Shown here: positions 1 to 64,000 of the stretch, piece by piece
How the letters are laid out: every line of letters starts with the position of its first letter
Position numbering within the stretch: position 1 is the stretch's first letter
Source: an uncultured Bacteroidota bacterium
Lineage (GTDB): Bacteria; Bacteroidota; Bacteroidia; Bacteroidales; F082
NCBI GenBank assembly: GCA_903957365.1
Contig: CAJBPB010000124.1
Coordinates: 1 to 64,000, forward strand
Direction: 5' to 3'
Length of the DNA stretch: 64,000 bases
The notes under the pieces: generated by a model
What the model saw: only the letters and a program-made list of their open reading frames with translations
Database searches by the model: none
What the model was told of the DNA's origin: nothing
Position numbers and translations under genes: made by a program

Positions 1-98
1 AATTCAAATAATCTCATAGTTAGTTTCCCATCAATCTATTTATGAGAAAGCTGAATGCTGAAACAGAAATGCCCCATCAACTTATATTCACTCCAAAC

Positions 99-1661
99 TT
101 ACTTTGCCGGATAATTTATCGAATAATGCAACCCGATACTTTCGCGCCTTTGAGAAGCAAATTTGATGATCAGGTGCGCTACTTTAATCATATTACGCAA
201 TTCACAAATATCAACAGAAACAACAGATCTGTCAAAAAGTTCTTCGGTTTCTTCGCTTATGATTTTCAAACGGTCGAAGGCTCTTTTCAGGCGAATATCT
301 GAGCGAACTATACCAACATAATTGCTCATGATGGACTGTAACTCTTTCCTCGACTGTGTTATAAGAATCATTTCTTCATTTAGAACGGTTCCTTCTGCAT
401 TCCAGTCAGGAATTTCATTGTTGAAGTCAATATTGTTTAGATTTTCAATGGCATGTAAACTGGCACGGTGAGAAAAAACAATGGATTCGAGCAGTGAGTT
501 GGATGCCAGACGATTAGCGCCATGCAATCCTGTGGATGCTACCTCTCCTGAAGCATATAAATTATGAATGCTTGTACGTCCGTGTTCATCAGTTTTTACA
601 CCACCACATATATAATGAGCTGCCGGTACAACCGGAATCATTTCTTTTAAAATATTTATGCCCAAACTTAAACATTTGGCATAAATCGTAGGGAAATGAT
701 TCATGATCTCATGTTCTGAGATGGATCGGGCATCCAGGTATACATGATCACTTCCCGAAAGTTTCATTTCATTGTCGATAGCTCGGGCCACGATATCACG
801 CGGAGCCAATGAACCCCGTGAATCGTATTTCTGCATGAATTCTTTTCCTTTAGAATCCTTCAAAACTGCACCGGCTCCACGCAGGGCTTCGGTAATCAGG
901 AAAGAAGGTTTCTGGTTAGGATTGTATAAGGAAGTTGGATGAAACTGAATAAACTCCATATTGTCAACAATCCCTTTCGCCCTGTATACCATTGCTATTC
1001 CGTCGCCGGTAGCAATTGTGGGATTGGTGGTCGTTTGATAAACATTACCAGCACCACCGGTAGCAAGTAAGGTTGTTTTTGCCAGAACAGTATCGATGCT
1101 GCCTGTTTCCGGATCTAAAATATACGCACCATAACACTGAATATCGCTGTGTGAACTTCGCACGATACGACCAAGATGGTGTTGTGTAATGATATCTATT
1201 GTGAAATGATTTTCAAGTACCTCGATGTTTGGGTGTTTGAAGACTTTTTCAACGAGCGCCCTTTGAATTTCAGCACCGGTTTTATCCTGATGATGCAAAA
1301 CACGAAATTCTGAATGACCACCTTCCCGCGCGAGTGCATATCTTCCTGAGGCTTCCATGTCAAATTGGGTTCCCCATTCAATCAGTTCTTTCACACGCTC
1401 AGTCGATTCGGTGATGGTAATCCTGACGATTTTTTCATCATTAAGATAGTTGCCAGCCTTCATCGTGTCAGCGATATGTTTTTCGTAGTTATCAGGGTTA
1501 TACATCACTGCTGCTATACCGCCCTGTGCATACCATGTGGCAGTTTCGTTGATCTCAGTCTTGCTCACAACCAGCACTTTTCCATGATCAGCCACCTTTA
1601 ATGCATAGCTTAAACCTGCAATACCCGACCCGATAACTAAAAAATCAACTTCACGTTTCAT
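99..1661 (-). CDS. nadB: L-aspartate oxidase (NadB)
   Basis: FAD enzyme that oxidises L-aspartate to iminoaspartate, the first step of de novo NAD synthesis in the cytosol; NadA would use the product. The 520 residues match the family's usual length. Seen: N-terminal dinucleotide-binding GSGIAGLSYA at 11-20, TWYAQGGIAA at 42-51, substrate-side HPTSLY at 241-246 and APRDIVARAID at 286-296, HYICGG at 349-354, and the C-terminal flavin motif GEVASTGLHGANRLASNSL at 372-390. The ATG is one base after the sucB stop, so it is probably translated from the same mRNA as sucA and sucB. No nadA or nadC is visible; they could lie beyond the left edge. Fumarate reductase/succinate dehydrogenase flavoproteins are related but lack this exact motif set and carry a covalent-FAD His. 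High confidence. Confidence 0.96.
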   Translation of the reverse strand: MKREVDFLVIGSGIAGLSYALKVADHGKVLVVSKTEINETATWYAQGGIAAVMYNPDNYEKHIADTMKAGNYLNDEKIVRITITESTERVKELIEWGTQFDMEASGRYALAREGGHSEFRVLHHQDKTGAEIQRALVEKVFKHPNIEVLENHFTIDIITQHHLGRIVRSSHSDIQCYGAYILDPETGSIDTVLAKTTLLATGGAGNVYQTTTNPTIATGDGIAMVYRAKGIVDNMEFIQFHPTSLYNPNQKPSFLITEALRGAGAVLKDSKGKEFMQKYDSRGSLAPRDIVARAIDNEMKLSGSDHVYLDARSISEHEIMNHFPTIYAKCLSLGINILKEMIPVVPAAHYICGGVKTDEHGRTSIHNLYASGEVASTGLHGANRLASNSLLESIVFSHRASLHAIENLNNIDFNNEIPDWNAEGTVLNEEMILITQSRKELQSIMSNYVGIVRSDIRLKRAFDRLKIISEETEELFDRSVVSVDICELRNMIKVAHLIIKFASQRRESIGLHYSINYPAK

Positions 1662-1662
1662 A

Positions 1663-2940
1663 TTATAATTCTAAAAGTTTCTCAACAGGATCTTTTGATC
1701 CAAAAAGCATTTTTGCAGGGTTTTCAAGCATTTCTTTCACTTTTACTAAAAAGCTAACTGATTCCCGGCCATCGATAATACGGTGATCATAGCTTAATGC
1801 GACGAACATGATTGGATGAATTTCAACTTTACCATTCACAGCAATTGGTCGTTCAACGATATTATGCATGCCAAGTATGGCTGATTGCGGGGGATTGATG
1901 ATCGGGGTTGAAAGCATGGACCCAAAAACGCCTCCGTTTGTAATTGTGAAGGTTCCACCAGTCATTTCGTCCAGACTCAGTTTGTTGTCTCTGGCTTTTG
2001 CCGCTAGTCCTTTTATCGTAAGTTCAATTTCGGCAAGACTTAATCTTTCCGCATTCCGGATCACCGGAACAACCAGGCCTTTTGGACCAGATACGGCAAT
2101 ACTGATATCGGCGTATTGATATGAAACTATTTCATCACCATCTATCTGCGAGTTTACCTGAGGGAAAAGCTGCAACGCCTCTGTTACTGCTTTTGTGAAG
2201 AATGACATAAAACCCAGATTCACATTGTGTTTCTCTTTAAAAATATCCTTGTATTTTTTTCGGATTTCCATTATGGGTGTCATATTCACCTCATTGAATG
2301 TGGTGAGCATGGCAGTTTCATTTTTAACTGAAACAAGTCTTTCAGATAGTTTCTTGCGTAATGGTGTCATTTTTTTTCGGTCAGAACCACGATTTGCGGC
2401 AGAAACCAAATTGTCTGTCGGTTTTTGTCCTGAAGTATTGGAAACGGTATTCCTATTGTCTTTAAAAAACGCAATGTCTTTTGTCCCCAATCGGAAATGA
2501 CTGAAAAAAGCCATCAATTCAGCCTCAGAAATATTTTCCGCTTCCATTAATTTACGAGCCAACGGACTGGTATGGAGCTGATTGGTCAGGTTTATTGGCT
2601 CTTCAGCAACCTGTTTCTTTTGAGTATCTGTTTTTTCAGGCTCAGACGTTTTAGTTCCTGATGTTGCAGGAATACCGATGTCACTGGAAACTGGTTTTAC
2701 ACCTTCGCCTGCTTCGATCGAGGCGATCACCTTACCAACTTCAACTGTTTCACCTGCCTCGACAGTAAAATGAATTGTTCCGGCAACAGGCGCAGAAACA
2801 CTTAGTGTTGCTTTGTCGGAATCGATTTCAGCAATATCCTGATTTTGTTCCACATAAGAATTATTCTCAACAAGCCAACTGGCCAATAATACTTCAGTAA
2901 TTGATTCACCTGGACTGGGAACTTTTATTTCGATCGTCAT
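1663..2940 (-). CDS. sucB: 2-oxoglutarate dehydrogenase E2, dihydrolipoyl succinyltransferase
   Basis: Core E2 of the 2-oxoglutarate dehydrogenase complex; it transfers the succinyl group from lipoamide to CoA. Seen in 425 residues: one lipoyl domain (1-80) with the lipoylated Lys at 43 in [11 protein letters not shown], a linker, a peripheral-subunit-binding region around 124-160 that starts canonically (SPLARKL) but whose second half lacks the usual GTGxxGRI, and the catalytic acyltransferase domain from about 190 to the end with [12 protein letters not shown] (His386, Asp390). The gene lies 20 bp after sucA and 1 bp before nadB. The E3 gene is absent, so lipoamide dehydrogenase must be encoded elsewhere. 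The pairing with sucA makes the succinyl specificity secure; the family alone could also include branched-chain E2. Confidence 0.95.
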
Positions 2941-2960
2941 TGTTATGGAATCTTGTATAG

Positions 2961-5813
2961 TTATTTCAATTGTTTTACTCCGGTATGGTATTTACTGTCG
3001 ATCTGGTCGACCTTGAGATCGATCAGCTCTTTTTCGAATGAACGCCATTTATTACCAATACATAACATGCCGCATTCTTTGTCAAGATAAATGCAATCAC
3101 ACTGTTCGAATGTCTTTTCAACAATTTTTTGTTGACGGATCGCATGGAATTTCGATAAACCTGTTGCCGGACTGCCGCTTGCAGGTCTTGCGACAACTTT
3201 GAGGGCAACTTCTTTGAACTCATGATGAATATAGTGCCATGGTCCCATATTCATTGGTTCTTCCTGAACCCAGAGATGTGATTTGGCATTACTGTATTTT
3301 TTTACAATCTCAGTCATCTGCTTACGTGGCAGGGGATGAAGTTGCTCAATGCGCACAAGTGCGATTGTTTCATTATTCAGTTTAATTTTCTCATCAAGCA
3401 GATCGTAATAGATCTTACCTGAACAGAAAACCACTTTTTTTATTTTTTCAGCCTGAGCACTTGCATCATCAATGACTTCCATAAAATGGCCTTCGCTCAA
3501 TTCTTCGAGTGTGGAAACGCATTTCGGATGTCGTAACAGACTTTTTGGAGTGAAGACTATTAACGGTTTCCTGAACGGCCTTTTCAATTGTCTTCTCAAT
3601 AAATGGAAGAAATTGGCTGGTGTGGTGCAGTTTGTTACCTGCATATTGTTTTCGGCACACAAGGTGAGAAAGCGCTCAATACGTGCACTGGAATGTTCTG
3701 GTCCCTGGCCTTCGTAACCATGTGGAAGCAATACAACAAGGTGATTCATTACATTCCATTTGTCTTCAGCACTGCTTATGAACTGGTCAAAAATGATCTG
3801 AGCTCCATTGTTAAAATCGCCAAACTGTGCTTCCCAGATTGTCAATGAATTTGGAGAGGCAAGCGCATATCCATATTCAAAGCCCAGCACTCCGTATTCT
3901 GAAAGCGGAGAGTTAAATACTTTAAAATCGGCCTGATTATCAGAAACATGGCTGAGAGGTGTATATTCCATTTCTGAATCTTCAACACGCAAAACAGCGT
4001 GTCGGTGTGAAAAAGTACCTCGTGCCACATCCTGTCCGCTCAACCTCACGGGAAAGCCTTCGTAAAGTAATGTGCCATAGGCAAGCAATTCGCCCATAGC
4101 CCAGTCGAGCTTATTATCTTTAAAGACCATTTCGGAGCGTTGCTCCTGCAGGCGAACGGTCTTACGGAAGAATTGAAGATCGGAAGGAAGGGCTGTGATT
4201 TTTGTGCTGATATCTTTTAACTGATCGATACTGACTTTGGTGTCACTGCCTGATTCGAAATCTTCTTTCGTTGCTTTTCGTATTCCTTCCCAAGTACTGG
4301 CCAGGAAATTGGTGATAGATGATTTTTTTCTGTCTTTGGCGGCTATCAGACTTTCTTCAAGTTTGGCATTATTTTTTGCTTCAAGCGCATTCAGTTCAGC
4401 CAGACTCATGATGCCATTTTCGAGTAATTGTTTTTCGTAAATCTCTTTTGGATTCGGATGATTTTCAATTACTTTGTATAAGATAGGTTGTGTAAACCGG
4501 GGTTCATCCCCCTCATTGTGGCCATATTTGCGGTAGCAAAGTAAATCGATAAAAATGTCTTTATTAAATTTCTGCCTGAATTCCATGGCCAATTGAACTG
4601 CATAAACCACCATTTCCGGATCATCGCCATTCACGTGTAAAACAGGCGATTGGGTAACCTTGGCAATATCTGTGCAATAAATACTCGAGCGCGCATCAAG
4701 ATAATCAGTTGTGAAGCCGATCTGATTATTGATTACGACATGCACTGTGCCACCGGTTTTGTAACCTTTGAGTTCCGACATCTGCAACAACTCGTAAATA
4801 ATACCCTGACCGGCTACCGAACTATCTCCATGTATTAAAACGGGTGTGATTTTATTTGCATCACCCTTATAAATCAAATCAATCTTAGCACGAACTACAC
4901 CTGCAACAACCGGATCTACAGCTTCCAGATGCGAGGGGTTTGGAACAAGCGTAAGCTTTATCGGATTTCCTTTGGTTGATTTGCGTTCATTTGTAAAACC
5001 AAGATGGTATTTAACATCACCTGTAATTGTTTCATCGTCATATTCTTTGCCTTCAAATTCGCTGAAAATATCGGTGTAAGGCTTTCTCAAAATATTAACA
5101 AGTACATTTAACCGGCCACGGTGGGCCATGCCAATGACAAATTCCTTCACGCCAATCTCCGATCCTTTCTCCAAAATGGCATCCATTGCAGGAATCAGTG
5201 ATTCAGCGCCTTCCAGTGAAAAACGTTTCTGTCCGGGGAATTTTTTGTGTAAAAATTTCTCAAATCCAACAGAACGTTGAAGTTTCTGATGTATATATTT
5301 TTTGTCTGAAACAGGATAATGCGGAGTATTTCTGATCGGCTCCATTTTCTGTTTCATCCATTCAACAATCTCAGTATTCCGGATGTACATATATTCGACA
5401 CCCAATGACCTGCGGTAAGTTTCTTCCAACATCTGAACGATAGCACGAAGTGTAGTTTTGCCAAGACCAATTTCACTGCCAGCCTCAAAAATTGTATCAA
5501 GATCAGATGATTTTAATCCATAATTTTCAAGTTCAAGTCCAGGTTTATAGGCTCTTCGTTTTCTGACAGGATTTGTTGTTGTGAATAAATGACCACGCTT
5601 GCGGTAATCGTCAATGAGATTCAATACCTTGAATTCGGTTGAAGTTTTGATAGATGACGATACTTTGGCAGGATAATGTTTTTGGGCAAAATCGAAACCT
5701 TCGAAGAAGCTCCTCCAGCCAGGTTCGACCTGAGTAGGATCTGTTTGAAATTTCCGGTAAAGTTCTTCGATAACTTCCGGATCAGTGCTGTTAATATAGG
5801 AATAATTGTCCAT
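2961..5813 (-). CDS. sucA: 2-oxoglutarate dehydrogenase E1, thiamine diphosphate-dependent
   Basis: E1 of the 2-oxoglutarate dehydrogenase complex: ThDP-dependent decarboxylation of 2-oxoglutarate and transfer of succinyl to E2 lipoamide, in the TCA cycle. The 950 residues are the full family length. Seen: N-terminal [18 protein letters not shown]2-binding region, [52 protein letters not shown], the ThDP/Mg region through [17 protein letters not shown], and a transketolase-type C-terminal half with FSHRHAVL and [19 protein letters not shown]. First gene of a leftward operon with sucB and nadB. A CAAAGGTA box (minus-strand TACCTTTG) lies 29 bp upstream of the ATG and fits the start chosen. No Shine-Dalgarno sequence is visible. 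Confidence 0.97.
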
Positions 5814-5841
5814 GAACGATCGGGCGCTTTGAATTATAGTA

Positions 5842-5849
5842 CAAAGGTA
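5842..5849 (-). promoter_or_regulatory. Bacteroidota -7 box for sucA-sucB-nadB
   Basis: On the minus strand this reads TACCTTTG, a perfect match to the Bacteroidota -7 consensus TAnnTTTG, 28 bp before the sucA ATG. Promoter role is inferred from the match and position. Confidence 0.65.
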
Positions 5850-5891
5850 TGGAAATAATTAAGAATCGTTCAACCATAGTAAGATCAGACG

Positions 5892-5918
5892 AAAAAAGCC
5901 CGCATTAGCGGGCTTTTT
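5892..5918 (-). terminator. Rho-independent terminator after the ferredoxin gene
   Basis: Perfect GC-rich stem (GCCCGC / GCGGGC) with an ATTA loop, flanked by A and T runs on both sides. It lies 26 bp after the ferredoxin stop and 79 bp before sucA on the same strand, so it should isolate ferredoxin transcription from the suc operon. Confidence 0.8.
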
Positions 5919-5943
5919 CATTCAGGTTTTTGAATGTTTGACC

Positions 5944-6111
5944 TTATTCAGGGCTGATTGCTTCAACCGGGCAAACATCAGCGCATGAGCCACAATCGGT
6001 GCAGATATCAGCGTCAATAACATAGATATCGCCTTCCGAAATAGCGTCAACCGGACACTCATCGATACAGGTACCGCAAGCGGTGCAATCATCAGAAATT
6101 TTGTAAGCCAT
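5944..6111 (-). CDS. 2[4Fe-4S] ferredoxin
   Basis: Small soluble electron carrier of 55 residues. Two CxxCxxCxxxCP cluster-binding motifs are seen: Cys9, 12, 15, 19 and Cys37, 40, 43, 47. This is the classic clostridial-type bacterial ferredoxin with two [4Fe-4S] clusters. It lies between the sucA operon (same strand, separated by a terminator) and the divergent korAB genes. That makes it a natural electron acceptor for 2-oxoglutarate:ferredoxin oxidoreductase; the pairing is inferred from position only. The ATG has a minus-strand TATATTTG box 33 bp upstream. Confidence 0.93.
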   Translation of the reverse strand: MAYKISDDCTACGTCIDECPVDAISEGDIYVIDADICTDCGSCADVCPVEAISPE

Positions 6112-6144
6112 AATAAATCGATTTTAATTGTTGTAATTACACTG

Positions 6145-6152
6145 CAAATATA
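6145..6152 (-). promoter_or_regulatory. Bacteroidota -7 box for the ferredoxin gene
   Basis: Minus strand reads TATATTTG, a match to TAnnTTTG, 33 bp upstream of the ferredoxin ATG. Confidence 0.6.
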
Positions 6153-6534
6153 GCGTATTGATTCTATTGAAATAACCGAAAGGAATAATTTATAGCAAAT
6201 CTAAATTGGTATTTAAGACAATTATCAGGTATTAAATTTCATAGAATAATGCCTTTATTTTATTTATATTATTGATTTACAATGTTTATTGAATGAGATT
6301 GTTTTTGATATGGTTTCTTTGGGTATTTGTTTTATCAGGACTTTTAAGTGTCATTCTTCCTCAGATTATTAACTGATTCTGTATTTAGATTCATTTTATA
6401 TTACTGATCAGATTTTGCGTTTTTTGGGATTAAGTTTCAGAATGTCAGTAAAATATAAATATTATATCTCAGGTTTTGGCAATGGATTTGATAGATAGTT
6501 TTTTTAGGATTAGAGCTTACTCTCTGAAAACTTA

Positions 6535-6542
6535 TAACTTTG
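6535..6542 (+). promoter_or_regulatory. Bacteroidota -7 box for korAB; sets the korA start
   Basis: TAACTTTG matches TAnnTTTG and ends 20 bp before the ATG at 6563. An upstream in-frame ATG at 6476 would lie before this promoter and adds 29 residues unlike the family, so 6563 is preferred. Confidence 0.65.
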
Positions 6543-6562
6543 CATTACTTAACAAATCTTTT

Positions 6563-8410
6563 ATGACAATTAAAAAAAGTAAGATAGTCGGGCTCGAGCA
6601 GGTTGTTGTTCGATTTGCCGGTGATTCGGGTGATGGAATGCAACTCACCGGTTCGCTTTTTTCCGACTCAACTGCCTTTGCTGGCAACGATTTTGCAACA
6701 TTCCCTGATTATCCTGCTGAGATTCGCGCCCCGCAAGGCACAGTTGCCGGCGTTTCCGGATTTCAGATCCATTTTGGGAGAAAAACAGTCTATACTTCAG
6801 GCGATTTAGCTGATGTATTGATTGCGATGAATCCGGCTTCATTAAAAGCAAATATGAAATGGATAAAGCAAGGAGCAATTATCATTCTGGATATTGATGC
6901 CTTCACTGAAAAGGGTTTCGAAAAAGCTGGTTATGCAGCAGACCCTACTGCAGATGGTAGTCTGGATGGTTATAACCTTATTAAGGCTCCCATTTCCAAC
7001 CTGACAAAAGAAGCTGTTATAAGTCTGAATCTGGATAATAAATCGGTGCTCAAAAGCAAGAATATGTTTGCTTTGGGAATCATTATGTATATGTTTAACA
7101 GAGAGATAGACTTAGTAAGCAAGTACTTTGAATCAAAATTCAAAGCAAATCCATTGGTTGTTGAAGCGAACAAAATGGTTCTGGCTGCTGGATTCAATTA
7201 TGCTGATACACTTGAGGTTTTGGGTTCAACTTTTAAGGTTGAGCCAGCACCACTTGAAAAAGGTAAATATCGTAATATCACCGGTAATGTTGCAACTGCC
7301 TGGGGATTAATCGCTGCCTCCGAACGTTCAGGAAGAGAATTGTTTTTAGGTTCATATCCCATTACGCCTGCAACAGAAATTCTTCAGGAACTTGCCAAAC
7401 ACAAAGATTTGTCAGTCAAAGCTTTTCAGGCTGAAGACGAAATTGCAGGTATTGTTTCAGCGATCGGAGCAAGTTTCACCGGCTCTTTGGCTATTACAAC
7501 TACCAGCGGACCTGGTCTTTCATTGAAAAGTGAGGCAATTGGTCTGGCAGTTATGACAGAACTCCCATTGGTTATTGTTGATGTTCAACGTGGCGGTCCT
7601 TCAACAGGTTTGCCGACAAAATCTGAACAAAGCGACCTTCTGCAAGCACTTTTTGGCCGTAATGGTGATGCTCCGGTTATTGTTATCGCCGCCCAAAGTT
7701 CTGTAGATTGTTTCTATAGTGCCTATGAAGCAGCAAAATTGAGTCTGGAACATATGACACCTACCATACTTTTGACGGACGGTTCATTGGCCAATGGTTC
7801 TGAAGTGTTCAAAATCCCGCGTGTTGCCGATTTGCCTGAAATTATACCTCCACTTGTCAAGGCCAATGACCCTAATTACAAACCTTATCGTCGTGATCCC
7901 GAAAAATTGAATCGCTTTTGGGCAATTCCCGGAACAGATGGATTGCGTCACAGGATTGGTGGTTTGGAAAAGGAAGACGGTTCAGGAAATGTTTCACATG
8001 ATCCTATGAACCACCAAAGAATGACTTTCTTGCGTGAGGAAAAAGTGAACCGTGTTGCAAATTATATTCCTGAACAGCTAGTTTACGGAAGTGAGGATGC
8101 TGAATTATTGGTTGTCAGTTGGGGCGGTACGTATGGTGTAATGCGCACGGTGGTCGAAAAAATGCAGAAACAGGGAAAATCAATTAGTCTGGCTCATTTC
8201 AGACATATCATGCCATTGCCAAAAAATACTGAAACTGTTTTTTCAAAAAGCAAGAAAATCGTTGTTTGTGAAATAAACAATGGTCAGTTTGTTAAGTATT
8301 TGAGAATGAGTTTCCCTCAGTATAAATACGATCAATACAATAAGATTCAGGGATTACCATTTATGGTTGCTGAACTTGAAGAGAAGTTTAACACCCTTTT
8401 AAACCACTAA
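6563..8410 (+). CDS. korA: 2-oxoglutarate:ferredoxin oxidoreductase, fused gamma-alpha subunit
   Basis: Large subunit of the oxygen-sensitive enzyme that converts 2-oxoglutarate and CoA to succinyl-CoA with ferredoxin as acceptor, and can run in reverse as the reductive TCA step. The 615 residues contain an N-terminal gamma domain (about 10-195; RFAGDSGDGMQLTG, FPDYPAEIRAPQGT) fused to the alpha pyrimidine-binding domain (from about 240; LGSYPITPATEI, QAEDEIAGIVSAIGAS, TTTSGPGLSLKSEAIGLA, VQRGGPSTGLPTKSEQSDL). The fused form is typical of two-subunit KorAB. The start at 6563 is chosen because it follows a promoter box and gives the family N-terminus. korB follows after 3 bp. Related 2-oxoacid ferredoxin oxidoreductases share this fold; KorA is favoured by the fusion and the korB partner. 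Confidence 0.93.
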   Translation: MTIKKSKIVGLEQVVVRFAGDSGDGMQLTGSLFSDSTAFAGNDFATFPDYPAEIRAPQGTVAGVSGFQIHFGRKTVYTSGDLADVLIAMNPASLKANMKWIKQGAIIILDIDAFTEKGFEKAGYAADPTADGSLDGYNLIKAPISNLTKEAVISLNLDNKSVLKSKNMFALGIIMYMFNREIDLVSKYFESKFKANPLVVEANKMVLAAGFNYADTLEVLGSTFKVEPAPLEKGKYRNITGNVATAWGLIAASERSGRELFLGSYPITPATEILQELAKHKDLSVKAFQAEDEIAGIVSAIGASFTGSLAITTTSGPGLSLKSEAIGLAVMTELPLVIVDVQRGGPSTGLPTKSEQSDLLQALFGRNGDAPVIVIAAQSSVDCFYSAYEAAKLSLEHMTPTILLTDGSLANGSEVFKIPRVADLPEIIPPLVKANDPNYKPYRRDPEKLNRFWAIPGTDGLRHRIGGLEKEDGSGNVSHDPMNHQRMTFLREEKVNRVANYIPEQLVYGSEDAELLVVSWGGTYGVMRTVVEKMQKQGKSISLAHFRHIMPLPKNTETVFSKSKKIVVCEINNGQFVKYLRMSFPQYKYDQYNKIQGLPFMVAELEEKFNTLLNH

Positions 8411-8413
8411 ACT

Positions 8414-9448
8414 ATGGAAAATCAAATTATAGAAACCCAGCAGCTTAATCTTACAAAAGAAGATTTCAGCAGTGACCAGATGGTGAAATGGTGTCCTGGT
8501 TGTGGCGATCATGCCATACTTCATTCGGTCGAAAATGTGTTCCCGAACTTAGGTGTCCGTAAGGAAGATTTTGTTGTTGTTTCAGGTATTGGATGCTCAT
8601 CGCGCTTCCCGTACTATATGAATACCTATGGTTTTCATAGTATTCATGGCAGAGCTGCTGCACTGGCAACAGGTGTGAAACTGTCAAATCCAAAACTCAG
8701 TGTGTGGATGATCACGGGTGATGGCGACAGTATGGCAATCGGTGGAAATCATTTCATTCACACCGTGCGTCGTAATATTGATATAAATATCCTTTTGTTC
8801 AACAATAAGATTTACGGTTTAACCAAAGGTCAGTTTTCTCCAACAACACCTAAAGGTACAAAAACGAAAACCAGTCCACAAGGCTCTTTCGAACGTCCTT
8901 TTAATCCTGGTGAATTGGTGATCGGTGCTCAGGGGAACTTCTTTGCCCGCACACTTGATACCAATCCGAAACACATGACTTCAATATTTATTGAAGCAGC
9001 AAAACACAAAGGAACCTCTGTTGTTGAAGTGCTGCAGAATTGTGTCATTTTCTCGAATAAAGCACACGAACTAATTACTTCACGCGAGTCAAAAGATGAA
9101 AATCAGTTGTTTATCGAACATGGAAAACCATTAATATTCGGATCGAACAAGGACAAAGGAATCGTTTTGCGTGGTACCCATCTGGAAGTTGCAAAAATTG
9201 GTGAAAACGGGATAACCGAAAAGGATATTCTGGTTCACGATAAAAATGAAACAGATCCTGGTGTGCATGTAATGATTTCAAGGATGATGCCACCTGAATT
9301 TCCTGTTGCACTTGGCGTGATTCGCGCGATTGAGTTTGAAACATTCGATCAGGCAATGGACGCAACCATCGCCCATGAAAAAGAATATTCGAAAATAAAA
9401 ACAGTTGACGATATGCTTAACAGCGGAAGCACCTGGACGATTGAATAA
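8414..9448 (+). CDS. korB: 2-oxoglutarate:ferredoxin oxidoreductase, beta subunit
   Basis: ThDP-binding subunit of KorAB. Seen in 344 residues: KWCPGCGDHAIL near 28-39, GIGCSSRFPYYMNTYGFHSIHGR, the ThDP/Mg motif GDGDSMAIGGNH with the downstream NNKIYGLTKGQ, and the family sequence SPTTPKGTKTKTSPQG. The conserved Cys residues in the CPGCG and GIGCS segments are candidate ligands for the [4Fe-4S] cluster of two-subunit enzymes. It starts 3 bp after korA and is followed by a strong terminator, so korAB is a two-gene operon. The divergent ferredoxin is a plausible electron acceptor. Confidence 0.95.
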   Translation: MENQIIETQQLNLTKEDFSSDQMVKWCPGCGDHAILHSVENVFPNLGVRKEDFVVVSGIGCSSRFPYYMNTYGFHSIHGRAAALATGVKLSNPKLSVWMITGDGDSMAIGGNHFIHTVRRNIDINILLFNNKIYGLTKGQFSPTTPKGTKTKTSPQGSFERPFNPGELVIGAQGNFFARTLDTNPKHMTSIFIEAAKHKGTSVVEVLQNCVIFSNKAHELITSRESKDENQLFIEHGKPLIFGSNKDKGIVLRGTHLEVAKIGENGITEKDILVHDKNETDPGVHVMISRMMPPEFPVALGVIRAIEFETFDQAMDATIAHEKEYSKIKTVDDMLNSGSTWTIE

Positions 9449-9469
9449 ATATTTTTTATAAAATGTATG

Positions 9470-9505
9470 AAAAATCCTGTCCAAAAGACAGGATTTTTCG
9501 TTTTT
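9470..9505 (+). terminator. Rho-independent terminator after korAB
   Basis: Twelve-base-pair perfect stem (9470-9481 with 9487-9498, core ATCCTGTC / GACAGGAT) with a 5-nt loop, followed by a T-rich run. It starts 21 bp after the korB stop. Confidence 0.85.
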
Positions 9506-9543
9506 ATAATTCCGACAATTTACCGAATGCGTAATTTTACCCT

Positions 9544-10881
9544 ATGAAGGAAGATTTTCTAAAGCAAATTGATCGGTTGACTGACTCAGACAAGAACTGT
9601 AAAATCCTTGTCGGAATAAGTGGTGGTGCTGATTCTGTCGTTTTGTCACATCTGTTATTCAAAGCGGGTTATTCAATCGGATTAGCGCATTGCAATTTTA
9701 AATTGCGAGGTTGTGAATCAGATGGAGATGAGTCATTTGTGCGAAAGTTTGCGGAGGAAATGCAGGTTCCGATTTATGTAAAGCATTTTGAAACAAAGGA
9801 TTATGCATTAAAAAATAAAATCTCTGTTCAGATGGCCGCCAGAGAATTACGTTTTACCTGGTTTCAGGAGTTAGTCATGCAAATTGAGTATAAATACATT
9901 GCATTGGCGCATCATGCCGATGATCAGATTGAAACTTTTTTTATTAATCTCTTTCGTGGCTCTGGCATCCATGGGTTAAGCGGAATGTTGGCGAAAAATG
10001 GTAATTACATTCGTCCTTTATTAACTATGCAACGTGTTGAAATTGAACAATATGCTCACGAAAACAACTTGTCTTTCCGCACAGACAGTTCAAATGCAAA
10101 GAATGACTATCTCCGTAATAATATCCGAAACAGACTTTTACCACAATTATATCAGTTGGTTGATGGGTCAAAAACAGGAATCCTTCAAAGCCTGAAATAT
10201 TTATCTGGTAATGAGAATTTATATGATGAATTGGTTTCGGGTATGACCAAAGATTTAATTCAAACCCAAAATGAATTTGTGACAATCCGTAAAGAAAAGA
10301 TACTCGCAATTCATTCTTCCGAAGCATTCTTGTTTGAATGTATTGCACCTTATGGTTTTAAAAGACAACAAATTGATGCTATATCCATTGCCTTAAGATC
10401 TGAGCCGGGAAAGATTTTTTATTCAAAAAGTCATCGTTTAACCATTAACAGAGATGTGATTGAAATTGCAGCAGTCGTGAAGAATGATTTTGAATCCCAA
10501 TTTGTTGTAAATGAAAATGATAAGGATATTTCATTTCCAGTTTCATTACGGTTTTCAATTGAAAAATTTGATCCGGGTTTTGAAATTCTGAAGCTTCCAG
10601 AAATTGCTTTATTAGATTTTGACCTTCTGCAATTCCCGCTTCATCTTCGTAAATGGAAAGAATCTGATCGGTTCGTGCCTTTTGGGATGCGCGGTTCACA
10701 GCTTATCAGTGATTATTTCATTAACCATCATTTAACCAAACATGAAAAGGAAGACTGTTGGTTGTTATGTGACAAGAATGATGGTATTGTTTGGATTATT
10801 GGTTATAGAATTTCAGATAATTATAAAATTACCAGTAATACGAATCAAGTTTTAAAAATTCATAAAATTTCTCCGGAGTAG
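9544..10881 (+). CDS. tilS: tRNA(Ile)-lysidine synthase
   Basis: Ligates lysine to C34 of the CAU-anticodon tRNA-Ile using ATP, which lets it read AUA codons; essential in most bacteria. The 445 residues are normal for the long form. Seen: PP-loop SGGADS at 26-31, HCNFKLRG, ALAHHADDQIETFFINLFRGSG, GLSGM, RPLL, and the segment DSSNAKNDYLRNNIRNRLLP that contacts tRNA. A C-terminal TilS domain carries RKWKESDRFVPFGMRGSQLISDYF. It stands alone between the korAB terminator and dsbD. An upstream TAATTTTA at 9532 is a near match to the -7 consensus. Confidence 0.95.
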   Translation: MKEDFLKQIDRLTDSDKNCKILVGISGGADSVVLSHLLFKAGYSIGLAHCNFKLRGCESDGDESFVRKFAEEMQVPIYVKHFETKDYALKNKISVQMAARELRFTWFQELVMQIEYKYIALAHHADDQIETFFINLFRGSGIHGLSGMLAKNGNYIRPLLTMQRVEIEQYAHENNLSFRTDSSNAKNDYLRNNIRNRLLPQLYQLVDGSKTGILQSLKYLSGNENLYDELVSGMTKDLIQTQNEFVTIRKEKILAIHSSEAFLFECIAPYGFKRQQIDAISIALRSEPGKIFYSKSHRLTINRDVIEIAAVVKNDFESQFVVNENDKDISFPVSLRFSIEKFDPGFEILKLPEIALLDFDLLQFPLHLRKWKESDRFVPFGMRGSQLISDYFINHHLTKHEKEDCWLLCDKNDGIVWIIGYRISDNYKITSNTNQVLKIHKISPE

Positions 10882-10982
10882 GGGATATGATGAATCGATG
10901 CTACTCTATATAATTGAATTTCAATGTAATATTGATTTATTGCGTCCCGTTCATTTGGCGCCTGATATTGTAAAATAATTGA

Positions 10983-10990
10983 TACTTTTG
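10983..10990 (+). promoter_or_regulatory. Bacteroidota -7 box for dsbD
   Basis: TACTTTTG matches TAnnTTTG, 16 bp upstream of the dsbD ATG. Confidence 0.65.
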
Positions 10991-11006
10991 CACTAAAATT
11001 TGGTCT

Positions 11007-13061
11007 ATGAAAAAAATCCGATTGGTTTTATTTTTAATTTACACGCTGATAATTAGCAATATAGGATTTGCTCAAATCCTTGAACCAGTTACCTGGAAAT
11101 ATGCTGCTGAGAAAATATCTGAAAAGGAATATGATCTGGTTTTTACGGCTGCGATCGAACCCAAATGGCATTTATACTCACAGGATATTCCGATGGCACC
11201 TCCTGCAACTACTTTCAAATTTACTGAAAATAAGGGAGTTGAGCTAATTGGTAAAGTAACAGAATCAGAATCAATCGAAGAATTCGATCCGAATTTTGAA
11301 ATGAAGTTGAAGTACTTCGCTAAACAAGCTATTTTCAAACAACGGGTAAAACTATTGTCTGGGAATACCGAAGTAGTGAAAGGTGTTGTTGAGTTTATGA
11401 GTTGTGATGATACAAAATGTTTACCACCTGCAGAACTGGAATTTTCTTTTACTATTGGGATTGAAAGCAAAGTTGCATCTTCAGAAACTTCTGTAAATGA
11501 GATGGATAATGCTGTCGTTAAACCTCTGGAATCTGTTGAAAAGCAGATTGTAAACAACCAGGAAACTGATATAACCGGGAAAAAGGCTTCATTGTGGGGC
11601 TTTTTCTTTCTGGCGTTTTTAGGTGGTCTTGCAGCAATTCTTACACCTTGTGTTTTTCCAATGATTCCAATGACCGTTTCATTTTTCATGAATGACAAGG
11701 AGAGTAAAATGAAAGGCAAGTTGAAAGCCGTCGTGTATGGCATTTCAATTATTGCCATTTATACACTTATCGGGTCAATTCTGGCCGTGGTGGCTGGTCC
11801 GGATATAGCCAACTGGCTGAGTACACATTGGATTCCAAATCTCTTGTTTTTCGTAATTTTCATCGTTTTTGCCGCTTCATTTTTTGGAATGTTCGAGATT
11901 ACAATGCCGCATTGGCTCGTAAATACTTCCGACCAGAAAGCAGATAAAGGTGGTTTTGTCGGAACAGTATTTATGGCTCTAACATTGGTATTGGTTTCAT
12001 TCAGCTGCACAGGTCCAATTGTGGGAACTATTTTGGTGGAGTCGGCTGGTGGTCAGGTACTGAAACCAATTATCGGAATGTTTGGCTTTTCTCTTGCCTT
12101 TGCCTTGCCATTCACATTATTTGCGTTTTTCCCATCCTGGTTGAGCGGACTGCCAAAATCGGGTGGCTGGCTGAATTCGGTAAAAGTTGTGTTGGGATTT
12201 CTTGAATTGGCGCTTGGTTTGAAGTTTCTCAGTGTGGCTGATCAAACCTATCATTGGGGAATTCTGGATCGCGAAGTTTATCTTGCTTTTTGGATCGTAA
12301 TCTTTTTCCTGCTTGGTTTGTATCTGCTCGGTAAAATTAAATTTGCACACGATTCGGATGTAAAGCATTTAAGTGTTCCCAGACTTATACTCTCAATCAT
12401 TACCTTCAGTTTTGTTATTTATCTTGTCCCCGGCATGTTTGGTGCACCTTTAAAAGCCATTTCAGGTTATACACCGCCTATGCATACACATGATTTTGAC
12501 CTTAATGCCCTGGTGCGCAACAATGCGCGATTGTCATCAGGAAATGCCACAATACCATCAGAGTTATGTGAAACACCTAAGTTTCATGAGAAACTGCATC
12601 TTCCTCACGGATTACAAGGTTTTTTTGACTACGATCAGGCACTTGCATGTGCAAAAGCACAAAATAAACCACTTTTTATTGATTTTACAGGACACGGTTG
12701 TGTAAACTGCCGAGAGATGGAAGCCAATGTATGGAGTGATCCTAAAGTGCTTCAGTTGCTCAATGACAAGTATGTTGTGGTTGCTTTGTATGTGGATGAT
12801 AAGACTGAATTACCAGAAAATGAATGGATTACATCGACCTATGACAAAAAAGTAAAGAAAACCATCGGCAAGAAATTTGCCGATTTCCAGATCACAAAAT
12901 TCAATGTGAACGCACAGCCTTTTTATGTTCTGATGGGCCATGACGGACAGGTTTTGACTCAGCCCAGAGCTTATAATCTTAATGTTGATGAATTCGTGAA
13001 ATTCCTCGAAACGGGGGTTTCTAATTATAAATCAGGCGTTTCAGCATTTTCGATACCGTAA
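11007..13061 (+). CDS. dsbD: DsbD-type thiol:disulfide interchange protein
   Basis: Inner-membrane protein that passes electrons from cytoplasmic thioredoxin to periplasmic thiol proteins. The 684 residues contain a signal peptide (1-23, ending GFAQ), an N-terminal periplasmic DsbD-alpha-like domain with a Cys pair in SCDDTKCLP, and a membrane core of about eight helices (roughly 195-470). The two transmembrane redox Cys sit in AILTPCVFPMIP and SFSCTGPIVGT. A C-terminal thioredoxin-like domain carries CVNC in FTGHGCVNCREME. All three redox modules are therefore intact. A single-gene unit with a promoter box just upstream. Name and role are inferred from the family; in Bacteroidota it may also serve cytochrome c maturation. 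Confidence 0.92.
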   Translation: MKKIRLVLFLIYTLIISNIGFAQILEPVTWKYAAEKISEKEYDLVFTAAIEPKWHLYSQDIPMAPPATTFKFTENKGVELIGKVTESESIEEFDPNFEMKLKYFAKQAIFKQRVKLLSGNTEVVKGVVEFMSCDDTKCLPPAELEFSFTIGIESKVASSETSVNEMDNAVVKPLESVEKQIVNNQETDITGKKASLWGFFFLAFLGGLAAILTPCVFPMIPMTVSFFMNDKESKMKGKLKAVVYGISIIAIYTLIGSILAVVAGPDIANWLSTHWIPNLLFFVIFIVFAASFFGMFEITMPHWLVNTSDQKADKGGFVGTVFMALTLVLVSFSCTGPIVGTILVESAGGQVLKPIIGMFGFSLAFALPFTLFAFFPSWLSGLPKSGGWLNSVKVVLGFLELALGLKFLSVADQTYHWGILDREVYLAFWIVIFFLLGLYLLGKIKFAHDSDVKHLSVPRLILSIITFSFVIYLVPGMFGAPLKAISGYTPPMHTHDFDLNALVRNNARLSSGNATIPSELCETPKFHEKLHLPHGLQGFFDYDQALACAKAQNKPLFIDFTGHGCVNCREMEANVWSDPKVLQLLNDKYVVVALYVDDKTELPENEWITSTYDKKVKKTIGKKFADFQITKFNVNAQPFYVLMGHDGQVLTQPRAYNLNVDEFVKFLETGVSNYKSGVSAFSIP

Positions 13062-13083
13062 GATAGAATTCAAAAGTTAAAAA

Positions 13084-13212
13084 CAAATAGCAAATTGCAA
13101 TTGGGTGGAGCAAACGATTTAATTTCGTCAAAGCTTACTTTTACGATATTGAATTACTTGTCCAGGCTTTCAGTTTTGCAATTTGCTATTTGAACTTTGC
13201 ATTTTACAATTT
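13084..13212. repeat. Inverted repeat and AT-rich dispersed repeat between convergent genes
   Basis: A 17-bp perfect inverted repeat joins 13084-13100 to 13176-13192 across a 75-bp spacer. The right arm continues into ACTTTGCATTTTACAATTT (13194-13212), which recurs in slightly longer form near 34622-34647. It lies between convergent dsbD and the peptidase gene, so it may also end transcription from both sides. Confidence 0.6.
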
Positions 13213-13228
13213 ACCTTTCCTTTTACAC

Positions 13229-14596
13229 TCAACTCATCTTACTGAAATGGTGATAAAACCAGGTAATGGTTTCGATCCCTTTATAAAAATGATCAACAGG
13301 ATAATTTTCATTTGGAGAATGGATAGCGTCAGACTCAAGGCCAAAACCCATTAATACTGATTTTATTCCAAGGATTTCTTCAAATGCTGAAATGATCGGA
13401 ATACTTCCTCCACTGCGCATTGGAAGCGGTTGTTTGCCAAGTACTTGCAAATACGCTTTCTCTGCTGCTTTGTATGCCGGCAACTCAATCGGGCAAACGT
13501 AAGCCTGGCCACCATGCAAATGCTCCACCTTTACTTTTACGGATTTGGGAGCAATTTTTTCAAAATGATTCTTAAACATTACTGCAATTTTTTCATGTTC
13601 CTGATTTGGAACCAAACGACATGAAATTTTAGCGAATGCTTTGGAAGGCAGAACAGTTTTGGCGCCTTCACCTGCATAACCACCCCAGATACCACACACA
13701 TCAAATGTTGGTCTGATTCCAGTATGTTCTGTAGTTGTGTAGCCAACCTCACCGCGCAATTCTTCCACTCCGATCGCTTCTTTATATCTTTCAGCACTAA
13801 AGGGTGCTCTATTCAATAATTCCCTTTCGGCAGGAGTTGCTTCAAGTACATCATCGTAAAATCCGGGAATCGTTATATGGTTATTTTTGTCTAGCATAGA
13901 TGTAATCATTTCTGCAAGGGTAATAATTGGATTCGCAACTGCTCCGCCAAATAATCCTGAATGCAGGTCTCTGTTTGCTCCTGTTACTTCCACCTGCCAA
14001 TAAGCAAGTCCACGCAATCCAGTTGTAATAGAAGGAAGATCAGCCCGTAGCCAGCTTGTATCAGATACCAGAATGATATCAGCTTTCAGCATTTCTTTAT
14101 TCTCATTGCACCATGCTGCAAGATTCACAGATCCGATTTCTTCCTCACCTTCAATCATGAATTTTACATTGCACGGTAAATTATTGGTTTTCACCATGCT
14201 CTCGAAAGCTTTTGCGTGCATAAAGCCTTGTCCTTTGTCATCATCAGCACCACGGGCATAAATCTTCCCATCACGGATTTCGGGTTCAAAAGGTGGTGAA
14301 GTCCACAATTCGATTGGATCGACAGGCATCACATCATAGTGCGCGTAAACGAGTATAGTAGGCAACTTCTGATCGATAATTTTTTCGCCAAAAACAACAG
14401 GATTCCCTTTGGTAGGCATTATTACAGCTGTGTCCGCTCCTGCATCTAATATGCTCTGTTTCCAGTATTCGGCTGCTTTAAGCATATCCGGTTTATGATC
14501 AGCGATTGAACTTACAGAAGGAATCCGGATTAAACCGAATAATTCTTCCATGAAGCGGTCCTTGTTCGCCTCGATGTATGATTTTATTTTGTCCAT
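13229..14596 (-). CDS. M20 family metallo-dipeptidase
   Basis: Zinc-dependent dipeptidase of the M20 (CNDP/DapE-like) family, presumably cytosolic since there is no signal peptide. Seen in 455 residues: HYD in VYAHYDVMPVDP (His86, Asp88), the bridging Asp in GADDDKGQG (about 119), the catalytic and ligand acids in EGEEEIGS (about 149-156), VSDTSWL, the dimerisation-domain HSGLFGGAVANP, and the C-terminal family segment RSGGSIPII. The length and the DKGQ version of the motif point to the non-specific dipeptidase subgroup rather than DapE or ArgE. Monocistronic, convergent with dsbD and divergent from gapA. Substrate unknown. Confidence 0.9.
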   Translation of the reverse strand: MDKIKSYIEANKDRFMEELFGLIRIPSVSSIADHKPDMLKAAEYWKQSILDAGADTAVIMPTKGNPVVFGEKIIDQKLPTILVYAHYDVMPVDPIELWTSPPFEPEIRDGKIYARGADDDKGQGFMHAKAFESMVKTNNLPCNVKFMIEGEEEIGSVNLAAWCNENKEMLKADIILVSDTSWLRADLPSITTGLRGLAYWQVEVTGANRDLHSGLFGGAVANPIITLAEMITSMLDKNNHITIPGFYDDVLEATPAERELLNRAPFSAERYKEAIGVEELRGEVGYTTTEHTGIRPTFDVCGIWGGYAGEGAKTVLPSKAFAKISCRLVPNQEHEKIAVMFKNHFEKIAPKSVKVKVEHLHGGQAYVCPIELPAYKAAEKAYLQVLGKQPLPMRSGGSIPIISAFEEILGIKSVLMGFGLESDAIHSPNENYPVDHFYKGIETITWFYHHFSKMS

Positions 14597-14718
14597 AACG
14601 TTTATTTTGATAATAATTTGAGGATAAAAATACAGAATAAATGTGTTTCTAATTCACAAAAAATGCTAAATTGGATGAGTTGTATCGAAACTTAAAATCG
14701 AAGTTTCAACGAAACTTT

Positions 14719-14726
14719 TACCTTTG
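14719..14726 (+). promoter_or_regulatory. Bacteroidota -7 box for gapA; sets the gapA start
   Basis: TACCTTTG matches TAnnTTTG and lies 19 bp before the ATG at 14746. An in-frame TTG at 14671 lies upstream of this box and would add 25 residues not seen in the family. Confidence 0.7.
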
Positions 14727-14745
14727 TTTGGAAAAGGTCAGGATT

Positions 14746-15759
14746 ATGAAAAAAATACGGGTAGCTATTAATGGTTTCGGTCGAATAGGAAGAATTACTT
14801 TGCGACAGTTGTTGAAATGTGATGATATCGAAGTGATTGCGATAAACGATCTGGCGCGTATCGATAATCTGGCACATCTTTTTAAATATGATTCTGTCCA
14901 TGGGGGATTTCGAGGTGAGATATTTGTTAAGGATGATTCTTTGATAATAAATAGCCAAAAAATCATTGTTTTAAACGAGCCTGATCCTGCAAATCTTCCG
15001 TGGAAGGAGTATAATATCGATATAATAATTGAGTCAACCGGACAATTTGTCGCTCCAGTGGATGCGTTGAAACATGTCCGTAATTCAGGGGCGAGAAAGG
15101 TAATAATCTCAGCACCAGCGAAGGAAGAACATGAAGAAGTGAAGTATATTGTATTGGGTGTTAATGATCATCTTATTGATCGTAAGGATGTTATAATATC
15201 AAATGCTTCCTGTACCACTAACAATGTTGCCCCATTGATAAAAATTCTGGATGAGAATTGGGGTGTTGAGAAAGGATTCATCACGACGGTTCACTCTTAT
15301 ACGAAAGACCAGAATCTTGTTGATGGCCCGCATGCCGATTGGCGGCGGGGCAGAGCTGCAGCTTATTCAATTGTTCCAACCACAACAGGGGCTGCGAAAG
15401 CGGCCACACGAATTTTCCCACATCTAAAAGGAAATCTTGGTGGTGCTGGAATCCGGGTGCCTGTACCTGATGGTTCGCTTACTGATTTAACCTGTACACT
15501 TGCAAAATCAGCGAGTGTGGAATCGATCAATGCGGCTTTCAAACTGGCATCACAAACTTCGTTGAAAGGAATTTTACAATATACTGAAGACCCGATTGTC
15601 TCAGCTGACATCATTGGAAATACTCATTCTGCGGTTTTTGATGCCGGATTGACAGCTGTTTTAGGTGAGAAAAACAAATTGGTCAAAGTAGTCGCGTGGT
15701 ACGATAATGAGATGGGTTATGCCAGTCGGTTGGTAGAACTGGTAATCAAGTTTGCTTAA
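14746..15759 (+). CDS. gapA: Glyceraldehyde-3-phosphate dehydrogenase, type I
   Basis: Glycolytic/gluconeogenic enzyme converting glyceraldehyde-3-phosphate, phosphate and NAD to 1,3-bisphosphoglycerate. The 337 residues are the normal size. Seen: Rossmann motif INGFGRIGR at 8-16, Asp35 after the second strand (INDLARID) which favours NAD, the catalytic SNASCTTNN with Cys156, catalytic His183 in TVHSYTKDQ, and the C-terminal WYDNEMGYASRLV. The phosphate/DNA-loop region reads DGPHADWRRGRAAA, a variant of the common DAPHSDLRRARAA. The start after the promoter box gives the standard N-terminus MKKIRVAINGFG. Monocistronic, convergent with the lpxH-like gene. Confidence 0.96.
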   Translation: MKKIRVAINGFGRIGRITLRQLLKCDDIEVIAINDLARIDNLAHLFKYDSVHGGFRGEIFVKDDSLIINSQKIIVLNEPDPANLPWKEYNIDIIIESTGQFVAPVDALKHVRNSGARKVIISAPAKEEHEEVKYIVLGVNDHLIDRKDVIISNASCTTNNVAPLIKILDENWGVEKGFITTVHSYTKDQNLVDGPHADWRRGRAAAYSIVPTTTGAAKAATRIFPHLKGNLGGAGIRVPVPDGSLTDLTCTLAKSASVESINAAFKLASQTSLKGILQYTEDPIVSADIIGNTHSAVFDAGLTAVLGEKNKLVKVVAWYDNEMGYASRLVELVIKFA

Positions 15760-15860
15760 AAAAGTATATTTAATTTAGTGATTCGATTAAGTATAAAATG
15801 AAGTCTGTTTAATCTCTAGAAACTTGAATAGATTGATCTAATGAATTTTTATTGCTTAAT

Positions 15861-16670
15861 CTATTGCGCAATCTGGTCACTCTCTAGATTAATTTTGCTC
15901 TGGTCTTTTTCAAAGTAATGCAAATCAAGTTTCTTACCATCAAACACAGCATATGTGAAGTTGGTTACCCAATCACCTAAAATCACCATTCTGGCCTTTT
16001 CATTTAATAGGTAAATAAGTGGAACATGCCTGTGGCCAAAGATCAGATAATCAATGTCTTTTTGTTTCTCAACTGTTTGAAGGCAAAATTTATAAAGCAT
16101 CTCCTCTTCAACAATAAACTTAAAATCGTTTTTGTGTTCACGTGCAATATTGGCAATTCTGCTTTTTCTCGAAAAATACAATCCCATTCTTGTCCCTAAA
16201 TCCGGATGTAACCACTTAAATAGGAATTGGTTAAGTTTTAATTCAAATACTTTTTTTAAGATTTTATAACCTGTATCGCCTGGCCCCAGACCATCACCAT
16301 GGGCAAGGAAAAATATTTTACCGCCAAAACTCCTGATTATTGGATCGCGATGAAGCTGAACACCCAGTTCTTTGTTTAAATAGTTAAATGCCCAAACATC
16401 ATGGTTTCCTCTGAAAACATGGACAGGAATTCCGCTGTCAGCGATTTCAGCAATTTTCCCCAATAATCGTACATAACCTTTTGGAATTACTGTTGCGTAT
16501 TCAAACCAAAAATCAAAAACATCACCCATCAAAAATATTTCTGAGGCATCTTGTTTGATAATATCTAGCCATCGAACAAGTTTTTTTTCGCGGTTAAGAC
16601 TACTGTCATGATCGGGTACACCCAAATGAAAATCAGAAGCGAAATATATTTTTGAGCGTTGGGTCGTCAT
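15861..16670 (-). CDS. lpxH: LpxH-like UDP-2,3-diacylglucosamine pyrophosphatase
   Basis: Calcineurin-type metallophosphoesterase that probably cleaves UDP-2,3-diacylglucosamine to lipid X in lipid A synthesis. Seen in 269 residues: the metal-site series ASDFHLG (Asp13, His15), GDVFDFWFEY (about 48-57), FRGNHD, AHGDGLG, and FGHRHVPL. FDFWFEY is characteristic of LpxH rather than general phosphoesterases. It is the last gene of a leftward cluster whose first gene is lpxK, another lipid A enzyme, with punA between. The intergenic gap to punA is 28 bp. Peripheral membrane location is inferred from the family. LpxH assignment in Bacteroidota rests on similarity and context. Confidence 0.85.
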   Translation of the reverse strand: MTTQRSKIYFASDFHLGVPDHDSSLNREKKLVRWLDIIKQDASEIFLMGDVFDFWFEYATVIPKGYVRLLGKIAEIADSGIPVHVFRGNHDVWAFNYLNKELGVQLHRDPIIRSFGGKIFFLAHGDGLGPGDTGYKILKKVFELKLNQFLFKWLHPDLGTRMGLYFSRKSRIANIAREHKNDFKFIVEEEMLYKFCLQTVEKQKDIDYLIFGHRHVPLIYLLNEKARMVILGDWVTNFTYAVFDGKKLDLHYFEKDQSKINLESDQIAQ

Positions 16671-16698
16671 CTTTATATGGTTAGTCTACAAAAACAAC

Positions 16699-17514
16699 TT
16701 AGATGATATCCTCTTTTAATAATTCCTTGATCATTTTTGTCATCTTAGGTTGGGCAGCAGCAGCAGCATCAATGACTTCTTCATGCGAAACCTCTACGAT
16801 TTTTCCCTTCACACCTAAATCTGAAATAACCGAAACTGCAAACACTTTGAGCTTACTATGGCGTGCGACAATTACTTCTGGAACCGTTGACATACCAACT
16901 GCATCAGCACCAATTGTATGAATATAAAAGTATTCTGAAGGTGTTTCAAATGTTGGCCCGGTAACGGCTGCGTAAACGCCGGTATGTACTTTGATCCCAT
17001 TTTTCTCTGCAACTATTCTGGCAAGATCAAGAATGTCAGCATCATACGATTTACTCATATCCGGAAAACGAGGTCCTAAACGGTCATCATTTCGTCCGAT
17101 CAATGGATTGGGCATAAGATTGATATGATCACTGATAAGCATCAGATCACCAACCGCAAAATCAGCATTCAGTCCACCACTGGCATTGGAAACAATTAAA
17201 AGTTTAATTCCAAGCATTTTCATTACCCTTATCGGAAATGTAACCTCCTGCATGGAATAGCCTTCATAATAATGAAAACGCCCCTGCATAGCCACTATTT
17301 TTCTTCCACTAAGGGTGCCAAAAATCAATCTTCCCTGATGGCCGTGAACGGTTGAAACCGGAAAGTTTGGAATCTCAATGTATGGGATGGCAATTTCGAT
17401 GTCAATTTCATTTGCAAGTTCACCTAATCCTGTTCCCAGAATAATACCGGCTTCTGGTTGCCATGATACTCTTTTTTGAATGTAATCAGTTGTCTGCGTG
17501 ATTTTTTCTAACAT
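16699..17514 (-). CDS. punA: Purine nucleoside phosphorylase, trimeric type
   Basis: Cytosolic enzyme that phosphorolyses guanosine/inosine and their deoxy forms to base and (deoxy)ribose-1-phosphate in purine salvage. Seen in 271 residues: GTGLGEL at 27-33 with the phosphate-binding region, HGHQGRLIFG, GRFHYYEGY, SNASGGLN, SDHINLMPNPL, GPRFPDMS, the base-site segment AVTGPTFETPSEY and GADAVGMSTVPEVIVARH. This is the PNP-I (human-like, trimeric) family rather than the hexameric DeoD. Its first 29 bp overlap the end of lpxK in another frame, which suggests coupled translation. The link to lipid A genes is likely only operonic. Confidence 0.94.
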   Translation of the reverse strand: MLEKITQTTDYIQKRVSWQPEAGIILGTGLGELANEIDIEIAIPYIEIPNFPVSTVHGHQGRLIFGTLSGRKIVAMQGRFHYYEGYSMQEVTFPIRVMKMLGIKLLIVSNASGGLNADFAVGDLMLISDHINLMPNPLIGRNDDRLGPRFPDMSKSYDADILDLARIVAEKNGIKVHTGVYAAVTGPTFETPSEYFYIHTIGADAVGMSTVPEVIVARHSKLKVFAVSVISDLGVKGKIVEVSHEEVIDAAAAAQPKMTKMIKELLKEDII

Positions 17515-18541
17515 AATCTACAATTTCTTTGTCAAAATTTGAAACTTCTTCCAAATGGAATTTAACCGTAACAGGAATATAAAAGAAAGGTATTCCTTCG
17601 AACTTGCTAAGATATGGAGAATCTATCAATCGCATGGCGTCTTTCTCTGTTGTAATAATCATTTTATTCTTTCCAAAAATGTTATCATATTGTTTTATAA
17701 CTGATTGGATGTCTTTTTCAGTAAAATTATGATGGTCAGGAAAACTGATAAGGACCAATTCATTGCATTTTGTTTGCAAATATTCCTGTAATGGATAAGG
17801 ATTCGCTATTCCACAGAACAGTAAAATTGTTCCTATAGAGCGTGGTATTGTAACATTTTGCGTTGTTTTAACAGGGGTAAAAGCGCCGTAAGTAAGATAG
17901 GAGAAATAAAGTTTCTGGTGTGAAAGTGGATTAATAATTGATTTCAACTGTCTTTGAATGAAAGGGGAAAATACTTTTGGAGTTTTAGTAACAATAATTA
18001 TATCGGCACGATGGGCGGCAGATTTTATATCACGTAATTTTCCTGCAGGAAACAGGTGATCATTTGGGTAAAGAAGGTGATAATCAGTAAGTAAAATATT
18101 TAATCCTGCAGATACTGCGCGGTGTTGGAATGCATCATCAAGCAAAATAACTTCTGGTTTTGGTGTAAGTTTCAGCAGATTCTTTATTCCCCTCACCCGT
18201 TTTTCATCAACCGCAACAATTACATTTTTAAATTTGTTCAGGTACTGTCTTGGCTCATCTCCAATAGTCTCAAAACTTGGATTATTTTCAGCAAGAATGA
18301 ATCCTTTGGTCTTTCGAAGATAACCCCGGCTTAATATGGCAACTTTGTAATTATCCTTCAGTAATCGGGTAAGATATTCTATATGAGGTGTTTTTCCGGT
18401 TCCTCCAAAAGATAGATTACCTACACAAATAACAGGTTCCTTAAACTTCACACTTTGTTTGATTTTTAAATCAAATAACAAATGTCTGAACAAGAGTATC
18501 AGTTTGTAGATAAACGCAAAAGGCAACAATAAAACTTTCAT
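17486..18541 (-). CDS. lpxK: Tetraacyldisaccharide 4'-kinase
   Basis: Inner-membrane-associated kinase that phosphorylates the 4' position of the lipid A disaccharide precursor (DS-1-P) to give lipid IVA. Seen in 351 residues: a hydrophobic N-terminal helix (about 1-22), P-loop GGTGKT at 46-51 in GNLSFGGTGKTPH, GDEPRQYL, VDEKRVRGI, and LLDDAFQHRAVSAGLNILL with the conserved DDxFQHR. Promoter-distal end overlaps punA by 29 bp. First gene of the lpxK-punA-lpxH cluster. A TAAAGATA at about 18570 (minus strand) is only a near match to the -7 consensus. Confidence 0.94.
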   Translation of the reverse strand: MKVLLLPFAFIYKLILLFRHLLFDLKIKQSVKFKEPVICVGNLSFGGTGKTPHIEYLTRLLKDNYKVAILSRGYLRKTKGFILAENNPSFETIGDEPRQYLNKFKNVIVAVDEKRVRGIKNLLKLTPKPEVILLDDAFQHRAVSAGLNILLTDYHLLYPNDHLFPAGKLRDIKSAAHRADIIIVTKTPKVFSPFIQRQLKSIINPLSHQKLYFSYLTYGAFTPVKTTQNVTIPRSIGTILLFCGIANPYPLQEYLQTKCNELVLISFPDHHNFTEKDIQSVIKQYDNIFGKNKMIITTEKDAMRLIDSPYLSKFEGIPFFYIPVTVKFHLEEVSNFDKEIVDYVRKNHADN

Positions 18542-18665
18542 CCACTAATACATTTGATCGATAAAGATAACGAATATTTTTTTCAAAGCACCTTAATGAA
18601 ATGCTCATACGGATTTATGCAACTATGGTTACCATTTTCGCAAATGGTTTGCTGTTAATATGTTG

Positions 18666-18700
18666 TATTTTTGCATCTAAATGATCCCTTTATACTTTTG
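18666..18700 (+). promoter_or_regulatory. Two tandem Bacteroidota -7 boxes upstream of the Nif3 gene
   Basis: TATTTTTG at 18666-18673 and TACTTTTG at 18693-18700 both match TAnnTTTG on the plus strand. Transcription from either would leave a leader of about 115-145 nt before the Nif3-family ATG. Role inferred from consensus. Confidence 0.5.
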
Positions 18701-18822
18701 ATTATCATGCTTATATTGATATTCAGTTAAATGAAAAGTGATGATTTTCGGATATATTATCAGGTTTTAAATCTGAAGTTTAATGAAATTAATAACAATT
18801 AATTAATCTGACCTCTGAAATT

Positions 18823-19929
18823 ATGGAGATTAAAATTAAGGATATATTGCAGTCTATTCAGCAAATTGCACCGATTTCGTTGCAGGAATCATATGACAAT
18901 TGTGGCTTACTAATTGGCGATGAGGAGAATATCGTGTCAAAAGTTCTTGTTTGCATTGATGTAACTGAAGAAGTAATAACAGAAGCGATTCAAATGGATT
19001 GTGCGCTAATCATTTCACATCATCCGATAATTTTTAAGGGATTGAAGAAAATTGTTCCGAAAGGTCCGGTTGAACGTATTGTAATCCAAGCTATTTCAAA
19101 TAATATCGCTATTGCAGCGATGCATACCAATCTTGACAACAGTAATCTTGGAGTAAATTTCAAGATTGCTGAGAAAATGAAATTAGAATCCACCTCTATT
19201 CTGCAAGCCAGAGAAGGAATGTTGAAAAAGATAATTACTTTCTGTCCGGATTCATTTGCTGGTAATATTAGAAAAGCCATGACTGATGCAGGTGCTGGTC
19301 ATATTGGCAATTATGAAGAATGTAGTTTCAACATGAAAGGTGTTGGAACATTTCTGGCAAATAATATGGCATCACCTTTTGTAGGACAAAAACACAACCT
19401 GCATGAAGAACCGGAAACACGTATTGAAATGATTGTCCCTGATTATCATGTGCATAAAGTTGTGCAGGCGCTGGTTTCTGCTCATCCTTATGAAGAGGTT
19501 GCCTATGATATTTATCCTCTTGAAAATCATTTTCAAAATGCCGGTGCAGGTTTTTTGGGGATGCTTCCGGATGAATTAACTGAATTACAGTTTCTTGCGT
19601 TTGTGAAGGAGATTTTCGGGACTGAAACCCTGAGACATACATCCTTTACAGGGAAAAAAATCAAGAAAATAGCAGTGTGCGGTGGATCAGGCGCATTCCT
19701 GATTCAAAATGCAAAAGCTGCCAAAGTAGATGCTTTTGTAACTGCTGATATAAAATACCATGATTTTTTTGAGGTTGATGGAAGCATGTTATTGATAGAT
19801 GCCGGGCATTTTGAAACCGAACAATTTACAAAAGAATTGATAGTTGAATTGATTCGAAAAAAATTCCCTACCTTTGCAGTCCTGAATTCGGAAGTAAATA
19901 CCAATGCAGTGTGTTATTTTAATAAATAA
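18823..19929 (+). CDS. Nif3-like dinuclear metal-centre protein (YqfO/YbgI family)
   Basis: Member of the NIF3/DUF34 family, which forms toroidal hexamers with a two-metal site. Biochemical role remains unclear; GTP cyclohydrolase I type 2 is an annotation often transferred without proof. Seen in 368 residues: metal ligands HH at 66-67 in IISHHPIIF, HTNLDNSNLGVN, and the C-terminal ADIKYHDFFE and DAGHFETEQ. A central insertion of about 100 residues (roughly 130-235; PDYHVHKVVQALVSAHPYEE) resembles the PII-like domain found in the long YqfO form. The zinc-ribbon gene starts 12 bp downstream, a pairing common in bacteria. Confidence 0.9.
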   Translation: MEIKIKDILQSIQQIAPISLQESYDNCGLLIGDEENIVSKVLVCIDVTEEVITEAIQMDCALIISHHPIIFKGLKKIVPKGPVERIVIQAISNNIAIAAMHTNLDNSNLGVNFKIAEKMKLESTSILQAREGMLKKIITFCPDSFAGNIRKAMTDAGAGHIGNYEECSFNMKGVGTFLANNMASPFVGQKHNLHEEPETRIEMIVPDYHVHKVVQALVSAHPYEEVAYDIYPLENHFQNAGAGFLGMLPDELTELQFLAFVKEIFGTETLRHTSFTGKKIKKIAVCGGSGAFLIQNAKAAKVDAFVTADIKYHDFFEVDGSMLLIDAGHFETEQFTKELIVELIRKKFPTFAVLNSEVNTNAVCYFNK

Positions 19930-19941
19930 GTAATTATTTGT

Positions 19942-20742
19942 ATGGCAACGGAGAAAAAAACTGAGGTAGAAAAAAAGTTGAGTCATGTGCATCACGACGA
20001 CCAGCATGAAGTAAGTGTTGAGCAAAAACTGGTTGCGTTATATACGCTTCAACAAATTGATTCACAGATTGATAGAATAAGAATTATCAGAGGTGAATTG
20101 CCTCTTGAAGTGCAAGATCTTGAAGATGAAATTGCCGGATTGGAAACAAGAATTGAGAAGTTTGAGAATGAAGTTATCGTTTTAAACAATTCTGTGAACG
20201 AGAAGAAGCAGGGGATTAAAGATAGTCGCACCTTGATTGCAAAATATGAAGAACAACATAAAAATGTTCGCAATAACCGTGAATATGATTCATTGTCAAA
20301 AGAAATTGAATTTCAAAATCTTGAGATTCAATTATGTGAAAAGAGAATTCGCGAATTCACTATTTCTCTTGACGAAATTGGATTGCAAATTGATTCTGCA
20401 AAGGCAAAATTGACCGAAAGAAGTGCCGATCTTGATCTCAAGAAATCAGAATTACAATCAATTATCGAAGAAACCGAGAAAGATGAGCAGGATTTGATGT
20501 TGAAGTCAAAGAAAAGCGAAGAAATGATCGAGGATCGTTTGGTTATTGCATATAAAAGAATCCGTAAAAATGCCCGTAATGGACTAGCTGTAGTGCAGAT
20601 TGAGCGCGATGCCTGCGGTGGTTGTTTCAACAAAATACCACCACAGCACCAGTTGGATATACGTGTACATAAAAAAGTTATTGTTTGTGAATATTGCGGA
20701 CGTATTCTTGTCGATCAGGAAATCGCTGCATTATACGCATAA
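19942..20742 (+). CDS. Coiled-coil protein with C-terminal C4 zinc ribbon
   Basis: Cytosolic protein of unknown function from the C4-type zinc-ribbon family (CT398/CdsZ-like). Seen in 266 residues: a long charged coiled coil (about 30-200), then a zinc ribbon with CGGCFNKIPPQ and VCEYCGRIL giving four Cys ligands. Encoded directly after the Nif3 gene (12 bp gap) and before a strong terminator, so the two form an operon. Proteins of this type have been proposed as chaperones or adaptors for nucleic-acid or secretion machinery; the sequence does not decide this. Confidence 0.88.
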   Translation: MATEKKTEVEKKLSHVHHDDQHEVSVEQKLVALYTLQQIDSQIDRIRIIRGELPLEVQDLEDEIAGLETRIEKFENEVIVLNNSVNEKKQGIKDSRTLIAKYEEQHKNVRNNREYDSLSKEIEFQNLEIQLCEKRIREFTISLDEIGLQIDSAKAKLTERSADLDLKKSELQSIIEETEKDEQDLMLKSKKSEEMIEDRLVIAYKRIRKNARNGLAVVQIERDACGGCFNKIPPQHQLDIRVHKKVIVCEYCGRILVDQEIAALYA

Positions 20743-20763
20743 AGTATTGTATTTTATTTATGG

Positions 20764-20794
20764 AAAAGGGAGTGTCATTCGATGCTCCCTTTTT
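20764..20794 (+). terminator. Rho-independent terminator after the zinc-ribbon gene
   Basis: AAAAGGGAG pairs with CTCCCTTTT around a 12-nt loop, with T-rich 3' side, 21 bp after the stop codon. Confidence 0.75.
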
Positions 20795-20807
20795 GTATTT
20801 TTACCCT

Positions 20808-22307
20808 ATGATCCGTCAATTCATTCTATCAGTAATATTTTTATTTACTTCCATCGGATTGTCTTCACAACAATTTGACTTCAACAAGGGTTGTAATGAT
20901 GCCTATCAAAGCATTATTTCATTGCGTTTTGAAAAAGGAGAAGCTATTCTTACCAAAGAAAAAAGTGCGAATGCAGAAAACCTGATGCCGGTTGTTCTCG
21001 AAAACTATATCGATTTTTTTAAAATCTTCATTGCTGAAGATGAACAACAGTTTCGTCAGCTGGAGAGAAATAAAGACAAAAGATTGACGATTATACGTGA
21101 ACATGCCTGTGAAGAACCTATGTACCTTTGGTCACAAGCAACGATAAACCTGCAATGGGCGTTTGCCCGGATGAAGTTTGGAGAGTACTATACCGCTGCC
21201 TTTGAATTGAGAAGGGCTTTTTTGCAGCTTGAAGAAAATGAGAAGAAATATCCTGATTTTCTTCCAAATAAATTATTACTCGGACTGTTGCATGCTTTGG
21301 TTGGAAGTATTCCGGAGGATTACCAATGGATCGTGAGACTCGCTTCAATGAATGGTTCTGTAAATCAGGGTATTGATGAAATGAAGCATGTGTTGACCGA
21401 GTGCGAAAAACACGATGAATATAAATATTTGAAGGAAGAAGCCCTGTTTTTTCTAGGTTTTGCTGAACTAAATCTATTGGCTGAGCCAGATAATACCCTA
21501 ATGTTGTTGAATAATTTGAATTCATCAGATACAAGCAATTTACTCCTGGTATTTTTGAAAGCAACCATCGAAATGAGGACGGGTAACAACGATGCTGCCT
21601 TAAAAACATTGTCAGAAAGACCAAATGAACTAAACTATTATCCGTTTTATTATCTCAATTATCTGGAAGCGGAGACAAGGCTTAGAAAACTGGATTTGAA
21701 TGCGAAAAGTCTCTACACCAATTTTATTCTTTCATTCAAGGGTTTGAATTACAGGCAGGACGCAATCAGAAAATTGGCATGGATAGCCTTACTGGAGGGC
21801 GATTCATTAAATTATCAGGAATGGATATCACAAGTTCCAAAACAAACATCAGGACAAGTGGAAGCGGATAAGCAATCAGTTCTGGAAGCAGGAGGGAAGA
21901 ATAAACCAAATCCGGATTTGTTAAAATCACGCCTTTTGTTTGATGGCGGTTATTATTCAGATGCACTGAATGTTTTAAACCTTGCCGAAAGTTTGAGAAA
22001 TCATTCTGATCCTATCGTCAGGTTGGAATACTATTATCGGAAGGGAAGGATCTTCCATGAACTGAAAAAATATGATGAAGCGGTTTTAAACTACATGAAA
22101 GTCATCGATTCAGGTATGAATTCAAAGTTGTATTACGCAGCCAATTCAGCTTTGAAAATTGGTGAAATATATGAAGTCACCAACCAGAAAAAAAAGGCTG
22201 TAGAATACTACAACCTTTGTTTGTCATTAAAACCAGATGAATACAGATCAGGAATTCATCAGAAAGCGAAGGCTGGCATAAATCGCTTATCAGTAGATAC
22301 AGATTGA
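20808..22307 (+). CDS. Secreted tetratricopeptide-repeat protein
   Basis: Hypothetical protein of 499 residues. A signal peptide is seen (about 1-20, IRQFILSVIFLFTSIGLSSQ), so it is probably periplasmic or outer-membrane associated. The mature part is helical and rich in TPR-like patterns, clearest near the C-terminus (EYYYRKGRIFHELKKYDEAV, AANSALKIGEIYEVTNQKKK). Such proteins usually act as scaffolds; no catalytic motif is visible. The ATG at 20808 is chosen because the longer reading frame runs back through the terminator and lacks a signal peptide at its start. Convergent with the FadL-like gene. Confidence 0.75.
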   Translation: MIRQFILSVIFLFTSIGLSSQQFDFNKGCNDAYQSIISLRFEKGEAILTKEKSANAENLMPVVLENYIDFFKIFIAEDEQQFRQLERNKDKRLTIIREHACEEPMYLWSQATINLQWAFARMKFGEYYTAAFELRRAFLQLEENEKKYPDFLPNKLLLGLLHALVGSIPEDYQWIVRLASMNGSVNQGIDEMKHVLTECEKHDEYKYLKEEALFFLGFAELNLLAEPDNTLMLLNNLNSSDTSNLLLVFLKATIEMRTGNNDAALKTLSERPNELNYYPFYYLNYLEAETRLRKLDLNAKSLYTNFILSFKGLNYRQDAIRKLAWIALLEGDSLNYQEWISQVPKQTSGQVEADKQSVLEAGGKNKPNPDLLKSRLLFDGGYYSDALNVLNLAESLRNHSDPIVRLEYYYRKGRIFHELKKYDEAVLNYMKVIDSGMNSKLYYAANSALKIGEIYEVTNQKKKAVEYYNLCLSLKPDEYRSGIHQKAKAGINRLSVDTD

Positions 22308-22348
22308 GTCAAAAATAATATTTTACCAATTGGTTATCTCAATATGTT

Positions 22349-23809
22349 TTAGAATTTCATTCTGGCCGTCATCACGAAATTGTTTCTGATAATGGACTGA
22401 TTTGCAGCGTTTGTCGTGTAATTAGTTGATGAGTATAGATAATAATCTTGATTTGTCTTCGCATGTACATAAGCGAAATCCAAACCAAACCCGGCATCCT
22501 GATAACCAACCCCTAACGAATAGCTTTTTGTTGCACCATCATTGGCGTTGTTGTTATATGGACTTCCGTAGATTGAATAACCACCTCTGAAGGCGAAATT
22601 ACTGTAACGCCACTCAGTACCAAATCTTAAGTTTGTCGCTGAAGAATAAGTCTGTTTGATTGCATTATTTTCATCAAAGAAGTTATAATCAATCGCGTCT
22701 AATTTGGCAGTGCTATAGTCAACATATTCATAATCAACACTTAAAGTTCCTGATTTTCCGATTATTATGGCTGCGCTTCCCAATGCACGCAATGGGGTAG
22801 TGATATCATATTCATAGCTGCCCTGAGGAGAATCTTTTCGATTGTAAACACCGTCAAGTCGCGCATCTGTAGAAGTGTACCACGTGTCATGCATTCCATA
22901 ATACAAAGTGGGTGTATGAAATGCTGCGCCTATACGAAGCCATTCAACAGGCCAAGCGATCACACCAAGTTTGAGATTTACGCCCCAACCACGTGTTTCG
23001 AGGTACTCAGTATAACTCCAGTCTTCAAACCCGGGAATCGTATCGGCGTTGTCGTATTCAGTAAAAGTGGAAGTTTTAAAGTAGCGTGAATAGGGTAAAC
23101 CGAGTGTGGCCCCCACATAAAACATATCATTCAGGTTTGCTCCGACGGCAAACAGCCATTCATTGTTTGAACCTTTGAGTGTCTGGCTTTCCTGTTGCCT
23201 GATACCTCCCTGTGGCACAGGACTTGTGTACAATAAATAGCCATCCTGATCTCTAACAGTATCAATAACATACACATACCATGCCGGATAAATGTCAAAC
23301 GGGAAATCATTTTCTATATAGGCAGGATCTGTATTTCCAAGTTCATCAAGGTATACATCAACTTTTGAATGCTGATAATTATCACCTACGATGAAAGTTG
23401 AATTGTTGTATGTGTTGGTTCGGTTCATTCCAAATCCAAACTGATAGTACCTGAGCAAACTGCCAGGTTTCACAGGAGCTTTGGTGGTTGCGATTAAACC
23501 AACATTACTTAAATCAAAATTGGTTCGGTCATCTTGTCCATAAAATCCATTGTAATCCGATCCTGTTTGGCTATAAAATATCTCAGGTGAAATTGTAAAC
23601 TCAGATGTTCTGTAGAGACCAATACCAGCCGGATTGGTACTTAAGGTTGAAAAATCGGCTCCCAAAGCGCCAAAGGCACCTCCCATAGCCATGCTGCGGG
23701 CTGTTCCCTGATAAAATGTTTGTGAAAGGCGCAATACATCTGTTTCATTTTGTGCCTGCGTTAGCCCGAATATTGCTGCTAACAGTATGAAGGTCAATAA
23801 CTTTTTCAT
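22349..23809 (-). CDS. OmpP1/FadL/TodX-family outer-membrane protein
   Basis: Predicted outer-membrane beta-barrel of the FadL-like type, which in characterised members moves hydrophobic compounds across the outer membrane. Seen in 486 residues: signal peptide 1-19 (FGLTQAQ), the N-terminal hatch segment ARSMAMGGAFGALGADFSTLSTNPAGIGLYR typical of Bacteroidota members (in two overlapping parts around 37-67), alternating amphipathic strands rich in Tyr, and a C-terminal strand ending in Phe (MTARMKF), as expected for BAM-assembled barrels. Substrate unknown. Followed downstream on the other strand by the TPR gene; upstream lies the low-complexity lipoprotein gene on the same strand, 77 bp away. 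Confidence 0.85.
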   Translation of the reverse strand: MKKLLTFILLAAIFGLTQAQNETDVLRLSQTFYQGTARSMAMGGAFGALGADFSTLSTNPAGIGLYRTSEFTISPEIFYSQTGSDYNGFYGQDDRTNFDLSNVGLIATTKAPVKPGSLLRYYQFGFGMNRTNTYNNSTFIVGDNYQHSKVDVYLDELGNTDPAYIENDFPFDIYPAWYVYVIDTVRDQDGYLLYTSPVPQGGIRQQESQTLKGSNNEWLFAVGANLNDMFYVGATLGLPYSRYFKTSTFTEYDNADTIPGFEDWSYTEYLETRGWGVNLKLGVIAWPVEWLRIGAAFHTPTLYYGMHDTWYTSTDARLDGVYNRKDSPQGSYEYDITTPLRALGSAAIIIGKSGTLSVDYEYVDYSTAKLDAIDYNFFDENNAIKQTYSSATNLRFGTEWRYSNFAFRGGYSIYGSPYNNNANDGATKSYSLGVGYQDAGFGLDFAYVHAKTNQDYYLYSSTNYTTNAANQSIIRNNFVMTARMKF

Positions 23810-23886
23810 AATAAGATACTATAAGTTCAAATAACTTTTTTAAATCAATTTTAATAAAAATAATGAGTCAGAAGAATCAATCCGTT

Positions 23887-25278
23887 CTATCGACGTCCTC
23901 TGGATGAACCACTTGATGAAGAACTACTTGATGAAGAGCTACTTGACGAAGAGCTACTTGACGAAGGACTGCTTGTGGAACGACTACTGCTGTTCGAGTT
24001 TGAACTGCGCGAAGGACTGCTGTAACTTTCAGTTGAAGAACTTCTCGAAGGTGAAGTCCGTGTTTCAGTTGAAGTTGTTCGTGCCGGCTGTGATTTCACA
24101 GTAGTGGAGCGGTTTTTATTTTCAGTAGCAGCTGGTCTTGGTGTTGTACTGTTGTTTGGTTCATTCTGTGGACGAACATATTCTGAACTTGATTTTGGCT
24201 GACGAACACTAGGAGAGGTGTATGTCTTTGGCCTGTCTAAACGCTGCGTTCCGGAAGAAGAATTACCTGTGCTGGCCGGACGGTTATATTTGTTGCGGTA
24301 TTCATTTATTTTTTGGTTACTTGTCGGTCTGGCCTCTTTGGTTTGAGTAGCCGGACGACTGTTTTTTATCGCAGGATCCTGACGTGTTTCAGTTGCAGCC
24401 GGACGCTGAGCGCGGTTTATAGTTGTTGCACCATTCACTGCTTCAGGGATTGCATTGGAAGTTCCTCTTTTGCTGACATTCGATGAATTATCAATGGTGC
24501 TTCCGTTACTTGTTGCCCCTGGACGAACACCACGACCTGTTGCTATCACCTGATTACTTGATTTATTATCGCTCATTATCTTGTTATTCCCTCTGGCCGA
24601 TGTAGTTGAACCACTGTAGTTTGCACGAGGCCCATAATAATAACCGCCGCCACCGGCATAGTAACTGTTTCCATAATAACCATCGTAGTAACCATCATAA
24701 TAACCGTTGTTATATCCACTCCAGTAACTTCCCGGATAATAGCTGTACCATGGATCGTAGTATGGATAATACATGCCGTAAGGTGAATAACCGTAATAAT
24801 TTCCCCAACCATAATTAAATGACATACCGTACCCATAAGGATATCCAAAGCCCAAACTAAGACTTGGACTCATACATCCTGTGTAATAGCTGTCATAATA
24901 GCCAAAGCCAGAATAGTCATCGTCAAATCTCTTGAAACTTTGCTCATATTCTGAATCATAATAAGTTTCAGTTGTTGTATAAACGGTACCATCAGTTTCA
25001 GTTACGGTTTCGGTGGTCGAATAAGATGGTTTAACTTCCTGTGTTCCGATTTTGGTGGCTACACCTTCCTGATAGGATGCCTGGTAATCATATTCACTTG
25101 ATCCTGTGACAGCTGCAGTTGTTTGGGTTTGTTCCGTAGCTACCATCTGATCACTAGTCTTCCCTGTAGATTGTTTGTCTTTTCGTGAATAATAAACATC
25201 GTCATACACCTGATTGCTTGTTGAGCAGGCAGTGACTATCAGCGCAATGGCTACTGCAATAAGATTAATTCGTTTCAT
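23887..25278 (-). CDS. Low-complexity Tyr/Gly- and Ser-rich lipoprotein
   Basis: Predicted lipoprotein of 463 residues with a lipobox at ITAC-like IVTAC (Cys18). The mature chain has three parts: a Thr/Tyr/Glu-rich segment (about 20-120), a Tyr-Gly-rich segment (about 125-220, repeats of YYDGYYDGYYG type), and a Ser/Thr/Arg/Pro/Asn-rich tail that ends in about 20 nearly uninterrupted Ser before GSSRGRR. The Ser tail comes from about five 15-bp tandem units with mixed Ser codons (23911-23985). No enzyme domain is seen; a surface or matrix role would be a guess. Unusually for this window, a full AGGAGGA precedes the ATG. Similar Tyr/Gly/Ser-rich lipoproteins are often annotated only as hypothetical or vitellogenin-like. 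Confidence 0.75.
   Translation of the reverse strand: MKRINLIAVAIALIVTACSTSNQVYDDVYYSRKDKQSTGKTSDQMVATEQTQTTAAVTGSSEYDYQASYQEGVATKIGTQEVKPSYSTTETVTETDGTVYTTTETYYDSEYEQSFKRFDDDYSGFGYYDSYYTGCMSPSLSLGFGYPYGYGMSFNYGWGNYYGYSPYGMYYPYYDPWYSYYPGSYWSGYNNGYYDGYYDGYYGNSYYAGGGGYYYGPRANYSGSTTSARGNNKIMSDNKSSNQVIATGRGVRPGATSNGSTIDNSSNVSKRGTSNAIPEAVNGATTINRAQRPAATETRQDPAIKNSRPATQTKEARPTSNQKINEYRNKYNRPASTGNSSSGTQRLDRPKTYTSPSVRQPKSSSEYVRPQNEPNNSTTPRPAATENKNRSTTVKSQPARTTSTETRTSPSRSSSTESYSSPSRSSNSNSSSRSTSSPSSSSSSSSSSSSSSSSSSGSSRGRR
23911..23985 (-). repeat. 15-bp tandem repeat coding for polyserine
   Basis: About five consecutive 15-bp units (variants of ACTTGATGAAGAGCT on the plus strand) encode five Ser each from a mixture of AGT, AGC, TCA, TCT and TCG. 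Copies diverge toward the right. Confidence 0.8.
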
Positions 25279-25285
25279 TTTAGGT

Positions 25286-25292
25286 TCCTCCT
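25286..25292 (-). promoter_or_regulatory. Strong Shine-Dalgarno sequence, unusual in this genome
   Basis: Minus strand reads AGGAGGA, 7 nt before the lipoprotein ATG. Other genes in the window lack such a site. A small AACCC/GGGTT hairpin (25306-25319) lies just upstream in the same leader. Confidence 0.65.
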
Positions 25293-25325
25293 CTTATTTT
25301 GATTCAACCCCGCAGGGTTTTTTAT

Positions 25326-25333
25326 TAATTTTG
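25326..25333 (+). promoter_or_regulatory. Bacteroidota -7 box for proS
   Basis: TAATTTTG matches TAnnTTTG, 46 bp upstream of the proS ATG. Confidence 0.55.
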
Positions 25334-25379
25334 CGTTTTATTTACATCCGAAAAAATACAAATACTATACCAAAAATTC

Positions 25380-26852
25380 ATGGCAAAAGAACTTACTACA
25401 CGGGAAGACAATTATTCGCAATGGTATAACGATCTGGTAACAAAAGCTGGTCTTGCAGAAAATTCTGCTGTCAGGGGTTGTATGGTCATAAAACCCTATG
25501 GCTATGCTATTTGGGAAAATATGCAACATGCTCTCGACAAAATGTTTAAAGATACGGGTCACGAAAATGCCTATTTTCCACTATTTATTCCTAAATCTTT
25601 TTTTAGTAAAGAAGCGAGCCATGTTGAAGGTTTTGCCAAAGAGTGTGCCGTTGTTACACATTATCGCTTGAAAAACGATCCAAATGGTGGTGGAGTTATT
25701 GTAGATGAAACTGCAAAACTCGAAGAAGAATTAATTGTTCGTCCTACATCAGAAACAATAATCTGGAATACTTACCGTGACTGGATCCAATCATACCGTG
25801 ATTTACCCTTGTTAATAAATCAATGGGCAAATGTTGTACGTTGGGAAATGCGGACACGCTTGTTTTTACGTACAGCTGAGTTTCTGTGGCAGGAAGGTCA
25901 CACAGCACATGCCACACAGGCTGAGGCAGTGGCAGAGGCTGAAAAAATGCTCGATGTTTACGCAGATTTTGCTGAAAACTGGATGGCTATTCCTGTTTTA
26001 AAAGGTGTGAAATCGGCTAATGAAAGATTTGCTGGTGCTATTGAAACATACTGTATTGAAGCTTTAATGCAGGATGGAAAAGCATTGCAGGCTGGTACCT
26101 CTCATTTTTTAGGTCAGAATTTTGCCAAAGCGTTCGACGTAAAATTTTTAAGTAAAGAAAATAAACAGGAATATGTCTGGGCAACCTCCTGGGGTGTTTC
26201 AACACGATTGATGGGCGCGTTGGTGATGACGCATTCAGATGACAACGGTTTGGTGCTTCCTCCAAAACTGGCTTCTATTCAGGTTGTTATAGTTCCAATA
26301 TATCGCACAGAAGAGCAATTTGAGGCCATCACTGTTAAGGCGCTTGAAATTAAAAAATTGCTTGAAGAAAAGGGGGTCAGGGTGAAATATGATAACCGTG
26401 ACACACAAAAACCAGGTTTTAAATTTAGTGAGTGGGAATTTAAAGGGGTGCCTATACGTTTGGCAATAGGACCACGTGATCTTGAAAACCAGACAGTCGA
26501 AGTTGCAAGACGCGACACTCTGGAAAAGGAATCATTGCAAATGCAAAATATTGAACTGAAAGTAGTTCATTTGCTTGAGCAGATTCAGAAGAATCTTTTT
26601 CAGAAGGCACTTGACCTGCGTACACAAAAAACATTCAAAGTGGACACATGGAGCGATTTTTTGGTTCAGATAGAAAAAGGTGGGTTTCTTATGGCCCATT
26701 GGGATGGTACACCTGAAACCGAGCAAAAAATCAAAGAAGAAACGAAAGCCACAATACGGTTAATCCCTCTTGATAGTGTATCTGAAACTGGCAAATGCAT
26801 TTATTCCGGTAATCCTTCAAACAGAAGGGTTTATTTTGCCAGAGCTTATTAA
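25380..26852 (+). CDS. proS: Prolyl-tRNA synthetase, archaeal/eukaryote type
   Basis: Class II synthetase charging tRNA-Pro with proline. The 490 residues and the absence of the bacterial editing insertion mark the type 3 (archaeal/eukaryotic-like) form, which many Bacteroidota use. Seen: [15 protein letters not shown], motif 2 region [18 protein letters not shown] followed by [45 protein letters not shown], motif 3 [28 protein letters not shown], an anticodon-binding domain with [21 protein letters not shown], and the type 3 C-terminal zinc-domain region ending [10 protein letters not shown]. In that domain only one Cys ([10 protein letters not shown]) is obvious, so metal binding may be reduced. 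Monocistronic with its own promoter and terminator. Confidence 0.96.
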
Positions 26853-26877
26853 TTAATGGATGAATTGAAATACTAAT

Positions 26878-26919
26878 CAACGATTTTGAAACTGGAAATT
26901 CAAAATCGTTGTTTTTTTT
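26878..26919 (+). terminator. Rho-independent terminator after proS
   Basis: Thirteen-base-pair perfect stem (26878-26890 with 26899-26911) with an 8-nt loop, followed by eight T. It lies between convergent proS and the DUF5009 gene and points rightward after proS. Confidence 0.9.
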
Positions 26920-26931
26920 GCTTATTGGAAA

Positions 26932-28035
26932 CTATACTTTGAGAAAAATCTTTTGTCTGTAAAGGAAATATAAAAACAGCCATTTTGTTAACAGAACACA
27001 GAATTCGTAAAATGGCATCTCAAATCCTCCTAGTTCTGTATAGAATCCATGAATGAATATTTTAGCGACCATACCAAAATCAAAAATAGCGCTCAGAACG
27101 TAAATCGTTATTGGATTCATTCCGATGACAGTGAATGGGAAAGCCCATTTTGTATATCCTTTCACATCGATAAGCCAGTAAAACAGGCTGATTGACAACA
27201 GTGAAATTCCACTCGTGAGTGAAACGAATGAGCCGGTCCACAGGTATTTGTTGATCGGATAAATGAAATTCCATATCAGAGATAATACGATGAGCATGAA
27301 ACCGGTAGTAATGAAAAATTTTAATTTTTCAGAGTGACTGATTTGGCTCATGAGCTTATAACCAGCCAAAACTCCTGTTAAAACGCTGGTAATTGCCGGG
27401 AAATTGGTTACAATACCTTCATTATCTCCATAATTGTAACAACACATTGATCCAAGAAGCCAGCTTCGGTCGATATAACCAGCCAGATTCCCTTCCGGTG
27501 TCAGATTATAAGCCCCAAAGCCGGGTGAAGGAATCAAAAGAAGTATCAGCCAATAGCCAAAAGTCAATGAAACAGCCCAAATCAATTGTCCCTTCTGCCT
27601 GAAGTTCATAACAATGATAGATGCAAAAAAATAGGTAAATGCAATCCGATGCAATACACCTGTGTAGCGTAAGGTTTCAAAATTGAAATCGAATAATCCG
27701 TTATACACCATGCCCAGTATGTAGAGAAGTATGGTCCGGCGAAAAATATGATAATACATTTGATTTCTGGATGCGCCTCCGGCCAATCTTCTTGTTATTG
27801 ATAATGGCATGCTCAACCCCATGATAAAAAGAAACAACGCGAAAATAATATCATAAAACCGGAAACCTGCCCAGGCTGGATGATCAAGCTGATGCGCGAG
27901 ACCCTGAAAAAATGGTGTTCCAAAAAAGGTAAACAAGGTGATAAAAAATGCATCGCCTCCGGTAATCCAGAACATATCAAATCCACGTAACGCATCGATT
28001 GACAGAATTCTTTTTGTTTTTTCCTGGTTAATCAT
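26932..28035 (-). CDS. DUF5009 / HGSNAT-like membrane acyltransferase homologue
   Basis: Polytopic inner-membrane protein of 367 residues with about ten hydrophobic segments. The N-terminus carries the family signature RILSIDALRGFDMFWITGG, and FYDIIFALFLFIMGLSMPLS follows. This family (DUF5009, related to heparan-alpha-glucosaminide N-acetyltransferase and NagX) is thought to acetylate amino-sugars across membranes, and in Bacteroidota its genes often sit with glycan-use genes. Here no glycan gene is adjacent, so the substrate is open. The HGSNAT active-site His region was not assigned. Convergent with proS, divergent from mazG. Confidence 0.82.
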   Translation of the reverse strand: MINQEKTKRILSIDALRGFDMFWITGGDAFFITLFTFFGTPFFQGLAHQLDHPAWAGFRFYDIIFALFLFIMGLSMPLSITRRLAGGASRNQMYYHIFRRTILLYILGMVYNGLFDFNFETLRYTGVLHRIAFTYFFASIIVMNFRQKGQLIWAVSLTFGYWLILLLIPSPGFGAYNLTPEGNLAGYIDRSWLLGSMCCYNYGDNEGIVTNFPAITSVLTGVLAGYKLMSQISHSEKLKFFITTGFMLIVLSLIWNFIYPINKYLWTGSFVSLTSGISLLSISLFYWLIDVKGYTKWAFPFTVIGMNPITIYVLSAIFDFGMVAKIFIHGFYTELGGFEMPFYEFCVLLTKWLFLYFLYRQKIFLKV

Positions 28036-28170
28036 TGGTTATTAATAAATTACTTTATCATTCTGTTACTGTTATTCCTGTATGTAAATATAAAATATTT
28101 TATTATTTCCAGCCCTGAATATGATCATGATCTTCATTTTTCAATACAGGTCAGTAGTCTCCAAAAAAAC

Positions 28171-28178
28171 TAACTTTG
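28171..28178 (+). promoter_or_regulatory. Bacteroidota -7 box for mazG
   Basis: TAACTTTG matches TAnnTTTG, 12 bp before the ATG at 28191. It overlaps an in-frame TTG (28176), which therefore cannot be the start. Confidence 0.7.
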
Positions 28179-28190
28179 CCCAAAACTATT

Positions 28191-28964
28191 ATGATGGATC
28201 AACGATTGGTTGCTTTTGAGCGATTACTGAAGATTATGGACGAACTCAGGGCGGGGTGTCCCTGGGACAAAGAGCAGACTTTCGAGAGTTTACGGCATCT
28301 GACCATTGAAGAAACGTATGAACTGAGTGACGCGATTCTTGATAATGACCCGGTTGAGATTAAAAAGGAATTAGGCGATTTGATGCTTCATCTGGTGTTT
28401 TATGCAAAAATTGGTTCTGAAACCAATGATTTTGATATGAAAGATATTCTTGATTCAATCAGCGAAAAACTGATCATCAGGCATCCGCATATTTATGGCG
28501 AGGTTACTGTAAATGGTCAGGAAGAAGTGAAGAGTAATTGGGAGAAAATCAAACTCAAAGAAGGTAAAAAATCAGTTTTGGAAGGTGTTCCTGCTTCTCT
28601 GCCTCCTTTGCTGAAAGCATATCGCATGCAGGAAAAGGCTGGTGGTGTTGGTTTTGAATGGCGCAAACGCGAAGATGTCTGGGAGAAGGTCCAGGAAGAA
28701 ATGCAGGAACTGCTCGATGAGGTTGGTATGGATGCTCCGATCGGCAGATTGGAGGATGAATTCGGTGATCTGTTGTTTGCATTGGTAAACTATGCCAGAT
28801 ATATCGGGGTAAATCCGGAAGATGCACTTGAAAAGACCAATCGAAAATTCAAACGCAGATTTCATTATATCGAATCGCAGGTTAGTAAAACAGGCATGAA
28901 ACTGCAGGATATGACACTTGAAGAACTCGATGCCTTTTGGAATGAGGCAAAAAAAACTGAGTAA
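28191..28964 (+). CDS. mazG: Nucleoside triphosphate pyrophosphohydrolase
   Basis: MazG hydrolyses (d)NTPs to NMP and pyrophosphate, cleaning the nucleotide pool. The 257 residues hold two MazG domains: the N-terminal one has CPWDKEQTFESLRHLTIEE and the EExxE/ExxD acids (EETYE at 40-44, ELGDLMLH around 63-70). The C-terminal one shows EEMQELLDEV and LEDEFGDLLFALVNYAR. RHPHIYGEV joins them. ATG at 28191 or 28194 both fit; the first is used. The PAP2 gene begins 5 bp downstream, so the two are probably co-transcribed. Confidence 0.94.
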   Translation: MMDQRLVAFERLLKIMDELRAGCPWDKEQTFESLRHLTIEETYELSDAILDNDPVEIKKELGDLMLHLVFYAKIGSETNDFDMKDILDSISEKLIIRHPHIYGEVTVNGQEEVKSNWEKIKLKEGKKSVLEGVPASLPPLLKAYRMQEKAGGVGFEWRKREDVWEKVQEEMQELLDEVGMDAPIGRLEDEFGDLLFALVNYARYIGVNPEDALEKTNRKFKRRFHYIESQVSKTGMKLQDMTLEELDAFWNEAKKTE

Positions 28965-28969
28965 TTCCT

Positions 28970-29797
28970 ATGGACCGACGTGTTATAAACGTAATGATTT
29001 GTGCTATAATTATTACGTTGTATGTTCCTTCTGTCACATATGCCCAGCAGCCTGATCGCTGTAACTACAAATTCAATGGCGATTATATACTTAGTTACGC
29101 TCCGGCAACCTGGTTTACAATAAAACAACCGATAAAATACAAAGCAAAGGATTGGGCTGTGGCAGGCGGAATGGTGGCCGCAGCAGCCGTTGTTTATGTT
29201 TATGATGAAGAAATTTATAACTTTTTTGATAGCCAGTTTACCAATGAATCAGCTCATAAATATGGCCGCTTTGCCGACGCCTTCGGAAGTGGATTACTGA
29301 GTATTCCGATGCTGGGCGGCTTTTATGTTGTGGGTATTGTGAATGACAACGACCGTGCTTGTCATGCTGCCCTTGCGGGGATGCAGGCTTTTTTATTAAG
29401 CGGAGGCGCAGGCTGGATCATCAAGGAAATGACCCATCGTCCAAGGCCGGATGATCTTATCGAACCTGATCCGAAAGCCTGGTATGGCCCTTTTCACGGT
29501 GGTGGCTTCGACGCTTTTCCTTCGGGCCATACAATGCGTGCTGTCGCACTCGCAACGGTAATGGCAGGTGTATATAATGATAAACCCTGGTTAGGTGTTG
29601 CTATGTATACCCTTGCCGGCCTTACTGCATACAGCCGTCTGGTAAGCGGTGAACACTGGCCCTCCGATGTCATCGCCGGTGCGGCGCTGGGCTATGGAAT
29701 CGGACGTGCAGTGCTATGGTTTAACCGGCAGAAATCAGCCAGATGTATCGAACCATCAATCAGTCAGGATGGAATTGGGATGCGGGTAAGATTTTAA
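28970..29797 (+). CDS. PAP2-superfamily membrane-associated phosphatase
   Basis: Predicted periplasm-facing lipid or polyprenyl phosphatase of the PAP2 (type 2 phosphatidic acid phosphatase) family. Seen in 275 residues: a signal sequence (about 1-25, ending TYAQ) and the three catalytic motifs: KEMTHRPRP (Lys152, Arg159-Pro160), PSGH at 184-187, and SRLVSGEHWPSDV (Arg223, His229, Asp233). Several short hydrophobic helices surround them. The substrate could be undecaprenyl diphosphate, phosphatidic acid or phosphatidylglycerol phosphate; sequence does not decide. Starts 5 bp after mazG. Confidence 0.88.
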   Translation: MDRRVINVMICAIIITLYVPSVTYAQQPDRCNYKFNGDYILSYAPATWFTIKQPIKYKAKDWAVAGGMVAAAAVVYVYDEEIYNFFDSQFTNESAHKYGRFADAFGSGLLSIPMLGGFYVVGIVNDNDRACHAALAGMQAFLLSGGAGWIIKEMTHRPRPDDLIEPDPKAWYGPFHGGGFDAFPSGHTMRAVALATVMAGVYNDKPWLGVAMYTLAGLTAYSRLVSGEHWPSDVIAGAALGYGIGRAVLWFNRQKSARCIEPSISQDGIGMRVRF

Positions 29798-29974
29798 TGA
29801 AAAGTGGGAAATTTAAAAGTTCAAATTGCATCGTGTGATGGGTCTCAGGTTGCGCTAAGTAAGCGACTTAAGGCAAAATAGCGATTGGATCTTATCACGG
29901 ATTTATACTTTCTTTGTAAAAAAAATATTTAAACTTTTAAAGTAATTTACCGTTTCGTTCGTCTACCTGTTTAT

Positions 29975-30544
29975 ATGGACGAATTAATTGCCTTACCGAT
30001 GACACAACCACAGCAACGTATCAAACATGCCGTTCGGGATTATGGAAAGCGTTTGTTCGGGTTCATACGCAGCCGCGTAACGAACGACGAAGATGCTGAA
30101 GATATCCTGCAGGATGTTTGGTACCAACTTGTTTCAATCATCGATACCGAACCTGTTGAGCAACTGAGCGGATGGCTTTTTCGCGTAAGCCGCAACCGGA
30201 TCGTGGATAAAAAGCGCAAAAAGGGCACGCTATCTCTCGAGGATATGGCGTATGAGGATGAAGACGGCGAAATGCTGTATATGGAATCCCTGTTTGCCGA
30301 TACCGTGCATAAAGAACCGGTTTTCGACAGCGATTTATTCAGGGAAAATCTGTTCAATGCCCTGGACGAACTGCCCGAGAAACAGCGGCTTGTGTTTGTG
30401 ATGAACGAACTCGATGGTCTGACACTGCAGCAGATCGCCGACAAAAGCGGTGAGAGCATTAAGACGATCATATCACGAAAACGTTACGCAGTGGCGCATC
30501 TGCGTGAGCGGCTTCAAAATATGTACAATTATTATTCAACTTAA
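29975..30544 (+). CDS. ECF-type RNA polymerase sigma factor
   Basis: Sigma-70 family regulator of 189 residues with the extracytoplasmic-function layout: region 2 about 25-90 (GKRLFGFIRSRVTNDEDAED, LQDVWYQL, GWLFRVSRNRIVD) and region 4 about 130-182 (LPEKQRLVFVMNELDGLT, LQQIADKSGESIKTIISRKR). A short acidic linker separates them. No anti-sigma factor of the FecR or zinc type is adjacent. Instead a small two-helix membrane protein with a His-rich tail starts 14 bp downstream, which is the likely partner. By eye its GC content is above the window average. Target promoters unknown. Confidence 0.9.
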   Translation: MDELIALPMTQPQQRIKHAVRDYGKRLFGFIRSRVTNDEDAEDILQDVWYQLVSIIDTEPVEQLSGWLFRVSRNRIVDKKRKKGTLSLEDMAYEDEDGEMLYMESLFADTVHKEPVFDSDLFRENLFNALDELPEKQRLVFVMNELDGLTLQQIADKSGESIKTIISRKRYAVAHLRERLQNMYNYYST

Positions 30545-30558
30545 AAAACTTAGAAATC

Positions 30559-30912
30559 ATGATGTGTTTTAAACAAAAAAGGGGAAAAGCATTCTGGATC
30601 AAAAGAGCCATTTTTATTCCCATTGCCATAGTTGCCGGAGTATTTGTATTCGGATCGGTAGTAATGCTGTTATGGAACGGAATTCTTCCGGCTGTGCTGG
30701 GTGTAAAAGTAATTACCTTCTGGCAGGCTCTCGGAATACTTGTATTGTCGAAAATACTGTTTGGAGGATTCAAGGGTGGACATGGTTATCCGAATGCGCA
30801 TCACGGGCATCCGTGGATGAACAAATGGAAGGATATGCCCACAGAAGAACGTGAAAAAATGAGAAGCGAATGGATGCAGCGATGCAGCCATCAACCGAAA
30901 CAGGAGGAGTAA
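30559..30912 (+). CDS. Small His-rich membrane protein paired with the sigma factor
   Basis: Protein of 117 residues with no assigned function. Seen: a basic N-terminus, a transmembrane helix at about 16-38, a second hydrophobic segment at about 52-68 containing ITFWQALGILVLSKILFGGF, a Gly/His stretch (GGHGYPNAHHGHPW, 73-86), and a helical tail MPTEEREKMRSEWMQRC (93-109) that recalls the EERE-type helices of Spy/CpxP-like proteins. It lies 14 bp after the sigma factor gene. Similar short WQALG...LFGG proteins follow sigma factor genes in other bacteria as far as I recall. A role as membrane-bound regulator or metal/envelope sensor is inference. Confidence 0.75.
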   Translation: MMCFKQKRGKAFWIKRAIFIPIAIVAGVFVFGSVVMLLWNGILPAVLGVKVITFWQALGILVLSKILFGGFKGGHGYPNAHHGHPWMNKWKDMPTEEREKMRSEWMQRCSHQPKQEE

Positions 30913-30925
30913 ACATCCAATCATA

Positions 30926-30958
30926 CAAAGCAGAAGCCCGCGGCCAACGGCTGCGGGC
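30926..30958 (+). terminator. Hairpin between convergent genes; copy 1 of a repeated element
   Basis: GCCCGC and GCGGGC pair around an inner GCC-AAC-GGC hairpin. It may end transcription of the sigma operon, although the T run is weak. A near copy lies at 33461-33492 (28 of 32 positions identical). Confidence 0.55.
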
Positions 30959-30971
30959 CCTGTTTAACAGA

Positions 30972-31589
30972 TTATTGTTTATATCCTATAACGTAGTAAC
31001 ATTTCTTCTCTTTTGTATGCTCTATTGTTTCAATGGTTTTAAATCCTGTTTTTTCCATTTCTTTCGCTACATCACCAATACTGTGCCGGTAAAATATTGT
31101 TTCACCTTCTGATTGCTTTATATCTTTGAAACACTCAGCATCTGCCATAAAAATGATGACTTTGCCATTTTGTTTCAGCATTGATAAAATTTTTTTCAAC
31201 CGGATTTGAATTTCGCTCCAGAAATATATGACATTCAAAAAGTAAATACAATGAAAACTATCATTTTCAAAACGATAATGATCAAAGTCAGCACAAAGTA
31301 GTATTATTTTACCACTGTTTACATTTTCATGGTTTAGCTTAAGTGCTTTCGAATACATTAACCGGGAAAAATCAATTCCATGAAAAGTACAATCATACTT
31401 TTTTGAGTAATCATAAATACCCTTACCTAATCCATATCCAATTTCGAGCACAATGTCGTGCTTATTAAGCTTAAGCAATGATTCCATTTCATCATATTCT
31501 ATTTGATTTTTTTTAAGAAACCTGATGATATAATGACCAAATAAACCACTTGGTTTTCGGAAATTTTTGGCTATGAGTCTTTTGAACAT
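30972..31589 (-). CDS. Class I SAM-dependent methyltransferase
   Basis: Methyltransferase of 205 residues, substrate unknown. Seen: RKPSGLFGHYI near the N-terminus, SAM-binding motif I VLEIGYGLGKGIYDY (about 46-60), GIDFSRLMYSKAL, LLCADFDHYRFENDSFHCIY with motif II/III-like features, and NGKVIIFM. The LEIGYGLGKG and RKPSG pattern is of the type seen in small ubiE/phospholipid-like methyltransferases of Bacteroidota, but this is not enough to name it. Strongly AT-rich compared with the sigma operon next to it. It lies in the repeat-bounded segment at 30.9-33.5 kb. Confidence 0.8.
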   Translation of the reverse strand: MFKRLIAKNFRKPSGLFGHYIIRFLKKNQIEYDEMESLLKLNKHDIVLEIGYGLGKGIYDYSKKYDCTFHGIDFSRLMYSKALKLNHENVNSGKIILLCADFDHYRFENDSFHCIYFLNVIYFWSEIQIRLKKILSMLKQNGKVIIFMADAECFKDIKQSEGETIFYRHSIGDVAKEMEKTGFKTIETIEHTKEKKCYYVIGYKQ

Positions 31590-31920
31590 AGGTTGACTTG
31601 AATTAACTAGTACGTATGCTTAATTACATCTAACTGCAATCCATCTAATAACCCCCATTAATAACCATTTTGATGAAAAATCAGTCATAAAGGTATGCAA
31701 TAGTAAAGTTTGGAGGATAGTAATTTTTAAACAAAATACATTTGTCCAACAAATTCATCATTTTTTTAGGTGGCTCAGTTTACTCCGGAATAATGAGCAA
31801 TGAATTATAAATCAGTTATGGTTTTTGAATACATTTTCACTCCGGCCAGGAGACCGAAATGGTTGTTCGACGTAGTCTGGAGACTACGCCGAGCGGGTTA
31901 TAAAAGTCTGAAATTATAGT
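31590..31920. other. Intergenic region with one copy of the 95-bp repeat
   Basis: About 330 bp between two leftward genes. It contains the first copy of the palindrome-cored repeat (31803-31897), which ends 23 bp before the OmpA-like stop. The remainder (31590-31800) is AT-rich with nothing recognised. Confidence 0.5.
31803..31897 (+). repeat. 95-bp repeat with palindromic core, copy 1
   Basis: Matches 33203-33297 at 88 of 95 positions, same orientation and exactly 1400 bp apart. The core GTAGTCTGGAGACTAC (31872-31887) is a perfect 7-bp inverted repeat around GG. Confidence 0.85.
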
Positions 31921-32739
31921 TTATGGTTTCTTTACAATTTCAACACGTCTGTTTTTTGCTTTGCCTTCATCAGTCCTGTTATCTGCAACGGGTTTTTCCT
32001 GACCCCAGCCAATTGATGACATTCTTGGTTTGTCGATACCTTTTGCAATAAGAACATCCATGACTGATTTGGCACGGTCATTACTAAGTTTTTTGTTACT
32101 GGTTGCATCACCAATATTGTCGGTATGACCTTCAATGGATATTATAATGTTTGCATCCATTTCCAACATTTCAAAGATCTGGTCAATTATTGGAAGTGAT
32201 TCTTTTTGTATTACAGATTTTCCTGTTTCGAAAAGTATATCCAGAGCAATAAATCCATCTTTGTTTAACGCGTCAAGTATTGCCGATGCTTGAATATCTT
32301 GTTGCATTTCTTCAATTTCCATGATGATAAGAGTATAGGATTCAGCAACATCTGAAGCAGATTCTATGCCAATCCAGATAGATTTACCTCCCGATTTACA
32401 AAATAGAGTTGCATATTGTGAACCCAAATAGATTCTTTTCACACTATATTTTGCAAGAGCATTTTCGTAGTTCTTTATTACTTGAAAAAAGGAATATGCC
32501 TGATCTCCACCTTCTGTATTAAAATCATATGTTACCATGGTTTTGTAACCTTCAATAGTTTCTGAATTGCCGTCAATCATAACAAGATCAGTTACACCAA
32601 AGTTTTTAGCACATTCTCGTATTATATAATTTGGCATTCTGTTAAATAGCGGATGATCTTTGCATCCTTCTGCATCTTGCGCAAACAGTGATATAATACT
32701 GAAAAGCATCAATGTGACCGAAATAGTAATTTTTTTCAT
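31921..32739 (-). CDS. OmpA-family protein
   Basis: Periplasmic/outer-membrane protein that should bind peptidoglycan through its C-terminal domain. Seen in 272 residues: signal peptide 1-20 (FSIISLFAQ), an N-terminal domain of about 140 residues containing MVTYDFNTEGG and a YSVKRIYLGSQYA segment, and a C-terminal OmpA domain from about 160 with IALDILFETGKSVI, the peptidoglycan-binding EGHTDNIGDATSN, LSNDRAKSVMDVLIAKGI and KAKNRRVEIV. The barrel domain of classical OmpA is absent, as in many stand-alone OmpA-like Bacteroidota proteins. It lies inside the repeat-bounded segment. Confidence 0.88.
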   Translation of the reverse strand: MKKITISVTLMLFSIISLFAQDAEGCKDHPLFNRMPNYIIRECAKNFGVTDLVMIDGNSETIEGYKTMVTYDFNTEGGDQAYSFFQVIKNYENALAKYSVKRIYLGSQYATLFCKSGGKSIWIGIESASDVAESYTLIIMEIEEMQQDIQASAILDALNKDGFIALDILFETGKSVIQKESLPIIDQIFEMLEMDANIIISIEGHTDNIGDATSNKKLSNDRAKSVMDVLIAKGIDKPRMSSIGWGQEKPVADNRTDEGKAKNRRVEIVKKP

Positions 32740-33100
32740 TTTCTTTGGATTTAAGTTTTATTACTGTGTGTTTTGTTACAAAAACGGGATAAATAGTGAT
32801 AAATATAGGATACGGTTGGCCACTTGCCATTATGGGATTTAAAATGTGTAATGCTTTTTAAAATACCAAAACAACCCCCAACCCTGTCAAATTCAATAAT
32901 TCTAAAGTATCTTGCAGTAAATATTCTGCCTTTTTCAATGAACGGGGTTGGTTATTACGATTGTTTCGTTGTTTGAGTAAAACAAATGTAAATCAGATAT
33001 TTCACAAAAACAAGATATCAGCATGATTTATTTTATCAAATCATTTCGCAATCAATCGCTTACTTAATCAACTCCGTCTTGAAGTCGGACAGCTGTGATG

Positions 33101-33195
33101 AATTATTTATCAGGTTTGGTTTATGAAAACGGTTTTACTTATGCCAGGAGACCGAAATGGTTATTCGATGTAGTCTGGAGACTACGCCGAGCAGT
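33101..33195 (+). repeat. 95-bp repeat with palindromic core, copy 2
   Basis: Same layout as the copy at 31803: AT-rich left half, then CCAGGAGACCGAAATGG and the perfect core GTAGTCTGGAGACTAC at 33170-33185. The left half is more diverged than in other copies. Confidence 0.8.
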
Positions 33196-33202
33196 GGCAA
33201 TA

Positions 33203-33297
33203 AATTATAAATCAGTTATGGTTTTTGAATACATTTTCACTCCGGGCAGGAGACCTATTTGGCTATTCGACGTAATCTGGAGACTACGCCGAGCGGG
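33203..33297 (+). repeat. 95-bp repeat with palindromic core, copy 3
   Basis: Closest relative of the copy at 31803 (7 differences in 95). One arm of the core is mutated (GTAATCTGGAGACTAC, 33272-33287). Confidence 0.85.
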
Positions 33298-33305
33298 GGT
33301 ATACT

Positions 33306-33328
33306 GGTACCGATTGCAAATCGGCACC
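33306..33328 (+). repeat. Palindrome between repeat copies
   Basis: GGT-a-CCGATT / AATCGG-c-ACC around a GCA loop: a 9-bp interrupted stem inserted between the third and fourth repeat copies. Confidence 0.6.
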
Positions 33329-33344
33329 AGCGTGGGGGCATTGG

Positions 33345-33440
33345 ATTATGAATCAGTTATAGTTTATGAAAACGTTTTCACTCCTGTCTGGAGACCGATA
33401 TGGTTGTTCGACATAGTCTGGAGACTACGCCAAGCGAGGG
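33345..33440 (+). repeat. 95-bp repeat with palindromic core, copy 4
   Basis: ATTATGAATCAGTTAT left end, TCTGGAGACCGATATGG, then the core ATAGTCTGGAGACTAC at 33413-33428 with one end mismatch. Same orientation as the other three. Confidence 0.8.
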
Positions 33441-33460
33441 GGAATAAACTCCCTTGCGGT

Positions 33461-33493
33461 CAAAGCAAAAGCCCGTGGCCATTGGCTGCGGGT
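33461..33493 (+). repeat. Hairpin element, copy 2
   Basis: CAAAGCAAAAGCCCGTGGCC followed by the complementary GGCTGCGGGTTT. Near copy of 30926-30957, same orientation, 28 of 32 identical. It resembles a terminator but no gene ends just upstream. Confidence 0.6.
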
Positions 33494-33582
33494 TTCCCGA
33501 TAAATTGTCCACGATAAGCTGCCTTTTCAAATTCAATTTTCCTTTCAATGAGCCACCAAAACCCGGCTTGCGGGTAGCTGAA

Positions 33583-34355
33583 GTTATGCACAGCTATTAA
33601 TTTGCGGAAATCAATTTTGATTTGATCGTTTTCCATTTCTTAGTACTAATGTTCAGTTTGTATTTAGTTTCTGTCAATTGCAGGGCATTTGCATGGACTA
33701 AAGTTGTAAGGGTATGATTTGTCTTATTGATTTGAATAGGAAAAAAAATCATTTTCTCACTTAGGAATTTATCAAGAATGAATTCGTCGTTTGTATCTTG
33801 AATGTAAAATCGATACTCAGGTCCACCATTCCCCCCAGAATTATTTTTAATGGCAAAATCATCTTTATTGTCGAAATTAAAATCTGCTACAATAATGTCA
33901 CCATAATCATTATCTACAGCGACAGAATCTCTGTTAACATTAGTGGTATAAGATCTGACGTTGCCGCAATCGCCGAATGCGTCATTGAAAAAAGATACAG
34001 AACTATATTGAATCGCTTGAATCTGTTTCGAAGACGATTTGTCAAATACAGCAACTTTGATCACACATGAATCCATTTGAGCGTTTCTATTGATTCTACT
34101 AATTTCAATTTTAAAGTCAAATGTTTTTGAAATGTCTATGTGATTACAGATTTGTCCCAAAGTCATTAAACTTATGCAAGATAAAAAAACTATAATTATG
34201 ATCCTCATTGTTGGTCTGTCTAGTTTATATTTCTGACTAACGTTTTTATAACTATTTGATAATATGTATTTTAAAATTTATTTTTAATTGATAATTTCTT
34301 CTAAACGTTTGCTTTGGAAGTCAATGTTTCCGGTATATGAAGGATTGTGCATAAC
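33583..34355. repeat. Cassette-like unit bounded by a 10-bp inverted repeat
   Basis: GTTATGCACA at 33583-33592 and its exact reverse complement TGTGCATAAC at 34346-34355 enclose a single small leftward gene. The left end sits 5 bp beyond the stop codon. A chance 10-bp match in this much AT-rich DNA is possible, so the boundaries are tentative. Confidence 0.35.
33597..34208 (-). CDS. Small secreted protein, XAC2610/FG-GAP-like
   Basis: Hypothetical secreted protein of 203 residues. Seen: signal peptide about 1-19 (FLSCISLMTLGQ), a beta-rich body, and DIIVADFNFDNKDDFAIKNNSGGNGG (two overlapping parts around 105-130), an Asp-rich loop of the calcium-binding FG-GAP/VCBS kind that is typical of XAC2610-like proteins. 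Function unknown. It is AT-rich, has no neighbour in an operon and is enclosed by GTTATGCACA inverted repeats, so it may be a mobile single-gene unit. Confidence 0.7.
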   Translation of the reverse strand: MRIIIIVFLSCISLMTLGQICNHIDISKTFDFKIEISRINRNAQMDSCVIKVAVFDKSSSKQIQAIQYSSVSFFNDAFGDCGNVRSYTTNVNRDSVAVDNDYGDIIVADFNFDNKDDFAIKNNSGGNGGPEYRFYIQDTNDEFILDKFLSEKMIFFPIQINKTNHTLTTLVHANALQLTETKYKLNISTKKWKTIKSKLISAN

Positions 34356-34599
34356 GAATCGCTAATAGCCTTTTAGCAGTTATTTGTGATTATAATGATA
34401 CGCTAAAAGCAAACAAACCGGGTAATAAAACAATCAAAATCAATACTTCTGTTTCGCTTTCTCATGCAAAAGACAGATTTGTTTATAATCAATGTTTAGT
34501 TTTTGAGTTTGTTTTGTTGTTACATCCAAACAAATGTAAATCAGTTATTTCACAAATCCAAATGATTGGGTACAAACATTTCAACTGGTCAAATCGCTT

Positions 34600-34650
34600 A
34601 CAATTTGCATTTTGACTTTGCACTTTGCATTTTACATTTTACAATTTGAC
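34600..34650. repeat. AT-rich dispersed repeat, second locus
   Basis: Variants of the unit TTTGCATTTT/ACATTTTACAATTT repeat three to four times. The segment ACTTTGCATTTTACA...ACAATTT also appears at 13194-13212. Confidence 0.5.
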
Positions 34651-34660
34651 TTGTGATAAC

Positions 34661-34691
34661 AAAAAAGCCGCTCCATTGCGGAAGCGGCTTT
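34661..34691 (-). terminator. Rho-independent terminator after ahpC
   Basis: AAAGCCGCT pairs with AGCGGCTTT; read on the minus strand it is followed by six T. It begins 24 bp after the ahpC stop. Confidence 0.85.
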
Positions 34692-34714
34692 ATAATAAAA
34701 AGATCTGATTTTTC

Positions 34715-35347
34715 TTAGTGTTTGCCTAAATAGCTGGCAACACCTTCGTGGGTAGCCTGCATGGCATCATCACCTGGTTTCCAGTTGGCTGGACAAACTT
34801 CACCGTTTTCTTCAAAAAACTGCAAAGCATCCACCATACGCAGTGCTTCATCAATGCTGCGACCAAGTGGTAGGTCATTCACTACCTGATGACGTACAAC
34901 ACCTTGCTTATCAATTAGGAACAAACCACGGTATGCAACAGGATCACCGTTAAATTCCATTTCTCCATCTTCGTTATAATCAAATTCACCGGCCAAAACA
35001 TCATAATTTGTAGCGATGGTTTTGCTTAAGTCAGCAACAATCGGAAATTTAACACCTGCGATACCGCCCTGGTTGCGTGGTGTATTGAGCCATGCCCAAT
35101 GTGAAAATTTAGAGTCAACAGAGCATCCAACAACTGCTACATTGCGTTTTTCAAACTCTTCAATTTTATCCTGAAATGCGATGATTTCGGTTGGACAAAC
35201 GAAAGTGAAATCCAATGGGTAGAAGAAAAACACAACGTGTTTTTTGTTGATGTACTGGTTTAATGAAAATTTTTCCACAAATTCACCACCGTCAACAACT
35301 GCGTCGGCTTCAAATAAGGGAGCTTTTTTTCCTACTAATACTGCCAT
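34715..35347 (-). CDS. Typical 2-Cys peroxiredoxin (AhpC/Prx1 type)
   Basis: Cytosolic thiol peroxidase that reduces H2O2, organic peroxides and peroxynitrite. Seen in 210 residues: peroxidatic Cys51 in YPLDFTFVCPTEI, the conserved VVGCSVDSKFSHWAWLNTPR, FLIDKQGVVRH, and the resolving Cys185 in EVCPANWKPG. It is the Prx1-like subgroup (human PRDX1/yeast Tsa1 type), which is often labelled ahpC. No ahpF reductase is adjacent, so electrons probably come from thioredoxin. Monocistronic with its own promoter box and terminator. Confidence 0.95.
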   Translation of the reverse strand: MAVLVGKKAPLFEADAVVDGGEFVEKFSLNQYINKKHVVFFFYPLDFTFVCPTEIIAFQDKIEEFEKRNVAVVGCSVDSKFSHWAWLNTPRNQGGIAGVKFPIVADLSKTIATNYDVLAGEFDYNEDGEMEFNGDPVAYRGLFLIDKQGVVRHQVVNDLPLGRSIDEALRMVDALQFFEENGEVCPANWKPGDDAMQATHEGVASYLGKH

Positions 35348-35388
35348 TTTTTTATTTTTTTTGAGTTAATAATTTCTAAATAGAAACA

Positions 35389-35396
35389 CAAAAGTA
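35389..35396 (-). promoter_or_regulatory. Bacteroidota -7 box for the peroxiredoxin gene
   Basis: Minus strand reads TACTTTTG, a match to TAnnTTTG, 41 bp before the ATG. Confidence 0.6.
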
Positions 35397-35501
35397 GGCA
35401 AATTGTTGAAAGTGTTTTGTTAAAAATTGCAATGAATTAATATATAATCTGTTAGCCTCAAGATTATTTCATTTGTTCACAAATGATTATTGTAATCCGT
35501 T

Positions 35502-37025
35502 TCAATTCGCGTTACGATTCTTAAGTTCCCTGAAAGCCTTGTATTCTGAGAGATTCCAGGATAAGAAATTTTTTTCTTTCCATTTCTCTTCAAAATCGAT
35601 TTTTCGGCTTTCAATTACACTGTGAAATTCTTCCGGAGTCATGAATTTTTGCTCGAATGGGAATTTTTCTTTCTGGGTTTCATTTATTCGTACTAATTCG
35701 TCCAGCGGTTTATCAAGATAGGGTATCGATGAATCAGAAAGCGTAGCCATAAAATCCAGATGTAGAAATGCGGTATCTGCATATTGAAAATTATATTTTG
35801 CAATCAAATTGTCCCAGTTTATTACCGAACTGATAATCAAAACAATAAATATTGAATATGCATTTGATTTAACAAGAAAGAAAACGGATTTCCGGTATCT
35901 GACCTTTTTAAATACGGTGTATAAACCATAAATGACTAACATCAGAAAAATGATCACACCAATTCTTTTGTATGCCAGAGAGAAATAGTGAATATACCAG
36001 AAATTTCTGATGGCAACAGATATTGCCAGAACTGCATTTTGAGCTAACCAGACATAGCTCAGGTATTTTAAGAGTCTGTTTTTTGCTAGGAAATTGAGAT
36101 TTCCTCTGAAGAAATACAGGACCAAAATGATTGAGATGATGATTGAAAGTATAAGTAAATAGGTTCCCTCATGCACAAACTGTTTTAAATAATTGCCATT
36201 CCATTCAAAATTGAACCAAACCCAATAAATATCTATCGTGTTAATAATCAATAGTATTATGTTCAGCATCGCCAGTAAAAATATAGCCGCTTTATACTCT
36301 GATTTTAGTCCTGATGCAGAAAATATATTTTGAGATTTGTTTTTTATTCGTTTAAGTTCTTCCGTTGCATCTGAATCTCTTTGAATGATACGACGATTCA
36401 CTGTTCTGATAATTATGAAATTACTGAGTAACAATCCGATTGTGAAGGTGATCAGGATCATAAAGTCAAAGTCTTTGAAGATGATTTCCCATTTTTCGGT
36501 AAAAACTGATTCAAACTGAGTAAGCAATTCATCAAAAACAGGATTTGATAGCCGGTAAATGATGATAAATATGAGAATGATAATCAATGGAATGAAGAAT
36601 ATTCTCGACTTCCTGAAGAAACCGCCTGGATGATAACCATTGAGTTTTGAACCTGAAATTTGCTTCAGAAATTGTCCCTGTGATTTGAAAAATGAATTTA
36701 TTGATAACCCGAAGGAATTGACTAATGACCTGGCTTCAGGATAATTAAGAATGCCAATGAATACAATAAGTGTCAGAAAATTAATGATATAGGATAAACT
36801 GGAATGCGTAATTACAGTAGAAAGTGAAGTGAACAGAAAACCGATACCTGAAGTAATCTGGTTTTTACCAATAAAATAAAACTGTTTTGAACTAATCACC
36901 CAAATAAAAAAGGCGATTTCAAACAACAATAGATTTAATCCAAGTGCTTGTTTATGAAATAGTAAGGTGAAAATGAAAGCACTGAGTAGGATGAGAAAAA
37001 TGGATTTTCTTATATTCATAATCAT
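35502..37025 (-). CDS. DUF4173/DUF4153-like polytopic membrane protein
   Basis: Inner-membrane protein of 507 residues with about eleven to twelve hydrophobic segments and a soluble C-terminal tail (about 425-507). The segment FWYIHYFSLAYKRIGVIIFL (about 340-360) resembles the conserved AYxRIGV motif of the DUF4173 family. The tail contains FLHLDFMATLSDSSIPYLD, another family-like feature. The function of this family is unknown. Monocistronic, on the same strand as its neighbours; no regulator is adjacent. Confidence 0.75.
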   Translation of the reverse strand: MIMNIRKSIFLILLSAFIFTLLFHKQALGLNLLLFEIAFFIWVISSKQFYFIGKNQITSGIGFLFTSLSTVITHSSLSYIINFLTLIVFIGILNYPEARSLVNSFGLSINSFFKSQGQFLKQISGSKLNGYHPGGFFRKSRIFFIPLIIILIFIIIYRLSNPVFDELLTQFESVFTEKWEIIFKDFDFMILITFTIGLLLSNFIIIRTVNRRIIQRDSDATEELKRIKNKSQNIFSASGLKSEYKAAIFLLAMLNIILLIINTIDIYWVWFNFEWNGNYLKQFVHEGTYLLILSIIISIILVLYFFRGNLNFLAKNRLLKYLSYVWLAQNAVLAISVAIRNFWYIHYFSLAYKRIGVIIFLMLVIYGLYTVFKKVRYRKSVFFLVKSNAYSIFIVLIISSVINWDNLIAKYNFQYADTAFLHLDFMATLSDSSIPYLDKPLDELVRINETQKEKFPFEQKFMTPEEFHSVIESRKIDFEEKWKEKNFLSWNLSEYKAFRELKNRNAN

Positions 37026-37160
37026 CCGGATTGTGGGGTTAATAATTGATTAACGGATTATTAATTCACAAAGTATTTGGATGAGTGATTTATTGAATCA
37101 ACCTGAAAACAGGGGAGTTAAAAAGCAAGATTTGTAAAATAAAAGATCGGATTGAATGTA

Positions 37161-38672
37161 TTAGTCGATGAGTTTTTCAGGGTCAAAATCGAGTTTTTTG
37201 TTTTCAACAAAATCAAACAAAGTGATTTTACGCATTTCGTAAAAACTTGACCAATAAGTTTTTAATGAATTATAATAACCTTTTTTCGCGTTGTCATTAT
37301 CAATTTGCGCATTATTTAATTCGAGCACATCGTTCACTTTGCCGATCATATACCGTTTTTGTGTAACATCAAATCTTTTTTGAGCAACAGTATCTGCTTT
37401 TGCGGCGATTCTCATCTGATTTTTCTGCATATTGAAATGCATTACTTTCAGAAAGATATTCTGTTCAAAATCGATACGTGCCTGTTCGATTGATGTCTCC
37501 ACAAGGTCAAGATTGGATTCAGCCATACGAATGCGGCCTTTTGCTTGTCCCCAGTCCAGAATGGGCACTACTATTCCCAATGAAACACGTTCTTCATCCA
37601 GGGGGTCAATATATGCTTCGCTTAAATTGTCAGCTGTCTGCGTGAGGCCGAAAGATGCATATAAATCAGCTTCGAATCTGCCGTCCATACGGGCCATATT
37701 CACCTGACTTTCAGCTTCAAGCAATTGCCGGTCAAAATTTATTCCGTATGATGTGTTTGCTTTTGCACTTTGAATGGCTTCATCAACCTTCACAGTGAAA
37801 TGCGTATTTTCAGCAGGTGGCAATAGTATGATAGGCTGGTTCGATTTAATCCGCATGAATGATTTGAAAGTAAACAGCATATTCTGGTATTCCAGATCTG
37901 CATTTTCAACAGCAGCATTGGCGCTCAATAAATTAAGTTCGAGCTGGAGTAGTTCATTTTCAGCAATTTTTCCAAGAACATAGCGTCCTTTTGCAATATT
38001 GTATAAGGTGTCGTAATTCGATTGATTCTTCACCGCGATGGAGCGTTCGACCTGCGCGAGCAATAAGTTGAAAAAGTGGTTGACAGCAGACATCGCAACC
38101 TGTTCATTTGTTTCAAGATAGGTACGCAGCGCTTCTTCATAGCGCATAGGTTCAATCTTTTTATCCCATCGATATGCATTATAACCAAAAATAGGTTGAT
38201 TGAATCCGATACTAATTGGTGTAGTAAGAAATTGACTTGTTGATGTATCAGTATTAAAATTGTCAAGACGTTGCAAGCCTGATTGCATAAACACTTCACC
38301 GCCGGTTACTCCGACCTTTTGGGTCAGGGATAAATTGGCTGTATATTGTGTTATTTGTCGCTCCCGATATACCTCTTTACTATTTTCGGTAATTTGATCG
38401 ATGCCACGGCTAAAATCGGGTAGGGTTGCATTTAGTTTCAGGCTTGGCAGATATCCCGCTTTAAAGCTTCGGTATTTCCAATAACTGCTTCGGAAGCGGT
38501 GTTTGGCAATCTGGGCATCCGGCGATTGCTGCTGTGCAAGGTCAATTACTTCGTGCAGACTAAATAATGCAGGTTCTTCCTGTGAAAAACCAGCAGAGAA
38601 AATGTTCAATAATAAGAGTAGCAGACCCGTTCTGATGGAAGTAAAATATCGGGCCAGTGAATGTTTTTTCAT
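37161..38672 (-). CDS. TolC-family outer-membrane efflux protein
   Basis: Outer-membrane channel component for a tripartite export system. Seen in 503 residues: signal peptide (about 1-30, IFSAGFSQ), two repeats of long amphipathic helices, the conserved start FSLHEVIDLAQQQSPDAQIAKH (two overlapping parts around 37-58), LGKIAENELLQLELNLLSA, and the second-repeat VVPILDWGQAKGRIRMAESNL. It lies 25 bp after the permease gene, the last of three genes adaptor-permease-channel. Substrate unknown. Confidence 0.9.
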   Translation of the reverse strand: MKKHSLARYFTSIRTGLLLLLLNIFSAGFSQEEPALFSLHEVIDLAQQQSPDAQIAKHRFRSSYWKYRSFKAGYLPSLKLNATLPDFSRGIDQITENSKEVYRERQITQYTANLSLTQKVGVTGGEVFMQSGLQRLDNFNTDTSTSQFLTTPISIGFNQPIFGYNAYRWDKKIEPMRYEEALRTYLETNEQVAMSAVNHFFNLLLAQVERSIAVKNQSNYDTLYNIAKGRYVLGKIAENELLQLELNLLSANAAVENADLEYQNMLFTFKSFMRIKSNQPIILLPPAENTHFTVKVDEAIQSAKANTSYGINFDRQLLEAESQVNMARMDGRFEADLYASFGLTQTADNLSEAYIDPLDEERVSLGIVVPILDWGQAKGRIRMAESNLDLVETSIEQARIDFEQNIFLKVMHFNMQKNQMRIAAKADTVAQKRFDVTQKRYMIGKVNDVLELNNAQIDNDNAKKGYYNSLKTYWSSFYEMRKITLFDFVENKKLDFDPEKLID

Positions 38673-38697
38673 ATCTCAACGAATATATAATGCTGAA

Positions 38698-40059
38698 TTA
38701 ATCATGTCTGAGTGAGGTTACAGGATCCTGTTCTGCCGCTTTTCGGGCAGGTAAATATCCAAATACGATTCCAACTGTTGCAGAAACACCGAACGAAATA
38801 AGTATCGACCAGCCTGATACGATGGTCAGGATGTCGGTTGTTTCTGTGATGATACGTGCCATGACAACACCCAGAATAATTCCGATGATTCCACCGGTGA
38901 TGCTAATTAATGTAGCTTCAGACAAAAACTGCAGGATGATATCGCGTTTTGTTGCGCCAATGGAGCGTCGTACACCAATCTCACGAATTCTTTCCAGCAC
39001 TGATGCAAGCATAATATTCATAATCCCGATGCCACCCACAAGCAATGATATTCCGGCAATGGCCCCCAAAACAATATTGAAGATATCTTTTGTACGTTGT
39101 TCTTGTTTAAGCAGCAACTCAGGAACAGTAATTTCAAAATCTTCAACCTGCTGGTGTCGTCTTTTCAGCATCTGGTTTAGTATTTTCGTTGTTGCGCTCA
39201 GGTTTTTTGAATCGTCAACCCTGACAACGATTTTATCCAGTTGATTGTAATTTCCTTCTCCTTCGGAAGATGAACCGTTGGAAAATGACACCATGCCACC
39301 TCCGGAAAAAATAACTGTATTGCCACCTCCACTGTTAAGAGAACTTGATGTTACCAATGAACGGTCTTTATAACGCAGTAAAACAGTTTGAATGGGTGCA
39401 TAAATATCACTGCTGTAATCGGTTATGCCAAAATCTTCTGTGGTTTTTGAACCCACAACCCGGTTTTCCAATACTCCGACAATTTTAAGCCAGATGTTCC
39501 CGCATTTCACATAATTGTTTATTGGATCTTCGGTAGCAAAAAGTTTCGCTTTTACGCCAGGACCAATAATACAAACAGGTGTCCCGGCTTCCAACTGATC
39601 ATTGTTGAACATATTTCCTCTTGAAAGCTTCAGATTGAAAAGCTCAAAATAGTCAGGAGTAACTCCGTTAAGCCGGGCCTGCAGTCGTTTCCCGTTATTG
39701 ATAATAGTAGTTTCGTAAATAACTTCTGGACTGACTTTTTCAATGGTTGGAATTACTGAACGAATGCCTTCGGCATCGAGCAGGGTAAGTCCGGGCGAGA
39801 ATTTTTTGCTTTCAGATTTCCCTTGCTCTTCTTCTTCTGAGCTGGTTTTTTTCTCAACACGCGCTTTGATTATGATATTATTGACACCGACTAATTTTAT
39901 CTGGTCAAGAATTTCCTTTTGGGCACCTTTACCAATGGCCATCATGGCAATTACGGCAGCTACTCCGAAAATTATACCGAGCGCTGTAAGAATAGAACGT
40001 GAACGATTAGCAAAAACAGCCTCTATCGCGACTTGTATGATTTCCCAATACCTTTCCAT
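38698..40059 (-). CDS. MacB-type ABC transporter permease (no fused ATPase)
   Basis: Inner-membrane permease of the MacB/FtsX mechanotransmitter superfamily. Seen in 453 residues: N-terminal TM helix with SILTALGIIFGVAAVIAMMAIG (in two parts around 22-44), a MacB-like periplasmic domain (about 55-325), and three C-terminal TM helices with LVGGIGIMNIMLASVLERIREIG (overlapping, about 340-365), VRRSIGATKRDI and LPARKAAEQDPVTSLRHD. Canonical MacB has an N-terminal ATPase fused on; here there is none and no separate ATPase gene is next to it. The adaptor ends 6 bp upstream. Confidence 0.9.
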   Translation of the reverse strand: MERYWEIIQVAIEAVFANRSRSILTALGIIFGVAAVIAMMAIGKGAQKEILDQIKLVGVNNIIIKARVEKKTSSEEEEQGKSESKKFSPGLTLLDAEGIRSVIPTIEKVSPEVIYETTIINNGKRLQARLNGVTPDYFELFNLKLSRGNMFNNDQLEAGTPVCIIGPGVKAKLFATEDPINNYVKCGNIWLKIVGVLENRVVGSKTTEDFGITDYSSDIYAPIQTVLLRYKDRSLVTSSSLNSGGGNTVIFSGGGMVSFSNGSSSEGEGNYNQLDKIVVRVDDSKNLSATTKILNQMLKRRHQQVEDFEITVPELLLKQEQRTKDIFNIVLGAIAGISLLVGGIGIMNIMLASVLERIREIGVRRSIGATKRDIILQFLSEATLISITGGIIGIILGVVMARIITETTDILTIVSGWSILISFGVSATVGIVFGYLPARKAAEQDPVTSLRHD

Positions 40060-40065
40060 GAACGG

Positions 40066-41469
40066 TTAGCGTTTTGATGGCCGGTTCTGACGCGATCCAT
40101 TGCCACCAGGGCGTTGTTTAAAGCCACCATTTCCCGGCATCTGACCTTCCTTGAATTCAGGTCGGGGTTTCACTTCTTCTTTTTCAAGCGTATCTTTTCT
40201 TTCTTTCGCAGCCTGAATAATTTCTTCGCTCAACATTTCGTAGTCGTAATCATCAGCATCTGAGGGAGTAGATAATAATACGTTTTCACCTACGGTAAGA
40301 CCCGCCAGAACAACAATCTCATTCTCGTTTGATTTGCCTGTAATCACCTGTTTTTTTGTTTTTCCAACAATCACATATTGAATAGAATCGTTGTTAAACA
40401 TTGCTTCAAGCGGAATAAACAGCACACTGTCGATTTCATCAGTGATAATGGTGTTTTTGGTAGTCATTGCCGGCCGGACGATTGAATCATATTCATTTAC
40501 AGCAATTTTTACCTCAAAAACTTTTGCATTGGAGTTGCGGATCTGCTCGCCGATATTTGCTACTTCCAAAACCTGTCCGGTGAATTTTTTGTCAGGGAAT
40601 GCATCAATTCCAATATTCACTTTCTGTCCGACCTTCACTTTTGAAATATCAATCTCATTTACGTAGGTTTTGGTGATCATTTCACGAAGATTGGGTAAGG
40701 TAGCCACAACATTTTCCCAGGCACTCACCGTCGAACCGATACCACGTTTTTTCCCTTCCCAATCGCGTTGATAAATAACCATACCAGCTTTGGGAGCCTT
40801 CACAGTAAATTCACTTATGAGGTCCATAAGTTTCTGGTATTCACCTTGTTTTTTCTTTAAAGCTGTTGAAACTTCCGACATATTGGCCACAGCTTTGTCG
40901 GTACGAAGCGAATAATTACGGTCAGCCTGATCGTAAGATCTTTTCGATTTATCAAGTTCAATCTGAACCTGCCGTTGTGATGCAGGTGGTTCGTAAATCG
41001 ATTGATCCACAGCAATCTGCGCTTCTTCCATGGCATATTTCAGATTGACAAGATCGTTTCGGGCGCTGCGCAACTCCATGGTAGTATCGAGCTGGGTTTT
41101 GGTGAAGTTATTTTGAAACTGTTCAATCTCTATTTCCTTGTCTTTCAGTTTGTTGGTGAGTTCAGTCCGATCAAGATTGGCAACATAATCACCTGAGTCA
41201 ACAATACTTCCATCAGGAATGATATCATCTATTTTTAATTCCCAGATACGTGCTTCCCGCAGTCCTGAAGAGGATGGCCCATAAATTTTTTCTGAACTTT
41301 TAGCTTCCAGTTCCCCTGTTGTTGTCACACTGATTACAAAAAGACCTTGTTTTACAGGGGCTTCAAGTAAAACAGTTTCATCCGGGTTCGATCTGGTAAA
41401 ATACCAAACCAATAGCAGCAAAGTGATCACTCCGGCTAATCCCCAATAAATTTTACGATTGGTATTCAT
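40066..41469 (-). CDS. HlyD/MacA-type periplasmic adaptor (membrane fusion protein)
   Basis: Adaptor linking an inner-membrane transporter to TolC. Seen in 467 residues: N-terminal TM anchor (about 5-25), TTTGELEAKSSEKIYGPSSSG, a lipoyl/barrel-sandwich half, a coiled-coil hairpin (about 110-215), VKAPKAGMVIYQRDWEG as the second lipoyl half, beta-barrel TKTYVNEIDISKVKVGQKV, and a Pro/Gly/Arg-rich tail (QMPGNGGFKQRPGG). ATG at 41469 is used; the frame could extend two codons to a TTG. It is the first gene of the three-gene export cluster. Confidence 0.88.
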   Translation of the reverse strand: MNTNRKIYWGLAGVITLLLLVWYFTRSNPDETVLLEAPVKQGLFVISVTTTGELEAKSSEKIYGPSSSGLREARIWELKIDDIIPDGSIVDSGDYVANLDRTELTNKLKDKEIEIEQFQNNFTKTQLDTTMELRSARNDLVNLKYAMEEAQIAVDQSIYEPPASQRQVQIELDKSKRSYDQADRNYSLRTDKAVANMSEVSTALKKKQGEYQKLMDLISEFTVKAPKAGMVIYQRDWEGKKRGIGSTVSAWENVVATLPNLREMITKTYVNEIDISKVKVGQKVNIGIDAFPDKKFTGQVLEVANIGEQIRNSNAKVFEVKIAVNEYDSIVRPAMTTKNTIITDEIDSVLFIPLEAMFNNDSIQYVIVGKTKKQVITGKSNENEIVVLAGLTVGENVLLSTPSDADDYDYEMLSEEIIQAAKERKDTLEKEEVKPRPEFKEGQMPGNGGFKQRPGGNGSRQNRPSKR

Positions 41470-41566
41470 TTTCAATGATTTATATAATATTCAACCATTA
41501 ATTTCTTAATTTGTGGTGTTTCGAAGTTAGAAGTTGGAAATTTCCATCTTAGTTAACTTTCCGAGG

Positions 41567-42532
41567 TCACATTAGTTTTTCAATAATATTTTTAAGCGAA
41601 ACACCCTCAGCCTCAGCAGTATAATTGCGTACTAAACGATGCCGTAAGATAGGTAGGGCAACTGCTTTCACATCTTCAATATCAGGGGAATAACGTCCAT
41701 TGATCAGCGCATTGCACTTAGCGCCAATAATCAGATATTGAGAGGCTCTTGGGCCAGCACCCCAGCTAATGTATTTGTTCGCCCAGTCATGTGCCAGTGC
41801 AGTGTGTGGTCTTGTTTTGGCAACCAGATTTACCGCATAATGATACACATTGTCAGCGACTGGCACTCTTCGTACCAATTGTTGAAAATACTGAATTTCA
41901 TCCGAACTCATCACTTCTTTGATTTCGTTTGAAAAACCGGAAGTGGTGTTTTTTACAACAGAAATTTCTTCTTCAAAAGATGGGTAATCCAACCAAAGAT
42001 TAAACATAAATCGATCCAGCTGGGCTTCAGGCAGGGGATAAGTGCCTTCCTGTTCGATCGGATTTTGGGTTGCCAATACAAAAAATGGTTCCTGTAATAT
42101 ATGCGTTTGTCCGGCAACCGTTATTGCTTTTTCCTGCATGGCTTCCAGCAATGCGGCCTGGGTTTTGGGCGGCGTGCGGTTTATCTCGTCAGCGAGAATA
42201 ATATTTGCGAAAACCGGTCCTTTGATAAATTTAAATTTACGGGTTTCATCAAGAATCTCAGTTCCGATGATGTCTGAAGGCATCAAATCGGGAGTGAACT
42301 GAATCCGGCTGTATGACAATCCCAGAACTTTACCGATCGTATTGACCAGCAATGTTTTGGCTAATCCTGGGACACCAACAAGTAAAACATGGCCTTTGCA
42401 GAAAATAGAAATAAGCGTGTTTTTCACGACTTCATCCTGGCCAACAATTACACGGGCAATCTCTTCCCTCAGGTGATTGTATCTTTCAACAAGGGCATCT
42501 GCTGCCTCAACATCTGATTTATATTGAATCAT
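41567..42532 (-). CDS. MoxR-family AAA+ ATPase
   Basis: Cytosolic AAA+ chaperone of the MoxR family, members of which help mature or insert metals into partner proteins. Seen in 321 residues: Walker A GVPGLAKT at 53-60, the family signature RIQFTPDLMPSDIIGTEI, Walker B ILADEINRT at 112-120, KTQAALLEAMQE, and sensor 1 ATQNPIEQEGTYPLPEAQLDRF (overlapping, about 155-178). MoxR genes usually precede DUF58 and VWA-domain (Bat) genes. Here neither follows; the next gene is the export adaptor 97 bp away. It lies 23 bp after surA. Confidence 0.93.
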   Translation of the reverse strand: MIQYKSDVEAADALVERYNHLREEIARVIVGQDEVVKNTLISIFCKGHVLLVGVPGLAKTLLVNTIGKVLGLSYSRIQFTPDLMPSDIIGTEILDETRKFKFIKGPVFANIILADEINRTPPKTQAALLEAMQEKAITVAGQTHILQEPFFVLATQNPIEQEGTYPLPEAQLDRFMFNLWLDYPSFEEEISVVKNTTSGFSNEIKEVMSSDEIQYFQQLVRRVPVADNVYHYAVNLVAKTRPHTALAHDWANKYISWGAGPRASQYLIIGAKCNALINGRYSPDIEDVKAVALPILRHRLVRNYTAEAEGVSLKNIIEKLM

Positions 42533-42555
42533 TTGATTGTTAACTAATTAAATAA

Positions 42556-43911
42556 CTACTCTTCAGTCTTCCAATTGAAATTAAAAGTGCAATCAGAATA
42601 ATCGTCCTGAATTCTTACATAAGCTTTTTGCGATTTACTTCTGATCCAGTCATCGATTGCTTTCTTTTTCTTCTTATCGAGTGCCCAGCCTTGGATTCGA
42701 TTGTAATCTTCTTTGATATTGGCCTGATGCGCTGTTGTTTTTTGCTTTAGCAGCAGCAACCTGTAAGCATCCTTTCCATCTTCAGTTTTCATTGGAACCG
42801 GATCAGATATTTCACCAACACTGAGTTTTTCAATAACAAAAGAAACCTGTGGATCAAGCATATCAGCCTCAAATTTTGTACCGCCTGTATATGGATTGAG
42901 TAAAAAACCTCCATTTGATTTATTCGGATCTTCAGAATAGGTTTCAACCGCTTTTTCAAAAGTGATTTCTTTACTTCTGATTTTGAGGGCAACAGAATCA
43001 AGTTCCATGCGGGCTTTGTCAAGGGCCTCAGGAGAGACCTTTGCCATAAGCAGAATATGACGCACATTCACATATTCTCCCCTGCGGCCAATAAGTTGCA
43101 GAATGTGAAAACCAGCTTGTGTTTCAACAATTTCTGAGACCTCACCCTCTTTTAATTTAAATGCAATAGCCTCAAATTCAGGATATAATTCGCCACGACC
43201 ATAGAAACCAAGTTCACCGCCTTTTTTGGCTGAACCAGGGTCTTCAGAATATAATACGGCCAATGTGGAAAAACGCTCACCTGCAAGGATTCGTTTTCTC
43301 AGATCGAACAATCGTTCTTTAACAGCCAGCTTTTCGTCGATACTGATCGGTGGGTTTTTAACAATCTGGGCAATCTCATATTCAATATTCACCATTGGAA
43401 TACTGTCTTTTGGTAATTCTTTCAGGTATAATTTGATTTCTGAAGGTGTAACTTCCACTTTTTCCATGATGTTGTTCTGCACCTGTTCGCCAAGTAACTG
43501 ATCTTTCACCAAACGGCGTAATTCCGATTTTATCTCAACAATGGTTTTGTTGTAATATGCTTCCAGTTTTTCCTGTGAACCAAGCTCACCAATAAAATAG
43601 CGCAGCCTTCTTTCCATCTCTTGTTCAACCTGTTCGTCTGTGACAGTGATACTGTCGAGTTCGGCCTGATTCAACAGAAGTTTTTGAAAAAGAAGATCTT
43701 CCAGAATGGTGCAGCGTATAGTTTTTGCACTTCCTGAAATCCCGCGTTGAAGGCGGTATTGAATGTACTGATTTTCAATGTCAGATTGCAGAATAATATT
43801 TTTGCCAACAACGGCAACTACCTGATCAATAACCTGACTTCTGGCAGGTAAATTGAAAGCCACCAATGCCATGATTATGAAAATCTGGTATTTTATTAAT
43901 TTCTTATTCAT
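42556..43911 (-). CDS. surA: SurA-like periplasmic chaperone/peptidyl-prolyl isomerase
   Basis: Periplasmic chaperone with parvulin domains that helps outer-membrane proteins fold. Seen in 451 residues: signal peptide (about 1-27, ending LPARSQ), SurA N-terminal helical domain from VIDQVVAVVGKNIILQSDIE, a first parvulin domain about 170-275 (FSTLAVLYSEDPGSAKKGGELGFYGRGE, AGFHILQLI), and a second about 278-385 (VRHILLMAKV, YSEDPNKSNGGFL). An ATG at 43911 is preferred over a TTG five codons upstream. Third of three consecutive SurA/PpiD-like genes. Confidence 0.88.
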   Translation of the reverse strand: MNKKLIKYQIFIIMALVAFNLPARSQVIDQVVAVVGKNIILQSDIENQYIQYRLQRGISGSAKTIRCTILEDLLFQKLLLNQAELDSITVTDEQVEQEMERRLRYFIGELGSQEKLEAYYNKTIVEIKSELRRLVKDQLLGEQVQNNIMEKVEVTPSEIKLYLKELPKDSIPMVNIEYEIAQIVKNPPISIDEKLAVKERLFDLRKRILAGERFSTLAVLYSEDPGSAKKGGELGFYGRGELYPEFEAIAFKLKEGEVSEIVETQAGFHILQLIGRRGEYVNVRHILLMAKVSPEALDKARMELDSVALKIRSKEITFEKAVETYSEDPNKSNGGFLLNPYTGGTKFEADMLDPQVSFVIEKLSVGEISDPVPMKTEDGKDAYRLLLLKQKTTAHQANIKEDYNRIQGWALDKKKKKAIDDWIRSKSQKAYVRIQDDYSDCTFNFNWKTEE

Positions 43912-43977
43912 TGTATTTGATATCAATTATTTATATTTCTTGATAAAGTGATTAGTGATGAAAATAAACCCGGTTTT

Positions 43978-44826
43978 TCACTTTATTTTATACACTTTAA
44001 AAGCATTTTCTTTTACGGCTTTATCATAAATATCCTGATGCATTTTCGAAATCAACTCGCGTTTCCTTTTATTAATGATGATATTTTTAATATTCTCGCT
44101 TTCCATTTCGAGCGGTGAAAGACTTTCAGCTATTATAAAATCTTGTATCAGAATCAGATAGCAAAAAGGCTTGTCGTCAAATTCAATAAACCGGTTATCC
44201 CTTAAAAATACTTCTTGGTTATATGTTTTAATAGGAACCTGAGTCAGAAGGTCATCGAAACGAATCCAGTTATGGTAACCATTATAATAGGAAAGCGCAA
44301 ATCTGCCCGCGTTGTATTCAAGCGAATCACTACTGAAACGATGGGTATTCAGAAGACTTCGAAAAAGCTTCTTTCGATTCGATTCGATAGGTAATACAAC
44401 ATAAACAGCTTTTACGACATTGTATTTAAGTTCAAAATCGCCCCGATTTTGATCATAGTAGTTCCTTATCTCGGTTTCAGAAACGATTGTATCAAGTTTT
44501 TGTCTGATTAGCTCACTTTCATAAGCGTATGTAATCAATGAGTTACGGTAATCCTCCAGCTTCTGTTCAAAATCCATTTGCTCAGGCAATAAATTATATT
44601 CTGCCTGATGAATGATAAGATTTTTACGAATCCAACTATCAATAAAACCTTCAACAATCATGCTACTGTCCTTTATATTTGTACCTTTTGGAACAAGATC
44701 CTTTAAGTCTGAAGCAAACAGTTCGTAATCATGCACTTTTGCGATGATTACGTCGTCACTGTTATGCTTTGATTTGCAAGATGTTAAACAAAAAATACAT
44801 AAAATGAACAGTAGCTTTCTGGTCAT
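43978..44826 (-). CDS. SurA-N-like lipoprotein lacking a parvulin domain
   Basis: Predicted lipoprotein of 282 residues: signal with lipobox LTSC (Cys17 in CIFCLTSCKSK). It has the SurA/PpiD helical pattern (VIAKVHDYELFASDLKDLVP, WIRKNLIIHQAEYNLLPEQ), but the region where a parvulin domain would sit (FELKYNVVKAVYVVLP and following) lacks the conserved GxxH and GF motifs. It may be a chaperone without isomerase activity. It starts 3 bp after the upstream parvulin gene and lies before surA, so all three are probably co-expressed. Confidence 0.75.
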   Translation of the reverse strand: MTRKLLFILCIFCLTSCKSKHNSDDVIIAKVHDYELFASDLKDLVPKGTNIKDSSMIVEGFIDSWIRKNLIIHQAEYNLLPEQMDFEQKLEDYRNSLITYAYESELIRQKLDTIVSETEIRNYYDQNRGDFELKYNVVKAVYVVLPIESNRKKLFRSLLNTHRFSSDSLEYNAGRFALSYYNGYHNWIRFDDLLTQVPIKTYNQEVFLRDNRFIEFDDKPFCYLILIQDFIIAESLSPLEMESENIKNIIINKRKRELISKMHQDIYDKAVKENAFKVYKIK

Positions 44827-44829
44827 GAT

Positions 44830-46848
44830 TTAGTATTTGGCTTTGACTTTTTCTAATATTTCCTGGTTAACAGTCACAGGATATTTTGACCTGAGTTCTT
44901 CAATCCATTGTTTCTCGAGATAAGTCTGATAATCAGAAGTGATAATTCCTTTGGCTTCAGCAAGCGCTTTTTCCTGAGGAGGCAGAATCGCTTTTACGTT
45001 TACAAATACAATGTTTTTATCAACAGTAGAATTCAGTTCACCGGACAAACCAGTTTTCCATTCAGTCATATCCACATAGTTGTTGTCACCTTTTTCAAAT
45101 TTTCCAGTTTGAATTCTTACAGATTGAATGCTGTCAGTTCTGAATTTCTCAACTATGGCAGCGTCATCGTTCAAGGTTGAAAGGATTGTTTTTACTGCAG
45201 CTGCATCATCCGGATTGGTAACAGTGAAAACGGTTGCATCTGCTCTCTCTGCCCAAACATAGTTTGCTTTGTTGGCTTCATGAAATGCAACCAGACCTGT
45301 TGAATCTTTCACAGCCTTCGACCATACTTTCTGATCAGTGAGATCGAATAATAATATTCCATCGCGATATTCCTGCATAAGACTGGCAAATTCAGGGTAT
45401 TTTGTTTCCAGTTTTGAGTCTTCATAGGCCAGACAATTTTCGGTCACGAATCCGTCATACAGTTTATAAGCATATACTTCAGGGGTAATTTTTTCCTGTT
45501 TTGATTGGTTTTTAGAAATGTACGATGCAAATTGTCCATCTGTATATACCTCTTTTCCAAGCGTAAACAAAGTATTTCTTGAAGCACGCAGTGAGGTCGC
45601 GTTGAATTTTCCTTCGGTAAGTGTAGTGTCTAAGCCAGCGATGAAAGCGACCAGACTGGCTTTTGTTTCCTTGAATTTAGATTCTTTTTTAATCTTTTGG
45701 ATTACAGCTTCTTCACTCTTTTTTGATCTTACATCCTTTGCCAAACGTTCTTTCAGTTTTTCCTTTTCTTCGTCAAATGTGCCAGGCTTCTCAACACTTA
45801 TCAGTTTGATAATGTGGAAACCGTACATTGTTTGAATAGGATCAGTAACCTGTCCGACCTGCATGGTTTTTACCGCCTGAACAAATTCAGGTACGATACG
45901 GCTCGAAGTAAATTTACTCAGTTTACCATCTCGGCTGGCTGAGCCCCTGTCTTCAGAGAACTGGCGTACAGCCTCCTCAAAACTCATGCCTTCCTCAATT
46001 TTCTTATGGATATTGTCAATTTTGTCTTTCTTTTCAACAAGGATTGCACTGTCTGAGCCTGGAGTCATGGCAACGTAAATATGCGCTACTTCAATGATTC
46101 CAACTGCATCACTTTTTTCAGTTACTTTGATTATATGATAGCCAAAATCGGTTCGGACTGGTTTGGAAATTTCGCCGATAGGTGTATTGTAAGCAGCGTT
46201 TTCAAAAGGATAAACCATATCAAATACTGAGAAATAACCCAAATCTCCTTTATTTCCCGGACGGAAAGGACTCTGGTTGGGAACAGCATCGCGATCTCTT
46301 GCCGATGGGTCATCAGAAGATTCCATGGCTACTTTCCCAAAATCTTCACCTTTGAGGATCCTGTTTCTTAAATCGTTTATCTTGTTAAAGGCTATCAAAG
46401 AATCAGCCGCTGTGGCATCTTTGTTCACTTTTATCAGAATGTGATTTGCCCTGACATCTTTCAGTTTTCGGTTATATGCCTCAAGCAATAATTCTTCGCT
46501 TACCTTGTCATCAGTAAAATATGGCTTGGCCAACTGCTCACGGTAACCACTCAATTCTTTTTGAAAAGCCTTGGAAGTGTCCATCTTAAGTTGTTCAGCC
46601 TCAAGTACTTTTAATCGAAAATTGGTATACAAATCAACATATTCTTCAAATGATTTTTTATCAATCATTTCGTTGTTAACGTTGTTTTTCTTGTAAACAT
46701 CTACAAGCTCCTTCACTGTAACTTGTTCATCTCCAACAGTCAGAAGAATTTTTTTATCCAGGCTTTTTTGTGCTTGTACACCAGTAATCGTTAATAGCAT
46801 TACCAATACCCAAATCAATCGTGCAAATCTATTCATATCAACTCTCAT
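44830..46848 (-). CDS. PpiD/SurA-like peptidyl-prolyl isomerase with two parvulin domains
   Basis: Large periplasmic foldase of 672 residues. Seen: signal peptide (about 1-26, ITGVQAQ), an N-terminal SurA-like helical domain containing ILLTVGDEQVTVKELVDVYK, a first parvulin domain at about 133-240 (VRANHILIKV, DLGYFSVFDMVYPFENAAY, DFGYHIIKVTE), a second at about 245-350 (VAHIYVAMTP, FSEDRGSASRDGKLSKF, YGFHIIKLI), then a 300-residue C-terminal part without a clear domain. It is the first of three such genes, following guaB by 62 bp. Either of two ATGs four codons apart could be the start. Confidence 0.88.
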   Translation of the reverse strand: MRVDMNRFARLIWVLVMLLTITGVQAQKSLDKKILLTVGDEQVTVKELVDVYKKNNVNNEMIDKKSFEEYVDLYTNFRLKVLEAEQLKMDTSKAFQKELSGYREQLAKPYFTDDKVSEELLLEAYNRKLKDVRANHILIKVNKDATAADSLIAFNKINDLRNRILKGEDFGKVAMESSDDPSARDRDAVPNQSPFRPGNKGDLGYFSVFDMVYPFENAAYNTPIGEISKPVRTDFGYHIIKVTEKSDAVGIIEVAHIYVAMTPGSDSAILVEKKDKIDNIHKKIEEGMSFEEAVRQFSEDRGSASRDGKLSKFTSSRIVPEFVQAVKTMQVGQVTDPIQTMYGFHIIKLISVEKPGTFDEEKEKLKERLAKDVRSKKSEEAVIQKIKKESKFKETKASLVAFIAGLDTTLTEGKFNATSLRASRNTLFTLGKEVYTDGQFASYISKNQSKQEKITPEVYAYKLYDGFVTENCLAYEDSKLETKYPEFASLMQEYRDGILLFDLTDQKVWSKAVKDSTGLVAFHEANKANYVWAERADATVFTVTNPDDAAAVKTILSTLNDDAAIVEKFRTDSIQSVRIQTGKFEKGDNNYVDMTEWKTGLSGELNSTVDKNIVFVNVKAILPPQEKALAEAKGIITSDYQTYLEKQWIEELRSKYPVTVNQEILEKVKAKY

Positions 46849-46910
46849 TTAATTAAACCTATTCAATTAATATTTACTTATCTTATTTAAAAACAATACT
46901 TTATATCTCT

Positions 46911-48707
<1,797 letters not shown>

Positions 48708-49868
48708 TTACTCGTTGAAATTCAAAGTTATAGTAACAATTTCCGGTCGGTTTCCAATGCGTACAGGTGGCCCCCAGCTACCAATTCCACTCGAAACATA
48801 AACATTTGTTTTGTCAAACTTTTTATGCCCCCAGCTCACCTGATAAACTGCTTTGGTTATATAACTCAATGGCCACATCTGTCCATGATGTGTGTGACCA
48901 GACAGCATCAGATCGATCTCGTTTTTCACTGCTTCATTGATTGCTGCAGGCTGATGATCGAGCATAATTATGGTGCTTTTTTCTTTCTTTGATGCAATAA
49001 TCTCCTCAAGAGGCTTTCGGGTTTTGCCACCAAAACGATTGCCCTGAATATCTTCTCTGCCTACGATATATACATTGTCAACGATTTCGATCATTGTGTC
49101 CCGCAACATATTGATTCCATGGGCTTCAAGATATTTAACAGCCGGTTCAACGCCTCCAATAAATTCATGGTTGCCGGTAATTCCGTAAACACCCAGAGGC
49201 GCATACAAATGGGTTAAAGTAGCACCCAGATTTTCACGTATCACAGGAGCCAGATCCTCATCAACAATATCACCTGCAAGCAAAATCAGGTCAGCATTAG
49301 TTTCATTAATCTGTTCAACAATACGTCTTATACGGTTTTTACTGACGATAGTCCCCAGGTGAATATCTGATACAACCGTAATTTTCAATTGTTTTTGGTT
49401 AGATACTTTATTTTCCAAATCTATTGTAAATGCATGTTTTCTTGGAAAAAGGGCATTGATATGACCAAATGCAATCAATAGAAACACAAAACATCCAACA
49501 CCAATTGTAATAAACCAGGGCTTCTGAATGATTGAAACAGATAGTATTTTGTCAAAAAATGGAAATAAATGATTGGCCAGCCGGAGAATGTCGATCGAAA
49601 CAACGATCAAAAACAGATAAAGCATTACAGCAAGCCAGAACGATCCAGTCCAGGTAAAAAAGTCGCTTAATGAACTTAGATAATATCGTTCCAAAACCCT
49701 GCCGATAATATAGGAAAGTGCTAAAAACCAAAATCCTATGATGTAAGTTGTTCTGAGTGGATTTCCTGGTTCAAAAGTCCGTAAACCGCGCGAGAAAATA
49801 TAGAAATTGACAAGAAGGTGGATCGAAATAACGATTCCGAAAAAGATAAGGAACTGTACTGAACGCAT
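48708..49868 (-). CDS. Membrane-anchored metallophosphoesterase
   Basis: Calcineurin-type phosphoesterase of 386 residues anchored by about four to five N-terminal TM helices (1-145). The catalytic domain (about 160-380) has the full metal-site series: VVSDIHLG, LLAGDIVDEDL, ITGNHEF, and LSGHTHHGQMWPL. The layout matches the YkuE/YaeI-like group, in which the substrate may be a lipid or nucleotide; not known here. Monocistronic. Confidence 0.88.
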   Translation of the reverse strand: MRSVQFLIFFGIVISIHLLVNFYIFSRGLRTFEPGNPLRTTYIIGFWFLALSYIIGRVLERYYLSSLSDFFTWTGSFWLAVMLYLFLIVVSIDILRLANHLFPFFDKILSVSIIQKPWFITIGVGCFVFLLIAFGHINALFPRKHAFTIDLENKVSNQKQLKITVVSDIHLGTIVSKNRIRRIVEQINETNADLILLAGDIVDEDLAPVIRENLGATLTHLYAPLGVYGITGNHEFIGGVEPAVKYLEAHGINMLRDTMIEIVDNVYIVGREDIQGNRFGGKTRKPLEEIIASKKEKSTIIMLDHQPAAINEAVKNEIDLMLSGHTHHGQMWPLSYITKAVYQVSWGHKKFDKTNVYVSSGIGSWGPPVRIGNRPEIVTITLNFNE

Positions 49869-50115
49869 ATTGATTAGTTAGGTGTGAAGACGAATTCAAA
49901 TTTCACTGATAAACAACTGATAATCCTAATTGTTTTGGTAAGTATTAAATTTGATTAGACAATGTATGTTTTATTAAACGAAATATCATTCAGGATTTGA
50001 TACAATCTTAGCCGATTTTTTATAACAGATCAGTAGTAATGATAGCTGAGATAAATCAGAATAAATGACAGATTATCAGTAGTTTGAATGACTGTTTGAT
50101 TTCACTTTCAAACAA

Positions 50116-52746
50116 TTAAATCGTAAAGGATTTTATCTGTTGCTCCAGAACTTTGATACGTGATTCAGCATCAGATTGTTTTTTTCGTTCCATTCCAACA
50201 ACTTCTTCAGGAGCACCAGCAACAAATCGTTCGTTACTCAGTTTTTTAGTCACCGAAACAAGAAAACCTTTTGTATAATTCAACTCATCGTTCAGTTTCT
50301 TTATTTCTGCTTCAATATCAATGTTTTGAGATGCAGGAATAAATAATTCTGTTGAACGGGCAACGAATCCAAAAGCGCCGTCAGGTGCAACTTCAACATG
50401 ACTTATATTGCTGATATTACATAATTTAGCGGTTATTCCATCAAAGGTTGAATCACGCTGAGAAGCCTCAGTTTTTATTTGTAATTCAATCGGCTCACGG
50501 TAAGGAATATTCTTTTCCGCACGAATTTTACGTATGCCATTGATCACCTCTTCTGCAAAACCAAACTGATTCAAAATGGTTTGGTCAAAAGATTGGGAAA
50601 CAGGTATCTGCGTTATAATAATATCATCACCTTCATTTCTTTCACCCAAATGATGCCATATTTCTTCGGTAATAAAAGGCATAAACGGATGTAACAATTT
50701 CATAAGATTTTCGAAAAACCCAATCGTTGCTTCAAAAGTTGTCTGATCAATGGGTTGATTCATCGCCGGTTTGATCATTTCGAGGTACCAGGAACAGAAA
50801 TCATCCCATGCAAGTTTGTACAATGTCATCAGTGCATCAGAAAGGCGGTATTTTTCAAAATGCTCCTCCGCTTCGGCAATAGCCTGATTCATTCTGGCAT
50901 TAAACCACTTTACTGCAATTACTGACGTTTCAGGCTGCTGAATTGAGTTATCACTTTTCCAGCCTTTTACAAGTCGCAAGGCATTCCATATTTTGTTGCT
51001 GAAATTACGTCCCTGCTCACACAATGAATCATCAAAAGGTAAATCATTACCTGCCGGTGCGGTCAACAGCATTCCTACACGTACTCCATCGGCACCAAAC
51101 TGATCAATCAGGTCAATAGGATCGGGTGAATTACCCAGTGTTTTTGACATTTTCCGGCCTGATTTGTCACGAACAATACCTGTAAAATAGACATTGGAAA
51201 ATGGGATTTCATTCCTGTATTCCAATCCTGCAATAATCATACGTGCAACCCAGAAGAAAATGATATCGGGTGCAGTAACCAGATCATTGGTAGGATAATA
51301 ATATTTAATCTCTTCATTTTCAGGATTCCTGATGCCGTCAAAAACCGATATCGGCCATAACCATGATGAAAACCATGTATCAACAACATCTTCATCCTGT
51401 TTTAAATCGTTCAAAGTGAATTCAGTTTCAGGATTCGCTGCTTTCAATTGTTCAAAAGCAAGTTGTTTTGATTTGGCAACCACCATTTCACCATTTGGCA
51501 GGTAATAAACGGGAATCTGCTGTCCCCACCATAACTGGCGCGATATGCACCAATCTTTTACATTTTCCATCCAGTGACGGTAAATGTTCTTGAATTTGGC
51601 AGGATGAAATTTTATTGTATCATTTTCAACAACTTCAAGCGCAGGCTTCGCCAGTTCTTCCATTTTCATGAACCATTGCAGCGAAAGTTTTGGTTCAATT
51701 ACAACATCAGTTCGTTCTGAAAAACCAATTTTATTTGTATAATCTTCCGTTTTTACCAGATTTTCGGATTGCAGCAACAACGGAATAATTTGTTTACGGG
51801 CTTCAAAACGGTCAATTCCCACCAATAAAGTCGCAGCATCACTTAAGGTTCCGTTCTGATTGAAAATATCAATCGTTGGAAGTTTATGCTTGATGCCAAT
51901 ATAATAGTCATTGATATCATGGGCTGGTGTGATTTTCAATGCACCTGTACCGAATTTGCGGTCAACATATTCATCAATTATGATTGGAATCGGGCGATTG
52001 ATTAGTGGAACAAGTACTTTTTTGCCATGAAATTTCGTGTATCTTTCGTCATGAGGATGAACGCAGATTGCTGTATCGCCTAAAATTGTTTCAGGTCGGG
52101 TGGTCGCAATGGTGATAAAATCATTTTCACCTTCAAGTTGATATCGGATGTAATATAATTTTGACTTTACCTCTTTATACAGAACTTCTTCGTCTGATAC
52201 AGCGGTCAAGGCCTGCGGGTCCCAGTTGACCATACGGACACCGCGATATATCAGGTTTTTATTATATAAATCAATGAAAGTATCAATCACAGATTCGGAA
52301 AGTTTTTCATCCATTGTGAAAGCTGTGCGGTCCCAATCGCAGGAGGCGCCAAGTTTTTTCAGTTGTTCCAGAATGATGCCTCCGTGTTTTTCGCGCCATT
52401 CCCAGGCATACTGCATAAACTCATCACGTGTAATCGAGGCTTTGTCTATTCCATCCTGTTTCAGTTTGTTAACTACTTTGGCCTCAGTGGCAATGGAAGC
52501 ATGGTCAGTGCCGGGGACCCAGCAGGCATTTTTTCCCTGCATTCTTGCACGCCTTACCAGAACATCCTGAATTGTATTGTTGAGCATATGACCCATATGT
52601 AAGACACCCGTAACATTTGGCGGTGGAATTACAATCGTAAATGGTTCGCGTTCATCCGGAACCGAATGAAAATATCCTTTGGCTATCCAATGTGAATACC
52701 ATTTGTTTTCTGTTGTTGAAGGGTCGTATTTGCTGCTGATTTCCAT
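50116..52746 (-). CDS. valS: Valyl-tRNA synthetase
   Basis: Class I synthetase charging tRNA-Val. The 876 residues are the normal length. Seen: HIGH-type HMGH at 50-53 in [15 protein letters not shown], the CP1 editing domain with [22 protein letters not shown]-type [13 protein letters not shown] at about 525-540, an anticodon-binding helical domain with [12 protein letters not shown], and the C-terminal coiled coil (about 810-876; [10 protein letters not shown]-like [14 protein letters not shown]) specific to ValS. Monocistronic with its own promoter box. Confidence 0.97.
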
Positions 52747-52781
52747 AAATAATGAGGCACTAGTAGTGTAAAAATGAGGCG

Positions 52782-52789
52782 CAAAAATA
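52782..52789 (-). promoter_or_regulatory. Bacteroidota -7 box for valS
   Basis: Minus strand reads TATTTTTG, a match to TAnnTTTG, 35 bp before the valS ATG. Confidence 0.6.
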
Positions 52790-52932
52790 GGAAAAAAAGT
52801 AAGCTGTCACTCGATTGAAACAAAGTGAATGATAGTTCAGGGTAAACAAAAGTCGTTGTTCAGTATATAAAGTGCACCATTACTCTATTAACAAACACAA
52901 TGTAATGTTGTGGTTTTTTTTGTTGAACACAG

Positions 52933-53472
52933 CTATTTTTTGTCAAGCAGTTCGAGTTGTTCCATTCCGTCAATCTTCATCGTTTTAGATAATCTGCCGA
53001 TGGTCTGTAGATCAATATTGCCTGAGAAATTCATCACGACTACATTGTTCATCTGCCGCGCAACCATAATCATTTCATTGATTTGGGTATCACTGGTTTT
53101 CTTAATGAAAAACTTTACTGTCCTGTCTTTTTCCTGCACTGACATCAATTCGGAAAAAGCATTATTTCTAAGCACAGCTTTTGTTTCACCTTCCAGATCG
53201 ATATTACTTTTATGGAGTGAATCACTCAAAATGATAATTTTAAGTGATTTAAGTTGATTTACCACCTCATTAATTTCTTTCACTTTTGGATCTGTTGATT
53301 GTTCACTGACACCGGCGACCAGTTTAAACATTTCAGGTGTAAAGCTGATGGTGGTAATGTAATCTTTGCCCGCATACTGATCAAACATTTTATCGATGGA
53401 AGTATTTTGTGCTTTCAGGTTTAGCGTGAAAAACGCGATCAAACCAATTGTGCATGCGAATGAAAGTTTCAT
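52933..53472 (-). CDS. DUF4252-domain secreted protein
   Basis: Secreted protein of 179 residues from a family found mainly in Bacteroidota, function unknown. Seen: signal peptide about 1-22 (FFTLNLKAQ), IDKMFDQYAGKDYITTISFTP, and a C-terminal half ending in the family pattern MIMVARQMNNVVVMNFSGNI with DLQTIGRLSK. Some relatives are linked to ECF sigma/anti-sigma loci; none is adjacent here. The ATG at 53472 is used because a promoter box lies at 53490-53497, between it and an upstream in-frame TTG (53508). Confidence 0.85.
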   Translation of the reverse strand: MKLSFACTIGLIAFFTLNLKAQNTSIDKMFDQYAGKDYITTISFTPEMFKLVAGVSEQSTDPKVKEINEVVNQLKSLKIIILSDSLHKSNIDLEGETKAVLRNNAFSELMSVQEKDRTVKFFIKKTSDTQINEMIMVARQMNNVVVMNFSGNIDLQTIGRLSKTMKIDGMEQLELLDKK

Positions 53473-53489
53473 ATTGTTTTTTTTTATGT

Positions 53490-53497
53490 CAAAAATA
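53490..53497 (-). promoter_or_regulatory. Bacteroidota -7 box for the DUF4252 gene; sets its start
   Basis: Minus strand reads TATTTTTG, a match to TAnnTTTG, 17 bp before the ATG at 53472 and downstream of the alternative TTG. Confidence 0.6.
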
Positions 53498-53709
53498 CGA
53501 TATCTCAAGTCCTTTTAAATGGTTTTAACTTCAATTAACAATATTATTTGTCACTATAATTATTTTCATTATCCTTATCTGTATTCAATAATTTTTGTTC
53601 ATCTTTACCCCGCAAAAGAAATCTGATCCTTATTTACTACAGGATGTTTCTTTAAAATTCAGGAAATTTTATATCAAATAAGTATAAACCATAACAAATT
53701 CAGACATTT

Positions 53710-55554
53710 ATGTTAAAAGAACATCCCAAAGGACTACTTGTGGCGTTTTTCACCAATATGGGCGAACGTTTCGGGTTTTACACCATGATGGCAATTCTTG
53801 TCATGTTTTTGCAGGCGCGCTATGGCTTAGATGCTGAAGCAGCCGGCAGTTATTATTCATGGTTTTATTTCGCCATTTATGCACTTGCCTTAATTGGTGG
53901 TTTAATAGCCGACTATACAAAGAAATACAAAACTGTAATTCTGGCCGGGCAAATAATCATGTTTATCGGTTATTGTATTATTGCTATTCCGGGATCTGAT
54001 TTATGGATATCAGTATCAGCATTATTTGTGATTGCGCTTGGTAATGGATTGTTTAAAGGGAATCTTCAGGCTGTTGTCGGACAAATGTATGACAATGATA
54101 AATACAGAAAATTCCGTGACAGTGCTTTCATGATATTCTATATGGGTATCAATGTCGGTGCCTTCTTTGCTCCGTTTGTTGCAAAAGGCGTTAAAGTATG
54201 GTGGCTAAAAACCAACGGTTATCTTGAAAATGGTAATTTACCCTCACTATGCCATCAATATTTAGACAAAGCGAATCCTATCAGTGAAAAAAGCCTTGCG
54301 CAATTACAATCCTTTGCCAATGCTTCCATTATTCCTGAGGGAGGAAAATCAGCAGCCGATCTAAGTCTTTTTGCTGCAGACTATATCAAGGTATTTTCGA
54401 CAGGTTATAATTATGCATTTGGTATTGCAGCAGGTGCAATGATCGTTTCAATGATCATTTATCTTATTTTCAATAAATTAATTCCGGCCAAGGACAAAGA
54501 GATTGTTGTTGAAACAAAGGCAGGAGACAAACCAACTGTAAATTTGGGAAGTAATTTAAAAGCGATCCTGATCTCAGGTGGATTAATGATCGTTGTTGCA
54601 TTGGGCTTTCACCTGGCAGATAATTATACCGACATCAGTGATATTAACTATAAACTGGGGCTTGCAGTCGGGTTGTTTGTTGGTTTTGTTACAATGATTT
54701 TTCAGATGTCAACAAAAGAAGAACGTCCCAGGGTAACAGCCTTAAGTCTGGTTTTTATTGTGGTTATATTTTTCTGGATGTCGTTCCATCAAAACGGACT
54801 CACTTTGACCATGTTCGCCCGGGATTATACAGCAGTCTTGGTAAGTCCTTTTACAAACCTTTTCTTTGATATGTGGTCCATTTTATCTGTTATTGGTGCC
54901 ATTGCCGGATCAGCCTTATTATTCTTCAACAAAAAAGGGACTACAAAAATTATCGGTGCCATTATGTTCGTCGGATTTGGTTTGCTTTGTTATTATTTTG
55001 CATCAACCAGCCCGGAATTAAATACCATCTCACCTGAAGTATTCCAATCATTCAATCCTTTGTTTATTGTAGCATTGACACCTCTTGTAATGGGCTTTTT
55101 TGCCTATTTGAATAAAAGGGGAAAAGAACCATCCTCACCCCGTAAAATTGGGATGGGAATGATTATCGCCGCATTTGGATTCATTGTTGTACTTATTGCC
55201 TCCTTGAATTTGGTTTCGCCTTACGAACTGAATGGCGCCGCTGTGGAAGAATCGATGAGAGTAAGTCCTTACTGGTTAATGAGTTCATATCTTATTCTTA
55301 CCGTCGCCGAACTGTTTTTAAGTCCAATCGGATTATCATTTGTATCAAAAGTTGCTCCAGCGCGTTTTCAGGGATTGATGCAGGGAGGCTGGCTACTTGC
55401 AACAGCAATCGGCAATAAATTTTTGTTTGTCGGTAGTTTAATGTGGGGAAAAATCGATTTGTTTATGCTCTGGGGTATATTTATTATTTGTTGTTTCCTC
55501 GCAGCCATCTTCATTTTCTCAATTATGAAACGACTCGAAAGCGCAACGAAATAG
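53710..55554 (+). CDS. POT-family proton-coupled oligopeptide transporter
   Basis: Inner-membrane MFS transporter of the PTR2/POT family, which imports di- and tripeptides with protons. The 614 residues contain about 14 hydrophobic segments, including the extra pair seen in bacterial members. The signature ExERFGFY in NMGERFGFYTMMA (Glu19, Arg20) is intact, as is GNGLFKGNLQAVVGQMYD. A loop of about 80 residues (about 160-240) after the sixth helix is longer than in E. coli DtpA-like proteins and is typical of the Bacteroidota forms. Monocistronic with a strong terminator. Confidence 0.9.
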   Translation: MLKEHPKGLLVAFFTNMGERFGFYTMMAILVMFLQARYGLDAEAAGSYYSWFYFAIYALALIGGLIADYTKKYKTVILAGQIIMFIGYCIIAIPGSDLWISVSALFVIALGNGLFKGNLQAVVGQMYDNDKYRKFRDSAFMIFYMGINVGAFFAPFVAKGVKVWWLKTNGYLENGNLPSLCHQYLDKANPISEKSLAQLQSFANASIIPEGGKSAADLSLFAADYIKVFSTGYNYAFGIAAGAMIVSMIIYLIFNKLIPAKDKEIVVETKAGDKPTVNLGSNLKAILISGGLMIVVALGFHLADNYTDISDINYKLGLAVGLFVGFVTMIFQMSTKEERPRVTALSLVFIVVIFFWMSFHQNGLTLTMFARDYTAVLVSPFTNLFFDMWSILSVIGAIAGSALLFFNKKGTTKIIGAIMFVGFGLLCYYFASTSPELNTISPEVFQSFNPLFIVALTPLVMGFFAYLNKRGKEPSSPRKIGMGMIIAAFGFIVVLIASLNLVSPYELNGAAVEESMRVSPYWLMSSYLILTVAELFLSPIGLSFVSKVAPARFQGLMQGGWLLATAIGNKFLFVGSLMWGKIDLFMLWGIFIICCFLAAIFIFSIMKRLESATK

Positions 55555-55576
55555 ACTATTATTATTTTCTAATCAT

Positions 55577-55609
55577 AAAAGCCTGCTTATTCGTTGAGCG
55601 GGCTTTTTT
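55577..55609 (+). terminator. Rho-independent terminator after the POT transporter gene
   Basis: AAAAGCCTGCT pairs with AGCGGGCTTTT (one G-T wobble) around an 11-nt loop, followed by T; 22 bp after the stop. Confidence 0.85.
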
Positions 55610-55643
55610 GATTTACTTTACCAACAATTTTTACCTTCGCAAT

Positions 55644-56600
55644 ATGAATGAATCATCAGCCATTTATCCATGGGGAAATAATCGCCGCTTTAACAGTTAC
55701 GCTGAATATTTTAAAAAACTGTTTGGTGGAAGGGTGCAGAAAATAAGCGTAGATGCAGGCTTCACCTGTCCAAACCGGGATGGTAGTAAAGGAAAGGGCG
55801 GTTGTACTTTTTGTAACAATGATGCTTTTAATCCTTCCTATTGTCAGCCAAAAAAAACCATCCGTCAGCAGATTGAGGAAGGTATTGTGTTTCATCGGAA
55901 AAGGTACCGGCGGGCAAAAAACTATCTTGTTTATTTTCAGGCTTATACAAATACTTATATGCCAATTGCCAGTCTGGAGACATTATACAGTGAAGCTTTA
56001 AGTTGTGAAGGGGTTGTTGGTCTTGTGATCGGAACCCGCCCCGATTGTATCAATGAAGAAATTATAAAGCTCTTACAGAATTTGCAACAAAAGGCATATA
56101 TCATGCTTGAGTTTGGTGTGGAATCAATTTATGACGAAACACTATTACGTGTTAACCGGGGTCATGATTTTGCTCAATCGAAACAGGCCATTGAAATGGC
56201 TTCAGCAGCGGGATTGCCTTGTGGTGGTCATTTTATTTTTGGTTTGCCAGGTGAAACCCGATTACAAATGCTTGAATCAATTGATGTTATAAATAGACTC
56301 CCCTTGCAAACCATTAAATTTCATCAGCTTCAGATTTTTAAAAACACTGTTATGGCGAAAGAATATATGGATGATTCTTCTCAGTTTCAGCTTTTCGATC
56401 TTGACAGTTATATTGATTTCATTGTGGAAGTGACCGAGCGACTTAATCCTGTTTTTAAGATTGAACGATTTGCAGGTGAAGTTCCTCCACGTTTTTTAGA
56501 GTCAACTGCCTGGAATAATGTTCGTTATGATAATGTTTTGGTATTAATAGAAAATAAAATGGAGAATCTTAATACATTTCAAGGAAAAAAATATCATTAA
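55644..56600 (+). CDS. Radical SAM protein, TIGR01212/YhcC family
   Basis: Radical SAM protein of 318 residues, function unknown. Seen: Cys42, Cys54 and Cys57 as CX11CX2C in TCPNRDGSKGKGGCTFC, the cluster motif characteristic of this family in place of the usual CX3CX2C; YFQAYTNTY; GTRPDCI; LEFGVESI; NRGH; and GGHFIFGLPGET. ATG at 55644 gives the family N-terminus; the longer frame runs back through the upstream gene and terminator. A near-consensus TACCTTCG at 55632-55639 lies just upstream. Role in RNA or protein modification is possible but unproven. Confidence 0.88.
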   Translation: MNESSAIYPWGNNRRFNSYAEYFKKLFGGRVQKISVDAGFTCPNRDGSKGKGGCTFCNNDAFNPSYCQPKKTIRQQIEEGIVFHRKRYRRAKNYLVYFQAYTNTYMPIASLETLYSEALSCEGVVGLVIGTRPDCINEEIIKLLQNLQQKAYIMLEFGVESIYDETLLRVNRGHDFAQSKQAIEMASAAGLPCGGHFIFGLPGETRLQMLESIDVINRLPLQTIKFHQLQIFKNTVMAKEYMDDSSQFQLFDLDSYIDFIVEVTERLNPVFKIERFAGEVPPRFLESTAWNNVRYDNVLVLIENKMENLNTFQGKKYH

Positions 56601-56696
56601 CAATTTATTTTTCCTATTTTTATGCTCTTTAAAAGCGTTATCGCAATACGGTAAATATGAATGTTTTCAATCAATTATTAACTTAAAACTCTAATT

Positions 56697-59177
56697 ATGA
56701 GAAAATTTACTCTCTTGTTTGTTTCAACTTTTGTTTTAGTATTGATGGCTTCAATGGCTTCAGCACAGGTAAACAAAAGTGGAAGTCGCGCCATGCTTTA
56801 TGAAGACGACTTTGAAAGCTATGCAGTAGGCAGTCATCTTGCCGAAGTAAGTCCTGACTGGTGGACAACATGGTCTGATGCCCCAGGTGGAGCAGAAGAC
56901 GGTGTCATCGTTGATACTGAATCATCAAGTCCGACCAAATCGGTGATGATAAGTGGAACGAACGATCAGGTTTTGAAACTGGGAAACAAAACTTCCGGTA
57001 AATACTGGGTGAACTTTATGTATATGGTTCCTACCGGTTTTGGCGGTTACTACAATTTCCAGCATTACGAAGCACCTGGTGTTGAATGGGCATTCGAAGC
57101 TTATTTTGCTGAAGATGGTTCAGGTTATATGAATGCTGGTGGCGAAAATGCCGCAACATTTACTTATGCCAAAGATACCTGGATAACAATTGAAAACTAT
57201 ATCGATCTGAACGCTGACTGGGCTCAGGTTTATTTCGATGGTGTTCTGATCTACGAATGGCAATATAGTTTGCAGGCTACTGGCGAAGCAGGTCTTCTTC
57301 AGTTAGGTGGTGTAAATCTTTATGCCGGCGCTCCAACAGGCGAAACAGCACAATATTATTTTGATGATATGTCTTTTGAAGCTGTTGTTGAAGAATTTAT
57401 TTATCAGGACGATTTTGAAAGTTTTGCAGTAGGTGATTATGTTGCCGAAACAAGCCCTGAATTCTGGACAACATGGTCAGATGCACCAGGTGGACCAGAG
57501 GATGCTTTGATCGTAAATAACACTTCAAGCAGCCCAAGCCAGTCATTCAAAGTTGACGGAACAACTGACCTTATTTTAAAACTCGGTGACAAAACAACCG
57601 GTGTTTATGAAATTAACTGGATGTTTATGGTTCCTGCGAACTTTGCAGGTTATTATAATATTCAGCATTACGAAGCTCCAGGCGTTGAATGGGGAAGCGA
57701 ATTGTATTTCTATGAAGACGGATCAGGATCTATCAATGCTGGTGGAACAGGCGCAGGATCATTCACATACAACCATGACGAATGGTTCAAAATCAGAAAC
57801 GTAGTTGATCTTGAAAAAGATTCAGGCTATATTTATTTTGATGATACTATGATCTACCAATGGCAATGGAGTCTACAGGCCACAGGTGAAGAAGGCGCTT
57901 TACAATTGGGTGGTGTTGACTTTTTCGCTGGTGCTGAAACCGGAGAATCTCCATTATATTATGTTGATGATGTTGAGTATATTACCATCGTTGAAGGCGC
58001 TGCAAGCCCTGCAATAAGCATCCCAAGTTCACCAATCATCCTAACTGCACCTCAGGGAACAATCCAGACACATGATTTGTTGATGTCTAATATTGGTGGA
58101 ACAGATCTTAATTTTGATATCGTAAACTCTTACGATGAACCTGCTAATGCTTTGAAACAAGGTTCAAAAGTTCCTGCCGGAGCTAAAACAGTAAGCAATG
58201 GCGTTCCTCAGTTCGATCCTTCCTACAATCCTGGTCCTGCTGCTCCAGCTGATCGTGATGTAACCCTTAACTATGACGGTGAAAATGCATCTGCAATTGG
58301 TTTGACAAACGCGAATCAGTGGAGAGTTTCGGCCCGTTTCCCAGCTTCGATGGTTGAAGCTTATAATGGAATGTACCTGACTTCGGTTGATGTTTTTGTT
58401 AATGAAATTGCTGATGGTCACAAAATCCAGATCTATGATATGGGCTCAATCAATTTGCCTGGCCCAGGTGAATTGCTTTACGAACAGGATTTCTTCCCAA
58501 ATCTTGCAAACTGGACAACTGTAGTTCTGGTTGACCCTGTTTATATCTCCGGAAAAGACATCTGGATTGGTTATTGGATGGATCAACCTGCAGGTATTTT
58601 CCCGGCTGGTGTTGATGCAGGCCCGCTAAACCCTGATGGTGACTGGATTTCAACTGGTCCAGGTTGGGGTCACTTAAGTGACAACCCTGATTTTGAAGTG
58701 AATTGGAACATTCGTGGAACCTTAACCGGTGAAGCAGGTTTTGCATGGTTATCGACCAATCCTTCTTTTGGTGTTTTAGCTCCAGGTTCAAATGAAACAA
58801 TTGTTGTAACAATTGATGCAAGCAGCCTTCAGGAGTTAACCATTTACAAAGGAAAATTGCACGTAAGAAGCAATGACCCTGTTAACGAGCAAATCAATAT
58901 CAGTGTTTGGATTACCGTATTGGTTGGTGTAAACGAAACTGGCGAAAAAGCTTATGTAAGTGTTTATCCTAATCCGGCAAACGATGTATTGAATTTGGTT
59001 GCTAATACTGAAATCACAAATGTTACCATTAGTAATAACCTTGGACAGGTTGTTTATAGTGGTTTAGTAAATAATACTGAAACACAAATCCGTCTTGATG
59101 AATTCAAAACAGGTATGTATTTCGTTACCATTGAAACAAACAATGGAACAGCTACACAAAAACTGATGGTGAAATAA
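56697..59177 (+). CDS. T9SS-exported protein with two tandem 200-residue repeats
   Basis: Large secreted protein of 826 residues. Seen: signal peptide 1-23 (SMASAQ); two tandem beta-rich repeats at 38-229 and 238-429 with a 200-residue period, each starting DDFESxAVG and containing WTTWSDAPGG, YYNxQHYEAPGVEW, and LQATGExG...LQLGGV, resembling a LamG/concanavalin-like sandwich; two ASPM/HYDIN-like segments (about 434-480 and 680-745) around an inserted beta-rich domain (about 520-680) of the cleaved-adhesin/gingipain-adhesin type by appearance; and a type A C-terminal sorting domain (756-826) beginning VYPNPANDVLNL and ending QKLMVK. The sorting domain sends it through the type IX system to the cell surface. 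Surface glycan binding or matrix role is inference. No protease motif is seen. Its coding is smooth and codon-biased, suggesting strong expression. Confidence 0.85.
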   Translation: MRKFTLLFVSTFVLVLMASMASAQVNKSGSRAMLYEDDFESYAVGSHLAEVSPDWWTTWSDAPGGAEDGVIVDTESSSPTKSVMISGTNDQVLKLGNKTSGKYWVNFMYMVPTGFGGYYNFQHYEAPGVEWAFEAYFAEDGSGYMNAGGENAATFTYAKDTWITIENYIDLNADWAQVYFDGVLIYEWQYSLQATGEAGLLQLGGVNLYAGAPTGETAQYYFDDMSFEAVVEEFIYQDDFESFAVGDYVAETSPEFWTTWSDAPGGPEDALIVNNTSSSPSQSFKVDGTTDLILKLGDKTTGVYEINWMFMVPANFAGYYNIQHYEAPGVEWGSELYFYEDGSGSINAGGTGAGSFTYNHDEWFKIRNVVDLEKDSGYIYFDDTMIYQWQWSLQATGEEGALQLGGVDFFAGAETGESPLYYVDDVEYITIVEGAASPAISIPSSPIILTAPQGTIQTHDLLMSNIGGTDLNFDIVNSYDEPANALKQGSKVPAGAKTVSNGVPQFDPSYNPGPAAPADRDVTLNYDGENASAIGLTNANQWRVSARFPASMVEAYNGMYLTSVDVFVNEIADGHKIQIYDMGSINLPGPGELLYEQDFFPNLANWTTVVLVDPVYISGKDIWIGYWMDQPAGIFPAGVDAGPLNPDGDWISTGPGWGHLSDNPDFEVNWNIRGTLTGEAGFAWLSTNPSFGVLAPGSNETIVVTIDASSLQELTIYKGKLHVRSNDPVNEQINISVWITVLVGVNETGEKAYVSVYPNPANDVLNLVANTEITNVTISNNLGQVVYSGLVNNTETQIRLDEFKTGMYFVTIETNNGTATQKLMVK
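56808..57983 (+). repeat. Tandem 600-bp coding repeat in the T9SS protein gene
   Basis: Two units at 56808-57383 and 57408-57983 encode the two 200-residue-period modules; many stretches are identical at the amino-acid level but clearly diverged in DNA. Confidence 0.8.
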
Positions 59178-59204
59178 TCATTCCCAATCGGGTTTATTGA
59201 ATTT

Positions 59205-59240
59205 CAAAGGCTGCATCTACCAATGCAGCCTTTGATTTTT
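59205..59240 (+). terminator. Rho-independent terminator after the T9SS protein gene
   Basis: Twelve-bp perfect stem (CAAAGGCTGCAT with ATGCAGCCTTTG) around a 6-nt loop, then ATTTTT; 27 bp after the stop. Confidence 0.88.
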
Positions 59241-59367
59241 AAATAGTTACCTTTATTTTTCAATTATTGTTACCAGACTGATTCGTGTGTATCTTTTTGA
59301 ATAGAATCAACAACTTATTTTGATGACTTTGTAATTTGATTAATCTTTGCCCAAAAGTTAACAGAAC

Positions 59368-59892
59368 ATGTATGTAAAATCAAACATATTGTTTGCTGAA
59401 AAACATTTCGAAGAAATATATACCAGAATCAATCGTCCGGTTGTAATCGCTGACGATATCCGTAATCCGGATAATGCGGGGGCATTGATACGGCTTGCTG
59501 ATAATATGGGTGCTTCACACGTTTATTTTCTTGCTGATGAGGAATCGGTGCATCTTCCAAAAATGCAAAGGGTGGCGGCCAGCAGTTATGGTAATCTGCA
59601 ATGGAGTTTCTCAAAAAATAAAAGCATATCAGAAACAGTAAAAGACAATTATACCATTGTTGCATTGGAAACCACAACAATAGCTACCAGTTTATTCGAG
59701 ACTAATTTACCGGATAATCCTGCTTTTATTGTTGGAAATGAAAGGGTTGGGATTAGCAACGAGATATTGGATCAAGCTGTAATACATGTTTATATTCCTG
59801 TACCCGGCATCACACGCTCACTTAATGTTACCCACGCTTCTGCTGTATTATTCTTCGAATGGTTGCGCCAGATGCAATTAAGACATGGATGA
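59368..59892 (+). CDS. SpoU/TrmH-family RNA 2'-O-methyltransferase
   Basis: SPOUT methyltransferase of 174 residues that should methylate a ribose 2'-OH in tRNA or rRNA. Seen: motif 1 IADDIRNPDNAGALIRLADN with the catalytic Asn/Arg, motif 2 PAFIVGNERVGISNE, and motif 3 VYIPVPGITRSLNVTHASAV forming the SAM-binding knot. The protein lacks an N-terminal L30e-like substrate-binding domain, so it is the short, TrmH/TrmL-like form. Target base unknown. Monocistronic. Confidence 0.88.
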   Translation: MYVKSNILFAEKHFEEIYTRINRPVVIADDIRNPDNAGALIRLADNMGASHVYFLADEESVHLPKMQRVAASSYGNLQWSFSKNKSISETVKDNYTIVALETTTIATSLFETNLPDNPAFIVGNERVGISNEILDQAVIHVYIPVPGITRSLNVTHASAVLFFEWLRQMQLRHG

Positions 59893-60060
59893 TTTTCTTA
59901 CTTTTGCCAGTCTCTGATCATTCAACAGTTTAATTTCCAATTCAGTATTTTCAGGTTGGGAAAAGTTACAAATCAGGTAATGGTTGCTGGTAATTTCAAC
60001 ACTGGTCGGAGTAATGCTTCTTTGTTCTTATACTTCAAAACAGCGTAAATAAAAACAATA

Positions 60061-60768
60061 ATGATAAATAATAAGAAACACTATACACATCTTTTTTTTG
60101 ATCTTGATCGCACATTATGGGATTTTGACACGAGTTCTCACCAGACATTTGTATATCTTTTCGAGAAATTTGATTTGAAGAATAGGGGAATTCAATCGTT
60201 TGATGAATTTTCGAAAATTTACCACAAACACAATGATTATTATTGGGATCTCTATCGGAAAGGTGAGTTAACCAAAGATATTCTACGCGGTATCCGTTTT
60301 CAGGCGACTTTTGAATCCTTTGGTATTGACAATAAGGAATTAATTCAAAATATTTCAGAAGAATATCTTTATCATTCACCACGCAATGTTTTTTTGTTTC
60401 CAAATACGCACAAAACTCTGGAATACCTATATCAAAAAGTTGAACTCCATTTGATTACCAATGGATTTGAGGAGGTTCAGGAAATTAAGATGCAGTCATC
60501 CGACCTGAGGAAATATTTCAAAACCATCGTTACATCAGAAGAAGCTGGTGTAAAAAAACCAGATGCGCGCATTTTTGAATTTGCTTTGAAACGCGCTAAT
60601 GCAGAAGTTGTTGACAGTTTAATGATCGGGGATGATCTGGAGGTAGATATCGAAGGCGCCCGTCAGTTTGGAATGGACACAGTGTTCTTTAATCCTGAGA
60701 ATATTCCCCATCCGGGAAGTGCAACTTTTGAAATAAGTGATTTGTGCGAACTGTGTGACTATTTCTGA
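60061..60768 (+). CDS. YjjG-type noncanonical pyrimidine nucleotidase, HAD family
   Basis: HAD phosphatase of 235 residues; the closest characterised type is YjjG, a 5'-nucleotidase that removes noncanonical or excess pyrimidine nucleotides. Seen: motif I FFDLDRTLWDFD (Asp14, Asp16), a helical cap (about 20-95), motif II LITNGFEE, motif III Lys in VKKPDARIFEFAL, and motif IV MIGDDLEVDIEGARQFGMDT. Its last 10 bp overlap the end of psd on the other strand. Confidence 0.86.
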   Translation: MINNKKHYTHLFFDLDRTLWDFDTSSHQTFVYLFEKFDLKNRGIQSFDEFSKIYHKHNDYYWDLYRKGELTKDILRGIRFQATFESFGIDNKELIQNISEEYLYHSPRNVFLFPNTHKTLEYLYQKVELHLITNGFEEVQEIKMQSSDLRKYFKTIVTSEEAGVKKPDARIFEFALKRANAEVVDSLMIGDDLEVDIEGARQFGMDTVFFNPENIPHPGSATFEISDLCELCDYF

Positions 60769-61421
60769 AAAGTTGCCAGTACAGTTTGTTGTCCTTTCAC
60801 TTTATCACCCATTTTTACGTTTATTTTGGCTGTCAGAGGAACAAAAAAATCTACACGTGACCCAAAACGTATCAAGCCAAATTCCTTTCCCTGACTCGCT
60901 TTAGAACCTTTCTGAACGTAACACACGATTCTCCGTGCCATCATTCCGGCAATTTGCCTGAACAATACTTCTTTCCCTTTTCCATTAGATACGACCACTG
61001 TGTTTCTTTCATTCTCGGTGGACGATTTAGGATGATTTGCGAAGAGGAATTTACCAGGATGATATTTTACATAAGTAACCTCGCCGCTAATTGGAAACCA
61101 GTTGATATGCACATTCAATGGTGACATGAAAACCGAAATCTGAATTCGCTTATCTTTGAAATATTCAGATTCAAAAACCTCTTCAATTGCTACTACAGTG
61201 CCGTCTGCTGACGAAATGACCGCTTCAGGTTGTAGATTGATTGTCCTTTTCGGTACACGGAAAAAACTGATTTCCCAGAGAAGTGTCAGTCCAAGTAATA
61301 CATAAAAAAGATAATGAAAGACAGACTGCTCTGGTAAAAAATAAAATAAAATGGCCACTAAAACTGAATAAATCAGCGTTGAAACAGCAATAATCTTAAT
61401 GCCTTCGCGGTGTATATACAT
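60759..61421 (-). CDS. psd: Phosphatidylserine decarboxylase, short soluble-like form
   Basis: Pyruvoyl-dependent enzyme converting phosphatidylserine to phosphatidylethanolamine at the inner membrane. Seen in 220 residues: two N-terminal TM helices (about 8-50), AVISSADGTVVAIEEV, IQISVFMSPLNVHINW, and the self-cleavage region with RFGSRVDFFVP near 190-200, where the Ser in GS becomes the pyruvoyl group. The GS version is normal for the short archaeal/Bacteroidota Psd type. It starts 2 bp after cdsA, so both make phospholipid in one operon. Psd and cdsA use CDP-diacylglycerol in successive steps with PssA, whose gene is not in the window. Confidence 0.92.
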   Translation of the reverse strand: MYIHREGIKIIAVSTLIYSVLVAILFYFLPEQSVFHYLFYVLLGLTLLWEISFFRVPKRTINLQPEAVISSADGTVVAIEEVFESEYFKDKRIQISVFMSPLNVHINWFPISGEVTYVKYHPGKFLFANHPKSSTENERNTVVVSNGKGKEVLFRQIAGMMARRIVCYVQKGSKASQGKEFGLIRFGSRVDFFVPLTAKINVKMGDKVKGQQTVLATFQK

Positions 61422-61423
61422 AA

Positions 61424-62245
61424 TTATTGAGCGATTATCAGATAAACAAAAACAAAAGGAATAGCAAAGAATGTAGCGTCAAAACGATCAAGTATGCCGC
61501 CATGACCAGGAATCAAAGTGCCGGAATCCTTGACGCCGGCCTGACGTTTAAGCATCGATTCGATTAAATCGCCAAGGCTGCCGAAGACAACCACAATAGA
61601 TGCCATCGCTAGTGCCTGATTTAAAGAAAGATAGCCGGTATATTGCGCAAAAAGTGCAGCACCACCCAGTGTGAAAAACAATCCTCCGATACTGCCTTCC
61701 CAAGACTTTTTTGGTGAAACACGCTCAAATAAACGGTTTCTTCCAAACTGACTTCCAATTAGATACGCGAATATGTCATTCACCCAGATCATCACAATTA
61801 CGCTTAAAAGTAAAACTGGACCAGCAGTTGAGCCAACGATTTTGTCATTAAAAAAATACAGTGTCAGCGCCGAAGGCAAGGCAACCAGAAACAAGGATGC
61901 GAATTGAATGGAAGCGAGTTCACTGTATGCGTTTTTTGTTGAGAAAAGGCTTTGTAAAAAAGGAAAAAATATAGGGAAAACCAGTAAAGACAATAAATCG
62001 GATTGAATAAGTCCAAGTGCGTGCAAACCGATCAGCAGGTATGCTGAGGTAGAAACAAACAGGGATGGAAGCAAACGAATGGATGTTTTGTTTACGAATA
62101 TAATTAAGCGGTTCATTTCGATTGTCCCGATAACAGTGACAACCAGCATCAAAATAGCGAAAACATAAGCAGATAACAGAATAGAACCTACCACTATTAA
62201 AGCAAATATTAATCCATAAAATGTTCTGGTTATCAGGTTCTTCAT
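61424..62245 (-). CDS. cdsA: Phosphatidate cytidylyltransferase
   Basis: Inner-membrane enzyme making CDP-diacylglycerol from phosphatidate and CTP. Seen in 273 residues: about eight TM helices and the C-terminal signature (SxxKR..D..K.....PGHGG.LDRxD) as SMLKRQAGVKDSGTLIPGHGGILDRFD (overlapping halves, about 230-258). The ATG at 62245 is preferred over a TTG nine codons upstream because a promoter-like box at 62283-62290 would start transcription almost at the TTG. Upstream gene of the cdsA-psd operon. Confidence 0.93.
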   Translation of the reverse strand: MKNLITRTFYGLIFALIVVGSILLSAYVFAILMLVVTVIGTIEMNRLIIFVNKTSIRLLPSLFVSTSAYLLIGLHALGLIQSDLLSLLVFPIFFPFLQSLFSTKNAYSELASIQFASLFLVALPSALTLYFFNDKIVGSTAGPVLLLSVIVMIWVNDIFAYLIGSQFGRNRLFERVSPKKSWEGSIGGLFFTLGGAALFAQYTGYLSLNQALAMASIVVVFGSLGDLIESMLKRQAGVKDSGTLIPGHGGILDRFDATFFAIPFVFVYLIIAQ

Positions 62246-62619
62246 CTGAAAAATGCCTACATTTTTTATCAATAGGGGCGGGCAAAGATAGTTACTTTTC
62301 GATGAAATGTTTTTTTTAATAATCAGTTTGTTTGGAGGTTAGTCAGATGCCTGTAATTTGAAGGCAGTCTGTTTATATTGCTTTAAATCATTTTACTTAA
62401 AAAGTGCGTCATTAACACAGGTGGAAGGTAATTATTAAAATTCCTGCAAAAACCAGTTAACGTAAGGTAAATTATCATTAAAGGAAGGTGTTTTTTTATT
62501 AGCAATGACAACTATAAGGATTTTTACCTGATTCAATCGTGGAGTAACAAAGATTTATCTTCTGAAAACCAACTTATTATTTAAATTAGTCGCTTAATTT
62601 ATTTATCAAACGTTGAACT
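62246..62619. other. Intergenic region between divergent cdsA and the amino-acid permease
   Basis: About 370 bp. It contains the cdsA -7 box. The rest is AT-rich with no gene, terminator or clear second promoter recognised for the permease. Confidence 0.5.
62283..62290 (-). promoter_or_regulatory. Bacteroidota -7 box for cdsA-psd
   Basis: Minus strand reads TATCTTTG, a match to TAnnTTTG, 37 bp before the cdsA ATG at 62245. Confidence 0.6.
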
Positions 62620-64000
62620 ATGGTAAACCAAAGGAATTTGATCAGAACACTTGGCTTGGGTTATGTTATCATTTTTGTTGTAGCAAATATCATTGGATCA
62701 GGTGTATATAAAAAGATAGCTCCGATGGCTGCCGAACTCCACTCTTCGGTATGGATACTCATGGCATGGATTGTCGCAGGGATTATCACCATTTTTGGCG
62801 CATTAAGTAATGCTGAGGTAGCCGGATTACTGGCCGATACAGGGGGAGATTTTGTTTACTTTAAAAAAATCTACAATCGTTTTTTCGCATTTTTATATGG
62901 ATGGTCACTCTTTGCAGTCATCCAGACCGCAACGATATCATCATTGGCTTATGTTTTTGCGCAATCGTTGAACAGCATCATCCCAATCCCTGAAATATTT
63001 TCCTCACTTAGCGATTTTTCAATTGGAGGCGTTTTTTTACCTTTTCATGATTTTGGTGTAAAATTGACAGCCATTTTCCTGATATTACTTTTGACCTTTT
63101 TGAATATAACCGGATTAAAAAGTGGTGCCGGTGTCAGTAAATTCATTATGTTTCTGGTATTCACGGGTTTGTTTGTGATCGCATTCTTTGGACTTAGCCA
63201 TGTGGATGTATTGCCACCTGACTTCATGAATTTAAGTGATCTGACAAGTGGAACCGTTACTATATCCTCTTTTTTTACTGCGATGCTGGGCGCATTTTGG
63301 GCCTATCAAGGTTGGGTTTCAGTTGGATATATTGGTGGGGAGGTTAAAGATCCTAATAAAAACATCCCAAAAGGGATTGTGATTGGTGTCTTTGTCGTGA
63401 TCTTTATTTATCTTTTGGTAAATGTAACCTATCTCACACTTTTGTCAATTCCTCAACTGGAACAAATTTACGCATCTGGCAATCAGATTGCTGCCATTGA
63501 GGCAGTCAGAAGTTTCTGGGGGACAGGGGGTGTTTTATTTATCTCATTGTTGATTCTAGTGACTACGCTTGGTTGCACCAATGCCAGTATTCTAACCGGT
63601 GCACGCCCGTATTATGCTATGTCGCGGGACCGGCTTTTCTTCTCAGGTATCGGAAAACTGAACAAAACCAATGTACCGGGTAATTCACTTTTGTGGCAGG
63701 GAATATGGGCCTCAGTGCTGGTGTTGTCGGGAACCTTTGATCAGTTGACCGATATGATCATTTTTGCAGTATTTATTTTTTACGGAGCCACATCCCTGGG
63801 TGTAATTATTCTGCGGCGCAAAATGCCCGATGCACAACGTCCTTATAAAGTGTGGGGTTATCCTGTTGTTCCTGTAATTTTTATAATATTTTGTTTGATT
63901 TTGTTTTTCAATACAATTATCACACGGCCACGTGAAGCAGCCATTGGCATGATCCTGATATTATCAGGTATTCCGGTTTATCTTTTTTTGCAGAGAAAAC
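62620..64000 (+). CDS. APC-family amino acid permease (cut by the window's right edge)
   Basis: Polytopic transporter of the amino acid-polyamine-organocation superfamily, truncated after 460 codons by the end of the window. Translation from the ATG shows the first-helix motif VVANIIGSGVYKKIAPMAAE, which has the unwound glycine segment GSG that binds the substrate amine, NAEVAGLLADTGGDFVYFKKI, AFWAYQGWVSVGYIGGEVKDP (two overlapping parts), RPYYAMSRDRLFF and KMPDAQRPYKVWGYPVVP. About eleven to twelve hydrophobic segments are visible. The pattern fits the LAT/YfnA-like group. Substrate unknown. Confidence 0.85.
   Translation, partial: MVNQRNLIRTLGLGYVIIFVVANIIGSGVYKKIAPMAAELHSSVWILMAWIVAGIITIFGALSNAEVAGLLADTGGDFVYFKKIYNRFFAFLYGWSLFAVIQTATISSLAYVFAQSLNSIIPIPEIFSSLSDFSIGGVFLPFHDFGVKLTAIFLILLLTFLNITGLKSGAGVSKFIMFLVFTGLFVIAFFGLSHVDVLPPDFMNLSDLTSGTVTISSFFTAMLGAFWAYQGWVSVGYIGGEVKDPNKNIPKGIVIGVFVVIFIYLLVNVTYLTLLSIPQLEQIYASGNQIAAIEAVRSFWGTGGVLFISLLILVTTLGCTNASILTGARPYYAMSRDRLFFSGIGKLNKTNVPGNSLLWQGIWASVLVLSGTFDQLTDMIIFAVFIFYGATSLGVIILRRKMPDAQRPYKVWGYPVVPVIFIIFCLILFFNTIITRPREAAIGMILILSGIPVYLFLQRK

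Follow-up and report, generated by a model that had tools for sequence, protein, structure and literature searches.

IS200/IS605 elements carry at their ends hairpins in one orientation, which are recognised by a Y1 HUH enzyme. Among the RAYT proteins, those of subclass 2.6 (Bertels group 5) occur mostly in Bacteroidetes, and the main text of PMC6006769 describes their flanking repeats as 'atypical secondary structures' without GT[AG]G. Table 1 of the same paper gives for this subclass the motifs NH[LIV]H, WQ and YIH[QN]NP, a length near 179, a HUH-to-tyrosine distance near 82 and an SS tail. Subclass 2.4 RAYTs are described there with 'double foot' long REPs of the form GTAG...CTAC and with insertions in the RAYT genes (main text of PMC6006769). 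A typical REP family exceeds 100 copies according to the abstract of PMC2817692, an abundance that is not reached by the repeats reported here.

The DNA analysed in this work, hereafter the window, is a stretch of 64,000 nucleotides from an uncultured Bacteroidota bacterium (GCA_903957365.1, contig CAJBPB010000124.1). The genome of the window is designated G000 and its congeners G001, G002 and G003, while C numbers denote contigs and L numbers fetched loci.

Repeat copies in the window

The window contains four copies of one repeat of about 100 bp, all on the same strand and each 101 nt long. An earlier note on this DNA had reported four direct copies of 95 bp; these are real and share one strand, and their extents were revised to 101 nt. 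Copy 1 (31797-31897, plus strand) comprises a hairpin H1 at 31843-31856, a hairpin H2 at 31872-31887, which is a perfect GTAGTCTGGAGACTAC, and the tail GCCGAGCGGG, and it scores 81.6 bits with the covariance model. In copy 2 (33095-33195, plus strand, 67.7 bits) the 5' arm of H1 (33141-33154) is degraded and H2 (33170-33185) is perfect. H2 is at 33272-33287 in copy 3 (33197-33297, plus strand, H1 at 33243-33256, 69.1 bits) and at 33413-33428 in copy 4 (33338-33438, plus strand, H1 at 33384-33397, 69.8 bits), with one broken pair each, in copy 3 because of GTAATC... and in copy 4, where it is the outer pair, because of ATAGTC.... The perfect 7-bp palindromic core that had been ascribed to all four copies is therefore restricted to copies 1 and 2, and CAGGAGACC, formerly listed as an element of its own, is present as the 3' part of a second hairpin, namely H1.

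Copies 1 and 3 form the closest pair with 7 differences in 95 positions, exactly as first noted, and the other pairs differ at 13 to 21. A search of the window with the core GTAGTCTGGAGACTACGCC at up to three mismatches returned five matches, one of which is copy 1 read on the opposite strand. Since 100 dinucleotide shuffles of the window gave a mean of 0.00 matches, the core is not expected by chance. As judged by ORFs, the copies are intergenic, lying between the ORFs at 30972-31589, 31921-32739 and 33597-34208, and the location is thus extragenic.

A second, different palindrome, GGTACCGATTGCAAATCGGCACC, is located between copies 3 and 4 at 33306-33328, with no strand assigned. The same palindrome occurs after a repeat copy in G003:C30 and after a decayed one in G000:C323, and palindromes of similar appearance, as judged by eye, accompany RAYT genes in G001:C153 and G003:C9.

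Anatomy of the two-hairpin unit

The unit is composed of H1 (CGGTC, loop AGGA, GACCG), a spacer, H2 (GTAGTC, loop TGGA, GACTAC) and then GCCGAGCGGG. In the alignment of 15 copies from G000 and the three congeners, H1 and H2 have the same orientation. The spacer between them was measured in the 22 best rows, of which 16 have 15 nt and 6 have 14 nt. An NGGA loop is present in H1 of 22 and in H2 of 27 of the 36 distinct rows. The window copies have a damaged H1, whereas several copies from other places retain it intact, and the H2 foot GTAG is found in copies 1 and 2 and altered in copies 3 and 4. By eye, the copies diverge 3' of GCCGAGCGGG; the sequence to the left of H1 appears locus-specific, being common to the copies within one locus, and is also common to some dispersed copies, for example those of G002:C151 and the ABC-transporter loci.

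Both helices covary. Seven of the 11 base pairs were changed on both sides, with 33 such cells compared to 8.5 in shuffles (38 covariance model matches, 36 distinct), figures that lean towards the model because the alignment was fitted to it, and seven pairs were also reached in 6 of 500 shuffles. Sliding the partners abolished the pairing, and a compensated pair (GCAGTC...GACTGC) is seen in G003:C30. When folded as single-stranded DNA, two well-kept copies gave strong structures (z -4.43 and -3.58), while the window copies 1 to 4 folded weakly to moderately (z -2.23, -0.79, -0.34 and -1.50, respectively).

Distribution of the repeat

The absence of any further copies, which the earlier note had named as an outcome speaking against a mobile repeat, was not observed; copies beyond the four are dispersed in the window's own genome and in its relatives. 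Covariance model R1 detected at least eight copies in G000 on three contigs (four in the window, three on C191 and a weak one on C87) and at least 4, 12 and 5 copies in G001, G002 and G003, respectively, all of which are lower bounds, as 150 of 469-695 first-look candidates were scored per genome. This short palindromic repeat is therefore present in multiple dispersed copies in G000 and its congeners. One exception to the extragenic location is the copy of G002:C151, which lies inside a 145-aa ORF. Among six further genomes, the model found at least three copies in G027, at least four in G039 and at least one each in G004 and G010, and it gave no match in G014 and G017 among the candidates scored.

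With at most one mismatch, the core was found in 8 of 100 relatives, own genome counted; in G058 the matching palindrome is perfect with a TGCA or TGTA loop. A stricter two-part pattern occurred in 3 of 173 family members, again counting the own genome, and the exact core in 1 of 395 class members, namely the own genome only. The distribution of the family is patchy. A scan of genome_contigs for the core yielded at least 118 stretches, and among the 118 listed, 40 belong to one MAG titled Spirochaetales (Gx481_bin132) and 23 to one Prevotellaceae MAG (Gx485_bin125). The JAISAF and JAISDK contigs (L093-L210) are those of these two core-rich MAGs, which may represent either high-copy expansions or, for the Spirochaetales-titled one, a mis-assigned bin. 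With regard to viral spread, a 24-mer was without exact match in viral_contigs.

RAYT genes flanked by the unit

A motif search for RAYT genes covered 80 of the 118 listed stretches. In these, a RAYT-like gene was located at most about 200 bp from a core in L093, L097, L111, L162, L167 and L168, and L157 proved to be the G003 locus again. According to the covariance model, the unit is present on both sides of the gene in the same orientation in L168 (E 8.5e-9 and 4.7e-6) and, weakly, in L111 (E 1.3e-4 and 5.2e-3), on both sides in opposite orientation in L162 and L097 (left unit of L097, E 4.4e-3), and on one side in L093 and L167. Two units in the same orientation also bracket the RAYT genes of G027 (L034) and G039 (L035), the latter of which partly reads N. 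In L097, from Chitinophagaceae LY-5, the RAYT gene is directly followed, at positions 977-2087, by nine units in tandem, which measure about 132 bp and show the two-hairpin match.

The identity of the proteins was assessed in a set of 18 aligned RAYTs, from which L016 was left out owing to wrong coordinates. All 18 match NCBIfam NF047646 at E <= 0.001, and a search of their profile against solved structures returned one relative, 4er8, a TnpArep. The proteins are 175-198 long with a HUH-to-tyrosine distance of 78-86, and they carry NHxH (16 of 18), YIH[QN]NP (11 of 18), WQ (5 of 18) and SSA (all 18). Of the seven RAYTs located near this core, six cluster in the tree, drawn open, with three RAYTs of the palindrome CGTAGCG-GGA-CGCTACG (support 84/92); H2 of the unit shares with this palindrome its GTAG...CTAC foot and its GGA loop. 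The repeat-flanked RAYT of L167 falls outside the main tree group.

RAYT genes and remnants in the genus

An IS200/RAYT gene flanked by the same ends, which the earlier note had proposed to look for, thus exists in other genomes, and none is directly flanked in G000. The latter genome has four intact RAYTs (C191, C319, C371 and C51), none of them directly flanked by this repeat, together with a fragment at C157 and three shorter Y1 genes of IS200-like length. Likewise, the search of G000-G003, whose assemblies are incomplete MAG-like drafts, revealed no intact RAYT bordered by the unit. The statement that there is no transposase in the window holds for Y1/RAYT proteins, the class searched: no such protein was detected on the window's contig at the Pfam threshold, and when 23 RAYTs were compared with the window by tblastn, none matched significantly (best E 0.067). 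Since the search of G000 turned up no RAYT with this repeat directly beside it, it is doubtful that a dedicated enzyme now acts in trans, as previously proposed.

Remnants of RAYT genes are seen near copies in the congeners. At G002:C51, the locus orthologous to that of window copy 1, a 43-residue RAYT remnant (profile E 8e-7 in G002) lies 790 nt from the single copy; among 23 RAYTs compared, it is closest to that of L168, with 51% identity. In G002:C58 and G003:C91, H1 of a repeat copy is located 26 and 25 nt, respectively, from a divergent RAYT-start remnant, which spans about 14 codons in G002:C58 and is frame-shifted in G003:C91. This layout matches that of the intact L034 gene, where 32 nt separate the start codon from H1, and by eye a decayed H2-like stretch is visible past each start remnant. 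Taken alone, the G002:C58 start peptide is weak (tblastn E 0.08-0.57), with 5 of 20000 residue shuffles scoring equally against L034, and it resembles the starts of repeat-flanked and GCGTAGCG-type RAYTs alike (best scores 45, 44 and 42).

History of the loci

At the locus that holds four copies in the window, G002 and G003 each carry a single one. The interval from copy 1 to the AhpC/TSA peroxiredoxin gene is made up of different DNA in the window genome, G002 and G003, and in the window it includes an OmpA-family gene. Given the single copy of G002 and G003, the simplest reading is that the extra window copies would have arisen by local duplication in a variable region. A 66-nt direct repeat of 79% identity lies on either side of copies 2-4 (32948-33013 and 34496-34561) and is perhaps a trace of duplication or insertion at the locus. 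Another direct repeat, of 56 nt and 75% identity (30902-30957 and 33437-33492), contains a G+C-rich inverted repeat with a terminator-like look by eye.

At the ABC-transporter locus, three copies are present in G000, one each in G002 and G003, and no unit in G001 (no covariance model match in L282). The model likewise found no unit beside the TetR-like gene of G000:C193 (L285). The flanks of these two candidate empty sites are too diverged to place an exact junction. In the window and in G001:C6, G002:C58, G002:C109 and G003:C69, copies in the same orientation are paired at distances of 1.3-2.8 kb, an arrangement that was considered as a possible composite transposon. By eye, the genes between the paired copies look different in the window, G002:C58 and G002:C109; the G001:C6 and G003:C69 loci are orthologous. 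In G001:C6 (L230 5890-6194), a repeat copy directly follows a short and apparently truncated ORF with a match to DUF4372, which we take to be the N-terminal domain of an IS4-like transposase.

Origin of the repeats

We consider it probable, with good confidence, that the repeats represent a REP family of low copy number, orphaned from a Bacteroidota RAYT (TnpA-REP) system and locally duplicated in the window. A REP/RAYT origin is supported by features read directly from the sequence, namely the dispersed family, its covarying hairpins, the RAYT genes bracketed by the unit in other genomes, and the RAYT remnants beside congener copies; the weak single-strand folding of the window copies speaks for decay. 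By analogy with E. coli TnpA-REP and IS200/IS605, the RAYT would bind the H1/H2 hairpins on single-stranded DNA, would cut beside them via its HUH/tyrosine site and would join the cut product elsewhere. The genus would once have had an intact RAYT of the L168/L034 type, which would since have decayed and left the copies behind as low-copy orphans. Several observations argue against this origin: the low number of about 4-12 copies per genome, the limitation of the exact core to its own genome (1 of 395 class members), the position of the repeat-flanked L167 RAYT outside the main tree group, the fact that no unit-flanked intact RAYT was found in the draft assemblies of G000-G003, and the weakness of the start remnants by sequence alone. 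In addition, the unit orientation around the RAYTs is mixed, being the same in L034, L035, L168 and, weakly, L111, and opposite in L162 and L097, which reduces our confidence a little.

The copies would not be orphans if they were served by a resident RAYT, that of G000:C191 (ortholog G003:C49). In G000 this gene does have three copies upstream of it, at 1.0-1.4 kb, and its ortholog in G003 has one at 0.7 kb upstream. About 100 nt upstream of the G003 gene, an H1-like half unit, which matches the ABC-locus copy at 84.6% over 52 nt, is fused to the gene's own palindrome; this speaks for a link with that RAYT. The copies near C191, however, follow the ABC-transporter gene, as they also do in G002, in which no C191-type RAYT was found, and the palindrome that immediately borders the gene is a different one (GCGCGC...GCGCGTGC). 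It is shared with the C371 RAYT, which has no copy of the two-hairpin unit in its fetched surroundings, and the C191 and C371 RAYTs form a separate, long-branched tree group. We thus regard service by the C191 RAYT as unlikely. Alternatively, the copies could act as RNA, as structured 3' ends, terminators or small RNAs of neighbour genes kept for that role. The intergenic location of the window copies, the covarying helices and the copy found after the ABC-transporter gene at the same place in G000, G002 and G003 would fit such a function, but the copy is absent from this locus in G001, that of G002:C151 lies inside an ORF, the two-hairpin unit flanks RAYT genes, and a RAYT that recognises single-stranded DNA would leave an identical pattern of covariation. 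Rfam gave no match at the copies; at E <= 1 its one match was a chance-level CRISPR repeat away from them (E 0.99, 19.7 bits, cut-off 50). The small-RNA alternative of the earlier note, being without Rfam support, is kept as a weaker rival and, like other RNA roles, appears very improbable.

The three clustered copies (33095-33438) might instead be repeats within a coding sequence, as a 140-aa ORF runs through all of them and their spacings, 102 and 141, are multiples of 3. Copy 1 is out of step with this frame (spacing 1298), the ORF has no Pfam match, and of the 22 best rows from the genus, in which one locus appears twice, 10 keep the frame open across H1 and H2 and 12 have a stop or a shift. 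With the frame broken in 12 of 22 rows and no Pfam match, a coding origin was rejected as extremely improbable.

Within the preferred REP/RAYT origin, we tentatively raise one less likely possibility, based on the analogy with IS200/IS605: the unit of about 60-100 nt may be a minimal transposon, with H1 as left and H2 as right end, that a RAYT would move as a whole. If this were true, REPs would spread via an IS200-like end pair, not via inverted REPIN hairpins, and would outlive their enzyme. The family beside Bacteroidota RAYTs now has a defined anatomy, a covariance model and a set of RAYTs bracketed by the unit. It is a probable fossil record of REP copies that outlived their enzyme, and it could serve to test the way in which REPs spread and their persistence in the absence of a RAYT.

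Comparison with known systems

As in subclass 2.6, taking the latter from the main text of PMC6006769, the family is mostly found in Bacteroidetes, the RAYT gene is bordered by repeats that also occur at other places in the genome, and the RAYT proteins are similar in length, HUH-to-tyrosine distance, tyrosine motif and SS tail. The agreement of the proteins with the features given for the subclass extends to most of these but not to all. Unlike in that description, WQ is present in only 5 of 18 proteins and H2 begins with GTAG (PMC6006769, main text). Because the flanking core begins with GTAG, the window family was compared with subclass 2.6 and not filed there. Like the subclass 2.4 double foot, the palindrome has GTAG and CTAC at its opposite ends, but H2 comprises 16 nt and is paired with a second hairpin, H1, in which it departs from the double foot as the main text of PMC6006769 presents it. 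The GTAG tetranucleotide at the foot of a REP hairpin is thus found in H2, where it can pair with CTAC, whereas the classic REP GTAG is unpaired.

Like the REPINs and BIMEs of Pseudomonas and E. coli, the repeats are short extragenic palindromes tied to a RAYT gene and arranged in pairs or clusters (PMC6006769). They differ from these in number, about 4-12 copies having been found per genome as opposed to hundreds, and in that H1 and H2, as well as the clustered window copies, have the same orientation and are not inverted; the two inverted REPs forming one long hairpin that make a REPIN are thus not seen. The hairpins in one orientation are reminiscent of IS200/IS605 ends and of internally deleted derivatives, from which the unit differs in its size of about 57-100 nt without a transposase inside and with no known excision. 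A literature search for the exact palindrome TAGTCTGGAGACTA found no paper in the collection searched. Set against the main-text descriptions, which separate it from the subclass 2.4 and 2.6 repeats, the repeat resembles a short double foot plus a second hairpin, and the same-orientation two-hairpin unit may be a variant. Most likely, the REP family described here is a known type of element in an unusual two-hairpin form.
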